The notes beneath the pieces are model-generated. The model saw only the letters and a program-made list of their open reading frames with translations, searched no databases and was not told the DNA's origin. Of a DNA stretch of 64,000 bases, positions 1 through 64,000 are shown piece by piece. Source of the DNA: Vandiemenella viatica. Lineage: Eukaryota; Arthropoda; Insecta; Orthoptera; Morabidae. Position 1 is the first letter of the stretch. The number at the start of each line of letters is the position of its first letter. The stretch is from NCBI GenBank assembly GCA_031002005.1, contig JARYHS010011408.1, positions 221,691,473 through 221,755,472 on the forward strand, given 5' to 3'. Position numbers and translations under genes: made by a program.

Positions 1-545
1 TACCACCACCTTTTTTGAATTCCAGTGTTCTTTATAGAAACCCACAGTTTTAAAACCCGTCAAAATAAATCCAGCTTTTTTAGGTTACGCCAGAATATTC
101 ATAAAATAGAAATGTCCTAATATTTTAATATGCACATTAAATTGTAGCTTGGACCCCAAGCTTAAATGTTCTGAAAACCCATCAAAAATCCTTATTTTCT
201 GCATGATGCTGGAATAAACGGATATATTTCAGATACAGATTTATGTACGTGGTATGTGTCAATGCGCGGATGGTATATGTTTTGGCTATCTAGTAGCAAC
301 TTTAACAGATGGTTAGGTTAAAACGCAGCCTATACCAAAATGTAAACTGAAATTCTGTATGACAGCATCCAATTCATCCAGTTCTGGGAATTGTTTGGGA
401 ATATCAATGTTTAGTTTACTTCTGGAAATGGATGGTGCCAAATTAATGAAACTTGGTAAGCATGATTTACATCGGAAATAGTGTACAGGTAAATCAATCC
501 TGATTAGACCGGGAAACGGCGGGTAGAATTAATAACATTATTTTG
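1..545 (+). repeat. Direct repeat flanking the Penelope relic (outer copy)
   Basis: Resembles 3361-3810 in the same orientation. Both contain a segment on the theme AAATGCARCCTGGACCAAAA, followed by a shared stretch around CAGCATCCAATTCA and TTCTGGGAATTGTT, and both end near a CTAATCAG/TTAGACC-like run. The pair brackets the Penelope-like relic, so it may be an older repeat into which the retroelement inserted, or a pseudo-LTR-like arrangement. No gene is seen. Confidence 0.55.
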
Positions 546-1160
546 CTCTTCCTGCTGCCCAGATATTAGTTTTGATATTTATCTTTGCTCAGGTATTAGG
601 TCTGAATCACTGTCCCTCTACTTCTCCTCTGTTTGAATTTACTCCCACCATTTTCTTGGGCAACAGTCTTTCTGTGAGGCAGTCTCCCACCTTCCATAAT
701 GTTCTCATTTATCACAAAAATTTCTGTATTTTTGTAATTTCTGTGTGTAAGCATCCCACATCCATCATCTAAAGGTAAGTGGTGGCCGATTTCCCAATCC
801 TAATTTAATTCTTATATATATAGTAAACAATGAAATCAAATGCGCTAATTAGCAAAAAGGAATTAAATTAGGATAGGGAAATAAGCCACCACTTACCTTT
901 AGATGATGGATGTGGAGTGTGAAAACACAGAAAAGACCAAAACACAACTGATACAGAAATTTTTGGGACAAGCCCTTTATCAATAGGAGAATATTATGGG
1001 AGGTGGGTGGTGTTGGAGACTGTCTTCCAGAAAGATTGTTGGCCAGGAAAATGGGGGAGGGGGGGGTAACTCAAACAGAAGGAAGGTAGGGGCAGTAATT
1101 CAGAGCTAATACACGAGCATATTCAGAATGATCTCTGGTCGGTGGGAAGAGCAAAATATG
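545..1160. repeat. Imperfect inverted repeat, about 300-bp arms
   Basis: Sequence around 735-802 returns in reverse complement around 868-945, with a core on ATCCATCATCTAAAGGTAAG. Weaker pairing continues outward to about 545 and 1160 (for example GAATTTACTCCCACC against a GGGGTAACTCAAAC side). The centre is near 835. It lies immediately 3' of the minus-strand Penelope-like ORF, so it is plausibly an inverted partial copy of that element's 3' end. Inverted terminal pieces are known for Penelope-like elements. Confidence 0.7.
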
Positions 1161-1390
1161 AAATATATATTAAAAAAATAACAATCCAACAATAATCATT
1201 TTTAAATTTTTAAACCAAAGACTCCATGAAGTAAACATCACCTTAGGTTAGTAGTGGTTCAGTACAGGTAGTGGGATGGAAGCAAAGATAGGATTAAAAA
1301 GGGTAAACATAAGTAATAAACAATAATAATGATGATCGGGTATTATCTGAAGTTGAGACCAGGTGGTTGCCTTGTGCCAAGTTTGTACTG

Positions 1391-2700
1391 TTAGGCAAGT
1401 TCCCACCTTCTGAGTTCAGAGGAGCTGTTGCTATTAGGGAGGACTCTGATAGCCTGGACCGTGAAACAAGAGCTGAAATTATTCGAGTCATGGGCGATGG
1501 CATGGGCAGCAACTGGTAGCTTTGGGTTCCGTGTGAACACTATCAGTCGGTGGCCATTTCTTCTTATGGAAAGTGGATTTATGGTCAAACCTATATATGA
1601 AGCCAGGCAGTGGTTGCATGTTAACTGGTAAATTACATGGGAGGTTTCACAGGTGGCGTGTCCTATGATAGGGAAGCTTTCCCCTGTGACACGGTTGGTG
1701 AAAGTGGTGGAGTGGGGTCTATTGCATGGGAAACAGCCTTGGGGCTGACTGTTGGGACAAGGAAGACTATGTTTGTGCACTAGAAGTCCGCTTAGGTTAG
1801 GAGATCTAGGAGAGGCAGGGGGGATTTTAGGAAGAATGGATCTCATTTCAGGGCAGGTTTGTAGGAAATCGTAGCCCTGCCAGAGGATTCTGTTGATGGA
1901 TTTGAGGCCTGGGTAGTATTGTGTGACCAGGACTGGTTTGTGTTTGGTTTTTGTGGGTTTCGGATGACTGATGGGCTGAGTAGGTTGTAATGTTGCCCGT
2001 GAAAGCCGTTTGTTCACGAAAGCCGGAGGGTAGTTATAAGAAATCAATGCTTGTGAAATACTGTTTGAATAATCCATGAGGGCCTGTTGGTTGGAGCATA
2101 TGCGACTACCTCGAATGCCAAGACTGTAGGGGAGGGAACTTTTGGTATGGTATGGATGGCAACTGTCAAAATGGAGATACTGTTGAAGGTTCGTGGGTTT
2201 GATGTGGACTGAAGAGTTGAGAAAGCCATTGGAGAGGGATAAATCCACATCCAGAAATGTGGCCTGGTGTGGGAGTAGGACCAAGTGAATTTCAGCATTC
2301 TAAAGGTATTCATATGGTTCAGGGAATTTAGTAGTTAGTTTTCTCCATGCGCCCAAATCATAAAGTTGCCATCAATGAATTGAAGCCAAATAAGGGGTTT
2401 GAGACAGACTTCCTCCAGAACGCAGTTGGCAATTCATAACCTGCAACAATAGGGCATCCTGGATTCCCAGGTTTATGGATTTTGGGAAGGAGATAAAGGG
2501 CAGGTGGAGAGTAATAAGAGAAATTGATTGTGGGGTGAGACCTTGGAGGGACGCACTAAACTGTACATATTCTTGTATTTTCTTGTTGACAGCATGAGTT
2601 GGATCTTCTGATAGGCGGCAGTAAGTTCTGGTGTCTGATAACTGACGAAGAGCTTCAGCCATATAGTCACTCATGTTCATGAGCCCTTGAGATCTGAGAT
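1391..2700 (-). pseudogene. Penelope-like retroelement ORF, 3' part with GIY-YIG endonuclease
   Basis: The minus strand reads a 5'-truncated protein in two frames. The upstream part (about 2700-2372) has the run RQLSDTRTYCRLSEDPT, typical of the reverse-transcriptase region of Penelope-like elements. The downstream frame (2284-1391, about 297 codons) has an FLDVDL core, an HPYHTKSSLP...ICS segment, a CFPCNR cysteine pair and then VIYQLTCNHC...YIGLT...NGHR, which fits a GIY-YIG nuclease. The frame change near 2300 and the missing 5' part make it a dead copy. A homologous plus-strand copy is at 63169-64000. The element encodes RT plus endonuclease for target-primed retrotransposition. Confidence 0.8.
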
Positions 2701-2814
2701 TAATAGACATTGACACTGATTGACCGATCACCACGAAAGTTGGTACATACATGTAATTTTTCATGAAGACAGTTTCTAACCAAAAAATCTAAAAAAAAAT
2801 ATCCCTTTTTCCCT

Positions 2815-3400
2815 TTACAACCCTTAATTTTTATACAAACCCACATTTTTTATCAGATTTCAATGGAACTTTGCACACGTATTCTTTAAAACAAAGAGAA
2901 AAATGCATTCAACATTTTATTGGCAAAATCCCAACCCCTCTCCCAATTTCCACCCCCTTAATTATTGTCAATCTTCTTTATACAAAGCTACAGTTTTTAT
3001 CCGATTTTGAATGTAGTTTGCACACGTATACTTTAAAACAAACAGAAAAATTCTGGCTACATTTGGTTTGTAAAAGACCAACCCCTCTCCCCCTTTATCC
3101 CACCCCATTCCTCTTAATTTCCAAAGTTCTTTATAGAACAGTTTTTATCTGTTTTCACTGGAACTTTGCATACGTACATTTAAAAAAAACTACTCTCCCC
3201 CTTAATTTTTGCCATACATAACCACGGTTCTTATCTGATATCAATGGAATTTTGCACATATACTTTAAATGAAACAGAAAAATACTGTATAAATTTGGTT
3301 TACAAAAGCCCAACCCTTCCTCCTTTACTCCACCTCTTTTAATTTCCAATGTTCTTTATAGAAACTCACAGTTTTTAATACAAAAATATGTATATTCTGT
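2815..3400 (+). repeat. Degenerate tandem array, roughly 110-170 bp units
   Basis: At least four imperfect units each carry TTTATCNGATTTCAATGG, then TTTGCACACGTAT, then CTTTAAAACAAA, and close with a CCAACCCCTCTCCC pyrimidine block. Starts are near 2850, 2995, 3145 and 3230. A partial unit occurs at 30-60. No coding potential is credible here. Confidence 0.7.
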
Positions 3401-3810
3401 GTGATGCCAGAACAAGCAGATATATTCCTGATTTGTGTATCTGGTACGTGTAATGCCCAGATGGTTCATGTTTCAAATATTGAGCAACATCTTTAACAGA
3501 TGTTGTCATTAGATCGAAATGCAACCTGGACCAAAATGTAAACTGACATTCTATATCACAGCATCCAATTCACCCCGTTCTGGGAATTGTTGGGGTATAT
3601 CAGTGTTTAATTTACTTCCAGAAATGGTTGGTGCCTGGTCAATGAAACTTGGATCATCCATGCTATTTCATCATTTTCTTTCTAGCATTACTAGGGGGTA
3701 ACCAAAATTACTTTATATGTGGTACATGATTCAAATCGGAAATATAAAATTAGTAAATTAATCCCAATTAGACCTGGCAACGCTGGGTACTCTGCTAGTG
3801 TATGAATATA
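3361..3810 (+). repeat. Direct repeat flanking the Penelope relic (inner copy)
   Basis: Partner of 1-545 in the same orientation, with shared blocks around AACAGATG, CTGGACCAAAATGTAAACTG and CATCCAATTCACCCC. It separates the tandem array from the XLF exon. The 3810-4227 stretch that follows holds only AT-rich intron-like sequence. Confidence 0.55.
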
Positions 3811-4227
3811 GAAGCAGTATTCCTTAGACTACATTATACTGATTATAAATACCTAAAGGAGGTTATTTTCATTTTAAATCTGCAATGTGCATCTACCATT
3901 GTATCTCACTATTAATATTTTCTTACTTAAATAAGAAAAGAAAGGGAAATTAACCCACCACATACCAAAGTGGACGGATGCGATGAGAGGGAACACTAAT
4001 GCTGACAAACAACTACAGAATATTTCGGCATCTGCCTTGTTCACAAATAGAAAAACGGGCCATTAGGCTCGGAACGTGTGTGCACAACGAACGTTACCTA
4101 ATGACTAACCATGTAGTGGGGGAGGAGGGGGGGAAATCTGTTATATTTTTCAACTACTTTAAATGTTTTGTCACATTAACAACAATAAAAAACCTGATTG
4201 CGTGATGTGTTTAACAAATATACTCAC

Positions 4228-4422
4228 CACTATTGGGTCAGCTGGAGTTAATTCATACTTGAATCTAAAAGAAAATTTTCCAAACTTAGTTTCCAAGTTT
4301 AACTTTAAGATAGTATTGGTCGTGTTTAAATGAGTAATGACGGTTTCTTCATTTTTATTAAGAAGAAGCATTACTCGCTGTATTAGTCGGTCTGGTGGAG
4401 CATCAAGATTTGGATTCAGTTC
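4228..4422 (-). CDS. NHEJ1: XLF/NHEJ1-like gene, exon B (left copy)
   Basis: A 195-bp internal exon on the minus strand (65 codons, phase 0 at both ends), with acceptor TTTTATTCTAG and donor GTGAGT. It encodes ELNPNLDAPPDRLIQRV followed by a leucine-rich segment and ends near YELTPADPIV. It aligns in register with the XLF head domain after the RAK|ELN junction: ELNxxLxAPxxxL, then a TKFGKFSFRFKYEL beta-hairpin region. XLF is a nuclear scaffold that bridges DNA ends with XRCC4 and ligase IV. The upstream exon is at 9285-9483. Later exons (coiled coil, C-terminal tail) are not in the window. Identical base for base to 61302-61496. Identification rests on my recall of the vertebrate protein. Confidence 0.72.
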
Positions 4423-4811
4423 CTAGAATAAAATAAATGTGCTACAGTTAAAATAAAAAGAAAGTATTTACAAAACAATTTGTGTCAATTATAAGTAGTA
4501 ATGTTTTATTCATACATTTCTGCTTTTGTAAGCTGTTAGCTATAGTGATTGATTGTAAAGAAAGGTACACTGCTTGTGACACAAGATAATAGGAAAATGA
4601 AACTCCCTGGTGCAAATGCTTCAACTACTCTGATACCTTTATCAACTATTTATACCAGGAAAATTCATGGTTACATGTATCTGTATATCTCTGCCAACAT
4701 TTGTGGTAAGTATTGGTTTCTTTCTATTGAATTTTCTTACTTATGAGAACTTATTTCAAATACACCATAACCAATTACTTGTACAACTATTTCCAACAGT
4801 CACCTCAGTAT

Positions 4812-4814
<3 letters not shown>

Positions 4815-4883
<69 letters not shown>
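4815..4883. repeat. (CA)n microsatellite
   Basis: Uninterrupted CA dinucleotides over about 69 bp in the intron-side flank of XLF exon B. The mirror locus at 60882-60928 is shorter (about 47 bp) and has an interruption, so the locus differs between the arms. Confidence 0.98.
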
Positions 4884-4884
<1 letters not shown>

Positions 4885-4899
4885 AAATGAACTAGCCAA

Positions 4900-6540
4900 A
4901 AACAGGACCACTTTTTGACAGCTGCCTTCTATTTCACAACAAGTATTCTTTCTATGCAGCTTGCATATAGAGGTTCTATCATTCACCCACCACATATTCT
5001 GACTGCATCTTTTGAGTCAATATTTCCTACCTGGTCCAATATTTCAAGAACTTTCTTATGTCACTTCTTAGGTATAAAAATTCAAAAACAAAACACAATA
5101 AAAAGAACAAACACATTCCAATTCATATTATTTGTTCTCTTGTGGTCTCCAATATAGCAGCCAAACCTATGACTGGGCTATTCACTGCCACCTGTAAATG
5201 AGATTCTTTCTCACTTAAATTTTCAGTGCCTCTCAGAACATGCATCAGTGGGACATGCAACCACAGCCAATTTGTGATACCCCGCATACCAATTGCTCCT
5301 CATCATTCCATCCCATGTGGCAGACCACCTGATAAGACGTGTAAGAAGCACCTTTCTTCCATCACCTTTACCAGAATTTGGTCTGGTAACTCAGTGATTT
5401 ATACACCCGCTCTTAAAATTCAAGGTTACATGTGCAAATAATGGTGAGGTCAAGAACTTTACAAGCTGTGTTTGATCATATGAGATACAACAGAACATTT
5501 TTTTGGTTTGGATTCCAAATTAAACTGTAGGTCCAGTCGAGAAAGAGGCAGAAAGCACAGCAAATTGAAACTCTGTGATCAGATATTAAGACCATATGCA
5601 TTTACTTTCCCTCTTGCGAGAACTTACAATGCCATTTAACAATTTACTTGGGGGGGACACCACCATTCTTACAATATAGGTCTGACTGAGCATCAATTAT
5701 CAATCAGACTAGACTTTAATGCCTATCCAAATTGTAGATTAGCCCACTGCTGATTTAGAGCTGTAAATAATATTTCAGTTCTTCACTGCTCATAATGCAC
5801 AAACCCCACTGATTACAGCAATTCTTCTGAACACAGGTGGTGTGAACTAGCACATCAGGTATGAGCCTGGTCTCAATCTAAAATGTTTTCCATCTCTTTT
5901 CGTATCTCCCATCCACTCCTGAATAATCCACTTTCCCCCATAATTTCTCTATCCTAAATGGAATAACTAGCTACTGTAGGTGAAATTTTCATTATATTCT
6001 GACATTTGGCAGAAATAACATTTTAAATTTTTTATACAATGGAGGGCTGTCACTGTGCATGGACCTGCTGTATAGCAGAGAACCCCTGATTTTATCTATT
6101 TACTTTGTTTGGGCATACATCTTTTTCAATATCAAAGTCTGTTTCTTGACTGTTTTCAATATTATCCCACCATCCGCAACTGCTACAATGTAGTTGTAAG
6201 TTCACTCTGGATTCCCAATTCCTATTAAGATTTTAATGTTTTGAGTTCTTTTTTGTTTTTATGAACCTTAAAACCCTGCTGTCTTCTGGTGTATCTAATG
6301 TCTTTTTGTCCTATTCTTACTTTTATTTGCTAACCCTATGAAATTATTCAATCTTTGATGGATAAACTACTCTGTCATTACCTACATCCTCCAAAATTTA
6401 TGCCAATAGTAAACAAATATAGTTAAGTATTACAACACTGACAAATTGATACTTCCTGTTACATTAAATAAAAATAAATAAATAATATTTTAAAAATATA
6501 GAAATTCTTTTTCAAGATGGCTTTACAACTCATCAACATA
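4900..6540. other. XLF intron sequence, nothing recognised
   Basis: AT-rich sequence with short accidental reading frames only. It is conserved in the right arm (about 59200-60870) without any splice-flanked coding block that I can support. Confidence 0.6.
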
Positions 6541-6544
6541 CTCC

Positions 6545-6950
6545 TTACCTCATATCATCCACAATACTCCAACAAAGGTCTGTCCAAAGTTTTGTAACCC
6601 ATTGCTCTTATTTCCTGGTCCATTTTCTCACTATCTTCTCCAGCATATGCAACACTCTGAGCATTTTCTCCTACAGCCACCCGAATGTGCCCTGCTCAAT
6701 TCAGATTACTGTCAACTGATATTGTAAGGTTTTTACACTTTATGCATTCAACAAGCAATTCGCCTTCCAGTGAATGATCATTCAAAACCTTTATTTTCTT
6801 AACTGGACAATAAGCTGACACTTTAGGGCAATTATCTCCATTCCATACTTAAATAGTATACACCCAACTGGATACTCTACCTAGATCCTCTCTCGATGTA
6901 ATCCTATTATGTCATCTGTAAACAACCTAACCTCTGATAGTAGTTTAACA
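6545..6950 (-). pseudogene. LINE reverse-transcriptase fragment with FTDD motif
   Basis: Minus-strand translation, across small frameshifts, gives LFTDDIIG, which fits the catalytic F/YxDD motif of reverse transcriptases. It is followed by DNCPKVSAYCPVKK, a LECIKCKNLTISVDSNLN-like block and ...YKTLDRPLLEYCG. These fit the palm and thumb of a non-LTR retrotransposon. It sits in the XLF intron. The right copy at 58800-59190 reads FTDG, so it has lost a catalytic aspartate. Confidence 0.7.
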
Positions 6951-7758
6951 ACAGAATTATTAATTACAATTCTGAAGATGTCCTATAGAATTAACACTCA
7001 ACTCTATGAGCTGACATATGATGCAATTTAGGAAAAGGGAGGGGAGCAGCGTTTGGAGTATGTCAGGTCATTTTGCAATCATCTGCTTCAAATTTCCACC
7101 TATTTTTAATGGTTTATTACAGTAATCTTTGCAGGAACCATATTAGAAAGAGATTAACAAAATGCGGTAAATATAGAAGCTTTAGAATGAGGAGACGTGA
7201 GAAGTTATAGCATTTGAAAGTTTGGAGGTGTGATTTCATCAAAGATGTCATTATATTTTTCAGGAATATCTTCTGAATGTGGACAGTGCATCATGTTTTG
7301 AGAAATAACAGCAGGACATTTCAATTTATAACCTGTTACATTCAGCAGTGCATAAAAAAAAACTGGGTTCATTAATGTGTCCATGAGAAAAGATTTATGA
7401 AAGAAGACAGATTGACTAGGAGCATTGTACTCAGGTTCCTAAGAGGGTAGAGGCTGAGTGAAGACTTAGGTATGGGTACTCTGATATTCACAGCCAGGAA
7501 GAACTCACTGGCATACTTTGTATACCAACCCGTCCAACTGAGGGTTAAGCGAGGTAGTTCTCTACGTCCTGTTGCAGTTAGAAATAATTAAATGTGGCCA
7601 AGTTCATGATGTTATTAATATGGTGTGCAAAGAAAATTTAAAATAAATATTGGAGTTCTAAAACTGCCTATGTTAGTAATAATTGTGGTTCAGGCTGCAT
7701 TGATCACTATACATTTGAAATTTCTTCCAACAGCATTCACCATTGAAACTAGAGGCTG

Positions 7759-8759
7759 CTGTGCAAAGTACGGCCAGTAGAAAAAAAAGTTATTTCAGGA
7801 TGAAAATGGGATTAATGCATTCCTTAGGCATTAGTATTCAAGAAAACGGGTACGCGAAGCCGACAAACAGGTAGGATAGAAGTAATACAATGCAAATCAT
7901 AGGGATACATGCGGTATTAGTCCATAAGTAGCAGCCATCATTACTATGAATGTGCTCTTCTGCATGCGTACAAATGTTGATTTTCAAGGAGCTGTATTAG
8001 CGGAGGGTGTGGTTAGGTTGAAATGCAGACTGGATCTAAATGAAAACTAGTATTCCATGGTGTAACGTGGATTTTGTATGAAGAAGGTTGCTGCCATGCT
8101 GAATTCTGAGTATAATGATGTCAGAGACAGCTTGAGGCATCTATTGCCACTAATGCGTACAACAGTGTTCTGTTTAGATTAAATGACAGCCTGGACCAGA
8201 ATGACTACTAATATTCCATGGTGCTTAGTGGATTTTGAGTGAAGATGATAGCCCCCACGCCAAATTCTGACTATAATTACATCACAGGCGGCTCAAGACG
8301 GCTATTAAAGCAAAATCAGTACTGTGCATTACCGGGATTATTGGAGATCGTGATTACGCTAGGAACTGGCATCGTCATACTGCAGTAGTCAAACACAAGA
8401 CACCGCTAGAAATTGTTTCCGAAATATACTTAACAGTGTCATGCTGGTCCAGGCTGTATTACAACCTAATTTCTGCTTAAAAATTATGTTCCAGGGTGTG
8501 TTACAACAGCATCACTGTTTGAAAATAGTATGTCTTACATTTGACTATGTAGTATTATGACGTTATTAGTGAATGTTGTAGCAGAATCAAGATCTCCAAT
8601 TGACCAGTGTAACCCTATGTTTTGGTGTGGATTACACCTTTTTTACATATTTTACGGCTTTCGGGTACACTTTTTCCTCAAGAGTATGTGACAGCAAAGC
8701 AGTTAACCGTATTTTCAACTTGAATTAACAGTTTTTTCTACTGGCCATACTTTGCACAG
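7759..8759. mobile_element. Unclassified 1.0-kb TIR element (left copy)
   Basis: Ends are inverted repeats of about 27 bp: CTGTGCAAAGTACGGCCAGT plus an A-run at the left, and the reverse complement with one Y change at the right. Inside are at least two tandem units of about 165 bp (near 8013 and 8178), each with a GGTTAGGTTGAAATG-like start, CTGGACCAGAATG and ATTCCATGGTG. No transposase frame is seen, so it is non-autonomous. I cannot read a clear target-site duplication. The right copy is 56889-58019. Confidence 0.7.
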
Positions 8760-9284
8760 TAACAAAACTTAATTTATACATAAAAACTATATTTTTCATA
8801 CCTTATGTCAATTAAAATTCTAGGTCATGCTACATTTCATCTAAACCACAGCCTCCACTGTTACTGATGCTCGAAAATCAAAACTATCGATAAAGTTTAT
8901 ATTGCGATACATAATGTCGCTAACATAGGTTATAGGTAAATGCTTAATACGCAAGTGACCGAAGCTTTGATTTTCTAGTGGCAATATTAAAGGAAATTGT
9001 GGTTAAGTTGAAATGCTGCGTGGACCAGAATGGAAACTGATCTTGTTACGAGGAATTTAGTTTTTATTAGTAATTTAAGCAGCTTTCATGAGCGCAATTT
9101 AGTAATGTATCGCAATGGAAAATATTACCCAAACTTCTACAGCATTAATATTAGACTGATCTATAGATGAATTATGTAATTTAATTAACTATGTATAATA
9201 TACATATATTTCACCGTACCTAGAGTGCCAGGATCAAGATTTCTACACTTAAACGACAATAGAACTGTCATTATAACTACTCAC

Positions 9285-9483
9285 CCGACATCTATCTACC
9301 ACAGTATGTATGGATAATTCTTCGTACCACACACGAACAAAATTAGTGACACTAATCCTATGTCGCTCACTTGTGGTCAAGTGTTTAACGAGGTATTTAT
9401 TTTTTAGTTCATCCTCAACAACAAACATTCTCAATCCCGCCTGCTCCAAGTTTCGTATTTGAAAATCAGAGACAACATACAAA
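9285..9483 (-). CDS. NHEJ1: XLF/NHEJ1-like gene, exon A (left copy)
   Basis: A 199-bp exon on the minus strand between acceptor TTATTTTTCTAG and donor GTGAGT, ending in phase 0 after DRCR. It encodes LEQAGLRMFVVEDELKNKYL, then VTNFVRVWYEELSIHTVVDR. In the XLF head domain the matching stretch runs LEQG ... LLAK ... VSDLQQVWHEQ ... VVSQR, so the tryptophan, the following acidic residue and the VV-x-x-R pattern align. The first in-frame ATG is within the exon (MFVVEDEL), but an upstream coding exon is possible. It joins in frame to 4228-4422. The right copy (56178-56376) differs by 7 bases and 3 residues (A/G, K/N, Y/F). Confidence 0.7.
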
Positions 9484-9580
9484 CTAGAAAAATAAACCAA
9501 AGGCAACACAATCTTACAGTTCAGCTACTTAAAAAAAGTCAACGTTTTGGTAATTCACTGAGAAAACGTTTGAGTCTATA

Positions 9581-10958
9581 TCTACATAAATAAAAATCAG
9601 TTGTCGCATGTATGTAAGATCATCACTTGAGAACGGCTCGACCGACTTGTCTGATTTTTATTTCCTTGTGTCGTAACTGTCAGAATAAGGTTTGTATGAA
9701 AGAATTTTTTTTTTGTTGAAAATCTATCTGATAAATTCGGGAAAAAATGAAAGTACTTTTTTCTATGGACAAATTTCGATAATTTTTTTAAAAATGTTCT
9801 TAACAGTCCAAATAAGATTTTTAGAGAAAGAAAAATAGGAAAAAGTTCCCTAAAAATTGGAAAATTCGGGAAGAACTGAAAGTACTTATTTACATGTCCG
9901 TAATGGAGGTAGAAAAATTGGAAATCCAGACCATGACATCATTCATTCGAATTATGGAAATTTATTTTTGTGTTGTTTCGCTATCTATCCAACAAATGAA
10001 GTTATTTAATTTTCTTTCCATTGACATTAATTGAGGACATCTGACTGATGATATCGAAAAAGGTATTACCTCATTGACGCATGACAGCGACCAATAGTTC
10101 GATGCACAAAATATTTAATCATGAGTTGAAACGCGAAAAACAGTATGATTGTATGGCATTCAGAGAATCGGTTCGAACGAATGTTCCACTGTTGAATAGG
10201 CAACATAAATATGTGAAAGTTGTGAATGATGGGACTAGAGGAATTTTCTTCTTGGACGCTCCTGGTGGAACTGAAGAAAACGTTTACGGTTTAATTGATT
10301 TTAGCAACGATCCACTCGCAGAATGAAATTGCACTTACACTTGCTTCTTCAGGAATTGCAGCTACGATGTTGGAAGGTGATCAAACAGCTCATTCAACAT
10401 TCAAGTTGCCGTTGAATATGTAATTCAATGAAACTCAAACATAAAACCTTGCGATGGACAAAGTTCTGCAGCATTATAAATTGATCGTTTGGGATTAATG
10501 TATGATGGCGCATAAAAAGTCTTTGGGGAGATTATACCAAACGATGCAGGATTAAACAATCAAAATTGGTCTGGCGGTGCGATGATCGAAATCTAAATAA
10601 AACACGTTGATATTAGTTGATATTTCAAATTTAATGGAAGAAAATAAATCATTCTGAATTAATTTAACTGTGACTTAAATTTTCAACAAAATCGCATGTT
10701 TACAAGTAGATCACATTTCAGGTATATCACACATTTCCAGCATTTCAGTGATGTAGCCTACTGCCGATAGAATTCATCTCGCATGTAAAATTTCCCACTG
10801 GCGTACTTCTGAATATTCCCCTCCTCAAATTGAGTAACCATGGACACAATCGTTAATAAATACAACGATAACTCATTTCTACTTTGTTAACATATTTTCA
10901 ACAGCTTTTCACAAACAAATTGGTATTTGGAAAGGGCAAGGTCTGTCGGGTCAGCTAG
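9581..10958 (+). mobile_element. Helitron relic (left copy)
   Basis: Begins TCTACATAAATAAAAATCAG after an A and ends GGGTCAGCTAG before a T, matching the Helitron 5'-TC / 3'-CTRR rule with insertion between A and T. A short GC-rich hairpin-like stretch precedes the CTAG. Inside is a decayed Pif1-type helicase. The mirror copy at 52684-54290 has the same ends. Confidence 0.75.
10081..10440 (+). pseudogene. Helitron Pif1-like helicase fragment
   Basis: The frame starting near 10081 reads ...GIFFLDAPGGTEEN, a Walker A region in which the lysine of GGTGKT is lost. It resumes after a frameshift with NEIALTLASSGIAATMLEG and AHSTFKLPLN, both standard Helitron helicase blocks. Stops and frameshifts follow. 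Only about a tenth of a normal Rep-helicase protein remains. Confidence 0.75.
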
Positions 10959-11570
10959 TATGTGATATAAATGATGATAATATGCCAGATTCAAGTATAA
11001 GATTGCTAATAATAATCTTCTGGAATATAATGAAGAGAGTAATAGTGTTTGATGACTTAATAGAGATGCAAAGACAAGAAATAGTTAAAGGTGTAGAGTT
11101 CCGGTTACAGGAAGAAGTTCTAGCAGCACCTCCTTTAATATCAAGGTGGTGATGGTTCTAGACAGTTATGTTTTCCCCGATAATTATAGAACAGAGAGAA
11201 GAAGTTCTGGTGGATGAGTATTTATACTGATTCTCAAAGAATAATACAATTCACGGGTATTTATAGATTATACTCGTTAGATACTGCGTATAGACGAATG
11301 GGGAGATTTGAAAAAAAAATAAGAATGTTAGCTTCCTACAGCAGCGGAAAAAATGAGTGACAAAGATGTGGTCCTAGGAAAGAAATTCAGTTCATATTCA
11401 GAATTCACAACTGGGCGCAGTATCATTACTGGTGAGAACTTCAGTTCTATATGTGCGGACTGGGGAGGAAATCGGATTAATAGCACAGATGGAACCATTC
11501 TCCAGTGGAAATTTTCTGAGTCATCTAATTTTTTCCCCTATCTTATTATTTTTTAATCATTATCTAATAT
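10959..11570. other. Intergenic stretch with a small left-arm-only insertion
   Basis: No gene recognised. Near 11120-11155 the left arm has an extra segment of about 31-34 bp between two GTTCTAG copies, where the right arm (around 52520) has one. The extra segment carries short inverted ends CACCT / AGGTG. Confidence 0.5.
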
Positions 11571-11574
11571 AATT

Positions 11575-11765
11575 TAAATGTCATGTTTATTTTCTTTTTT
11601 TCTGTCTCTCGAGTGGTTTGAAGCAATCCTCCATTTCTTCCTATTTTGCGCCAACCTCTTCATGTCAACATACCTCTTACTACTTACGTCTTCAATTATT
11701 TGCTTTACATATTCTAATCCTCATTTACCAGTTATTTCCTTCAACCATTCCCTCCACTAACAAAG
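11575..11765 (-). pseudogene. LINE ORF2 C-terminal remnant
   Basis: The minus strand reads QIIEDVSSKRYVDMKRLA, then NRKKWRIASNHSRDRKKE. This is the 'medium-length linker plus RKxWR' tail found at the end of many insect non-LTR retrotransposon polyproteins. Mirror copy at 51930-52105. A related but distinct tail is at 36700-36990. Confidence 0.55.
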
Positions 11766-11994
11766 TAACAAATCCCGCAAGTCTTAAAATATGTTGTTAT
11801 GATAACGTGATGACAATTACACCTAAGTGTTTATTGCAAAATAAAAAAAACTAAAGAAAATTACAGAAATCAAAGTCTATAATAATAAGCGAGAAGGCTA
11901 AATAGGCTGATAAAAACGCAACAGAGTTAAGACACAGCAAAGAGTAGGATACAATTATAGCATTTATATAAGGAGTAAATAACAGGGGGTAGCC

Positions 11995-12440
11995 AAAAGT
12001 CTAAAAGTAAAAGACTATACAGCTCTGGTAAAACCGGTTATTATAATATATGGGTCAGAAATATGGGCTTTACATAGAACCAGAAGCAGCTCTCTTGGAG
12101 AGGAGGGAAATGAGGATGATAAGATGGCTACTGAGTATTTCTCCAAGGGACAGAAGAGATAAGAAAAATAGCTGGAATGACTGCTATTGGTGAAATCATT
12201 AGAGAGGGAAGATTAAGGTGGTACAGTCATTTCATGAGAAGAGGTGATGAAGAGCCAATGAAAAAAAAAAAACACGGAGGATGCCTGTGGGAGGAAAGAG
12301 ATCCAGAGAGAGACTAAGGCTAATGTAGAAGGATCTAGTTAAGAAGGACCTAGTGAAATTAGGACTAAAAGAAGAGGACCCTGTAGACCGAGAAAGGTGG
12401 AGGCAGCCGATCCCTAATGATGGGAAAAGGCGGTGAAGAA
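11995..12440 (+). pseudogene. LINE reverse-transcriptase C-terminal tail
   Basis: Across several frames the plus strand shows ALVKPVIIYGSEIWAL, then EEGNEDDKMA, ...GEIIREGRLRWYSHFMRRGD and EEDPVDRERWRQPI. This is the stereotyped end of a non-LTR RT: RPVLLYGSETW, then RLRWFGHVxRRxD, then DRxRWR. Stops and frameshifts make it dead. The strand is opposite to the neighbouring 11575-11765 fragment, so these are two separate insertions. Right copy at 51285-51735. Confidence 0.75.
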
Positions 12441-12855
12441 GAAGAGGAGGAGGAGGGAAGCTAAAAGCTGGTTTATGAAATATATTATTGGTGCAGGGGT
12501 GCTACTGAATGATGCTTCTTAAGATTTTGATTCTTAAGCAGCTACGACGCTGGTCGTGTATCACACGAATTCGACGTAGAAACGGAGACTGGTTGAAGAG
12601 ATTTTGAGGAATTAGAGGGTCAGAGGACACGTTTGTAGATGCAGGCAGCAAGATGCGGCGCTACATGGGTCTTTAATGAGGACAGACAAGTGGATACTAG
12701 TTCTGATGACTGAGGGTTGTACACGGTTAACCAAGACAAGGTTTCAATTCACTCAAGCTCTCTCTCCTTATCTCACTAAGCTACAGCAGGAACTGTGGAG
12801 TGGGCACCCATAACGGGCGTCAGAGGTAATGAATGAATGCACAATTTACGAATAA

Positions 12856-12945
12856 ATGAGCGGTGTGGTGGCTCAGCGGTTAAGGCATCTGACTGGAGAT
12901 CGTAAGGTCTCTAGTGCGAATTCAGTTCCCTTGCAATTTCCAAAG
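12856..12945 (+). repeat. tRNA-derived (SINE-like) sequence
   Basis: TGGCTCAGCGGTTAAGG is a good pol III A box. An arm of the form GGAGATCGTAAGGTCTC and a weak B-box-like GTGCGAATTCA follow. It does not fold as an intact tRNA, and no CCA or acceptor stem can be paired, so I call it a tRNA-derived repeat. Mirror copy at 50795-50880. Confidence 0.6.
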
Positions 12946-13099
12946 GCCTTTAACCCGACGTTCACCTAAGCACTGCATGCTGTGGTTTGTGAAGTACGCT
13001 AGAACGCTTCCATGGTTCGGATTCACTACTAAACTGTATAAACTATATCCAGCAGAATTAAAGGGTAAGATGAGGCGGCTACGAACAGGGCGCAGCCAA

Positions 13100-14560
13100 T
13101 AATAACCCTATCAGCAACTAATTGCAACCACACGATCCTTTACCTTAGTAAATAAATGTATGTATCTTTGTACAGGCAAAGCATGTGTCTTTCTCCGCGA
13201 GGGCGCTACTGCTTACGTTGATCGCAAAGGACTCCTACACGCAGTAGTGTCCTTCTCGAGGAAAAAGCATCCAGGATCACCAGACATAATAACTGATGTT
13301 TTAAGGTACACGTCAACAAATTCAATTATTTAGCCCTACGTTTTGTACTCCGGTATAGAAAATTAAGCCACTATCTGTTGAGTAGTTGAACTCAAGAAAA
13401 ACAGACATATCTTCTCATCCACGTTGACACATCACGGTTCTCTGTTTCCTGGAGCCATCTTTTGCACCTCATCATACTGTAGAAAAACGAATTTTGTCTT
13501 GTCTCTATTGCAACATCCTAATGGGCATGGTTTTGGAGAGGTACGTGCGTTTCCCCACTCACTGTATCATTTATAGATCTACAAATCAATTCATTATTTC
13601 AGATTTATTGACAATCTCAGTGTTCCACCTATATTGGATTTACTCCCTACGTCAGTAGTTATGTCTGATGATGTTTTGTGTAAGAATCAAAACGACATAA
13701 ACGATTGCTTTTACATCGGTTAATTCATTCTTCTTGTGTCACACTAACAGTTAAAAAGTCTGAGCCGTGCCTGGTGTCTTGGCGAAGGCACTTACTATGG
13801 AATTTGCTACCCCTTCGAATTATCGTCCAGGGGAGATGAACTGCGCTGGTTGCCCGTTATCATTGTGGTAGTGTTCCTTGGGGTATGATGACTGCAGTTG
13901 CGTGTTTCAGTGTAGAGTGTTGAAGATGAAAAACGAAACAAGGAAAAGACGAAGCTTGATGCTGACAAATTCAAGCCCACTCTTTCGAAATACGCCATGG
14001 GGTCAATTCTCATCCAATTCGTACGAGTCGCCATCAATAGTATCGTTTGCCATAACTCCATACGCACTATAGAGAGGTTTGAAATATAACCCAGGCCTTT
14101 AGTACATAATCTGGTGTTAGGAACCGTGCACCACCATCTGTTCTAATCTTGCGGCCAAGTACCGATAGTGAAACTCTCTACCACCACCGTAGTTCGAGTC
14201 AGCAGAATCCGTATCATCCATCTGTCACCATCATAGTGCCGCAAAGACCTGATGGAAACTATAGTTCGGTATCAGAACAAACTCGTGACGAACAATGAAA
14301 ATCTATTAATTTTCTTTAAATAAAATGATATGACCCTTAAACATATTTACAACCGTCAAGACAACGCAAATATTTAAAAGAATTATAAAAACGTTTGTGC
14401 CTGTTGTTGGGCGCCTCGTAAGACTGTAACATACGTAGGTACCACAAATGATTTAAGAGTTCTTAACCAACAGATAGGTACGCTTTGTACCAAAAATTGT
14501 GATCAGGTCTATATAGTTTAGATTCCCCCTTAAAAATGTAGCTATTCTTCTCTTACCATG
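13100..14560. other. Intergenic stretch between the two left-arm genes
   Basis: No supported gene. Conserved in the right arm (49170-50580) with a few percent divergence. It contains a hairpin at about 13659-13702 (stems TTATGT/ACATAA and GTTTTG/CAAAAC), considered and rejected as a ribozyme. Confidence 0.5.
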
Positions 14561-14719
14561 TTAATACAAGCAAGACTGAGGCAAATCAAAACTCTGCCAC
14601 TTGGCGATTAAACAATCCTGCAAATAATGCCACACAGATTTAATATCTTCTCGAATTATCTCACTTAATTCGCTGTTTGGTACACTGAGACGTTTCTTGG
14701 ATATTCGTAAGGAGTCTGT

Positions 14720-14770
14720 TTTATTTATTGTTTGAATCTGAAATGATACAAACTTTATTTCCTTTGTCAT
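14720..14770 (-). promoter_or_regulatory. Candidate polyadenylation signals of the ankyrin gene (left)
   Basis: On the minus strand AATAAA occurs in AATAAATAAAACAG (14720-14729) and again near 14756-14761, about 120-160 bp past the stop codon. Spacing suits a short 3' UTR. Conserved in the right arm. Confidence 0.5.
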
Positions 14771-14881
14771 AATGCCATTAAAATTATTTTTATGCTACAC
14801 AGTTCTGAAACAGAAGCACTTTAATCTCATTATTCCGGCCATTCTTTGAGATGTGGTAACTGTGGTGCTGTTGGTTGTGGG

Positions 14882-15110
14882 TTATCTAGAACTCGAGAAG
14901 AGCTTGTCGTATTTCTTAGCGGTCTTGTGTCCGTGCTGGATGGCTAGCTCCCTTGGCGTACGGCCAGCCTTGTCACGAACTGTGAGTCTGGCTCTAGACT
15001 CTATCAGCGCCTCCACCACTTTCGGACGGTTATTACGAACCGCCGCATGCAGCGCTGTCTCTCCGGCATCGTCTTGCAGCTCTGTTTCACAACCCGCTTG
15101 CAGAAGGAAC
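14882..15110 (-). CDS. Ankyrin-repeat protein, terminal exon (left copy)
   Basis: The 229-bp last exon on the minus strand follows acceptor TTTCCTGTCCGCAG and ends with TAA at 14884-14882. It begins by completing an Arg codon from the previous exon (EDVVR|FLLQAG). It holds two ankyrin repeats, with cores DDAGETALHAAVRNN and DKAGRTPRELAIQHG. A lysine-rich tail KTAKKYDKLFSSSR closes the protein. Ankyrin repeats mediate protein-protein contacts; no catalytic domain is attached, so the partner and pathway cannot be told. The right copy differs at 4 bases and 3 residues (A/V, N/K, R/G). Confidence 0.88.
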
Positions 15111-15389
15111 CTGCGGACAGGAAATATCACAAGACTTTCTGTGACTAATGAAGTAACAATCGCTGAAATACAGGTTAATTACATACACTCTCATGTTCCT
15201 GTGTACCTGAGAAATGAAAGAACATGTGACTGAGAAGATTCCATAAACAACATCGACGAAAACATACCTTGACGGATATCATGCTACAAAATTAGCAGTA
15301 AACGCAGCTACCACTGTCAATGTAATCTTACTAAATAGATAGAAGCACTGTAGTCTGAATTTATCCTTTTCTTTTTTTACAAATTTCGT

Positions 15390-15660
15390 TTGCCTATTTT
15401 CACATATTATTTATATCTTCCTATGCCACATATTTTTTTCATCTGTAACACTTTTCATGGGTAATAAGCAGTTGTTGATATAATTCACGTCTTCTTAAAC
15501 AGATACACTACATAACTTTATTCAATATTATTAAATAGTAATTATAAGTTAAATTCAAACAAAATTTACACAATAATCACATACACAGAACGATAAACAA
15601 CCAACGAAACAAAACATTTCAAAATGTCGAGAAACACGCAATGACTTGTTATCATAGAAA
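15390..15660 (+). repeat. Direct repeat, LINE 3'-end-like (first copy)
   Basis: Matches 17020-17290 in the same orientation over about 260 bp. Shared blocks include CTTTTCATGGGTAATAAG, ACTATTAAATAGTAATTA-like sequence and AACAAAACATTTCAA. The pair brackets two LINE tails, so one may be the 3' UTR of the 15665-16250 LINE and the other an older truncated copy. Mirror pair in the right arm: 46140-46410 and 48063-48310. Confidence 0.6.
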
Positions 15661-15664
15661 ACAC

Positions 15665-16250
15665 TCGAGATCAAGTAGGTTGGTCTTCCAAGCGGAATGC
15701 CTCTTCATCTATGGATCCGAAGACAACCGTGGAGTTCAATGCTAGAAGCACATAACCTACCGCAACAGTGACAAACATACCAGGAAGGGACAGCTGACAT
15801 GCTGCCATTTTTCCTTAACTGTTCATTTTATTTCCTGCGCTGTCTCTTCTCATTCCCTGATCGTCGGCGATTTTTTTCAAATAACATAGTTCCATGATGA
15901 ACAAGTGACCTTCAGTATGAGCCGTCAATGGAAGAATTTTTCCCAGTTGGTATGGTCAATGCGACACATCTTCATGCTAGCCTTGTTAGCGTCTTCAAAT
16001 CGCTTCTTCTGTCCTCCAACACCGCATTTACACTCGGTTAGCTCCGATAGAAAACTTGTTTAGGAATGCGAGTATGGACATTTGGACCCCGTGATCGGTC
16101 CATCGCAGCTGTCGTTTTACAATCATGGATTCTATATCTAAGGGATTGAGCTTCTTCGAGGACACTGGTATTGCTGCGTCTATCCTGCCATGTTATTTGA
16201 AGAATTCTTCTCAGGCATCTTGGATGATATTATTCTAGGGTATTGAGACG
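15665..16250 (-). pseudogene. LINE ORF2 C-terminus with CCHH-like finger
   Basis: The minus strand, over several frames, reads RRILQITWQDRRSNT, VLEEAQSL, GPNVHTRIPKQVFY, a DLKTLTRLA-like run, and then (clearer in the right copy) a CHCCGRLCASSI...HGYLRIH finger. This is the stereotyped tail of an insect non-LTR retrotransposon. Stops and indels show decay. It lies in the ankyrin intron. Right copy 47560-48050. Confidence 0.7.
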
Positions 16251-16479
16251 TCACCTGTAGCATGTCCAGAATTAAGTAAAGTAAGGTGGGAATAACAACA
16301 GAATTGTACACAAGTATCTTAGTTGCGGTGATGAAATCTCACTTCAATTTTGAAAAAATATTGCTTTTTTATTTATTGTAGTTGGAGAGTTTTAGTTTTT
16401 TATTACATACTTGCACATTACTTCCGTCGTAGGTAAGCTAATTCTAGATTACGATTCATAGGTCGTATTTTGAGGGATT

Positions 16480-16990
16480 GTAATGCTCATACGATGGAAA
16501 TAGCGTAGAAAATTCTTGTGCGTCAATATTTGGACTAGTGTTGTGGAGTTTGGGATCCGTATCGCAAGGGATTGATTGACGCGTTAGAGAAAGTATAGAC
16601 GAGAGTCACTCGATTCGTGAGACAGACCTTACGAGAACGTCATAAAATTGATAAATAGGTTGGGCTGGGATCGTTTTGTAGACAGACAACGAAGTTTTCG
16701 TTTGAACTAATTAGAGAATATGCGTAATTCTTTGATCTACGAGTGCAATGGAAGAATACTTCTTCCGCCAACCTACCTCGTATTTAAGTCGCAATGACAG
16801 GAGGGATAACATTAGAGAAATAAGATGCTGTACTAATACTTTCATGTATTCTTTCTTTCCTAGTGATATTCTGCGGTTGGAATGCACAGAATTTGAATTG
16901 GTGCTTAGCACCGTCTGCCAGCCACAACATTTGTGAATTTCAGAGTATGGATGTAGGTGTAGATGTAAATGAAGACATTTTCGGAATCCA
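16480..16990 (+). pseudogene. CR1-like LINE 3' tail
   Basis: The plus strand reads GVWDPYRKGLIDALEKV, then TRVTRFVRQT and VGLGSFCRQTTKFSFELIRE, with one stop. This matches the CR1/Crack-type RT end (VWDPY...LI..LEKVQ..A.RFV...LGW..L..RR). A 3' UTR follows and ends in a GATGTAGGTGTAGATGTA microsatellite-like tail. Relatives are at 46790-47300 (mirror) and 31332-31690. Confidence 0.75.
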
Positions 16991-17289
16991 TCCTGCTCAT
17001 TTTTTTTCCTCTCTTTCTGCATATTATTTATATTTGCCAGTGCATGTTTCTTCTTTTGTGAATAACCCTTTTCATGGGTAATAAGAATTTGTTGACACAA
17101 TTCAGGTCTTTTGAACACATTTCGTTAGACAGGTACATTATACAACTTCACTCAGTACTATTAAATAGCAATTACAAGTAAAATTCAAATAAAATTTCAG
17201 CAGTGATCACATACACGGAATGTTAAACAACCAGTGAAACAAAACATTTCAAGATGCCGAGAAACCCGCAGTAATCAGCCATATGAAGT

Positions 17290-18720
17290 ATTTGACACAT
17301 ATGTATCAACTGTAATACAACTTTCCCAGGCTCTGCGAAAGTGCTGAAGCTTTTTAAGACATCTCCTTCCATATCATCGTTGGTTGTCTTCATACTATGT
17401 ATCATCTTGGAATTTGTCTTATAAAATTTTATAAAGGACCCGTGACCCGTAGCTATATATTTCTCAGCGCTGGAGTTGAGTGTTGGCGATTATATAGAAA
17501 CGTCATACATCGGTTCCAGAGGGACACCGGGCTGTAAAACCAGCTAAAACATGTTGATGTTTCTACTTGACAGATGACGTCACGTTTATTGTGACCCCCT
17601 TTCACTCCTCTTGGTAACAAATTTTCAGGCTAGGTAATTCTCCATCTCCCTCCCTATTTCGCAAGTATATTGTGGAAAACACCTATCAACAGTTGTTTCA
17701 GCTGATTTTTAACCAACTTTTAAAAAAAAAAAAATTAAACGAGGAGGTTCTCAATAAGATTTTTTTTTTTTTTTTTTGAATGTGTGTTCAGCGATATCTT
17801 CGTCAATTGTGAACCAATTTTAATGATTTTTTTATTGAATAGGGTATAGTTTCAAAATGGTCCCATATAAATTTTGTTGAAATCATAAGTTTTTTTAGGC
17901 CAATTAAATCCGAATTTTTGTATGCTGTGATATATTTGACTTTGCTGTTTTGTTAGGGAGTTTATATAACAGCTTATATGTATAAACTTAAAGCAACTTT
18001 ACTGAGGTTCTAAGACTTTTTTATTTTATTTATTTTGAGGCCACTCAATTTTGGAATTGAAATATTGGAAAAATATCAGTCCTCGATTGCGGGATTGCGA
18101 AATCTCGGAATTCCTGTATCCGTGTTCTAGTGGTTCCATATTAATATTTAGCCGACTTGGAATTAGGTCTCATTTCAATCGAATTTTTTTGGAATATCAG
18201 ATCAAGATTCCCGCCGTGCCTTCGCCACCAACGCTGCTGCACTATTCACCAGTATGTCCTCTTTGGTCGGTTGTGGAATGTAAACCCATGTATATATAAA
18301 GTATTTCTTGGATAGATGATACAACTTTATCATTTTTGTGAGAGCTTTCTCTTCATACGGACTATTTAATAATATATAGTGTACCAAGCCGTACCTGTGA
18401 GCATGTATATATATATATATATCTTATTATTATTATTTGGTCGAGCCACAGATTAAAATAGCGTCTAATTTGCTTCGCTAAACTGTTCCCCGCAAAAACA
18501 ATTTCTGCCTCACTATGTGCTGTAAAATATTTGGAATTTACGTACGTGCTTTCCATGTCGCCTCGATCAGAAAAAAAAGTGCAGTAACTCGTTCCTCACG
18601 CTGTAAGACTGTCATCTGAGTGACAGCTGGCACCGATTAAAAAAACAGCCGATTAATGTTAAGATTTCAATAATGGTAATTTAAAATATTGTCCATTTAG
18701 ATTAATTTTCTTCTGAGCTA
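17290..18720. other. Ankyrin intron, unclassified repeat-like sequence
   Basis: No gene supported. A TGACGTCA palindrome (CRE-like) lies near 17576, and a TATATA run occurs near 18405. Conserved at 44700-46140, with small indels in homopolymers. Confidence 0.45.
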
Positions 18721-18724
18721 AGTA

Positions 18725-19930
18725 CACTGAAGAACCAAAGAAACTGGTATAGGCATACGTATGCAAACGCAGAGATATGTAAACACTCAGAGTATGGCGC
18801 TGTGGTCGGCAACGCCTATATAAGACAACTGGTCTCTGGTGCAAGCGTTAGATCGGTTACTGCTGCTACAATTGCAGTTATCACGATTTAAGTGAGTTTG
18901 AACACGGTTTTATAGTCGACGCACGAGAGATGGGACACAGCATCTCCGAGGTAGCGATGAGGTGGGGCTTTTCCCGTATGACCATTTTACGAGTGCACCG
19001 TGAATATCGAAAATCCGGTGAAACATCAAATCTCCGACATCGCTGCGGCCGGATAAAGATACTGCAAGAACGGGACCAACGACGACTGAAGAGAATCGTT
19101 CAACGTGACAGAAGTGCAACCCTTTCGCAAATTGCTGCGGATTTCAATGCTGGGCCATCAACCAGTGTCAGCGTGCGAACCATTCAATGGGCTTTTGCAG
19201 CCGAAGGCCTACTCGTGTACCCTTGCTGAGTGCACGGCACAAAGCTTTACGCCTTGTCTGGGCCCGTCAACACCGACATTGGACTGTTGGTGATTGGAAA
19301 CATGTTGCCTGGTCTGACGAGTCTCGTTTCCAATTGTATCGAGCGGATGGAAGTGTACGGGTATGGAGACAGCCTCATGAATTCATGTATCCTGCATGTC
19401 AGCAGGGGACTGTTCAAGCTGCTGGGGGCTCTGTAATGGTGTGGGGCGTGTGCAGTTGGAGTGACATGGGGCCCCTGATACATCTAGATAAGTCTGTGAC
19501 AGGTGACACGTACGTACGCATCCTGGCTGATCACCTTCATCCATTCATGTCCATTGTGCATTCCGACGGACTTCGACAATTCCAGCAGGACAATACGACA
19601 CCACACACTTCAAGAATTGCTACAGAGTGGCTCCAGGAACACTCTTTTGAGTTTAAACACCTCCGCTCGTCGCCAAACTCCCCAGATATGAATATTACGT
19701 ATAGAGCATATCTGGGATGCCTTGCAACGTGCCGTTCAGAAGAGATCTCCACCACCTCATACTCTTACAGATTCATGGACATCCTTGCAGGATGCATGGT
19801 GTTAATTCCCTCCAACACTACTTCAGACATTAGTTGAGTCCATGCCACGTCGTGTTGCGGTACTTCTGCGTGCTCGCGGGGCTCCTACAAGATATTATGC
19901 AGGTGTACCAGTTTCTTTGGCTCTTCAGTG
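18725..19930 (+). mobile_element. Tc1-family DNA transposon (left copy)
   Basis: 1206 bp bounded by TIRs of about 25 bp starting CACTGAAGARCCAAAGAAAC and flanked by TA on both sides (18723-18724 and 19931-19932). The same insertion is at 43500-44699 in the other arm, so it predates the duplication or the haplotype split. Confidence 0.9.
18930..19837 (+). pseudogene. Tc1 transposase, frameshifted
   Basis: Starts MGHSISEVAMRWGFSRMTIL (paired-like helix-turn-helix), continues through a second DNA-binding helix (RSATLSQIAADFNAG), then loses frame near 19188, where the right copy has 16 extra bases. The catalytic domain resumes with WSDESRFQLYRADGS (first Asp) and FQQDNTTPHTSRIATEWL (second Asp). 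The third acid is lost in this copy because of a frame change; the right copy keeps NVIEHIWDAL. By my count the second Asp and the Glu are separated by 36 residues, suggesting a DD36E-type Tc1 relative. Confidence 0.82.
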
Positions 19931-20042
19931 TATAAACTTATTTTAAAATTTATAGTGGGTCTTTCTGAAGGCAAAAAAAAAAAAACAGCCACCTGGTTCA
20001 AGGATGATCTGTACTTTGAGCGAAATTTTTTCTCGGTATTAC

Positions 20043-20250
20043 CTGACGACGTCTTCCCTTCCAGCAGCTGCTGCACAGTGTAGCGGGGTCCTGCCCGCTG
20101 CGTCTCGTGTCCCTAGTGAGCTGCGGGTTGCCTCCAGCGCCTGAGCGGTGTCTTTGTCTGCCACAAGGTGCAAGGCACAGCGGCCCTCATTGTCCCGGGC
20201 AGATGGATCCGCTCCCGTCTCCAGTAGATGCGACACCAGCTCAGACGCTC
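20043..20250 (-). CDS. Ankyrin-repeat protein, exon 4 of those seen (left copy)
   Basis: A 208-bp exon on the minus strand, acceptor TTGCATTCAG and donor GTAATA. It begins with GA, completing a Gly codon, and ends with AG of an Arg codon. It encodes ASELVSHLLETGADPSARDN, then GRCALHLVADKDTAQALEAT and DAAGRTPLHCAAAAGREDVV: two ankyrin repeats with classic TPLHxAA and GADP signatures. Against the right copy it has 7 residue changes (S/P, N/H, Q/R, R/C, S/A, G/A, A/T) but no indel. Confidence 0.88.
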
Positions 20251-20316
20251 CTGAATGCAACCATACAGCTTAACTAGCATCTGCCCGCAACTTTATTCGC
20301 GTGGTCTGATATAGTA

Positions 20317-21754
20317 GGGGAGAGTGGGGCAAAGTGGCCAAGGGTGTTTTTGAGGCCAAGGGAAGATGCCATCACGCGGGAAAAATCATAACTAGTGCAG
20401 CTTAATGCCTTTAGTTACCTTGAGAAGCCCGATGAGGTTCGTGTATCATCTGTAGAATTTATTAAAATATTTGTCTTTTTTGATGAACCTGATGTTTGGT
20501 AAGGGGTCATTTTATGAATATTCTATCAAGAAATCAGATGACTGACCGCTTCTGAACAAAATTCTTTTGCAAGAGTGATGTTTTTGCTGTAAGTTCCTGA
20601 TTTGGTGTTGGTGATTGTTTCTTTGTATTGTTAAGACAGAATGACGTTTCTATAACGGCGCCAAACCGAACAAAGTGGGCACCTGCTGGTGGCGGTGGCC
20701 TCTGTCTGCTGCGCACGGATTCTGTTTGTTCCTGGCAAATTATTAACATTGTGCAATTATTTGATCAGATGCTTTATTATCATGTGAAGTTGAAGTGAGT
20801 TTCTTAACAATAATCTAAAAACAAAAGAAATTATTTTTGTTTTGTGGTGGTATTTCAACGAACGGAAACTTCTTTTTCTCTGAGCCAAAAGTATATTGTC
20901 ATGCAACAATAGCAGCAAAAAGAAAATGAAAACTTTGAAACAAAGGTTATTTGCAGATGTTCACATAAAAATGTACTTGAAGCTGCAAAAGCAAACAAAA
21001 AGAAGAAAACAACAAAAGAAGGAAAACAGATAGACAACCACCTACCGCAGAAAATCTAACCCAAAAAAAGTGTTTTTTATTGATGACGATGATAATGAAT
21101 ACACACAGTGCATTTACTTCAACGAAAGTTTTTCAGCTCAAGATCAAAAGAACGATGGATCGAGTGCCAAATGTTTTAATGTCGGGCTCACGAACTCTGT
21201 GATGGAGTTGAAAGAAACAGCTATTCCTTCGTTTGCGAAAATTGCAATTTAAATTCCCTTTGTCAGTTATAATTTCTATTATTTACATCGCATTAGGGAG
21301 GACGCGGGTTCGAATCCCCCTTCGGGCATCCATGGTTTCCCAAATCATTCCAGGCAAATGCCGGGATGCTTCCTTCAAAAGGCCATGGCCGAATTCCTTC
21401 CCATTCCTTAGCCCCCATCCTTTCCCGTCTCTAAAGACCTCGCTGTTAGAGAGACGTTAAGCAGATAAAAAATAATATATATATATTATTTACAAGTTAT
21501 ATGACTTTAAAAAAATGAAGTACACTTTTTGCAAATTTAGAGTGTTTTAATCACTCATTTCTGATTTTGAAGCTAAATGTCCAAAATTGCTATTTGAGTA
21601 CTTTTTGAAAAATTGGTTATTTTTAGGTACTAAATTTAATGCAAATGTAACTAAATGTTCTAGGACAGTTGAGCTTTGTAACCCTTGATTTTGATGCCTT
21701 TAGCTATATTGTAAGTTACCTTGAAACATTGCAAACCTTAGCCTAGCCTTCCCC
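20317..21754. mobile_element. pogo/jerky-like DNA transposon (left copy)
   Basis: Left end GGGGAGAGTGGGGCAAAGTG after TA; right end GCCTTCCCC before TA, giving related but diverged TIRs and TA target duplication. The plus-strand fragment at 21070-21240 reads YTQCIYFNESFSAQDQKNDG and then KCFNVGLTNSVMEL. This resembles a decayed C-terminal zinc-binding tail of DDE-1 (pogo-type) transposases. A SINE has inserted inside it (21288-21484). The right copy is 41813-43068. Confidence 0.65.
21288..21484 (+). mobile_element. tRNA-derived SINE, private to the left arm
   Basis: Contains a perfect B box GGTTCGAATCC (21307-21317) followed by the same body as the SINE at 24185-24415 (CCATGG...CCGGGATG...AAAAGGCCATGGCCGAATTC). 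It is 5'-truncated (no A box) and ends in an AT-rich tail. Flanked by ATTATTTACA at 21278-21287 and 21485-21494. The right arm (about 42120) has a single TGTAAATAAT, the exact empty site. Confidence 0.9.
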
Positions 21755-21799
21755 TACATATCACCTTCTTAAAACAAAACGATCCACGGCCTCGTCATT

Positions 21800-23120
21800 G
21801 AACGCAACTTTTTTGTTGTTGAAAGAATGGAGTCTACAATAAACAGTAACTTCATTCCTTCGACCAATATGATGTCATTGTAGGCTGAAATTACGATAGA
21901 AATTTCGAATGCGAGAAGAAACTTACCATTAAATTAATTTGCGCGTATTATAATTCCTTAGCTTCTCGAAGTTACATCGGAATAAAATATACCTTATTCT
22001 ACTCTTGGGAACACGAGCTGTAGATTAATTGAAACCACATAAAATCTAGCAAGTATTTTTGCATGAATCGCGTTCATCAAAAATTTATCTTAAATTTATC
22101 AGCTTTACTATGCCACATCAAAAGCAAATACGGGGCTGTCTATTTATCGTAACTCGACCAATATATATCAATAGTTTTAGCGTAAATCGCGTTTAGGCTA
22201 AAACCATCTTAAAATTACCATTTGTAATGTCACATCCAATTGAAAAATACTTTATTTTGTCTGTTGTACGAAGGGAAATACATCAATCAATATACAGTGA
22301 AAGGTTAACCTTAATTTATCATTTTTTCGAAATCATATTAAAATTAAAGATGCCCTAATTTTCCCTCGGGATCACATGCTATACCTTAATCGAAACCCCC
22401 ATCAAAATCTGACTAGCAGGTTTTAAGCGAATCGCGTTAAATGGACAACTTTAATTTTTGTTGTGTGTAAAAAACGTGATTGGTGCACATTATGTTGTAG
22501 CTATGCGGTTAGTTTTAAAGAATTTGATTGGAGCAAAAAAAAACTATATAATAACAGTAATAGAATTTGCGTGAAACATGGAACTTAATATCTTTCACAC
22601 AGAACTAAAAACTACTGAACAGTACGTCTAACAATCATATGACTACTGCTGCATATTAAATCGCCCGAGCGAATCAACAGCCGCGCCACTAGAGCTCACA
22701 TCATTGCTAGCAGGAGTGGCACCACCACGGCTGCCACCAGAGAGGGGGATGACTTCCCCCATCTATCTTCACTGCCGATATACGTACATAAGAGTGGTCC
22801 CCTGAGCAGAAATATCAGTCAGTGAAAACCAGATTTAAGGAGCTGAAGCTCTAGTTCGAGTAACTATAAAACGCTTGATAAACTATTGTGAATTCTGTAC
22901 TGATCAAAATGGCTACTGTGTTAGGTATTTTTTTAAAAAATTGTAACTACGTATAATAAATCATTGTGAACGCCAATATTGATATCGGCCTCTCGTTTTG
23001 TTTCGGCAGTTACCTACTGTAGTGTAGTACACAACAATCACCAAGTCTATCAGATCCCTGATCAGTGTATTGGAAGAAGTGTGTCATATAATTACAAAAC
23101 TGACGCTGATGAATATGATG
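21800..23120. other. Ankyrin intron with degenerate tandem repeat
   Basis: Blocks near 22020-22090, 22140-22200 and 22380-22440 share a GAATCGCGTT-like core after an AAAATCTANCAAG-like stretch, suggesting two to three old tandem units. The site at about 22390 (CCTTAATC) is the empty target of the right-arm hAT. No gene. Confidence 0.45.
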
Positions 23121-23126
23121 TCTTAC

Positions 23127-23381
23127 CGGTTAGCGCTGCACGGTGTAGTGCTGTGCGGCCTAGCTGATCGGTGGCGTGAATGTATGCTCCGTACTGCAGC
23201 AGCAGCGCCAAAATGGAAAGCGACTCTCTCTCGGCCGCCACCAGGAGCGCTGGTAGTCCTGTCGAAGCCTCAACCACGTTGGCGTTGACTCCCGCTTCCA
23301 GCAGCGTCCTTACTCGATCCTCAGACTGCGTCCGGACAGCACCAATCAGGCTTTCTAAAGACATTAATAAATGGTTGGAGA
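23127..23381 (-). CDS. Ankyrin-repeat protein, exon 3 of those seen (left copy)
   Basis: A 255-bp exon on the minus strand, acceptor CCTTGTTTTAG and donor GTAAGA. It encodes VSNHLLMSLESLIGAVRTQS, then VRTLLEAGVNANVVEASTGL, LLQYGAYIHATDQLGRTALH and RAALTG: about two and a half ankyrin repeats. It joins exon 2 (one carried base, G) and exon 4 (Gly codon split) without a frameshift. This is the most diverged exon: 15 of 255 bases and 8 residues differ from the right copy. Confidence 0.88.
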
Positions 23382-23389
23382 CTAAAACA

Positions 23390-24180
23390 AGGGATCTATT
23401 TGTCACAGTACAGATGGGCCTATTACAGTGTATGGACTGGTTTGGATGGATTATGAAGCCAAGTAAAACAGATTCCTTTTCTAGTTAATGAAAGGCGCAA
23501 TGAAATGTATCGCTTTTTTCTGGATGCAATAACTCGAACGTGTAAAAGTCTAATATTTAGAAATTTCCATTAAGGTATCTCCGTTCCGGACGCTTAGCTA
23601 AATCCTACGAGCCTCCTCGTTTCAGAGGTTTTTCAGAGACATTAACGCTCCTATACTGGCCAGTATTTCCTTTTGTTGCCACGTCAGTTATTTGGAGAAA
23701 CATTTACAAAGAGTACATTCCATGAACCTTATTTAATAAATATATTTTTAAGGCTGAGATTCGTGTCCATGCCATCGTTTTTAATTAGTTCACAATAGCA
23801 CCAACAAAATGTTCTATTCATATAAAATTCCGGTGCCAGGTGTTCAGAGTATATTTATTGTTTATGATGTACGCTGAAGCCAATTAAATTATTTTGAACA
23901 TAGAGCCAATCTGAGGTGTAGATTTTAAATTATGAGTCGAGTAATAATGAAAAAGGTTTTTTAAAATTGGGAAGAAATAGATTCTTTTTTTACTTAATTT
24001 GACGCCTATTAATTGGTCTCTTGCTTTAAGACAATTATTTGATATTGAGAAAGAACTCTTAACTCACGATAATTAATGACAGATACAACACAATATAAGA
24101 GTTAAGTAGCTGTATTTAATTGAGAGCTAAAAGAAGTACTACAGTATTACGAACTCCATTACTAGAAAAGCAGTGACTTG
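23390..24180. other. Ankyrin intron, nothing recognised
   Basis: AT-rich sequence without a supported feature. The point near 23515 is where the right arm carries a 1.83-kb insertion. Confidence 0.5.
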
Positions 24181-24184
24181 ACCC

Positions 24185-24415
24185 GATACATACGCTGGAT
24201 TTCATACGCTCTGGCCTCGCATTCGGGAGGACGCCGGTTCGAATCCCCGTCCGGGAATCTAGATTTGGGTTTTCCATGGTTCCCCACATCACTTCAGGCG
24301 AATCCCGGGATGTTACCTTCAAAAGGCCATGGCCGAATTCTTTTCCGTTCCTTGCCCCCGGTCCCATCCTGCCCCTAATGACCTCGGTGTCGACGAGGCG
24401 TAAAGCCATAAATAA
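24185..24415 (+). mobile_element. tRNA-derived SINE (shared by both arms)
   Basis: B box GGTTCGAATCC at 24236-24246 lies behind a tRNA-like CTCGCATTCGGGAGG arm. The body runs TTTTCCATGGTTCCCCACAT ... AAAAGGCCATGGCCGAATTC ... GACCTCGGTGTCGACGAGGC. Same family as 21288-21484. The minus-strand copy at 34905-35120 is its mirror. Confidence 0.85.
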
Positions 24416-24731
24416 GAAGTGAATTTCGTATTTACATTAAAAATGTGGATTCGTACTACATTAATCATGTCAGTAAATTCATTTAAATGCGAGGAGTTAG
24501 GTAAATAAAATTATTGTGGTGCTAGTATATTACTATGTTGCGGTTAGAAATATTTGTGATAGATTCATTCTGAGTTTCTTATTTTAATAGCTATATAGTA
24601 AAAGTCGCAACTCATTTGCTGTGGAAAAGATGGACAAGCCTAAAGTTGGGTGGCAAGAATAATGTTTTGCACTAGATGGAGGGCGTTTCAGTGAATGAGT
24701 GAATAACTACTTCATGTAAGTGAGACTGCAC

Positions 24732-24877
24732 CTGCTGCAACAGCCTCGTCTGCGTCGACGAGGGAGATTGTGGCGCCGTCGTTGACGCTATCTGCCGCTG
24801 CATCCAGGGGTGTCCAGCCGTCGTTGTCGGTGATCCGAGGATCGGCCCCGTGTTCCAGCAGACAACGAGTAACTCCG
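24732..24877 (-). CDS. Ankyrin-repeat protein, exon 2 of those seen (left copy)
   Basis: A 146-bp exon on the minus strand, acceptor TTTCCTGTTCAG and donor GTGCAG. It completes a Ser codon and reads GVTRCLLEHGADPRITDND, then GWTPLDAAADS and an acidic, alanine-rich linker (SLVDADEAVAA) that interrupts the repeat array. At the DNDGWTPLD turn the right copy carries Phe in place of the consensus Gly. No frameshift. Confidence 0.85.
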
Positions 24878-25034
24878 CTGAACAGGAAACAGTGAATCTA
24901 ATGCACCAAAACAACAGTACGCACTCACAAAGAATAAGAATGTTTTTCGCGTATATTCACCTAGTCCCATTATTATTTTAAATCCCTATCATTATTTTGC
25001 AGTAAACATGTAATTCTGCACAAAAAAAAAAAAA

Positions 25035-25938
25035 GGCCCATTCACACTAGCGGTCAACTCAGCTCAGGTCAAAAATCGCTATACACGTAATCCAATGGGG
25101 GCATTCACAACACGCGGTCCGATCTGGTCAGGTCAGGGCAAGGCAGGTCAAACTGAAAATCGCACCGCCACCGATCGACAACGGTCAAGACTTGAGCTGA
25201 CCGCTAGCGTGAACGTGCAACAGTCAGGTCAGATCAGATTAACATGGACGATGAACGACTAAAAACTTTTGCTCGTAAGCAATAAAAAACAAATGTTTGA
25301 ACAGTAAGTTATTTCTGATAATTATAAAGTTGGCTAAATTTAATACGAATTCAGTGTTTTCATATCGCCAATGCAGTTAATTTATTTTGTATCAAAAGTT
25401 CTTTACGAACATTAGCACCCAAATAAAGAATAGTTGTAAAAAAGAGCTCCTCTTGTCCATCCTGAGATTCAATTTCTATATGTCATGAAATTTTATCCTT
25501 CCTTAAATAATGTGCAAAATACATGTAGCCAAAATTATGTTGGGAATTAATTCTGGAGCAGAATTAGTTTTTCTAAAATAAATTTGAAATCTTTAAGCTA
25601 AAATATCAAAAGCATTTTCTACCACTCATCTCACATGGCATAGCTGGCGGTTAATTTTTTTTTCTCTTGATCTGATTGTGCCTGAAACTCAGAATGCACC
25701 CTGAATCGTTGTCTTTTTGATCTTGAAGTATTGTTAGCCTCTTCACCCAAAATTAGTGCGATTTTAATTAACGTTAGCGAAGAAAACGGCATTGTTCCCT
25801 ATAAGCAACTGAAATGAAATGGCACCCTCTACGATTTGATTTGATCTGACCTGACCTGACCTAATCGCTAGTGTGAATGCCACTGGCCAATTCCTAGATC
25901 GTGAGCTGAGCTGAGCTGACCGCTAGTGATAACAGGCC
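25035..25938 (-). mobile_element. PIF/Harbinger-like element, decayed (left copy)
   Basis: Inverted ends GGCCCATTCACACTAGCGGT and a matching CCGCTAGTGATAACAGGCC flank subterminal AGGTCAGGTCAG and CAGCTCAGCT arrays, as in Harbinger elements. The minus strand contains PFSSLTLIKIALILGEEAN and SRSKRQRFRVHSEF, resembling the start of a Harbinger nuclease (basic RRRxWVHP motif). The element is too short to be autonomous. Right copy 33374-34280. Confidence 0.65.
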
Positions 25939-26192
25939 TTAACACAAATAAATCTATAAACTGTAATTTACTTAGCAGCCACGAAGGTCTGATGCCTATA
26001 TACAGTCGTAGTAAAATTTCTGCTAAACAATCAAATAAAATTCTAAGTCAGCCTCAAGTGTCAAGGAGAATAGTATAATAGATCAAAGTTATCTCTACAC
26101 CTGGCAAGAATAATATTGATGATTGAATATTCTCAGTGTTAAATTTTGTATTCATTGTTAATTTCTTTCTTAAAAAAAGCTGTAAAATAGTT

Positions 26193-27015
26193 GGGGAACT
26201 CCGGGTAGCCCCGGACACACAAAATTAATTGCAAATAAAAATAAAAGAAACACATTTTCTGTCTTTATTTCAATCTTAAAATTAAACTGGGTACTGCAGT
26301 CATATTAATTTGAAGTTAGCAATCGTAATATGTTTTTTCAACGAATTAAATAGAAAACACTTTCTCCTTAATTTTTTGGAAACACAAAAGTTGTAGGGTA
26401 GCCCCGGACACAGTAATAAATGGTGACCTAATCGATTTTTGGCCTTACAAAAATCACAATAATAATGGATATCTGAAGAATCTATATAAACACAATCTTC
26501 ATGGATCCTGTCTTTGCTTCATAGTACTGAACCCAGTCTTTCTCAAAAATCTCTTCATGTACGATGTCTGTTTTCCTTCATTTGCTTCGGAAAGACTTTG
26601 AATACTTTTCTTTTTGTTAAACGTCTTTATAGCATCTTTAACTATTTATTTTTTCGTTTCGCTCTTTCTATTACCTTTACTTTTTTGCCAGTCCTCTCCA
26701 CATCTTTTATATGTTGAAGATGTTAAAATCTCACTCTTTTGAATTTTTCGAGCATGCGATACTATGTTTTTATTTGACCCATCATATTCAATAATCTCCA
26801 ACAAATTTTGACAGGAGCGACGAAAAAATTCTGCCAGGAACAAAACACACACTAGTGTGGAACTCACTGGGCGCCCAAGCCGCAGCTCAGTTGCATACTA
26901 CAGAATTCATATTTACAATGAAGTTTTACCGACGCAGCGTGTTTGGTTTCTTAGAACTTTTAATGTCGGGGGATACCCACCGTCCGGCGCTACTCTGTTT
27001 TCCCCTACGTTAATC
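26193..27015 (-). mobile_element. pogo-like element spanning the end of the duplication
   Basis: Related inverted ends: TTGGGGAACTCCGGGTAGCC at the left, and a GGCGCTACTCTGTTTTCCCC stretch at the right. The minus-strand frame at 26867-26646 has IQKSEILTSSTYKRCGEDW, the EILTSTP-type C-terminal tail of pogo/tigger transposases. The right contig starts inside its counterpart (32786-33111), so the breakpoint of homology at 26517 is in a repeat. Confidence 0.65.
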
Positions 27016-27169
27016 TTATTCTGGTAATTTGGTCTCGGTACCGAATGACAATATAGGCCTATATTTTTTCAAAGAAACTTGATTATGATAAATTAATTCT
27101 GTAAGTTCGTCACAGCACAAGATGTTGAGGATGCAAATTAAATATACAATCAACTGTCAACAGAATATA

Positions 27170-27830
27170 AAAAATGGATATTGAAGATTAACTATCAAAA
27201 AACAGAACGTCTTACTAATGACCTGGATGATTTAAAAGGTAAATCATTTTTGCTATTTGGGGTGAATTTTAGAAAAGATGGTAAATGGAATATGAAAATT
27301 AATAAAAGAATTGTTAATGGCCGGAAAGTAAACGGCATGCTCAATTCACTTCAAAGGAGCAAGAATGCTATGAATAGAACAAAAAGAATTATATTTCAAT
27401 CATTATTGTAAAGTATAATCTTATATGAATCAGAAACCTGGACACCAGACAAAAACATATTAAGAAGTTGAAAGTAGTAGAAATGGATTTCTGGAGATCA
27501 TTAAGAATATCAAGAAAAGAAAAACTAAGGAATACTGAAATTATAAGGGTAATGGAAGTGAAAGAAGAAATGTACAATATGAAATTATAGAACGAAAAAG
27601 ATTGTAATGGTACGGCCACGTAAGAAGAATGGAAGATATTAGGTTAGCAAAACTTGTTAAAGAATGGGAAGTTATAGGAAGGAGGAAAAGAGGACGGCCC
27701 ATGTTTACCTGGCTCCAAAGTGTACAAATAGGAATGAGAAGTTTTGGTGCAGAAGAGGAAGATATACAACATCGAAATATTTTGAGAAGATGAGGTCAAG
27801 TTCTGTGTTCCGAGTTTTCATTGTCAAGTT
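27170..27830 (+). pseudogene. LINE reverse-transcriptase C-terminal tail (single-copy spacer)
   Basis: The plus strand reads KSFLLFGVNFRKDGKW, INKRIVNGRKVNGMLNSLQR, a SIILYESETWTPDK block, WRSLRISRKEKLRN, WYGHVRRMED and RKRGRPMFTWLQSV, over a few frameshifts. This is a typical non-LTR RT thumb and tail. It lies between ankyrin exons seen at 27975 and 24877. Confidence 0.75.
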
Positions 27831-27974
27831 GGAGTAAAACCTCTGTAATGAGGAAAATCTCTTTTAAAATAAAAATAATTCTGTAAGTATTTGGAATTAT
27901 ATTCGTGCAGTCTTTTTTTTCCCTTCGAGCGAGATTAATCGGATGAGGTTATGCACTACAGTTGGGTACAGTAC

Positions 27975-28182
27975 CTGACCCTCACGTCTCGCACCGCTGA
28001 GTGAAGTGGTGTCTCGCCTGTAGACTTCACCCTTGCGTTGGGGTCAGCGCCTGCCTTTAGCAGCTCCGCCACCACGTGGCCATTGGCTGCGTGATGCAGC
28101 GGCGTGCGTCCACGGCCGTCAAGCAGTCCTGCGTCAGCACCGCGGGACAACAGCAGCTCCACAGCCCGCCTGTAGCCGTGAC
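27975..28182 (-). CDS. Ankyrin-repeat protein, first exon seen (left copy only)
   Basis: A 208-bp exon on the minus strand, acceptor CTACCCTGCTGCTAG and donor CAG|GTACTG. Starting in phase, it encodes HGYRRAVELLLSRGADAGL, GRGRTPLHHAANGHVVAEL, LKAGADPNARVKSTGETPLH and SAVRDVRV. It joins exon 2 through a split Ser codon (AG|C), keeping an ankyrin helix intact. It begins with two bases of a codon, so at least one coding exon lies upstream; I find none before the gap. Its right-arm partner would fall in the N gap. The gene is thus 5'-incomplete in both arms. Confidence 0.82.
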
Positions 28183-28243
28183 CTAGCAGCAGGGTAGTAG
28201 TATTGTAGAGTTCAGAACCTTCTGAGTGAAAAATGGGAACCTT

Positions 28244-29347
28244 GAGGTGGTCATGCACGATCGCTCCATTTGGATGTCTTCAGTATGGATGACATCCAAA
28301 AGCGTAGCACATACACCATCATCCATCACTCCAGTCAGCCACGACAATGAAAAACTAGGCAAAGCAAACAACAATATGCTGCTATACAACAATCTAGTTA
28401 TGCCAAGATCTAAATAAAATGAGCCCGAATTAATTATAAGGAATATTCAAACTATCGATTACTGAATACAAATGCTGAGAATTAAATAAACGTCCAAAAA
28501 AGTGCGAAATTATGAAAAATAAGCTCTGTGAGATTACGAAAAGTTTTTAAAAAACTACAAAATCATTATAAAACAGATTTATTAAATTTAAGTAGTTTAG
28601 CAGGCCGAAAATGTTGTAGAGCAACATATTTAAACAAGTAGGCTCATATAAAATTATTCTTATCATACTATGATCTCTTTAAAAAGAACGCAAAAAAAAC
28701 TTTTTTTTTCAACACGGTTCTTTGTTGCCGTTTATCTCTTTATTTTTAAATAATATTAGCAATTGATACAGTATATTGCCACATTTATTTATATTTTATC
28801 ATGGTGCGGTAGTCAAGATTGGAGATCCTACAAGCATGGTAAGTCTTTATACTTCACAATAATCTCCAGCACATTGTTGAGACATTATATTTAATAATAA
28901 TAATATCGTTCTAATTGTTACTTAATAATATTTAAAACTGTATTATTTTCAATTCTACATTCAAAATAATACTTAATAGGTAGTATAACAAATATTTCTA
29001 TAGCAGATTTATAACAAAAAAGAAATGGTATAATGTTTGCATAGTCCACTCAAGGCACTGATGTTGATCTGCTCGGTGGTCGGCGACAGAATGAGAACTG
29101 TTGTGGCGCGGTTTCACCATACACGAGCCGGCTGGAGTGATGGCTTGATGTCGCTCCACGTCGTTTTCCCCACACACCGTCAGTCGGCTTGATGGCATGA
29201 TGGACGAAACTGATGGATATTGGGGTGACCGGATATCCAAATAATCCTGTCAGTCCACGTCATCCACATCAATTTCCCCACACGCGACACGATAATGGAG
29301 TGGCGTCGCTCCATTTGGAAGGATGGAGCGATCATGTATGGACACCT
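28244..29347. mobile_element. Candidate DNA transposon with about 24-bp inverted ends
   Basis: Left end GAGGTGGTCATGCACGATCG and right end, reversed, AAGGTGTCCATACATGATCG share an AGGTG...CAT.CA.GATCGCTCC pattern. Repeated GATGGCATGATGG and ACGTGGAGCGAC-like blocks with internal inversions occur at 29060-29340. No transposase frame; target duplication not readable. It sits 60 bp upstream of the ankyrin exon. Confidence 0.45.
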
Positions 29348-29349
29348 TT

Positions 29350-30920
29350 ACGGATTCGCTCATTTGTCCCTCTGTCGTACGCTCATAACTTCTGAAACCT
29401 TTAATAACTCAGATATTTGCAATTGCTCACGAAGCCAGTTCTAATTATCCTTAGCACAATTATAACTTACAATTTGGAAAAATAATTATAGGGGTCTTAG
29501 TGAGGAACTCAAGAAATGATTTTATTCCAACAATCTCTGTTGGCATCCTTGTCATGATCAGCCAGGGCTGAGTAAATATATCTGGCTTATGCGACCACGA
29601 GTATGGATTGGGAGTGGAAGCCGACCTGTATTTAGGATGCAAACTTCATCATAGAATCATTATAGGGAAATAACATCAGTGTGAAATGATCTCTTTATAA
29701 GGTTCAGTTTTCAATATTTGCACAATGATCTACAATGACTCAGATGAATGAGTATGATGCGAAATAACAGATATACGAACCAGTGCATTTTTATTCAATT
29801 AAAACCCGTAGTATACAGGTTGTGGGTGATCAACGTAGCCTTCCTCCACAAGGCCTCATATATTTCTCTCCATAGCCAACCGTTTACCCCCAATAGAGCT
29901 CATCTTCTTACTGGCAGCTTCTGCACGATGGCTGCCTTCGATGCATGCCGAAGATTGTCGGAAGACCGGTGGTTCCTCTTCAACTTAGACGGCACGAGCT
30001 GGTTACATGTGTAATAGTGATACAGAGATCGCCACAACGAGGTTTACCCGGTACGGTAAACCCCGATCTCCCAACATAGTTCCAGTCGGGGGGGGGGGTG
30101 TGGCAGTTTTGGCTAATCCTGAGCCTTGCCGTTTCGGTCATCTGACCCACTTTGCTTCGGCCAAGGTGCAGTTTCGATTTTCTGTCAGCATTCTTCTTCC
30201 CAGGCAATATCCTCCCGGTGTTTTCTAACAGCGCAAGCTCGCCGTCCTTGTTTAATACTTTACAATTACTTATTTCTTGGCGAAACAACCTTGGATTGCG
30301 ACATCTTCATGGGGATAAATTGCAAGCAAACCAACCTACCGGCTCTACAAAATGCTTGTGTTTAATATTTATTCCATGGTTTCTGAAAGCTTTTGACCAA
30401 GAACCTAAAAAAATCATTTCCCTTTTATTTTCGAAACTATTGATCCAAAAATTCTTTCGAAAGTTTCATGTGTAGCTTCCTAATGTTTATAGGAAAACTG
30501 TAGTGACCTTTATGAAGTTTATATGATTTTTAAAAAATAACTAAATTAATAAATTTGGTACTTCAACAAACAATTTTTATGGACAAAGATGTATGCATTT
30601 TTTGAACCGGATAATAAAGATTTCGCTAGTATGTATGTTTCTAAAATGTTTTAAAAAATTAAAATCTATTTTAAATATTTTTAACTAAAATATTTTTCTC
30701 TTTAATTTATACTGTATTTATTATTTAACAGACAATTTCACCAAACGAGTAATGAACTTTTTAAAAATTTCTTTCTATTAATATCTTAACTTTTTTTGTT
30801 ATTTGAATTTTATAAACAATTTGGGTACTGATCGAACAGCATTCCAGTAGCTTGCCAATGCTAGGTTGCCGCTATCACGACGATGTTGGATTATGGATGC
30901 ACTCACATTGTGGATGCATT
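29350..30920. other. Single-copy spacer, nothing supported
   Basis: A C/G-richer patch at 29900-30240 contains a run of nine or more G near 30090 and reading frames on both strands, but no motif or splice context that I can defend. AT-rich elsewhere. Confidence 0.5.
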
Positions 30921-30928
30921 AAAAGTTA

Positions 30929-31330
30929 CACTGCCGAAAATTAAAATCCCAATAGCCAGGAAACTTTGTAGATATATCCAAAGTCATACCCAGAAAAAAT
31001 GATAAATTAAATGCATGTGATCTAATGTCTTTACTCCTGGCATCACAGACATGCTCTGTTGGGACCAAATCTGGGGACCGTTCAGTCGAAATTGTAAATT
31101 ATACCCCTTGCAAGGCGTGTGTTGCTATGGCCGCTGTATGAGAACGGGCGTTATCCTATTGGAAGATGCGATATGGATGGTGCATTTGAAGGGTATCATG
31201 AACGTTGCAGCACCCCGTCGACACAGTGGTGGGTTGTCCGGTTCTCCACTACGCCTCAGAAAATGTTCTCAATTATCATTTTGCCACAGACAGAATCGAG
31301 ACTCGTCTCTAAACACAAATGTATGCCATT
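30929..31330 (-). pseudogene. Tc1-like transposon fragment
   Basis: Begins at a TA with CACTGCCGAAAATTAAAAT, a Tc1-type terminus. The minus strand reads DESRFCLWQNDN, then after an internal deletion DNARSHTAAIATHALQGV and STERSPDLVPTEHV. These are the first and second catalytic blocks and the SPDLxPxEHxW block of a Tc1 DDE domain. Truncated at the far side by the CR1-like tail at 31332. Confidence 0.7.
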
Positions 31331-31331
31331 C

Positions 31332-31690
31332 TACATCTACATCTATACTCTGCAAATCACAAATACTGTGGGTGGCAGAGGGTGCTAAGCACCTATCCTA
31401 ATTCTGCGCATTCCAATCCCGAACAGATCGAGGAAAGAAGGAATGCATAAAAGAATCAGTACGGCATCTTATTTCTCTACTCTTATCCCTCCTGTCATTG
31501 CGACCTAAATAGGTTGGCGGAAGAAGTATTTCGCTGCACTCGTAACTTAAAGATTTTCGCATATTCTCCAGCAAATTCAAACGAAAACGACGTCGTCTGT
31601 CCACCAAACAATCCCAGCCCAACCCACGTATCAGCTCTGTGACACTTACGTAAGGACTGTAACTAGCAGTCACGAATCGAGCGGCTCTTC
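31332..31690 (-). pseudogene. CR1-like LINE 3' tail (spacer copy)
   Basis: The minus strand reads SVTELIRGLGWDCLVDRRRR, then FRLNLLENM, the ending of a CR1-like RT. The same 3' UTR family as at 16480-16990 follows (LGRNDRRDKSREIRCRTDSF in one frame), ending at a TACATCTACATCTATAC tail. It is cut near the gap. Confidence 0.72.
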
Positions 31691-31785
31691 ATGTGTCAAT
31701 TTGCGTTTTGCATTAGACAAGGTTATAAGATGCTGGCAATGAAACCAGGTTAATGAAACACATTGCATAGGGGTCGCAGAGCGTA

Positions 31786-32785
31786 NNNNNNNNNNNNNNN
31801 NNNNNNNNNNNNNNNNNNNNNNNNNNNNNNNNNNNNNNNNNNNNNNNNNNNNNNNNNNNNNNNNNNNNNNNNNNNNNNNNNNNNNNNNNNNNNNNNNNNN
31901 NNNNNNNNNNNNNNNNNNNNNNNNNNNNNNNNNNNNNNNNNNNNNNNNNNNNNNNNNNNNNNNNNNNNNNNNNNNNNNNNNNNNNNNNNNNNNNNNNNNN
32001 NNNNNNNNNNNNNNNNNNNNNNNNNNNNNNNNNNNNNNNNNNNNNNNNNNNNNNNNNNNNNNNNNNNNNNNNNNNNNNNNNNNNNNNNNNNNNNNNNNNN
32101 NNNNNNNNNNNNNNNNNNNNNNNNNNNNNNNNNNNNNNNNNNNNNNNNNNNNNNNNNNNNNNNNNNNNNNNNNNNNNNNNNNNNNNNNNNNNNNNNNNNN
32201 NNNNNNNNNNNNNNNNNNNNNNNNNNNNNNNNNNNNNNNNNNNNNNNNNNNNNNNNNNNNNNNNNNNNNNNNNNNNNNNNNNNNNNNNNNNNNNNNNNNN
32301 NNNNNNNNNNNNNNNNNNNNNNNNNNNNNNNNNNNNNNNNNNNNNNNNNNNNNNNNNNNNNNNNNNNNNNNNNNNNNNNNNNNNNNNNNNNNNNNNNNNN
32401 NNNNNNNNNNNNNNNNNNNNNNNNNNNNNNNNNNNNNNNNNNNNNNNNNNNNNNNNNNNNNNNNNNNNNNNNNNNNNNNNNNNNNNNNNNNNNNNNNNNN
32501 NNNNNNNNNNNNNNNNNNNNNNNNNNNNNNNNNNNNNNNNNNNNNNNNNNNNNNNNNNNNNNNNNNNNNNNNNNNNNNNNNNNNNNNNNNNNNNNNNNNN
32601 NNNNNNNNNNNNNNNNNNNNNNNNNNNNNNNNNNNNNNNNNNNNNNNNNNNNNNNNNNNNNNNNNNNNNNNNNNNNNNNNNNNNNNNNNNNNNNNNNNNN
32701 NNNNNNNNNNNNNNNNNNNNNNNNNNNNNNNNNNNNNNNNNNNNNNNNNNNNNNNNNNNNNNNNNNNNNNNNNNNNNNNNNNNNN
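31786..32785. other. Assembly gap, exactly 1000 N
   Basis: A run of 1000 N. The round length indicates a placeholder between contigs, so the true distance and even the orientation of the two sides are not proven by this sequence. It hides the apex of the inverted duplication and the right-arm counterpart of the ankyrin exon at 27975-28182. Confidence 0.99.
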
Positions 32786-33111
32786 CAAAGACAGGCTCCA
32801 TGAAGATTGTGTTTATATAGATTCTTCAGATATCCATTATTACTGTGATTTTTGAAAGGCCAAAAATCGATTAGGTCACCATTTATTACTGTGTCCGGGG
32901 CTACCCTACAACTTTTGTGTTTCCAAAAAATTAAGGAGAAAGTGTTTTCTATTTAATTCATTGAAAAAACATATTACGATTGCTAACTTCAAATTAATAT
33001 GACTGCAGTACCCAGTTTAATTTTAAGATTGAAATAAAGACAGAAAATGTGTTTCTTTTATTTTTATTTGCAATTAATTTTGTGTGTCCGGGGCTACCCG
33101 AAGTTCCCCTA
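32786..33111 (+). mobile_element. Partial pogo-like element at the contig edge
   Basis: Reverse complement of 26193-26517, with the GGGGCTACCC ends at about 32897-32907 and 33090-33100. Truncated by the N gap. Confidence 0.65.
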
Positions 33112-33373
33112 ACTATTTTACAGCTTTTTTTTTAAGAAGAAAAAAACAAATTAACAATGAATACAAAATTTAACACTGAGAATATTCAATCATCAATATT
33201 ATTCTTGCCAGGTGTAGAGATAACTTTGATCTATTATACTATTCTCCTTGACACTTGAGGCTGACTTAGAATTTCATTTGATTGTTTAGCAGAAATTTTA
33301 CTACGACTGTATATAGGCATCAGACCTTCATGGCTGCTAAGTAAATTACAGTTTATAGATTTATTTGTGTTAA

Positions 33374-34280
33374 GGCATGTTATCACTAGCGGTCAGCTCA
33401 GTTCAGCTCACGATCTAGGAATTGGCCAGTGGCGTTCACAATAGCGGTTAGGTCAGGTCAGGTCAGGTCAGATCAAATCGTAGAGAGTGCCATTTCATTT
33501 CAGTTGCTTATAGGGAACAATGCCGTTTTCTTCGCTAACGTTACTTAAAATCGCACTAATTTTGGGTGAAGAGGCTAACAATACTTCAAGATCAAAAAGA
33601 CAACGATTCAGGATGCATTCCGAGTTTCAAGCACAATCAGATCAAGAGAAAAAAAAATTAACCGCCGGCTATGCCATGTGAGATGAGTGGTAGAAAATGC
33701 TTTTGATATTTTAGCTTAAAGATTCCAAATTTATTTTTTAAAAAACTAATTCTGCTCCAGAATTAATTCCTAACATAATTTTAGCTACATGTATTTTGCA
33801 CATTATTTAAGGAAGGATAAAATTTCATGACATATAGAAAGTGAATCTCAGGATGGACATGAGGAGCTCTTTTTTTACAAATATTCTTTATTTGGGTGCT
33901 AATGTTCGTAAAGAAGCTTTTGGTACAAAATAAATTAACTACATTGGCAATATGAAAACACTGAATTCGTATTAAATTTAGCCAACTTTATAATTATCAG
34001 AAATAACTTACTGTTCAAACATTTGTTTTTTATTGCTTCCGGGCAAAAGTTTTTAGTCGTTCATCGTCCATGTTAATCTGATCTGACCTGACTGTTGCAC
34101 GTTCACGCTAGCGGTCAGCTCAAGTCTTGACCGTTGTCGATCGGTGTCGGCGCGATTTTCAGTTTGACCTGCCTTGCCCTGACCTGACCTGATCGGACCG
34201 CGTGTTGTGAATGCCCCCATTGGATTACGTGTATAGCGATTTTTTACCTGAGCTGAGTTGACCGCTAGTGTGAACGGGCC
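33374..34280 (+). mobile_element. PIF/Harbinger-like element (right copy)
   Basis: Mirror of 25035-25938 with the same subterminal GGTCAGGTCA arrays. The ends TAAGGCATGTTATCACTAGC and CCGCTAGTGTGAACGGGCC still pair. Confidence 0.65.
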
Positions 34281-34432
34281 TTTTGTTTTTGCAGAATTAC
34301 ATCTTTAGTGCAAAATAATGATAGGGATTTAAAATAATAATGGGACTAGGTGAATATACGCGAAAAACATTCTTATTCTTTGTGAGTGTGTACTGTTATT
34401 TTGGTACATTACACTCACTGTTTCTTGTTCAG

Positions 34433-34578
34433 CGGAGTTACTCGTTGTCTGCTGGAACACGGGGCCGATCCTCGGATCACCGACAACGACTTTTGGACAC
34501 CCCTGGATGCGGCGGCAGATAGCGTCAACGACGGCGCCACAATCTCCCTCGTCGACGCAGACGAGGCTGCTGCAGCAG
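34433..34578 (+). CDS. Ankyrin-repeat protein, exon 2 (right copy)
   Basis: A 146-bp exon, acceptor TTTCTTGTTCAG and donor GTGCAG, homologous to 24732-24877. It encodes GVTRCLLEHGADPRITDND, then FWTPLDAAADS. The Gly-to-Phe change in the turn of the repeat is unusual because that glycine is a consensus position; two or three bases differ there (GGC against TTT). Also A for V in the alanine-rich linker. It is the first exon of this copy after the gap; the partner of 27975-28182 is missing. Confidence 0.85.
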
Positions 34579-34904
34579 GTGCAGTCTCACTTACATGAAG
34601 TAGTCATTCACTTATTCACTGAAACGTCCTCCATCTAGTGCAAAACACTATTCTAGCCACCCAACTTTAGGATTGTCCATCTTTTCCACAGCAAATGAGT
34701 TGCAACTTTTATTATATACGATAGCTATTGAAATAAGAAACTCAGAATGAATCTATCACAAATATTTCTAGCCGCAACATAGTAATATACTAGCTCCGCA
34801 ATAATTTTATTTACCTAACTCCTCGCATTTAAATGAATTTACTGACATCATTAATGTAGTACGAATCCACGTTTTTAATGTAAATATGAAATTCACTTTT
34901 TACT

Positions 34905-35120
34905 TAGTGCTTTACGCCTCGTCGACACCGAGGTCATTAGAGGCGGGATGGGACCGGGGGCAAGTAACGGAAAGGTGTTCGGCCATGGCCTTTTGAAGGT
35001 AGCATCCCGGCATTCGCCTGAAGTGGTATGGGGAACCATGGAAAACCCAAATCTAGAAGCCCGGACGGGGATTCGAACCAGCGTCCTCCCGAATGCGAGG
35101 CCAGAGCGTATAAAATTCAG
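34905..35120 (-). mobile_element. tRNA-derived SINE (right copy)
   Basis: Mirror of 24185-24415, with B box (reverse) GGATTCGAACC at 35069-35079 and the CGTCGACACCGAGGTCATTA end. Confidence 0.85.
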
Positions 35121-36584
35121 CGTATGTATCGGCTCAAGTCACTGCTATTCTATTAATGGAGTTCGTAATACTGTACTACTTCTTTTAGCTCTCAATTAAA
35201 TACAGCTACTTAACTCATATATTGTGTTGTGTCTGTCATTATTTAACGTAAGTTCTTTGTCAATATTAAATACTTGTCTTAGATCAAGAGACCAATTAAT
35301 AGGCGTCAAATTAAGTTAGAAAAAGAGACACATTGTTTCAAGAATCTATTTCTTCCCAATTTCAAAAAGCTTTTTCATTATTACTCGACTTAAGATTAAA
35401 AAACTACACCACAGACTGGCTTTACGTCGAAACTAATTTAATCGGCTTTGGCGTACATCATAAACAATAAATATACTCTGAAAACTTGGCACCGGAATTT
35501 TATATGAATAGAATATTTGTTTGGTACTATTGTGAACTAATTAAGAACGATGGCATGGACATAAATCTCAGCCTTAAAAATATATTTCTTAAATATCGTT
35601 CATAGAATGCACTCTTCGTAAATGGTTCTCCAAACAACTGTCGTGGCACCAAAAGGAAATACTGGCGAGTATAGGAGCGTTAATGTGTCTGAAAAACCTC
35701 TGAAACGAAGAGGCTCGTAGGATTTAGCTAAGCATCCTGAACGGAGATACCTTAATGGAAATTTCTAAATATTTACACGTTCGAGTGGAAAACCCAAATC
35801 CAGAAAAAAAAAATGTTCTTAGCTATTTCCAAATAGCAAAATCATGCAATTTGATACTTCTGTACACCATGTGAAACTGAGATCTGAACTGTAGGAACAA
35901 TATTTGGATCAGAGTTACCTGCTACGTGAGATAGGTGACATACCAGCTGAAGACTCATTTATGATTAACTGTAGAAATTAATAGTTCCGTTAGCCACAAG
36001 GAACATGTAATAGATCGTAAGCAAGAGCTTCCTGCATTTCATTGGTTACAAGTAGCAGTAGCAACGCTTTCTGGTTTCTACGTTAATTTCATTCCGAATG
36101 TTGTTTAATTCATTTTCAAGATATTAATTATTCGCTAATTTACGGATGGAAGTGTCCAATATTTATATTAAAAGCGTAGGTCCATCTAAAAGAATTCTAT
36201 AACCTGACCGTTTATTACACAAAAACACATTTCTACAGACGGTAGACACATTTACTATTAAATACACATATAAACAATTATTAAAAAAACCTTGGCCTAC
36301 ATCCTACACAAACGTTCGTCAAATTATTAAGCAGTATTTAATAACTGAATCATTTAAATTGACTTGTAAACAACGCAATGTTTACATCCAGAATGCAGCA
36401 GACAAGAAAATTGGTTTTTGCGGAAACATGTTTTGAGAGAAAGCAGAGATGTGTGGTTACGAACCTGGATACCACTAATGTAAATAGTAAGTTGTAAACA
36501 ATCAGAAAATGTTTCAATTCAAATTAGGTTAAACATCATAGAATAAGTTTTGTAATATTAAATATAAAATTTTAAAATAGATTC

Positions 36585-36625
36585 GCCGCTGATGATGCCT
36601 CTGTGAGAGGCGAAACACGTACGGC
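36585..36625 (+). ncRNA. Hammerhead-ribozyme-like motif (copy 1)
   Basis: Order of parts: GCCG, CTGATGA (36589-36595), one extra T, GCCTC-loop TGTGA-GAGGC (stem II), GAAA (36612-36615), C-AC-G minimal stem III, T, A, then CGGC pairing with the first GCCG (stem I). Core residues of the hammerhead are all present and cleavage would fall after A36621. The unpaired U after the CUGAUGA box is non-standard and may weaken it. Hammerheads with one- to two-pair stem III are known from Penelope-like elements. Confidence 0.55.
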
Positions 36626-36699
36626 TACAAAAACAGTTGCGTTGGCGTTATTTTATCATTTAACATTTGCAGTGTGGTGCTATAGAAGGTTGCTGAAAA

Positions 36700-36990
36700 T
36701 TAAGTGGACAGTTAAAGTACGAAATGAACGGGTTTTGTGATGGGTGAGGAAAGAAGTTTGTGGAAGAGTCTCACAGAAATAAGAGGCAGGATTGTAGGTG
36801 ATATTCTGAGACATGCAGGATTCGTTGTCAGTAGAAGGAGCAGTCGAAGATAAGAACTGTAGAGGAAGACAGAAATTATAATATAAGAAGCAGATAATTG
36901 AGGACGTGGGTTGTAAGGGGTATGCTGAGCAAGATAAGAAGGGATGGAGGATTGCATCAAACCAGTCGAGAGCGAAAATTAGAATCATCT
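36700..36990 (+). pseudogene. LINE ORF2 C-terminal remnant inside the insertion
   Basis: The plus strand reads KKQIIEDVGCKGYAEQDKKG, then WRIASNQSRAK after earlier frameshifted pieces. Same family as the 11575-11765 tail, but a different subfamily or older copy. Confidence 0.5.
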
Positions 36991-37768
36991 GTTACAATCT
37001 TTTCCCCCTACCAAGAGAGAAACATGTTGTATTTTCGCGTGTATGTCTTATTCCTCTGATTTTAAAGACCTGCGAAGAAATTAATCCCATGAGTCGCAAA
37101 TATGTAGATATTCTCTCTTCTATGTAGTGTAATTATGCATTAATAAATGTTATAGTTATATTTATTCTTTTTATTTAATTCTTCGTCGTATACCAACGAT
37201 CTCTCCGACTGACATTTGTATGTATCAGGTTAGCTGAGGAGAAGGGAAGTTCTTTTCTATTTCGTATGAGTGACCAGTGTTGTAGGGCTGTGTGCAACCA
37301 AACTTTGTAAGCTGACGTTTACTCACGCCTTCTCTACTGAATGCCCCGTTATCGGAGCCCAGTTGTTCTATTTACAAAAATACACAGTTTGGAGCATTCG
37401 GAAGATAGCCAGAGCTATTTCCAGCTTAAAATGAACGACATTCGTTGTCTCGGAAAAACATGAAAAGTTGTCCGCAGATACTCTGCATCCGACCCACACA
37501 TTTAGCTATTATTCCTATACAGCAAAAACCAATTTATATTTGGAATATGCTTAACGTCTTAGTTTCCTTACAATCTGTGTTTGTGTATTTTTTTTTTTAA
37601 ATAAAAAAAGAACAATACTATTGTTTCATAGTAAAAGCGATGCATTTCATGACGCCTTTCATTAAATAGAAAAGGAATCTGTTTTACTTGGCTTCATATT
37701 CCAGCCAAACCAGTCCATACACTGCAATAGGCCCATCTGTACTGTGGCAAATGGGTCGCTTGTTTTAG

Positions 37769-38023
37769 TCTCCGACCACTTATTAATGTCTCCAGAAAGC
37801 CTGATTGGTGCTGTCCGGACGCAGTCTGAGGTTCGGATGAGGACGCTGCTGGAAGCGGGAGTCGACGCCAACGTGGTCGAGGCGTCGACAGGACTACCAG
37901 CGCTCCTGGTGGCGGCCGAGAGAAAGTCGCTTTCCATTTTGGCGCTGCTGCTGCAGTACGGAGCATACATTCACGCAGCCGATCAGCTAGGCCGCACAGC
38001 ACTACACCGTGCAGCGCTAGCCG
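37769..38023 (+). CDS. Ankyrin-repeat protein, exon 3 (right copy)
   Basis: A 255-bp exon, acceptor GCTTGTTTTAG and donor GTAAGA, homologous to 23127-23381. It encodes VSDHLLMSPESLIGAVRTQS, then LLEAGVDANVVEASTGL and LGRTALHRAALAG. Fifteen base differences from the left copy, ten of them in replacement changes (D/N, P/L, V/D, M/V, D/N, K/E, A/T, A/T); five are silent. Length and phases are unchanged, which argues against simple pseudogene decay. Confidence 0.88.
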
Positions 38024-38746
38024 GTAAGACATCACATTCATCAGCGTCAGTTTTGTAATTATATGACACACTTCTTTCAATACACTGATCTGGGATCTGA
38101 TAGATTTGGTAATTATTGTTTTCTGTACTAAGGCAGGTAATTGCCGAAACAAAACGAGGGGCCTATATCAATATCGGCGTTCACAATGATTTATTACGCG
38201 TAGTTACAAAAAAAAAAGTACCTATTACAGTAGCCATTTTGATCAGTACAGAATTCACAATAGTTTATCAAGCGCCTTATAGTTACTCGAACTAGAGCTT
38301 CATCTCCTTAAATCTGTTTTTCACTGACTGCCATTTCTGATCAAAGGACCGCTCTTATGTACGGATATCGGCAGTGAAGATAGATGGGGGAAGTCATCCC
38401 CCTCCCTGGTGGCAGCCGTGGTGGTGCCACTCCTGCTAGCAATGATGTGAGCTCTAGTGGCGCGGCTGTGGAGTCGCTCGGGCGATATAATATGCCGCAG
38501 TAATCAATGATTGTTAGATATATTGTTGAGTAGTTTTTGGTTCTTTGTGAAAGGTATTAAGTTCCATGTTTCACGTTATTATATAGCTCTTTTTTGTTCC
38601 AATCAAATTCTCTAAAACCAACCGCATAGCTACAACATAATGTGCACCAATCAAGTTTTTTACACACAACAAAAATTAAAGTTCTCCATTGAACGCGATT
38701 CGCTTAAAAACTGTTAGTCAGATTTTGATGGGGGTTTAGATTAAGG

Positions 38747-41178
38747 CAGCGGTCGGCAACCCGCGGCCCGCGGGCCGCATGCGGCCCGTGACCTCTCTAT
38801 TTGCGGCCCGCGTCCGTCTTATAAAAATCATATCGAAAACCCATATAATAAAATATAAATGCATAAAAGATTGAACGCGATCTAACAGCGCAGCGAATGA
38901 ACTACGCGAACAGAGCAGGACAAGTGCGAGCGGGAACGATTCCCCCACCCTCTCCTGTGATTGAAATAATAGGTCAGCGTTGACAATAATCTTCTCTCGC
39001 TCGCCCGCCTTCCGTCCGCGCTGGCTGTGAAACAAGTTATTTCATGTGTGCGCGCCGCCGCCGCGGCCCTGTACCTACGATTTAGTTATTGTTCTGTGAA
39101 CTACGAGAACCTACTATTTTGTTTACAGTTCTGTAAGTGTGAGATACTGATAGTTCATACAATTACATAGCGAAATTAAGTGACATGTTTTCAACACGGC
39201 ATTCTTACAACGTGTATTTGGCATTGTTGGTTATACGTTTTCCTGATGGCTACCAAAAAGGGGAAGTTATTTGAAGAAAATAGTGTTTAACGATGCATGG
39301 ACAGATTTATACTTTTTTATTAATTGCAATGGAAAGCCGCTATGCTTAATATGCCAAAAAACCCTTGCTATACAAAAAGACTATAACGTCAAACGTCACT
39401 ATGATACCGAGCATAAAGCAAAATTTGCGTGCCTAGTTGGTGATTCCCGGAAAAACAAAATCAACTCACTCAAATCTTCATTCAAGAACCAACAAAGTGT
39501 TTTTAAGCTGCAAATTCAAATTAACGAGTCAAATATACGTGCGAGTTTAAGGGTGGCTGAAATACTTGCCAAGTCTGAACCACCGTTTACCAACAGCGTT
39601 TTAATAAAACAATGTGCTTTAGCTATGGCTGAAGAGGTATGCCCAGATCAAAAAAAGAAATTTGCAAATATAAGCTTATCTGCCAGAACTTGTAGCCGGC
39701 GAACTGAAGATTTGGGCACTAATTTATGCGAAAAACTTCGGGAAAAAGCACAACAATTTGAATGGTTCTCTTTATCTACCGATGAAAGTAATGATGTGTC
39801 AGATACTGTCCAGCTTCTAATATTTGTTCGTGGAATTGAAAAGTACTTCAACGTGTGTGAAGAACTTCTATAGTTATGTAGTTTGAAGGGATCGACTATG
39901 GGGGAAGATTTGTTTTGTCACTTTAGAATAGGCATGACGTCAATGCAATTAGCGTGGGAAAAATTGGTCTAACAACTGACGGAGGTAGAAACATGAGAGG
40001 TCAAAACAAGGGTCTGGTGGATAGAATTAAAACAAAATTGGCAGAGATAGGATGTGAAATCCAGTTATTTTTTATTGCATTATCCACCAAGAATATGTTC
40101 CAAAGTCATTTCATGGAGAAAAGTAATGGACATCGTGATATCCGCTGTAAACTATATCAGAAATAATGGGTTGACACATCGTCAATGCCGAGAGTTTCTA
40201 TCCGAAATGGAAGCAGATCATCAAGATGTACTTTATTATTCAGAAGTAAGATGGTTAAGTAAAGGTGCGATCTCAGAAAAGAAATCAATACTTTTATGAA
40301 TCAGAAAGTTAAATCTGTTCCAGAGCTAACAGACTCTCAATGGTTAATAGATCTTGGTTTTTTGACAGATGTAACTCATGAATTATATACGCTGAATGTC
40401 AAGCTTCAAGAGAAAAACAAACTAATATCTGATATGCATATAGATGTAAAAGCGTTCCAAACTAAAAACCGGCTCTTCATAAAACATAGATGAAAGAAAA
40501 ATTAGATCACTCCCGAATTGTCTAAAGGCTGGCATTGATTTTAATTGGGATAGTGAGAAAATGAAAGACATTTTAATGGAGTTACAGGGTCAATTGAGTG
40601 ACAGATTTGGTGATTTCGAGAAGGTTTCGAACAAACTGATGATTTTTGCTAACCATTTTTCATGTGATGTTGAGTAGATACCCAGTAATTTACAAATTAA
40701 TATGTTTGAACTTCAATCCAATGAGAGTCTAAAAAAACATCTTTTACGAGATGAATGATTTGGTCAAATTTTATGGTAGCTTGCCGTCTGATTTTGACGA
40801 ATCGAAAAAGTTTGCTCAGCAGTTTATTTCAATTTTTGGAACCACTTATTTATGCGAGCAAACTTTTTAAATCGTCAATTATCGAAAAAAAAAATCGCTT
40901 CTCGTCTCACAGATGAGCATTTAAGAGATATATTATGTATTTCAACTTCTGACATGAAAGCTGACATACAAAAATTAGCCACTTAAATGCAACCTCAAAC
41001 ATCACACTGAATTTAGTATGTAAGATCAATTTTGTAACTTTTCTTCATTTGAATCCTCATTTGTGCTGATAAAATTTGAAAACTGAGTTTTCGCATTTTT
41101 ACTGTGTATTTGCGGCCCTGCCTTTACTTTGTTTTGCCACCTTGTGGCCCTTGCCTGTTAAAAGGTTGCCGACCGCTG
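38747..41178 (+). mobile_element. hAT-family transposon with exact 8-bp TSD, right arm only
   Basis: 2432 bp bounded by perfect 15-bp inverted repeats CAGCGGTCGGCAACC. Flanked by GATTAAGG at 38739-38746 and 41179-41186. The left arm has a single copy of the site (about 22389), so the insertion postdates the split of the arms. Subterminal GCGGCCC motifs repeat near both ends (a GC-rich patch at 38757-38820 and GCGGCCC near 41111). The internal transposase is broken. Confidence 0.95.
39271..40985 (+). pseudogene. hAT transposase (ZBED/GTF2IRD2-like lineage), broken
   Basis: The first 200 codons (39271-39873) are open: a BED-like finger CLICQKTL...HYDTEH, then LSTDESNDVSDTVQLLIFVR, the first catalytic region of hAT enzymes. 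After a stop the next pieces read GLTTDGGRNMRGQNKGLVDR (second catalytic Asp region), SDIVISAVNYIR-like sequence, QWLIDLGFLTDVTHELYTLN and KAFQTKNRLF. The end reads FSSRLTDEHLRDILCISTSD (C-terminal dimerisation domain). Several frameshifts and stops separate them, so this copy cannot make an active protein. Gene order and motifs fit the hAT group that gave rise to GTF2IRD2-type host proteins. Confidence 0.88.
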
Positions 41179-41812
41179 GATTAAGGTATAGCATGTGATC
41201 CCGAGGGAAAATTATGGCATCTTTAAGTTTAATCGATTTCGAAAAAAATGATAAACTGTATATTGAATGATGTACAGCCCTTTGTACCACAGACAAAACA
41301 AAGTATTTTTCAATTGGATGTGACAATGTAAATGGTAATTTGAAGATGGTTTTTGCCTAAACGATATTTACGCTAAAACTATTGATAGATATTGGTCGAG
41401 TTTCGATAAATAGACAGCCCATCATTTGCTTTTGATGTGGCACTGTAAAGCTGATAAATTTAAGATAACTTTTTGCTGAACGCGATTCACGCAAAAACTA
41501 CTTGTTAGATTTTTATTTGGTTTCAATTAGTTTACAGCTCGTGCTCCCAAGAGTAGGATAAGGTAAATTTTATTTTGATGTACCTTCGAGAAGTTAAGGA
41601 ATTATAATACCCAGAAATTAATTTAAAGGTAAGTTTCTTCTCGCAGTCGAAACATTTAACGTCAATTCAGCCTAGAATGACATCGTATTGTTCGAAGGAA
41701 TGAAGTTACAGTTTATTGTAGACTCCCTTATTGCAAAAAAAAAAAAAAAAAAAAAAAAATTGTGTTCAGTGACGAGGCCGTGGATCGTTTTGTTTTAAGA
41801 AGGTGGTCTGTA

Positions 41813-43068
41813 GGGAAAAGCCGTGCAAAATGGCCGTGCTAAGGTTTTTCCATGTTTCAAGGTAAATTACAAAACAGCTAAAGGCATCAAAATCAAGGGT
41901 TACAAAGCCCAACTATCCTAGTACATACCAGAATTTTTTAGTTACATTTTCATTAAATTTAGTACCTAAAATAACCAATTTTCAAAAAGTAACCAAATGG
42001 CAACTTTGCCCGACATGGTCGGGTGAAGTGGCCACTTAGTTTCAAAATCAGAAATGAATAATTAAAACGCTCTAAATTTGTGAAAAGTGTACTTCATTTT
42101 TTAAAAGTCATATAACTTGTAAATAATAGAAATTATAACGGGCAAAGAGAACTTAAATTGCAATTTTCGCAAACGGAGGAATTGCTGTTTCTTTCAGCTC
42201 CATCACAGAGTTCATGAGCCCTACATTAAAACATTTGGCACTCGATCTATCGTTATTTTGATCTTGAGCTGAAAAACTTTCGTTACAGTACGTGCATTGT
42301 GTGTATTCTTGATCATTATCATCATTAAATAACTTTTTGGGTTAGATTTCCTCCGGTAGCTGGATGTCTATCTAGCATTGGTTTCCTTCTTTTGTTGTTT
42401 TCTTAATTTTGTTTACTTTTGCAGCTTCGAGACATTTTTATGTGAACATCTGCAAAGAACCTTTGTTTCGACCTTTGCATTTGCTTTTACCTGCTATTGT
42501 TGCATGACAATATACTTTGGACACAGAGAAAAAGAAGTATCCCGTCGTTGAAATACCACCACAAAACAGAAATAATTTCTTTTGTATTTAGATTATTATT
42601 AATACACTCACTTCAACTTCACATGATAATAAAGAATCTGATCAAAGAATTGTACAAGGAACAAACAGATTCCGTGCGCAGCAGAGGCCACCACCACCAG
42701 CAAGCAGGTCTTTGCCCGACTTGGCGCCGTTATAGAAACGTCATTATTTCTTAACAATACAAACAAACAATCATTAACACCAGATCAGAAACTTACAGCA
42801 AAAACATCACTCTTGCAAAAGAACTTTGTTCAGAAGCGATCAGTCATCTGATTTCTTGATAACAAATTCATAAACCGACCATTTACCAAACATCAGGTTC
42901 ATCTAAAACCACAAATATTTTAATAACTTCTAGAGATGATACACGAACCTGATCGGGCTTCTCAAGGTAACTAAAGGCATTAAGTTGCACTAGTTAGGAT
43001 TTTTCCCTCGTGATGGCACCATCCCTTAGCCTCAAAAACACCAATGGCCATTTTTCCCCACACTCCCC
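41813..43068. mobile_element. pogo/jerky-like element (right copy)
   Basis: Mirror of 20317-21754 without the SINE. Ends GGGAAAAGCCGTGCAAAATG and CCCCACACTCCCC are flanked by TA. An A-run of about 26 bases lies just outside (41736-41759), where the left arm has only a short T-run. Confidence 0.65.
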
Positions 43069-43134
43069 TACTCTATCAGTCCAAGCGAACAAAGTTGCGG
43101 GCAGATGCTAATTAAGCTGTATGGTTGCATTCAG

Positions 43135-43342
43135 GAGCGCCTGAGTTGGTGTCGCATCTACTGGAGACGGGAGCGGATCCATCTGCCCGGGACCATGAGG
43201 GCCGCTGTGCCTTGCACCTTGTGGCAGACAAAGACACCGCTCGGGCGCTGGAGGCTACCTGCAGTGCACTAGCCACACGAGACGCAACGGGCAGGACCCC
43301 GCTACACTGTGCAGCAGCTGCTGGAAGGGAAGACGTCGTCAG
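43135..43342 (+). CDS. Ankyrin-repeat protein, exon 4 (right copy)
   Basis: A 208-bp exon, acceptor TTGCATTCAG and donor GTAATA, homologous to 20043-20250. It encodes APELVSHLLETGADPSARDH, then DKDTARALEATCSALATRD and GRTPLHCAAAAGREDVV. The canonical GADP and TPLHCAAAAG repeat signatures are intact. Seven residues differ from the left copy. Confidence 0.88.
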
Positions 43343-43499
43343 GTAATATCCAGAAAACATTTCGCTCAGACAACAGATTATCCTTGAACTTTCACCAGTT
43401 GGCTGTTTTATAAAAATATAAAAAAAATAAAAAATAAAATTAAAAAAATAAGAAACCGCCTTCAGAGAGACACACTAAAAACTTTAAAATAAGTTTAAA

Positions 43500-44699
43500 C
43501 ACTGAAGAGCCAAAGAAACTGGTACACCTGCCTAATATCGTGTAGGGCCCCCGCGAGCACGCAGAAGTGCCGCAACACGACGTGACATGGGCTCGACTAA
43601 TGTCTGAAGTAGTGGTGGAGGGAATTGACACCCTGCATCCAACTAGGCTGTCCATAAATCCGTAAGAGTATGAGGGGGTGGAGATTTCTTGTAAACGGCA
43701 CGTTGTAAGGCATCCCAGATATGCTCAATAACGTTCATGTATAGAAAGCTTGGTGGCCAGCGGAGGTGTTTAAACTCAGAAGACTGTTCCTGTATCCACT
43801 CTGTAGCAATTCTGGACGTGTGGGGTGTCGCATTGTCTTGCTGGAATTGCCTAGGTCCTTTGGAATGCTCAATGGGCATGAATGGATGCAGGTGATCAGC
43901 CGGGATGCGTACATACAGGTCACCTGCCAGAGTTGTAGCTAGACGTATCAGGAGACGTGTCACTCGAGCTACATACGCCCCACACCAGCTTGAACAGTCC
44001 CCTGCTGCCATGCAGGATACATGAATTCATGAGGTTGTCTCCATACCCGTTCACGTCCATCCGCTCGATACAACTGGAAACGAGCCTCGTCAGATCAGGC
44101 AACATGTTTCTAATCACCAACAGTCCAATGTCGGTGTTGACGGGCCCAGACAAGGGGTAAAGCTTTGTGCCGTGCACTCAGCAAGGGTACACGAGTGGGC
44201 CTTCGGCTGCAAAAGCCCATATCTATGATGTTTCGTTGAATGGTTCGCACGCTGACACTGGTTGATGGCCCAGCATTGAAATCCGCAGCAATTTGCGAAA
44301 GGGTTGCACTTCTGTCACGTTGAACGATTCTCTTCAGTCGTCGTTGGTCCCGTTCTTGCAGTATCTTTATACGGCAGCAGCGATGTCGGAGATTTGATGT
44401 TTTACCGGATTTTCGATATTCACGGTGCACTCGTAAAATGGTCATACGGGAAAATCTCCACCTCATCACTACCTCGGAGATGCTGTGTCCCATCTCTCGT
44501 GCGTCGACTATAAAACCGTGTTCAAACTCACTTAAATCGTGATAACTGCCATTGTAGCAGCAGTAACCGATCTAACGCTTGCACCAGAGACCAGTTGTCT
44601 TATATAGGCGTTGCCGACCACAGCGCCATACTCTGAGTGTTTACATATCTCTGCGTATGCATACGCATGCCTATACCAGTTTATTTGGTTCTTCAGTGT
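43500..44699 (-). mobile_element. Tc1-family DNA transposon (right copy)
   Basis: 1200 bp with the same 25-bp TIRs as 18725-19930. TA is intact at 44700-44701; the other flank reads AA through mutation. On the minus strand the transposase starts MGHSISEVVMRWRFSRMTIL and keeps QRNIIDMGF, lost from the left copy. It has a stop before the catalytic core (SDEARF), then reads FQQDNATPHTSRIATEWI and NVIEHIWDALQRAV. Thus the two copies have independent inactivating lesions. Confidence 0.88.
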
Positions 44700-44759
44700 A
44701 CTTAGCTCAGAAGAAAATTAATCTAAATGGACAATATTTTAAATTACCGTTATTGAAAT

Positions 44760-46390
44760 CTTAACATTAATCGGCTGTTTTTGGAATCGGTGCCAGCTGT
44801 CACCCAGATCACAGTCTTACAGCGTGAGGAACGAGTTACTACACTTTTTTTTCTGATCGAGGCGACATGGAAAGCACGTACGTAAATTCCAAATATTTTA
44901 CAGCACATAGTGAGGCAGAAATTGTTTTTGCGGGGAACAGTTTAGCGAAGTAAATTAGACGCTATTTTAATCTGTGGCTCGACCAAATAATAATAATAAT
45001 AATATATATATATATATACATGCTCACAGGTACGGCTTGGTACACGATATATTATTAAATAGTCCGTATGAAGAGTAAGCTCTCACAAAAATGACAAAGT
45101 TGTATTATCTATCCAAGAAATACTTTATATATACGTGGGTTTAAATTCCACAACCGACCAAAGAGGACATACTGGTGAATGGTGCAGCAGCGATGGTGGC
45201 GAAGGCACGGCGGGAATCTTAAAGGGGTAGTTTGATCTGATATTCCAAAAAAATTCGATCGAAATGAGACCTAATTCCAAGTCGGCTAAATATTAATATG
45301 GAACTACTAGAACACGGATACAGGAATTTCGAGATTTCGCAATCCCGCAATCCCGCAATCGAGGACTGATATTTTTCCAATATTTCAATTCCAAAATTGA
45401 GTGGCCTCAAAATAAATAAAATAAAAAAGTCTTAGAATCTCAGTCAAGTTGCTTTAAGTTTATGCATATAAGCTGTTATATAAACTCCCTAATAAAATAG
45501 CAAAGTCAAATATATCACTGCATACAAAAATTCGGATTTAATTGGCCTAAAAAAAACAGGATTTCAACCGAATTTATATGGGACCATTTTGAAACTATAC
45601 CCTATCAAATAAAAAAAAATCATTAAAATTGGTTCACAATTGACGAAGATATCGCTGAACACACATTCAAAAAAAAAATCTAATTGAGAACCTCCTCCTT
45701 TAACTTTTTTTTTAAGTCGGTTAAAAATCAGCTGAAACAACTGTTGATGGGTGTTTTCCACAATATACTTGTGAAATAGGGAGGGAGATGAAGAATTACC
45801 TAGCCTGAAAATTTGTTACCAGGAGGAGTGAAGGGGGTCACTACAAACGTGACGTCATCTGTCAAGTAGAAACATCAACATGTTTGAGCTGGTTTTACAG
45901 CCCGGTGTCCCTCTGGAACCGATGTATGACGTTTCTATATAATCGCCAACACTCAACTCCAGCGCTGAGAAATATATAGCTACGGGTCACGGGTCCTTTA
46001 TAAAATTTTATAAGACAAATTCCAAGATGATACATAGTATGAAGACAACCAACGATAATATGGAAGGAGATGTCGTAAAAAGCTTCAGCACTTTCGCAGA
46101 ACCTGGGAAAGTTGTATTACAGTTGATATATATGTGTCAAATACTTCATATGGCGGATTACTGCGGGTTTCTCGGCATTTTGAAATGTTTTGTTTCACTG
46201 GTTGTTTAACATTCCGTGTATGTGATCACTGCTGAAGTTTTATTTGAATTTTACTTGTAATTGCTATTTAATAGTACTGAGTGAAGTTGTATAGTGTACC
46301 TGTCTAACGAAATGTGTTCAAAAGACCTGAATTGTATCAACAAATTCTTATTACCCATGAAAAGGGTTATTCACAAAAGAAGAAACATGT
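44760..46390. other. Ankyrin intron, nothing recognised
   Basis: Mirror of about 17000-18660. Includes the CRE-like TGACGTCA near 45850 and the first LINE-3'-end-like direct repeat (46140-46410). Confidence 0.45.
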
Positions 46391-46498
46391 ACAGGCAAAT
46401 ATAAATAATGCAATGTTGTTGAAGGCCATTTTTCCGCAGTTGCTGAGTAAATTAATTCATAAAATAACGCCAATACAACTGTATAATGTAGGTTTATT

Positions 46499-46539
46499 GC
46501 CGTACGCGTTTCGCCTCTCCTCGAGGCATCATCAGCGAC
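46499..46539 (-). ncRNA. Hammerhead-ribozyme-like motif (copy 2, minus)
   Basis: Exact reverse complement of the copy at 46650-46690, in the left arm of the palindrome. Parts are the same: GTCG, CTGATGA, T, GCCTC/GAGGC stem II, GAAA, CGCG, TA, CGGC. Confidence 0.55.
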
Positions 46540-46649
46540 GAATCTATTTTAACATTTACATTTTATTTACAAACTTATTTGACATAATGCTAAATTTAGC
46601 ATTATGTCAAATAAGTTTGTAAATAAAATGTAAATGTTAAAATAGATTC

Positions 46650-46690
46650 GTCGCTGATGATGCCTCGAGGAGAGGCGAAACGCGTACGGC
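46650..46690 (+). ncRNA. Hammerhead-ribozyme-like motif (copy 3, plus)
   Basis: GTCG (46650-46653), CTGATGA (46654-46660), extra T, GCCTC-GAGGA-GAGGC stem-loop, GAAA (46677-46680), CGCG stem III, TA with cleavage expected after A46686, then CGGC. Compared with 36585-36625, stem I has G-U in place of G-C, stem II loop and stem III loop differ, and all paired positions and core bases are kept. ACGCGT is self-complementary, as in hammerheads thought to work as dimers. Confidence 0.58.
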
Positions 46691-46789
46691 AATAAACCTA
46701 CATTATACAGTTGTATTGGCGTTATTTTATGAATTAAAATATAAATAATATGCAGAAAGAGAGGAAAAAAATGAGCAGGATGGATTCCG

Positions 46790-47300
46790 AAAATGTCTTC
46801 ATTTACATCTACACCTACATCCATACTCTGAAATTCACAAATGTTGTGACTGGCAGACGGTGCTAAGCACCAATTCAAATTCTGTGCATTCCAACCGCAG
46901 AATATCACTAGGAAAGAAAGAATACATGAAAGTATAAGTACAGCATCTTATTTCTCTAATGTTATCCCTCCTGTCATTGCGACTTAAATACGAGGTAGGT
47001 TGGCGGAAGAAGTATTCCATTGCACTCGTAGATCAAAGAATTACGCATATTCTCTAATTAGTTCAAACGAAAACTTCGTTGTCTGTCTACCAAACGATCC
47101 CAGCCCAACCTATTTATCGATTTTATGACGTTCTCGTAAGGTCTGTCTCACGAATCGAGTGACTCTCGTCTATACTTTCTCTAACGCGTCAATCAATCCC
47201 TTGCGATACGGATCCCAAACTCCACAACACTAATCCAAATATTGACGTACAAGAATTTTCTACGCTATTTCCATCGTATGAGCATTACAATCCCTCAAAA
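46790..47300 (-). pseudogene. CR1-like LINE 3' tail (right copy)
   Basis: Mirror of 16480-16990: a minus-strand RT ending followed by the 3' UTR with the ATCTACACCTACATCC tail at 46804-46822. Confidence 0.72.
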
Positions 47301-47559
47301 TACGACCTATGAATCGTAATCTAGAATTAGCTTTACCTACGACGGAAGTAATGTGCAAGTATGTAATAAAAAACTAAAACTCTCCATCTACAAGCAGCTT
47401 ACAATAAATAAAAAAAACAATATTTTTTTCAAAATTGAAGTGAGATTTCATCACCGCAACTAAGATACTTGTGTACAATTCTGTTGTTATTCCCACCTTA
47501 CTTTACTTAATTCTGGACATGCTACAGGCGACGTCTCAATACCCTAGAATAATATCATC

Positions 47560-48050
47560 CAAGATGCCTGAGAAGAATTCTTCAAATAACATGGCAGGAT
47601 AGACGCAGCAATACCAGTGTCTTAGTTATAGAATCCATCACGTGGTCCAAATGTCCATACTCGCATTCCTAAACAAATTTTCTACTTGGAGCTAACGGAG
47701 AGTAAATGGGGTGTTGGAGGACAGAAGAAGCGATTTGAAGACGCTAACAAGGCTAGCATGAAGATGTGTCACATTGACCACACCAACTGGGAAACCTCTT
47801 CCCTTGACCGCTCATACTGAAGGTCACTTGTTCATCATGGAACTATGTTATTTGAAGAAAATCGCCGAATGAATGAGAAGAGACAGCGCAGAGAAGAGAC
47901 ATGAACAGTTCAGGAAAAATGGCAGCATGTCAGCTGTCCCTTCCTGGTATGTTTGTCACTGTTGCGGTAGGTTATGTGCTTCTAGCATTGTACTCCACGG
48001 TTATCTTCGGATCCACAGATGAAGAGGCTTGGAAGACCAACCTACTTGAT
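47560..48050 (+). pseudogene. LINE ORF2 C-terminus with CCHH-like finger (right copy)
   Basis: The plus strand reads RRILQITWQDR, then GGQKKRFEDANKASMKMCHI, DHTNWETSSLDRS, LFEENRRMNEKRQRRE and YVCHCCGRLCASSIVLHGYL. These are the ordered blocks at the end of a common insect LINE polyprotein. Frameshifts break it. Mirror of 15665-16250. Confidence 0.72.
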
Positions 48051-48609
48051 CTCGAGTGTTTGCTATGATAACAAGTCATTGCGTGTTTCTCGACTTTTTG
48101 AAATGTTTTGTTTCGTTGGTTGTTTATCGTTCTGTGTATGTGATTACTGTATAAATTTTATTTGAATTTAACTTATAATTACTATTTAATAATATTGAAT
48201 GAAGTTATGTAGTGTATCTGTTTAAGAAGACGTTAATTATATCAACAACTGCTTATTACCCATGAAAAGTGTTACAGATGAAAAAAATATGTGGCATAGG
48301 AAGATATAAATGATATGTGAAAATAGGCAAACGAAATCTGTAAAAAAAGAAAAGGATAAATTCAGACAACAGTGATTCTATCAATTTAGTAAGATTACAT
48401 TGACAGTGGTAGCTGCATTTACTGCTAATTTTGTAGCATGATATCCGTCAAGGTATGTTTTCGTCGATGTTGTTTATGGAATCTTCTCAGTCACATGTTC
48501 TTTCATTTCTCAGGTACACAGGAACATGAGAGTGTATGTAATTAACCTGTATTTCAGCGATTGTTACTTCATTAGTCACAGAAAGTCTTGTGATATTTCC
48601 TGTCCGCAG

Positions 48610-48838
48610 GTTCCTTCTGCAAGCGGGTTGTGAAACAGAGCTGCAAGACGATGCCGGAGAGACAGTCCTGCATGCGGCGGTTCGTAAGAACCGTCCGAAA
48701 GTGGTGGAGGCGCTGATAGAGTCTGGAGCCAGACTCACAGTTCGTGACAAGGCTGGCCGTACGCCAAGGGAGCTAGCCATCCAGCACGGACACAAGACCG
48801 CTAAGAAATACGACAAGCTCTTCTCGAGTTCTAGATAA
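48610..48838 (+). CDS. Ankyrin-repeat protein, terminal exon (right copy)
   Basis: The 229-bp last exon after acceptor TTTCCTGTCCGCAG, ending TAA at 48836-48838. It encodes FLLQAGCETELQDDAGETVL, then ALIESGARLTVRDKAGRTPR and a basic KTAKKYDKLFSSSR end. Compared with the left copy the changes are Ala-to-Val, Asn-to-Lys and Arg-to-Gly; all four base differences alter residues. The Gly in the ESGA turn is the consensus residue, so the left copy's Arg is the derived-looking state. Confidence 0.88.
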
Positions 48839-48960
48839 CCCACAACCAACAGCACCACAGTTACCACATCTCAAAGAATGGCCGGAATAATGAGATTAAA
48901 GTGCTTCTGTTTTAGAACTGTGTAGCATAAAAATAATTTTAATGGCATTATGACAAAGGA

Positions 48961-49000
48961 AATAAAGTTTGTATCATTTCAGATTCAAACAATAAATAAA
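48961..49000 (+). promoter_or_regulatory. Candidate polyadenylation signals of the ankyrin gene (right)
   Basis: AATAAA at 48961-48966 and overlapping copies at 48991-49000, 123-162 bp after the stop codon. The same arrangement is in the left arm. Confidence 0.5.
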
Positions 49001-50570
49001 ACAGACTCCTTACGAATATCCAAGAAGCGTCTCAGTGTACCAAACAGCGAATTAAGTGAGATAATTCGAGAAGATATTAAATCCGTGTGGCATTATTTGC
49101 AGGTTGTTTAATCGCCAAGTGGCAGAGTTTTGATTTGCCTCAGTCTTGCATGAATTAACATGGTAATCGAAGAATAGCTACATTTTTAAGGGGGAATCTA
49201 AACTATATAGACCTGATCACAATTTTTGGTACAAAGTGTACCTATCTGTTGGTTAAGAACTCTTAAATCCTTTGTGGTACCTACGTATGTCACAGTCTTA
49301 CGAGGCGCCCAACAACATGCACAAACGTTTTTATAATTCTTTTAAATATTTGCGTTGTCTTGACGGTTGTAAATATGTTCAAGGGTCATATCATTTTATT
49401 TAAAGAAAATTAATAGATTTTCATTGTTCGTCACGAGTTTGTTCTGATATCGAACTGTAGTTTCGATCAGGTCTTTGCGGCACTATGATGGTGTCAGATG
49501 GATGATACGGGGTCTGCTGACTCGAACTACGGTGGTGGAAGAGAGTTTCACTATCGGTACTTGGCTGCAAGATTAGAACAGATGGTGGTGCACGGTTCCT
49601 AACACCAGATTATGTACTAAAGGCCTGGGTTATATTTCAAACCTCTCTATAGTGCGTATGGAGTTATGGCAAACGATACTATTGATGGCGACTCGTACGA
49701 ATAGGATGAGAATTGACCCCATGGTGTATTTCGAAAGAGTGGGCTTGAATTTGTCAGCATCAAGCTTCGTCTTTTCCTTGTTTCGTTTTTCATCTTCAAC
49801 ACTCTACACTGAAACACGCAACTGCAGTCATCATACCCCAAGGAACACTGCCACAATGATAACGGGCAACCAGCGCAGCTCATCTTCCCTGGACGATAAT
49901 TCGAAGGGGTAGCACATTCCATAGTAAGTGCTTTCGCCAAGACACCAGACACGGCTCAGACTTTGTAACTGTTAGTGTGACACAAGAAGAATGAATTAAC
50001 CGATGCAAAAGCAATCGTTTATGTCGTTTTGATTCTTACACAAAACATCATCAGACATAACTACTGACGTAGGGAGTAAATCCAATATAGGTGGAACACT
50101 GAGATTGTCAATAAATCTGAAATAATGAATTGATTTGTAGATCTTTAGATGATACAGTGAGTGGGGAAACGCACGTACCTCTCCAAAACCATGCCCATTA
50201 GGATGTTGCAATAGAGACAAGACAAAATTCGTTTTTCTACAGTATGATGAGGTGCAAAAGATAGCTCCAGGAAACAGAGAACCGTGATGTGTCAACGTAG
50301 ATGAGAAGATATGTCTGTTTGTCTTGAGTTCAACTACTCAACAGATAGTGGCTTAATTTGCTATACCGGAGTACAAAACGTAGGGCCAAATAATTGAATT
50401 TGTTGACGTGTACCTTAAAACATCAGTTATTATGTCTGGTGATCCTGGATGCTTTTTCCTCGAGAAGGACACTACTGCGTGTAGGAGTCCTTTGCGATCA
50501 ACGTAAGCAGTAGCGCCCTCGCGGAGAAAGACACATGCTTTGCCTGTACAAAGATACATACATTTATTTA
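49000..50570. other. Intergenic stretch between the right-arm genes
   Basis: Mirror of 13100-14720. No supported gene; reading frames present on both strands lack motifs and conservation beyond the duplication itself. Confidence 0.5.
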
Positions 50571-50794
50571 CTAAGGTAAAGGATCGTGTGGTTGTAATGA
50601 GTTGCTGATATGGTTATTATTGACTGCGCCCTTATCGTAGCCGCCTCATCTTACCCTGTAATTCTGCTGGATACAGGTTATACAGTTTAGTAGTGAATCC
50701 GAACCATGGAAGCGTTCTAGCGTACTTCACAAACCACAGCATGCAGTGCTTAGGTGAACGTCGGGTTAAAGGCCTTTGGAAATCGCAAGAGAAC

Positions 50795-50880
50795 TGAATT
50801 CGCACCGGAGACCTTACGATCTCCAGTCAGATGCCTTAACCGCTGAGCCACCACACCGCTCATTTATTCGTAAATTGTGC
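50795..50880 (-). repeat. tRNA-derived sequence (right copy)
   Basis: Mirror of 12856-12945; the A box on the minus strand is TGGCTCAGCGGTTAAGG. Confidence 0.6.
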
Positions 50881-51284
50881 ATTCATTCATTACCTCTGAC
50901 GCCCGTTATGGGTGCCCACTTCACAGTTCCTGCTGTAGCTTAGTGAGATAAGGAGAGAGAGCTTGAGTGAATTGAAACCTCGTCTTGGTTAACCGTGTAC
51001 AACCCTCAGTCATCAGAACTAGTATTCACTTGTCTCTCCTCATTAAAGACCCATGTAGCGCCGCATCTTGCTGCTTGCATCTACAACCGTGTCCTCTGAC
51101 CCTCTAACTCCTCAAAATCTCTTCAACCAGTCTCCGTTTCTACGTCGAATTCGTGTGATACACGACCAGCGTCGTAGCTGCTTAAGAATCAAAATCTTAA
51201 AAAGCATCATTCAGTAGCACCCCTGCACCAATAATATATTTCATAAACCAGCTTTTAGCTTCCCACCTCCTCCTCTTCTTCTTC

Positions 51285-51735
51285 TTCACCACCTTTTCCC
51301 ATCATTAGGGATCGGCTGCCTCCACGTTTCTCGGTCTACAGGGTCCTCTTCTTTTAGTCCTAATTTCACTAGGTCCTTCTTAACTAGATCCTTCTACATT
51401 AGCCTTAGTCTCTCTCTGGATCTCTTTCCTCCCACAGGCATCCTCCGTGTTTTTTTTCATTGTCTCTTCATCGCCTCTTCTCATGAAATGACTGTACCAC
51501 CTTAATCTTCCCTCTCTAATGATTTCACCAATAGCAGTCACTCCAGATATTTTTCTTATCTCTTCTGTCCCTTGGAGAAATACTCAGTAGCCATCTTATC
51601 ATCCTCATTTCCCTCCTCTCCAAGAGAGCTTGTTCTGGTTCTATGTAAAGCCCATATTTCTGACCCATATGTTATAATAACCGGTTTCACAAGAGCTGTA
51701 TAGTCTTTTACTTTTAGACTTTTGGCTTCCCTCTT
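51285..51735 (-). pseudogene. LINE RT C-terminal tail (right copy)
   Basis: Mirror of 11995-12440, with the same YGSEIWAL and DRERWR blocks in broken frames. Confidence 0.72.
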
Positions 51736-51929
51736 TTATTTACTCCTTATATAAATGCTATAATTGTATCCTACTCTTTGCGTTTTTATCAGCCTATTTA
51801 GCCTTCTCGCACATTATTATAGACTTTGAGTTCTGTAATTTTCTTTAGTTTTTTTGTTTTGCAAAAAACATTTAGGTGTAATTGTCATCACGTTATCATA
51901 ACTACATATTTTAAGACTTTGTTAGTGGA

Positions 51930-52105
51930 GGGAATGTTTGAAGGAAATAACTGGTAAATGAGGATTAGAATATGTAAAGCAAATAATTGAAGACGTAAGT
52001 AGTAAGAGGTATGTTGAGATGAAGAGGTTGGCGCAACATAGGAAGAAATGGAGGATTGCTTCAAACCACTCGATAGACAGAAAAAAAGAAGATAAACATA
52101 ACATT
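51930..52105 (+). pseudogene. LINE ORF2 C-terminal remnant (right copy)
   Basis: Mirror of 11575-11765: QIIEDVSSKRYVEMKRLAQH, then RKKWRIASNHS. Confidence 0.55.
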
Positions 52106-52683
52106 TAAATTGTATTAGATAATGATTAAAACTAATAAGAAAGGGGTAATTAGATGACTAAGAAAATTTCCACTGGCGCATGGTTCCATCTGTGCTTTAA
52201 ATCCAATTTCCTCCCCAGTCCGCACATAGAAAACTGAAGTTCTCACCAGTAATGATACTGCGCCCAGCTGTGAATTCTGAATATGAACTGAATTTCTTTC
52301 CTAGGACCACATCTTTGTCGCTCATTTTTTCCGCTGCTGTAGGAAGCTAACATTCGTATTTTTTTAAAAAAAATCTCCCCATTCATCTATACGCAATATC
52401 TAACGAGTATAATCTATAAATACCCGCGAATTGTATTATTCTTTGAGAACTAGTATAAATACTCAACCCCCAGATCTTCTTCTCTCTGCTCTATAATTAT
52501 CGGGAAAAACATAACTGTCTAGAACTCCTTCCTGTAACCGGCACTCTACACCTTTAACTATTTCTTGTCTTTGCATCTCTATTAAGTCATCAAACTCTAT
52601 TACTCTCTTCATCATATTCCAGAAGATTATTATTACCAATCTTATACGTGTATCTGGCATATTATCATAATTTATATCACATA

Positions 52684-54290
52684 CTAGCTGATCCGACATA
52701 CCTTGCCCTGTCCAAATACCAATAAATTTGTTTGTGAAAAGCTGTTGAAAATATGTTAACAAAGTAGAAATGAGTTATCGTTGTATTTATTAACGATTGT
52801 GTCAATGGTTACTCAATTTGAAGAGGAGAATATTCAGAAGTACGCCAGTGGGAAATTTTACATGCGAGATGAATTCTATCGGCAGTAGGCTACATTACTG
52901 AAATGCTGGAAATGTGTGATATGCCTGAAATGTGATCTACTTGGAAACATGCGATTTTGTTCAAAATTTAAGTCACAGTTAAATTAAGTCAGAATTTCAA
53001 ATTAACCAAATGATTTATTTTCTTCCATTAAATTTGAAATCTCAACTAATCTCATGGTGTTTTATTTAGATTTCGATCATCGCACCACCAGACTGATTTT
53101 GATTGTTTAATCCTGCATCGTTTGGTATAATCTCTCCAAAGACTTTTTATGTGCCATCATACATTAATCCCAAACGATCAATTTACAATGCTGCAGAACT
53201 TTGTCCATCTCAAGGCTTTATGTTGCAGTTTCATTGTTTTGCATATTCAACGGCAACTTGAATGTTGAATGAGCTGTTTGATCACCTTCCAACATCGTAG
53301 CTGCAATTCCTGAAAAAGCAAATGCAAGGGCAATTTCATTCTGCGAGTGGATCGTTGCTAAAATCAATTAAACCGAAAACGTTTTCTTCAGTTCCACCAG
53401 GAGCGTCCAAGAAGAAAATTCCTCTAGTCCCATCATTCACAACTTTCACATATTTATGTTGCCTATTCAACAGTGGAACATTCGTTCGAACCGATTCTCT
53501 GAATGCCAAACAATCATACTGTTTTTCGCGTTTCAACTCATGATTAAATATTTTGTGCATCGAACTATTGTCGCTGTCATGCGTCATTGAGGTAATACCT
53601 TTTTCGATATCATCAATCAGATGTCCTCAATTAATGTCAATGGAAAGAAAATTAAATAACTTCATTTGTTGGATAGATAGCGAAACAACACAAAAATAAA
53701 GTTTAGTTGAGGATGGAACGTGTTTTTTTCCAAATTTTTCTCCAGATCTTCCAGTTTTTTTATTATTATTTTTTTATACAAAACATTTATTGAGTTATTT
53801 CCATCCCAGGAGCATAAGGAACAAAACAAAAAAATAACTACGCATTTCCATAATTCGAATGAATGATGTCATGGTCTGGAGTTCGCACAATAATCCAACA
53901 GGAAAAAAAGCATTTCCAGTTTTTTCCGAATTTATCAATTTTCCCGGCAACTTTTTCAATTTTTCTCCCTCCAAAAACCTTATTCGAACTATTACGGACA
54001 TGTAAATAAGTACTTTCAGTTCTTCCCGAATTTTCCAATTTTTCGGGAACTTTTTCCTATTTTTCTTTCTCTGTTAAGAACATATTTTAAAAAAATTAAC
54101 GAAATTTGTCCATAGAAAAAAGTACTTTCATTTTTCCCGAATTTTTCCGGTATATTTAAAAAAAAATTCTTTCATACAAACCTTATCCTGATAGTTACAA
54201 CACAATGAAATAAAAATCAGACAAGTCGGTCGAGCCGTTCTCAAGTGATGATCTTACATACATAAGGCAACTGATTTTTATTTATATAGA
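52684..54290 (-). mobile_element. Helitron relic (right copy)
   Basis: On the minus strand it starts TCTATATAAATAAAAATCAG (54290 down) and ends CAGCTAG (52684) before T. The Pif1-like fragment at 53587-53336 reads HELKREKQYDCLAFRESVRT and GIFFLDAPGGTEENV, again without the Walker A lysine. It is about 230 bp longer than the left copy. A TIR element has inserted at its 5' border. Confidence 0.75.
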
Positions 54291-54328
54291 TATCATGGAG
54301 GAAGGAAATATTTCCTTCCTCCATGATA
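54291..54328. repeat. Perfect 38-bp palindrome made of two fused TIRs
   Basis: CATGGAGGAAGGAAAT is joined directly to its reverse complement, with TAT/ATA outside. The same end sequence bounds the 1.73-kb element that begins 18 bp further on. ATAGATAT precedes it and ATAGATAC follows, resembling an 8-bp target duplication, so it looks like a copy reduced to its ends. Confidence 0.9.
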
Positions 54329-54345
54329 GATACATGGATAGATAT

Positions 54346-56075
54346 CATGGAGGAAGGAATATATGCAGACGACGCAAGGGACCTTCGCCACATATTGGAG
54401 TGAAACCGGATGGAGACAAGTGGGGAGGGGAGGCCGCCATATTGCTTGACCAGAGAAACACGGAAATATGCACAAAAACCTCAAGGGAATCATAAGACAA
54501 CCGTGGCACCACAATTTGATGATGGATTATTATGTAACTCGACGAGACACATCAAAAATGAAGAATAAAATTTTTTGATATCGTGCTTAGTTCTCAAGAT
54601 ATACTGTCTCAAAAGAGTGGAGTTTCTGGTTGAAATTCAGAAGAAACGTGTCCCCAAAGTCAAATTTGGTGATAGATTCTTATGTAACACGACGATACAA
54701 ATCGAAAATAAAGAATAAAATTTTTCGATATCTCGCTTAGTTCGCGAGATATACTGTCTCAAAAGTGAGGTTGTTAGGTTATGAGGGGATTCAACGATAA
54801 CCGTGGCGCCGCAATTTGATGACGAATTCTTATGTAACTCGATGAGGGAAACTGAAAGTAAAGAATAAAATTTTTTGATATCTCGCTTAGTTCTCGAGAT
54901 ATTGTACCTTAAAATTGACGTGGTTAGGTTGAAATGCGGCCTGGACCAGAAAAAAACTATCGCCATATCCATATTTGATGATGAATTCGGACGTAACTGA
55001 ATGAGCAGGTAATTCTTTTTAACTTGAATAACAAACTGTTCATTTCTACAGTCCTTAAATTTTAGTTGATGTTCAAATAGGTTATATTTTCACATTCTAT
55101 TTCAGTAATTGACAAGGAAGATTTCAAAATCTAAAAATATACTTGCAGACATATTTACAAATAGAAACAAGTCATATCTGAAATTTAAAAAAAAAGCATA
55201 AGTCAATGTTTAGAGCTTTAAAAAAAATAATACTTCATAAAACCTCATAGTTTCTGAGCTTACTTAGAAGATATTGTACTGGTAGTGGCCCATATAATTT
55301 TGCTAGAAAAATCAGTACATTCAAAAATCAGAAGCTAACAGCTAATAATAAATAAATTGTTTGTTCTCTTCAGGTATACACCGCATTTAAACCTGCCAAC
55401 ATTTGCATTAATATTGCTGCTACAAAACCAAACTATGTAGACACATCTAAACACAAGAAATGCATCGCGAACTACATTTCCGTCAACAAAGTTTATTTCA
55501 TCACGTTTAGTAGTTCGCACAGCACAAATTATCACGATCAATTTCATCGTGCAATTTCAGCGTAAACTTAAACGTGAGTAATGCATGCAGAATACCATAT
55601 TCACTGTGTCGCGATGTAAACATGACCCGTTTAAATTAAATTTCCAACATTTGTCTACAATAAGGCTAGCTTTTCAGGTGCAAAATAGTAACATATGCTA
55701 ATTGTTTACACTACACCAACAAAAATTTGAGAATAATATGATCCTATTGAGAGCAATGAATAAATTTATAGCGAACGGTACTAATGTTGCGGTTGCCTGT
55801 CAGATACTTCAAGAACGATAATTACAATGTGACTTACTTATGAAACGCTATTCCAGGTTTTTTCCTATCTCGTCTGTTTGTGCAACCATATGCATCGCAA
55901 CTTGGCATTATAGAAAACTTTAGAATATTAGAAAATGAAATATTCTCAGCAGCTGACACAGTGCAAACAGCCCAATGTTTTGGTACTCCTACGATGTCCG
56001 CCGGGCAGGCACAGTTTTTTCACGAGGTTTCACGGATTTCGCGTTATCTCGTCTCCATATATTCCTTCCTCCATG
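54346..56075. mobile_element. 1.73-kb TIR element, 8-bp TSD, right arm only
   Basis: TIRs of 27 bp with one mismatch start CATGGAGGAAGGAATATATG. ATAGATAT flanks both sides (54338-54345 and 56076-56083). The left arm (about 9575-9585) is uninterrupted. No transposase is recognisable, so it is non-autonomous. TSD length and the CATG start would suit the P superfamily; hAT also makes 8-bp duplications but usually starts CAG. Confidence 0.88.
54500..54975 (+). repeat. Tandem 150-bp repeats inside the TIR element
   Basis: Units begin near 54505, 54655 and 54805, with a partial fourth near 54955. Each has TTTGATGATGRATTCTTATG, TAACTCGACGAG-like, AAGAATAAAATTTTTTGATA and CTCGCTTAGTTCTCGAGATA; the last block contains ATATCTCG...CGAGATAT, an inverted repeat. 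A GGTTAGGTTGAAATGCGGCC junction closes the third unit. Confidence 0.85.
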
Positions 56076-56177
56076 ATAGATATAGACTCAAACGTTTTCT
56101 CAGTGAATTACGAAAACGTTGACTTTTTTTAAGTAGCTGAACTCTAAGGTTGTGTTGCCTTTGGTTTATTTTTCTAG

Positions 56178-56376
56178 TTTGTATGTTGTCTCTGATTTTC
56201 AAATACGAAACCTGGAACAGGGGGGATTGAGAATGTTTGTTGTTGAGGATGAACTTAATAATAAATACCTCGTTAAACACTTGACCACAAGTGAGCGACA
56301 TAGGATTAGTGTCACTAATTTTGTTCGTGTGTGGTTCGAAGAATTATCCATACACACTGTGGTAGATAGATGTCGG
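56178..56376 (+). CDS. NHEJ1: XLF/NHEJ1-like gene, exon A (right copy)
   Basis: A 199-bp exon between acceptor TTATTTTTCTAG and donor GTGAGT. It encodes LEQGGLRMFVVEDELNNKYL, then VTNFVRVWFEELSIHTVVDR. Here the LEQGG start matches the vertebrate LEQG better than the left copy's LEQAG. Tyr-to-Phe after the conserved Trp is conservative. It splices in phase 0 to 61302-61496. No upstream exon with a start codon was identified, so translation begins either at the internal ATG (56233-56235) or in an unseen 5' exon. Confidence 0.7.
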
Positions 56377-56888
56377 GTGAGTAGTTATAATGACAGTTCT
56401 ATTATCGTTTAAGTGTAGAAATCTTGATCCTGGCACTCTAGGTACAGTAAAATATATGTAAATTTTACATAGTTAACTAAATTACATAATTCATCTATAG
56501 ATCAGTCTAATATTAATGCTGTAGAAGTTTGGGTAGTATTTTCCATTGCGATACATTACTAAATGGCGCTCATGAAAGCTGCTAGAATTACTAATAAAAA
56601 CTAAATTCCTCGTAACAAGATCAGTTACCATTCTGGTCCACGCAGCGTTTCAACTTAACCACAATTTCCTTTAATATTGTCACTAGAAAATCAAAGCTTC
56701 GATCACTTGCGTATTAAGCATTTACGTATAACCTATGTATCGCAATATAAACTTTATCGATAGTTTTGATTTTCAAGCATCAGTAACAGTAGAGGCTGTG
56801 GTTTAGATGAAATGTAACATGACCTAGAATTTTAATTGACATAAGGTATGAAAAATATAGTTTTTATTTATAAATTAAGTTTGGTTAC

Positions 56889-58019
56889 TGTGCAAAGTAT
56901 GGCCAGTAGAAAAATCAGTTAATTCAAGTTGAAAATACGGTTAACTGCTTTGCTGTCACTTACTCTTGAGGAAAAAGTGTACCCGAAAGCCTTAAAAAAA
57001 AGGAAACAAAGGTGCAATCCACACCAAAACATATGGTTACAGGGATCAATTGGAGATCGCGATTCTGCTACAACATTCACTAATGACGTCATAATACTAT
57101 ATAGTCAAATGTAAGACATACTATTTTCAAACAGTGATTCTATTGTAACACACCCTGAACCATAATTTTTAAGCAGAAATTAGGTTGTAATACAGCCTGG
57201 ACCAGCATAACACTGTTAAATATATTTCGGAAACCATTTCGGTTTAATTCGAGATGGCGATACTGCTGCGTCGCAGAAGTCCGATAACATAACCGGATGT
57301 TCAATGTTTCAGGTGAAGCTCGCATTTCTTCATCATATCAATATTTATTCTAATATTGATCTGCTGATGAAATGCGAGCTTCACCTGAAACATTGAACAA
57401 CTGGTTGTGTTATCGGACATCTGCGGCCGCCTGCATCTGATCCACCTTCTGGATATCAGTTTATATTGATATTGTACAGCTTTAAATTATTGTGACCGAG
57501 CGTAGTCAGAATTTGGCGTGGTGGCTATCATCTTCACTCAAAATCCACTAAGCACCATGGAATATTAGTAGTCATTCTGGTCCAGGCTGTCATTTAATCT
57601 AAACACAACACTGTTGTACGAATTAGTGGCAACAGATGCCTCAAGCTGTCTCTGACATCATTATAGTCAGAATTCAGCATGGCAGCAACCTTCTTCATAC
57701 AAAATCCATGTCACACCATGGAATACTAGTTTTCATTTAGATCCAGTCTGCATTTCAACCTAATCACACCCTCCACTAATACAGCTCCTTGAGAATCAAC
57801 ATTTGTACTGCATGCAGAAGAGCACATTCATAGTAAAGATGGCTGCTACTTATGGTCTAGAACCGCATGTGTCCCTACGATTTGCATTGTATTACTTCTA
57901 TCCTACCTGTTTGTCAGCTTCGCGTACCCTTTTTCTTTAATACTAATGCCTAAGGAATGCATTAATCCCATTTTATCCTGAAATAACATTTTTTTTTCTA
58001 CTGGCCATACTTTGCACAG
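56889..58019. mobile_element. Unclassified TIR element (right copy)
   Basis: Mirror of 7759-8759 with the same CTGTGCAAAGTATGGCCAGT ends. Its middle differs: about 170 bp of the left copy is replaced by a palindromic insert (57263-57434). Confidence 0.7.
57263..57434. repeat. Long imperfect palindrome, right arm only
   Basis: About 67-bp arms: GTCCGATAACATAACC...CAGGTGAAGCTCGCATTTC on one side and GAAATGCGAGCTTCACCTG...GGTTGTGTTATCGGAC on the other. A 5-8 bp centre lies near 57349. Weaker pairing continues outward through CTGCGTCGCAGA / GCGGCCGCAG. Confidence 0.9.
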
Positions 58020-58799
58020 CAGCCTTTAGTTTCTGTGGTGAATGCTGTTGGAAGAAATTTCATATGTATAGTGATCAATGCAGCCTGAACCAGAATTATT
58101 ACTAACATAGGCAGTTTTAGAACTTCAATATTTATTTTAAAATTTCTTTGCACACCATATTAATAACATCATGAACTTGGCCACATTTAAGTATTTCCAA
58201 TTGCAACAGGATGTACAGAACTACCTCGCTTAACCCTCAGTTGGAGGGGTTGGCATACAAAGTATGCCAGTGAGTTCTTCCTGGCTGTGAATATCAGAGT
58301 ACCCATACCTAAGTCCTCACTCAGCCTCTACTCTCTTAGGAGCCCGAGTACAATCTGTCTTCTTTCATAAATCTTTTCTCATTGACACATTAATTAACCC
58401 AGTTTTTTAATGCACTGCTGAATGTAACAGGTTATAAATTGAAAAGTCCTCTGTTATTTCTCAAAATGTGATGCATTGTCCACATTCAGAAGATATTCCT
58501 AAAAAAATATGACATCTTTGATGAAATCACACCTCCAAACTTTCAAAAGCTATAACTTCTCACCGCTCATTCTAAAGCTTCTTTCTTTACTGCATTTTGT
58601 TAATCTCTATCTAATATGGTCCCTGCAAAGATTAATGTAATAAACCATTAAAAATAGGTGGAAATTTGAAGCAGATGATTGCAAAATGACCTGACATACT
58701 CCAAACGCTACCCTCGTCCCTTTTCCTAAATTGCATCATACGTCAGCCCATCGAGTTGAGAGTTAATTCTGTAGGACATCTTCAGAATTGTAATTAATA

Positions 58800-59190
58800 A
58801 TTCTGTTGTTAAACTACTATCAGAGGTTAGGTTGTTTACAGATGGCATAATAGGATTACATCGAAAGAGGATATAGGTAGAGTATCCAGTTGGGTGTATA
58901 CTATTTAAGTATGGAATGGAGATAATTGCCCTAAAGTGTCAGCTTATTGTCCAGTTAAGAACACTGGAAGGCGAATTGCTTGTTGAATGCATAAAGTGTA
59001 AAAACCTTACAATATCAGTTAATAGTAATCTGAATTGAGCAGGGCACATTCGGGTGGCTGTAGGAGAAAAAGCACAGAGTATTGCATATGCTGGAGAAGA
59101 TAGTGAGAAAATGGACCAGGGAAATCAGAGCAATGGGTTACAAAACTTTGGACAGACCTTTGTTGGAGTATTGTGGATGATATGAGGTAA
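58800..59190 (+). pseudogene. LINE RT fragment (right copy), catalytic motif lost
   Basis: Mirror of 6545-6950. Here the motif reads FTDG instead of FTDD, then DNCPKVSAYCPVK, GHIRVAVGE and so on. It lies in the XLF intron. Confidence 0.68.
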
Positions 59191-59199
59191 GGAGTATGT

Positions 59200-60880
59200 C
59201 GATGAGGTGTAAAGCCATCTTGAAAAAGAATTTCTATATTTTTTTAAAAATATTATTTATTTATTTTTATTTAATGTAACAGGAAGTATCAATTTGTCAG
59301 TGTTGTAATACTTAAGTATATTTGTTTACTATTGGCATAAATTTTGGAGGAAGTAGGTAATGGCAGTTTAGTTCATCCATCAAAGATTGAATAGTTTTAT
59401 AGGGTTAGCAAATAAAAGTAAGAATAGGACAAAAAGACATTACATACTCCAGAAGACAGCAGGGTTTTAAGGTTTATAAAAACAAAGAAGAACTCAAAAC
59501 ATTAAAATCTTCATTGGAATTGGGAATCCAAAGTGAACTAACAACTACAGTGTAGCAGTTGCGGATGGTGGGATATTATTGAAAACATTCAAAAAACAGA
59601 CTTTGATATTGAAAAAGATGTATGCCCAAACAAAGTAAATAGATAAAATCAGGGGTTCTCTGCTATACAGCAGGTCCATGCACAGTGACAGCCCTCCAAT
59701 GTATAAAAAAATTTAAATGTTATTTCTGCCAAATGTCAGAATATAATGAAAATTTCACCTACAGTAGCTAGTTATTCCATTTAGGATAGATAAATTATGG
59801 GGGAAAGTGGATTATTCAGGAGTGGATGGGAGATACGAAAAGAGATGGAAAACATTTTATTTGAGACCAGGCTCATACTTGATGTGCTAGTTCACACCAC
59901 CTGTGTTCAGAAGAATTGCTGTAATCAGTGGGGTTTGTGCATTATGAACAGTGAAGAACTGAAATATTATTTACAGCTCTAAATCAGCAGTGGGCTAATC
60001 TACAATTTGGATAGGCATTAAAGTCTAGTCTGATTGATAATTGATGCTCAGTCAGACCTATATTGTAAGAATGGTGGTCCCCCCCCCCCCCCCAAGTAAA
60101 TTGTTAAATGGCATTGTAAGTTCTCGCAAGAGGGAAAGTAAATGCATATGGTCTTAATATCTGATTACAGAGTTTCAATTTGCTGTGCTTTCTGCCTCTT
60201 TCTCGACTGGACCTACAGTTTAATTTGGAATCCAAACAAAAAAAATGTTCTGTTGTATCTCATATGATCAAACACAGCTTGAAAAGTTCTTGACCTCACC
60301 ATTATTTGCACATGTAACCTTGAATTTTAAGAGCAGGTGTATAAATCACTGAGTTACCCGACCAAATTCTGGTAAAGCTGATGGAAGAAAGGTGCTTCTT
60401 ACACGTCTTATCAGGTGGTCTGCCACGTGGGATGGAATGATGAGGTTGTCTTGTTAACTGAGGGGAGCAATTGGTATGCGGGGTATCACAAATTGGCTGT
60501 GGTTGCATGTCCCACTGATGCATGTTCTGAGAGGCACTGAAAATTTAAGTGAGAAAGAATCTCATTTACAGGTGGCAGTGAATAGCCCAGTCATGGGTTG
60601 TGGCTGCTATATTGGAGACCACAAGAGAACAAATTATATGAATTGGAATGTGTTTGTTCTTTTTATTGTGTTTTGTTTTGGAATTTTTATACCTAAGAAG
60701 TGACATAAGAAAGTTCTTGAAGTATTGGACCAGGTAGGAAATATTGACTCAAAAGATGCAGTCAGAATATGTGGTAGGTGAATGATAGAACCTCTATATG
60801 CAAGCTGCATAGAAAGAATACTTGTTGTGAAATAGAAGGCAGCTGTCAAAAAGTGGTCCTGTTTTTGGCTAGTTCATTTG
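59200..60880. other. XLF intron sequence (right copy)
   Basis: No supported feature apart from a C-run of about 15 near 60078-60093, where the left arm has a G-run of about 7. Confidence 0.55.
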
Positions 60881-60881
60881 A

Positions 60882-60883
60882 TG

Positions 60884-60914
<31 letters not shown>

Positions 60915-60928
60915 TGTGTGTGTGTGTG
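60882..60928. repeat. (GT)n microsatellite
   Basis: Mirror of the (CA)n at 4815-4883 but about 22 bp shorter, with a GG interruption near 60907. Confidence 0.98.
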
Positions 60929-61301
60929 CAGATACTGAGGTGACTGTTGGAAATAGTAGTACAAGTAATTGGTTATGGTGTAATTGAAATAAAGTTCTCA
61001 TAAGTAAGAAAATTCAATAGAAAGAAACCAATACTTACTACAAATGTTGGCAGAGATATACAGATACATGTAACCATGAATTTTCCTGGTATAAATAGTT
61101 GATAAAGGTATCAGAGTAGTTGAAGCATTTGCACCAGGGAGTTTCATTTTCCTATTATCTTATGTCACAAGCAGTGCACCTTTCTTTACAATCAATCACT
61201 ATAGCTAACAGCTTACAAAAGCAGAAATGTATGAATCAAACATTACTACTTATAATTGACACAAATTGTTTCGTAAATACTTTCTTTTTATTTTATTCTA
61301 G

Positions 61302-61496
61302 GAACTGAATCCAAATCTTGATGCTCCACCAGACCGACTAATACAGCGAGTAATGCTTCTTCTTAATAAAAATGAAGAAACCGTCATTACTCATTTAAAC
61401 ACGACCAATACTATCTTAAAGTTAAACTTGGAAACTAAGTTTGGAAAATTTTCTTTTAGATTCAAGTATGAATTAACTCCAGCTGACCCAATAGTG
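61302..61496 (+). CDS. NHEJ1: XLF/NHEJ1-like gene, exon B (right copy)
   Basis: A 195-bp exon, acceptor TTTTATTCTAG and donor GTGAGT. It encodes ELNPNLDAPPDRLIQRV through KFGKFSFRFKYELTPADPIV. Base-for-base identical to 4228-4422, while the 199-bp partner exon differs at 7 positions; identity therefore drops within one gene. The next exon, expected to start the XRCC4-type coiled coil, is not found before the window ends. Confidence 0.72.
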
Positions 61497-61999
61497 GTGA
61501 GTATATTAGTTAAATACATCACGCAATCAGGTTTTTTATTGTTGTTAATGTGACAAAACATTTAAAGTAGTTGAAAAATATAACAGATTGCTCATTTTAC
61601 CATCGCCTGCCAATATATTAAATATATTATCTCAGACATTGCATACCGATATCGATAGTCTACTCCTTAGCCGTTCCCCCCCCCCCCCTCCCCCACTACA
61701 CGGTTAGTCATTAGGTAACGTTCGTTGTGCACACACGTTCCGAGCCTAATAGCCCGTTTTTCTATTTGTGAACAAGGCAGATGCCGAAATATTCTGTAGT
61801 TGTTTGTCAGCATTAGTGTTCCCTCTCATCGCATCCGTCCACTTTGGTATGTGGTGGGTTAATTTCCCTTTCTTTTCTTATTTAAGTAAGAAAATATTAA
61901 TAGTGAGATACAATGGTAGATGCACATTGCAGATTTAAAATGAAAATAACCTTCTTTAGGTATTTATAATCAGTATAATGTAGTCTAAGGAATACTGCT

Positions 62000-63010
62000 T
62001 CTATATACATACACTAGCAGAGTACCCAGCGTTGCCAGGTCTAATTGGGATTAATTTACTAATTTTATATTTCCGATGTGAATCTTGTACCACATATACA
62101 GTAATTTTGGTTACCCCCTAGTAATGCTAGAAAGAAAATGATGAAATAGCATGGATGATCCAAGTTTCATTGACCAGGCACCAACCATTTCTGGAAGTAA
62201 ATTAAACACTGATATACCCCAACAATTCCCAGAACGGGGTGAATTGGATGCTGTGATATATGTCAGTTTACATTTTGGTCCAGGTTGCATTTCAATCTAA
62301 TGACAACATCTGTTAAAGATGCTGCTCAATATTTGATACATGAACCATCTGGGCATTACACGTACCAGATACACAAATCAGGAATATATCTGTTTGTTCC
62401 GGCATCACACAGAAAATACATATTTTTATATTAAAAACTGTGAGTTTCTATAAAGAACATTGGAAATTAAAAGAGGTGGGGTAAAGGAAGAAGGGTTGGG
62501 CTTTTGTAAACCAAATTTATACAGTATTTTTCTGTTTGATTTAAAGTATATGTGCAAAATTCCATTGATATCAGATAAGAACCGTGGTTATGTATGGCAA
62601 AAATTAAGGGGAAGAGTAGTTTTTTTAAACTGATGTGGGCAGTATTTTTTTTTTAAATGTACGTATGCAAAGTTCCAGTGAAAACAGATAAAAAACTGTT
62701 CTACAAAGAACTTTGGAAATTAAGAGGAAGGGGGGGGGGTAAAGGGGGAGAGGGGTTGGTCTTTTACAAACCAAATGTAGCCAGAATTTTTCTGTTTGTT
62801 TTAAAGTATACGCGTGCAAACTACATTCAAAATCAGATAAAAACTGTAGCTTTGTATAAAGAACATTGACAATAATTAAGGGGGTGGAAATGGGAAGAGG
62901 GGTTGGGATTTTGCCAATAAAATGTTGAATGCATTTTTCTCTTTGTTTTAAAGAATACGTGTGCAAAGTTCCATTGAAATCTGATAAAAAATGTGGGTTT
63001 GTATAAAAAT
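62000..63010 (-). repeat. Direct-repeat unit and degenerate tandem array (right copy)
   Basis: Mirror of 2815-3810: the CTGGACCAAAATG-type unit at 62000-62440, followed by four pyrimidine-rich tandem units to about 63010. A C-run of about 16 at 61672-61687 precedes it. Confidence 0.65.
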
Positions 63011-63168
63011 TAAGGGTTGTAAAGGGAGAAAGGGATATTTTTTGTAGATTTTTTGGTCAGAAACTGTCTTCATGAAAAATTACATGTATGTACCAACTTT
63101 CATGGTGATCGGTCAATCGGTGTCAATGTCTATTAATCTCAGATCTCAAGGGCTCAAGCACTGTAGTC

Positions 63169-64000
63169 ATGAACAGGAGTGACTATGTGGCTGAAGCTCT
63201 TCATCAGTTATCAGACACCAGAACTTACTGCCGCCTATCGGAAGATCCAACTCCTGCTGTCAACAAGAAAATACAAGAATATGTACAGTTTAGTGCGTCC
63301 CTCCAAGGTCTCGCCCCACAATCAATTTCTCTTATTACTCTCCACCTGCCCTTTATCTCCTTCCCAAAATCCATAAACCTGGGAATCCAGGATGCCCTAT
63401 TGTTGCAGGTTATGAATTGCCAACTGCGTTCTGGAGGAAGTCTGTCTCAAACCCCTTATTAGGCTTCAATTCATTGATGGCAACTTTATGATTTGGGCGC
63501 ATGGAGAAAACTAACTACTAAATTTCCTGAACCATATGAATACCTTTAGAATGCTGAAATTCACTTGGTCCTACTCCCACACCCAGGCCACATTTCTGGA
63601 TGTGGATTTATCCCTCTCCAATGGCTTTCTCAACTCTTCAGTCCACATCAAACCCACGAACCTTCAACAGTATCTCCATTTTGACAGTTGCCACCCATAC
63701 CATACCAAAAGTTCCCTCCCCTACAGTCTTGGCATTCGAGGTAGTCGCATATGCTCCAACCAACAGGCCCTCATAGATTATTCAAACAGTATTTCACAAG
63801 CATTGATTTCTTATAACTACCCTCCGGCTTTCGTGAACAAACAGCTTTCATGGGCAACATTACAACCTACTCAGCCCATCAGTCATCCGAAACCAACAAA
63901 AACCAAACACAAACCAGTCCTGGTCACACAATACTACCCAGGCCTCGAATCCATCAACAGAATCCTCTGGCAGGGCTATGATTTCCTACAAACCTGCCCT
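63169..64000 (+). pseudogene. Penelope-like retroelement ORF (right copy, runs off the window)
   Basis: RSDYVAEALHQLSDTRTYCR opens the fragment. After a stop near 63460 and a frame change, the second part reads ATFLDVDLSLSNGFLNSSVH and CHPYHTKSSLPYSLGIRGSR, continuing to the last base at the point just before the GIY-YIG domain of the left copy. Broken in the same places as the left copy, so it was already dead before the arms separated. Confidence 0.78.

Follow-up and report, generated by a model that had tools for sequence, protein, structure and literature searches.

A perfect palindrome in the genome of Vandiemenella viatica as a probable product of two-sided priming by a Penelope-like element

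A perfect palindrome in a 64,000-nucleotide stretch of the Vandiemenella viatica genome (contig JARYHS010011408.1; hereafter the window) represents a new and very short copy of a Penelope-type element. The insert that carries it is probably a young copy of an endonuclease-bearing Penelope-like element (PLE) made by two-sided target-primed reverse transcription, and in this genome the element often lands as two mirror-image half-copies, apparently since each of the two cut strands primes a copy of its RNA. Since the genome holds many near-identical products of one family flanked by target-site duplications (TSDs), the pairing of their ends, the symmetry of their target and the linkage of their cDNA stops can be counted directly.

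The insert and the element behind it

The 327-bp insert (46410-46736) is bounded by exact 13-bp target duplications, AAATATAAATAAT at 46397-46409 and again at 46737-46749, and the other, left arm of the window holds the empty target site, a single copy of the 13-mer (17023-17035) with matching flanks and no insert. Outward from its centre at 46594/46595, the 284-bp palindrome (46453-46736) has zero mismatches; it measures 286 bp when one TSD base is included, and the first mismatch pair is 46451/46738. The initial annotation had described the palindrome, the 13-bp duplication and the absence of the insert from the left arm, all of which are borne out. It had also placed the end of the insert at the end of the palindrome, which holds on the right side but not on the left, where a non-palindromic stretch (46410-46452) extends further. 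This stretch of 43 nt, with the minus-strand text TTTACTCAGC...ATGGCCTTCAACAACATTGC, is a PLE tail that enters an ORF start, ATGGCCTTCAACAACATTGC, and every one of the 16 two-ended insertions found among the matches listed, the window included, has such an extension at a single end. The insert accordingly has an A arm consisting of pLTR and tail (46410-46594, sense strand minus) and a B arm consisting of pLTR without tail (46595-46736, sense strand plus), whose cDNAs would have been primed at reverse transcriptase (RT) start sites A and B, respectively. The arms meet head to head at AATT (46593-46596), a self-complementary overlap of 4 nt with a loop of zero, which is the native continuation of both.

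Queried with the 142-bp half, the host genome (3.72 Gb) gave a list of 44 matches, 40 of 1319 candidates having been scored, and grouping of the matches by position gave 27 insertions, all of which were retrieved (L024 and L035 are one insertion, counted once). The sample is small and favours the youngest copies because it was drawn with this half. Among the listed matches, 28 of the 44 are 100% identical across all 142 bases, including both halves in the window. The sister copy L019 contains an 850-aa ORF (4971-7520) with a reverse transcriptase domain (RVT_1, E 1.6e-14). The best relatives of its protein have 53-54% identity, and the closest named ones are three Schistocerca proteins (53, 50 and 49%). 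By Pfam, the GIY-YIG match of the L019 protein reaches 17.7 bits, under the cut-off of 22.6; among four relatives scored, P0043 is above the cut-off, P0003 is below it, and P0001 and P0024 have no match. The C-terminal motifs GxYxLxCxxC...YIGQTGR are kept across an alignment of 11 sequences, in which the relatives have 25-53% identity. As seen in longer copies, the 142-bp half is the pLTR of the element and the 43-base extension is the start of the element ORF; these features, together with the RT ORF in sister copies, therefore assign the family to the PLEs, although the copy in the window is itself without an ORF. The extension matches the tail published for PLEs. As in PLEs, the pLTRs are direct or inverted with an optional end tail of 30-40 nt, and 5' truncation is variable, with cDNA stops scattered along the unit and short TSDs.

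Two other classes of element were considered and rejected. A non-LTR retrozyme, built of short non-coding tandem monomers, does not agree with copies that are arms of an ORF-bearing PLE and that are head-to-head in 16 of the 27 insertions among the matches listed. A foldback DNA transposon or MITE does not agree with variable arm, loop and TSD lengths, unequal A and B ends and the presence of an RT ORF.

A hammerhead-like core (CTGATGA...GAAAC) lies in each arm, at 46508-46535 on the minus strand of the A arm, with a predicted cut GUA^C between 46503 and 46502, and at 46654-46681 on the plus strand of the B arm, with the predicted cut between 46686 and 46687. The CUGAUGA and GAAA boxes and helix II are present, and the sequence allows a short helix I and a minimal helix III, the former with a U.G pair in the copy studied and a C-G pair in the copy at 36542-36663. 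Each half thus holds a hammerhead-like core, but calling it full is too strong, for one extra U separates the CUGAUGA box from helix II, the isolated motif of this copy has a minimum-energy fold other than that of the hammerhead, and Rfam gives no hammerhead match in the whole window at gathering cut-offs, nor among the 38 matches within 46397-46749 at E<=10. The motif is present, and its self-cleavage is putative. The 353-base scan also matched microRNA precursors, among them MIR6217 with 112.5 bits (cut-off 110); these matches are attributed to the perfect hairpin and were rejected, and none appears in the whole-window scan. The hammerhead cut was also dismissed as the cDNA stop, as the predicted cut at half position 92/93 differs from the stop of both arms in the window.

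Sister insertions, their target and their cDNA stops

The ends, TSDs, pairing of arms, stop positions and target composition given below are read from the sequence. Head-to-head doubles of 251 bp to 7.3 kb account for 16 of the 27 insertions among the matches listed (the window, L009-L019, L021, L023, L030 and L035), and in these the element ends point outward, minus at the left and plus at the right. Two kinds of end can be distinguished: the A end has the tail and terminates GC-AT, and the B end is without the tail and terminates at about GAATTAATT. Among the matches listed, every one of the 16 two-ended insertions has one A end and one B end, with no AA and no BB pair, for which the probability is 1.5e-5 under equal chance per end. 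The arms range from 32 nt to over 3 kb, the long ones reaching the RT ORF; L015 contains a 6.26-kb palindrome at 99.7%, and the A arms of L023 and L030 consist of the tail only (32 and 42 nt). The genome search with the 142-bp half, proposed earlier as a check, thus gave, among the matches listed, 15 sister insertions with the same kind of ends and with TSDs, and the palindrome in the window is therefore not a lone assembly fold-back. A further 10 of the 27 insertions among the matches listed have one recognised end, which is A in four (L027, L029, L032 and L033) and B in six (L022, L025, L026, L028, L031 and L034). Candidate TSDs are seen in four of these singles (L032, 14 nt; L022, 12; L033, 11; L025, 7), the three longer ones being clear, and a search of all ten for a convincing TSD found none in the other six. 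The ten singles are excluded from the A/B rule, and L020, which has a run of N at its left and nested units, is excluded from all counts.

Exact duplicated runs of 9-14 bp flank all 16 two-ended insertions among the matches listed. To the right of the TSD, positions +1 to +4 are G in 12, T in 13, T in 13 and T in 11 of the 16 loci, and to the left, positions -4 to -2 are A in 12, 11 and 12. At least three of the four GTTT letters are present in 12/16 and at least two of the three A in 12/16, while exact TTT at +2 to +4 occurs in 8/16 and exact AAA in 7/16, against 0.5 expected for each from base composition alone, a simple null that disregards A/T runs. The G at +1 is partly forced, because the TSD run ends where the flank departs from the B arm (A or T); its count of 12/16 has a p of 8e-5 after allowing for this forced ending and of 1e-6 without. 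The two-ended set as a whole thus has a loosely symmetric target, AAA-N-TSD-GTTT. Such a loose dyad would arise if one enzyme cut each strand immediately 5' of GTTT and the two 3' ends, each terminating in the TSD, then served as primers. The target site in the window is itself a weak fit (GCCT at the right, GCA-T at the left). At the A end, the exact TSD run begins 1-4 nt past the GC in 10/16 loci, and uncut copies read GCATTGAATC at this position, so that bases after the A-end GC can derive from RNA. On these two grounds, the ATT after the A end was rejected as an endonuclease motif.

The stops of the two cDNAs are linked. Distances were compared in 15 two-ended loci, L014 being excluded from this test only because of its 56-nt filler, and the A and B stops lie no more than 20 nt apart in 6/15 (window, 0 nt; L016, 15; L009, 16; L015, 17; L010, 18; L013, 19), a count reached in 0 of 100,000 permutations by shuffling of partners. 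The stops are likewise close in four of the nine loci without short inserts (p 0.0014). B extends further 5' in 12 of the 14 unequal pairs (two-sided p 0.013), a count in which the stops of L021 are on a tandem template; the exceptions are L009 and L010. Junction overlaps are 0-6 nt in 10 of the 14 loci compared, and the other four (L012, L014, L018 and L021) have filler, poly-T or a template jump. The stop region of the insert in the window, at reference 2984-2988, recurs in the B arms of L016 and L017 and, as judged by eye, in L026, and by its recurrence may be the RNA 5' end.

Some further coincidences of position were noted. The loops of L009 (at 2803) and L013 (at 2716), which are at different loci, coincide in element position, in an ACACACAC run at reference 1834-1853, and the two palindromes differ in the side that has the longer arm. 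The single-ended L028 (at 4202, B) and L029 (at 4417, A) break at the same reference position, 2526, their flanks being different and neither having a clear TSD. In L015 (at 4510) and L019 (at 4839), arms crossing the whole ORF stop in the upstream pLTR at reference 3017-3034, not at 2986, and the B arm of L019 continues to reference 2782.

Variants were scored against the A arm of L019 in 11 insertions with both arms aligned. The numbers in the A arm, in the B arm and shared by both are 20, 21 and 20 in L013; 17, 17 and 14 in L015; 8, 6 and 5 in L012; 5, 2 and 2 in L009; 3, 2 and 2 in L010 and also in L024; 4, 2 and 1 in L018; 0, 1 and 0 in L011 and also in L019; 0, 6 and 0 in L021; and 42, 39 and 16 in L020. 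Divergence between the arms of an insertion is 0.3-6.1 per kb in ten of the 11 and 16 per kb in L020, some of the arm differences being single-base indels that could be assembly errors; between insertions the median is 9.8 per kb, with the lowest tenth up to 2.5. These comparisons favour one source RNA per insertion in most, not all, cases. The use of one RNA for both strands is not general, because L021 shares no variant between its arms, L018 shares one, and the arms of L020 are 16 per kb apart. The alternative of independent RNAs for the two arms is disfavoured by the linked stops and the shared variants, with L021, L018 and L020 going against one RNA.

Two-sided priming and competing explanations

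In two-sided priming, the element endonuclease would nick both strands just 5' of a GTTT-like sequence, at a site of the form AAA-N-(9-14 bp)-GTTT, and the two 3'-OH ends, carrying the future TSD, would each prime reverse transcription of sense element RNA. One cDNA would start at site A, within the first codons, and so include the tail; the second would begin at site B, which lies about 40 nt further upstream at the end of the pLTR. The two would run toward the RNA 5' end and be joined there with 0-6 nt of overlap or with filler, which would yield a head-to-head inverted dimer. In the window, both cDNAs stopped at one base (between native ...TATATC and AATTTAGC), possibly the RNA 5' end, and their joining through AATT would have left no loop, which makes the palindrome perfect. 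The order of these events, the joining, the position of the RNA 5' end and the use of one RNA molecule for both strands are what we infer, the last with about an even chance of being right. Two-sided priming accounts for the ends and the TSDs, and also for the A arms of L023 and L030 that consist of nothing but tail.

A stricter version, which is plausible but offered tentatively, regards head-to-head palindromes as a regular integration product of this PLE: an endonuclease dimer would make a symmetric staggered break at AAAC-N12-GTTT, leaving two 3' ends, and two RT subunits would start on the same RNA at adjacent sites, B leading and A trailing by a footprint, the cDNAs being joined at the RNA 5' end. 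The longer A arms of L009 and L010 argue against a strict order of leader and trailer. If this version is true, the 'optional tail' of Penelope elements would show which of the two start sites was used on each target strand, and the RNA 5' end would be recorded by short perfect palindromes like the one in the window.

An inverted dimer could also be formed from a single cDNA that reaches the RNA 5' end, folds and copies itself, the far target end being captured by homology or end joining. This snap-back is rather unlikely. Five palindromes (L009, L010, L013, L015 and L016) do have small loops of native sequence, 15-19 nt in size, and either arm can be the longer one; variants are often common to both arms, and self-priming has been proposed for rotifer palindromes of this kind (PMC3846280). 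Nevertheless, a second arm made in this way is expected to end anywhere or to copy the tail and the primer strand, whereas it ends at the other RT start site in 16/16; an intramolecular hairpin could give the loop of zero in the window only through later loss of its loop; and in L023 and L030 the A arm, which is tail only and overlaps the B arm by no more than 4 nt, cannot be a copy of it, so that fold-back of one cDNA fails there. It is possible that both ends are primed and that one long cDNA snaps back and anneals to the short other cDNA, a mixed path for which the 15-19 nt loops are the best support. The initial annotation had put forward template switching or snap-back during retrotransposition of a ribozyme-bearing RNA. 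Retrotransposition of an RNA with a hammerhead-like motif, giving a TSD and an inverted dimer, is supported, but snap-back alone is not upheld against the A/B ends in 16/16 and the tail-only arms. The same annotation had taken the perfect symmetry to mean a very recent event or ongoing conversion between arms; a young insertion fits, because 28 of the 44 listed matches are 100% identical over the 142 bases, and conversion is unneeded.

Assembly and library preparation are known to produce long perfect palindromes as artefacts, and a fold-back chimeric read might have made a single insertion palindromic. This is hardly credible here, as the TSDs flank the whole dimer, the tail is on one side only so that the ends differ, perfect complementarity ends at 46452/46737, and 15 other loci are built alike, each flanked by TSDs of its own and most with separate breakpoints. 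It is also very unlikely that the palindrome was copied as such, either by transcription and retrotransposition of a whole palindromic copy or as a foldback or MITE-like DNA transposon. Inverted terminal parts common to many insertions and the fairly constant TSD lengths would suit this explanation, but the junctions differ between loci except at hot spots near reference 2984-2988 and 1834-1853, the arms of 32 nt to over 3 kb reach the reverse transcriptase ORF, and single-ended A or B insertions occur.

Known systems and the surroundings of the insertion

In LINE-1 twin priming, both target ends prime reverse transcription on the element RNA, which gives an inverted 5' part; the second primer is placed at an internal position of the RNA, and the resulting parts are usually without mutual duplication. 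The family described here is alike in that two target ends would prime on element RNA, and unlike it in that the start sites of the two primers would lie about 40 nt from each other, so that the product is a duplicated palindrome.

Inverted PLE repeats with tails and two RT start sites in vitro are already known. In Penelope elements of the rotifer Adineta vaga (PMC3846280), pLTRs are inverted with an optional 31-bp tail on one of them, palindromes occur at head-to-head junctions, and TSDs are 8-10 bp where present; in Pen2a, the inverted pLTR overlaps the direct pLTR by 15 bp and is 37 bp shorter. The 2013 report on them suggests self-priming on an antisense template and leaves the choice between templates open (PMC3846280). 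Inverted pLTRs, a one-sided tail, head-to-head palindromes and short TSDs are common to both systems, and the 15-bp overlap and 37-bp shortening of Pen2a are close to the 15-19 nt loops and the roughly 40-nt offset of A and B here. Families there have few copies, whereas 16 doubles of one family are found here among the matches listed; these follow the A/B rule strictly, have as a set a target that is loosely symmetric and include tail-only arms, which indicate two priming events.

The purified PLE protein of Poseidon from Anolis carolinensis (PAc) cuts and extends both strands and starts reverse transcription at two adjacent internal sites, the interval between which is the tail; in vitro, no strand difference in RT start is seen, and the favoured cleavage motif is ATT (PMC11167929). 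The PAc hammerhead overlaps the pLTR/ORF junction, and hammerhead mutants left in vitro insertion unchanged (PMC11167929). PAc was reported as tandem pLTR-ORF repeats, and later integration steps were left for validation (2024, PMC11167929). The present family has in common with PAc a tail that would be the interval of two RT start sites, the presumed use of both strands and a hammerhead-like motif. The target differs (GTTT here, ATT there), and head-to-head genomic products are found here, whereas the main text on PAc analyses none. Animal non-LTR retrozymes are small non-autonomous tandem repeats that carry a type I hammerhead, are low in GC and have longer TSDs than plant retrozymes do (PMC7229834). 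The present family resembles them in its low GC, its TSD length and a motif like the type I hammerhead; it differs in being an ORF-bearing PLE that is mostly inverted, not tandem. In limited searches of open-access literature, with older subscription Penelope papers outside their scope, neither the one-A-one-B rule nor the symmetric target nor the stop statistics was found described. If the rule, the target and the linked stops hold, they would bring two published in vitro observations, two RT starts and extension of both strands, into one integration model, and would explain how some long perfect palindromes arise naturally in the genomes of animals.

The window itself consists of two long inverted arms (1-31785 and 32786-64000) separated by exactly 1000 N (31786-32785). 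Given this exact gap, the arms may represent two haplotypes, or the copies of a duplicated segment, that scaffolding placed head to head; they have about 82-96% identity in long aligned blocks, with many indels. A segment of roughly 1.85 kb (35787-37632) is missing from the left arm (between 23517 and 23532), and within it lies a second, older half-unit (36542-36663) with 80% identity and a hammerhead-like core. On the minus strand, a 302-aa ORF (1391-2299) has a GIY-YIG-looking stretch (VIYQLTCNHCLASYIGLT...R) and is possibly part of another PLE; it has no Pfam match at E 0.01. Remnants of a Tc1/mariner-like transposase (HTH_Tnp_Tc3_2) are present on both arms, at 18852-19837 on the plus strand and at 43643-44571 on the minus strand, where 43643-44026 was judged by eye. 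Similar ORFs also occur on both arms, at 23092-23484 (minus strand), with ankyrin repeats by Pfam, and at 37666-38058 (plus strand).
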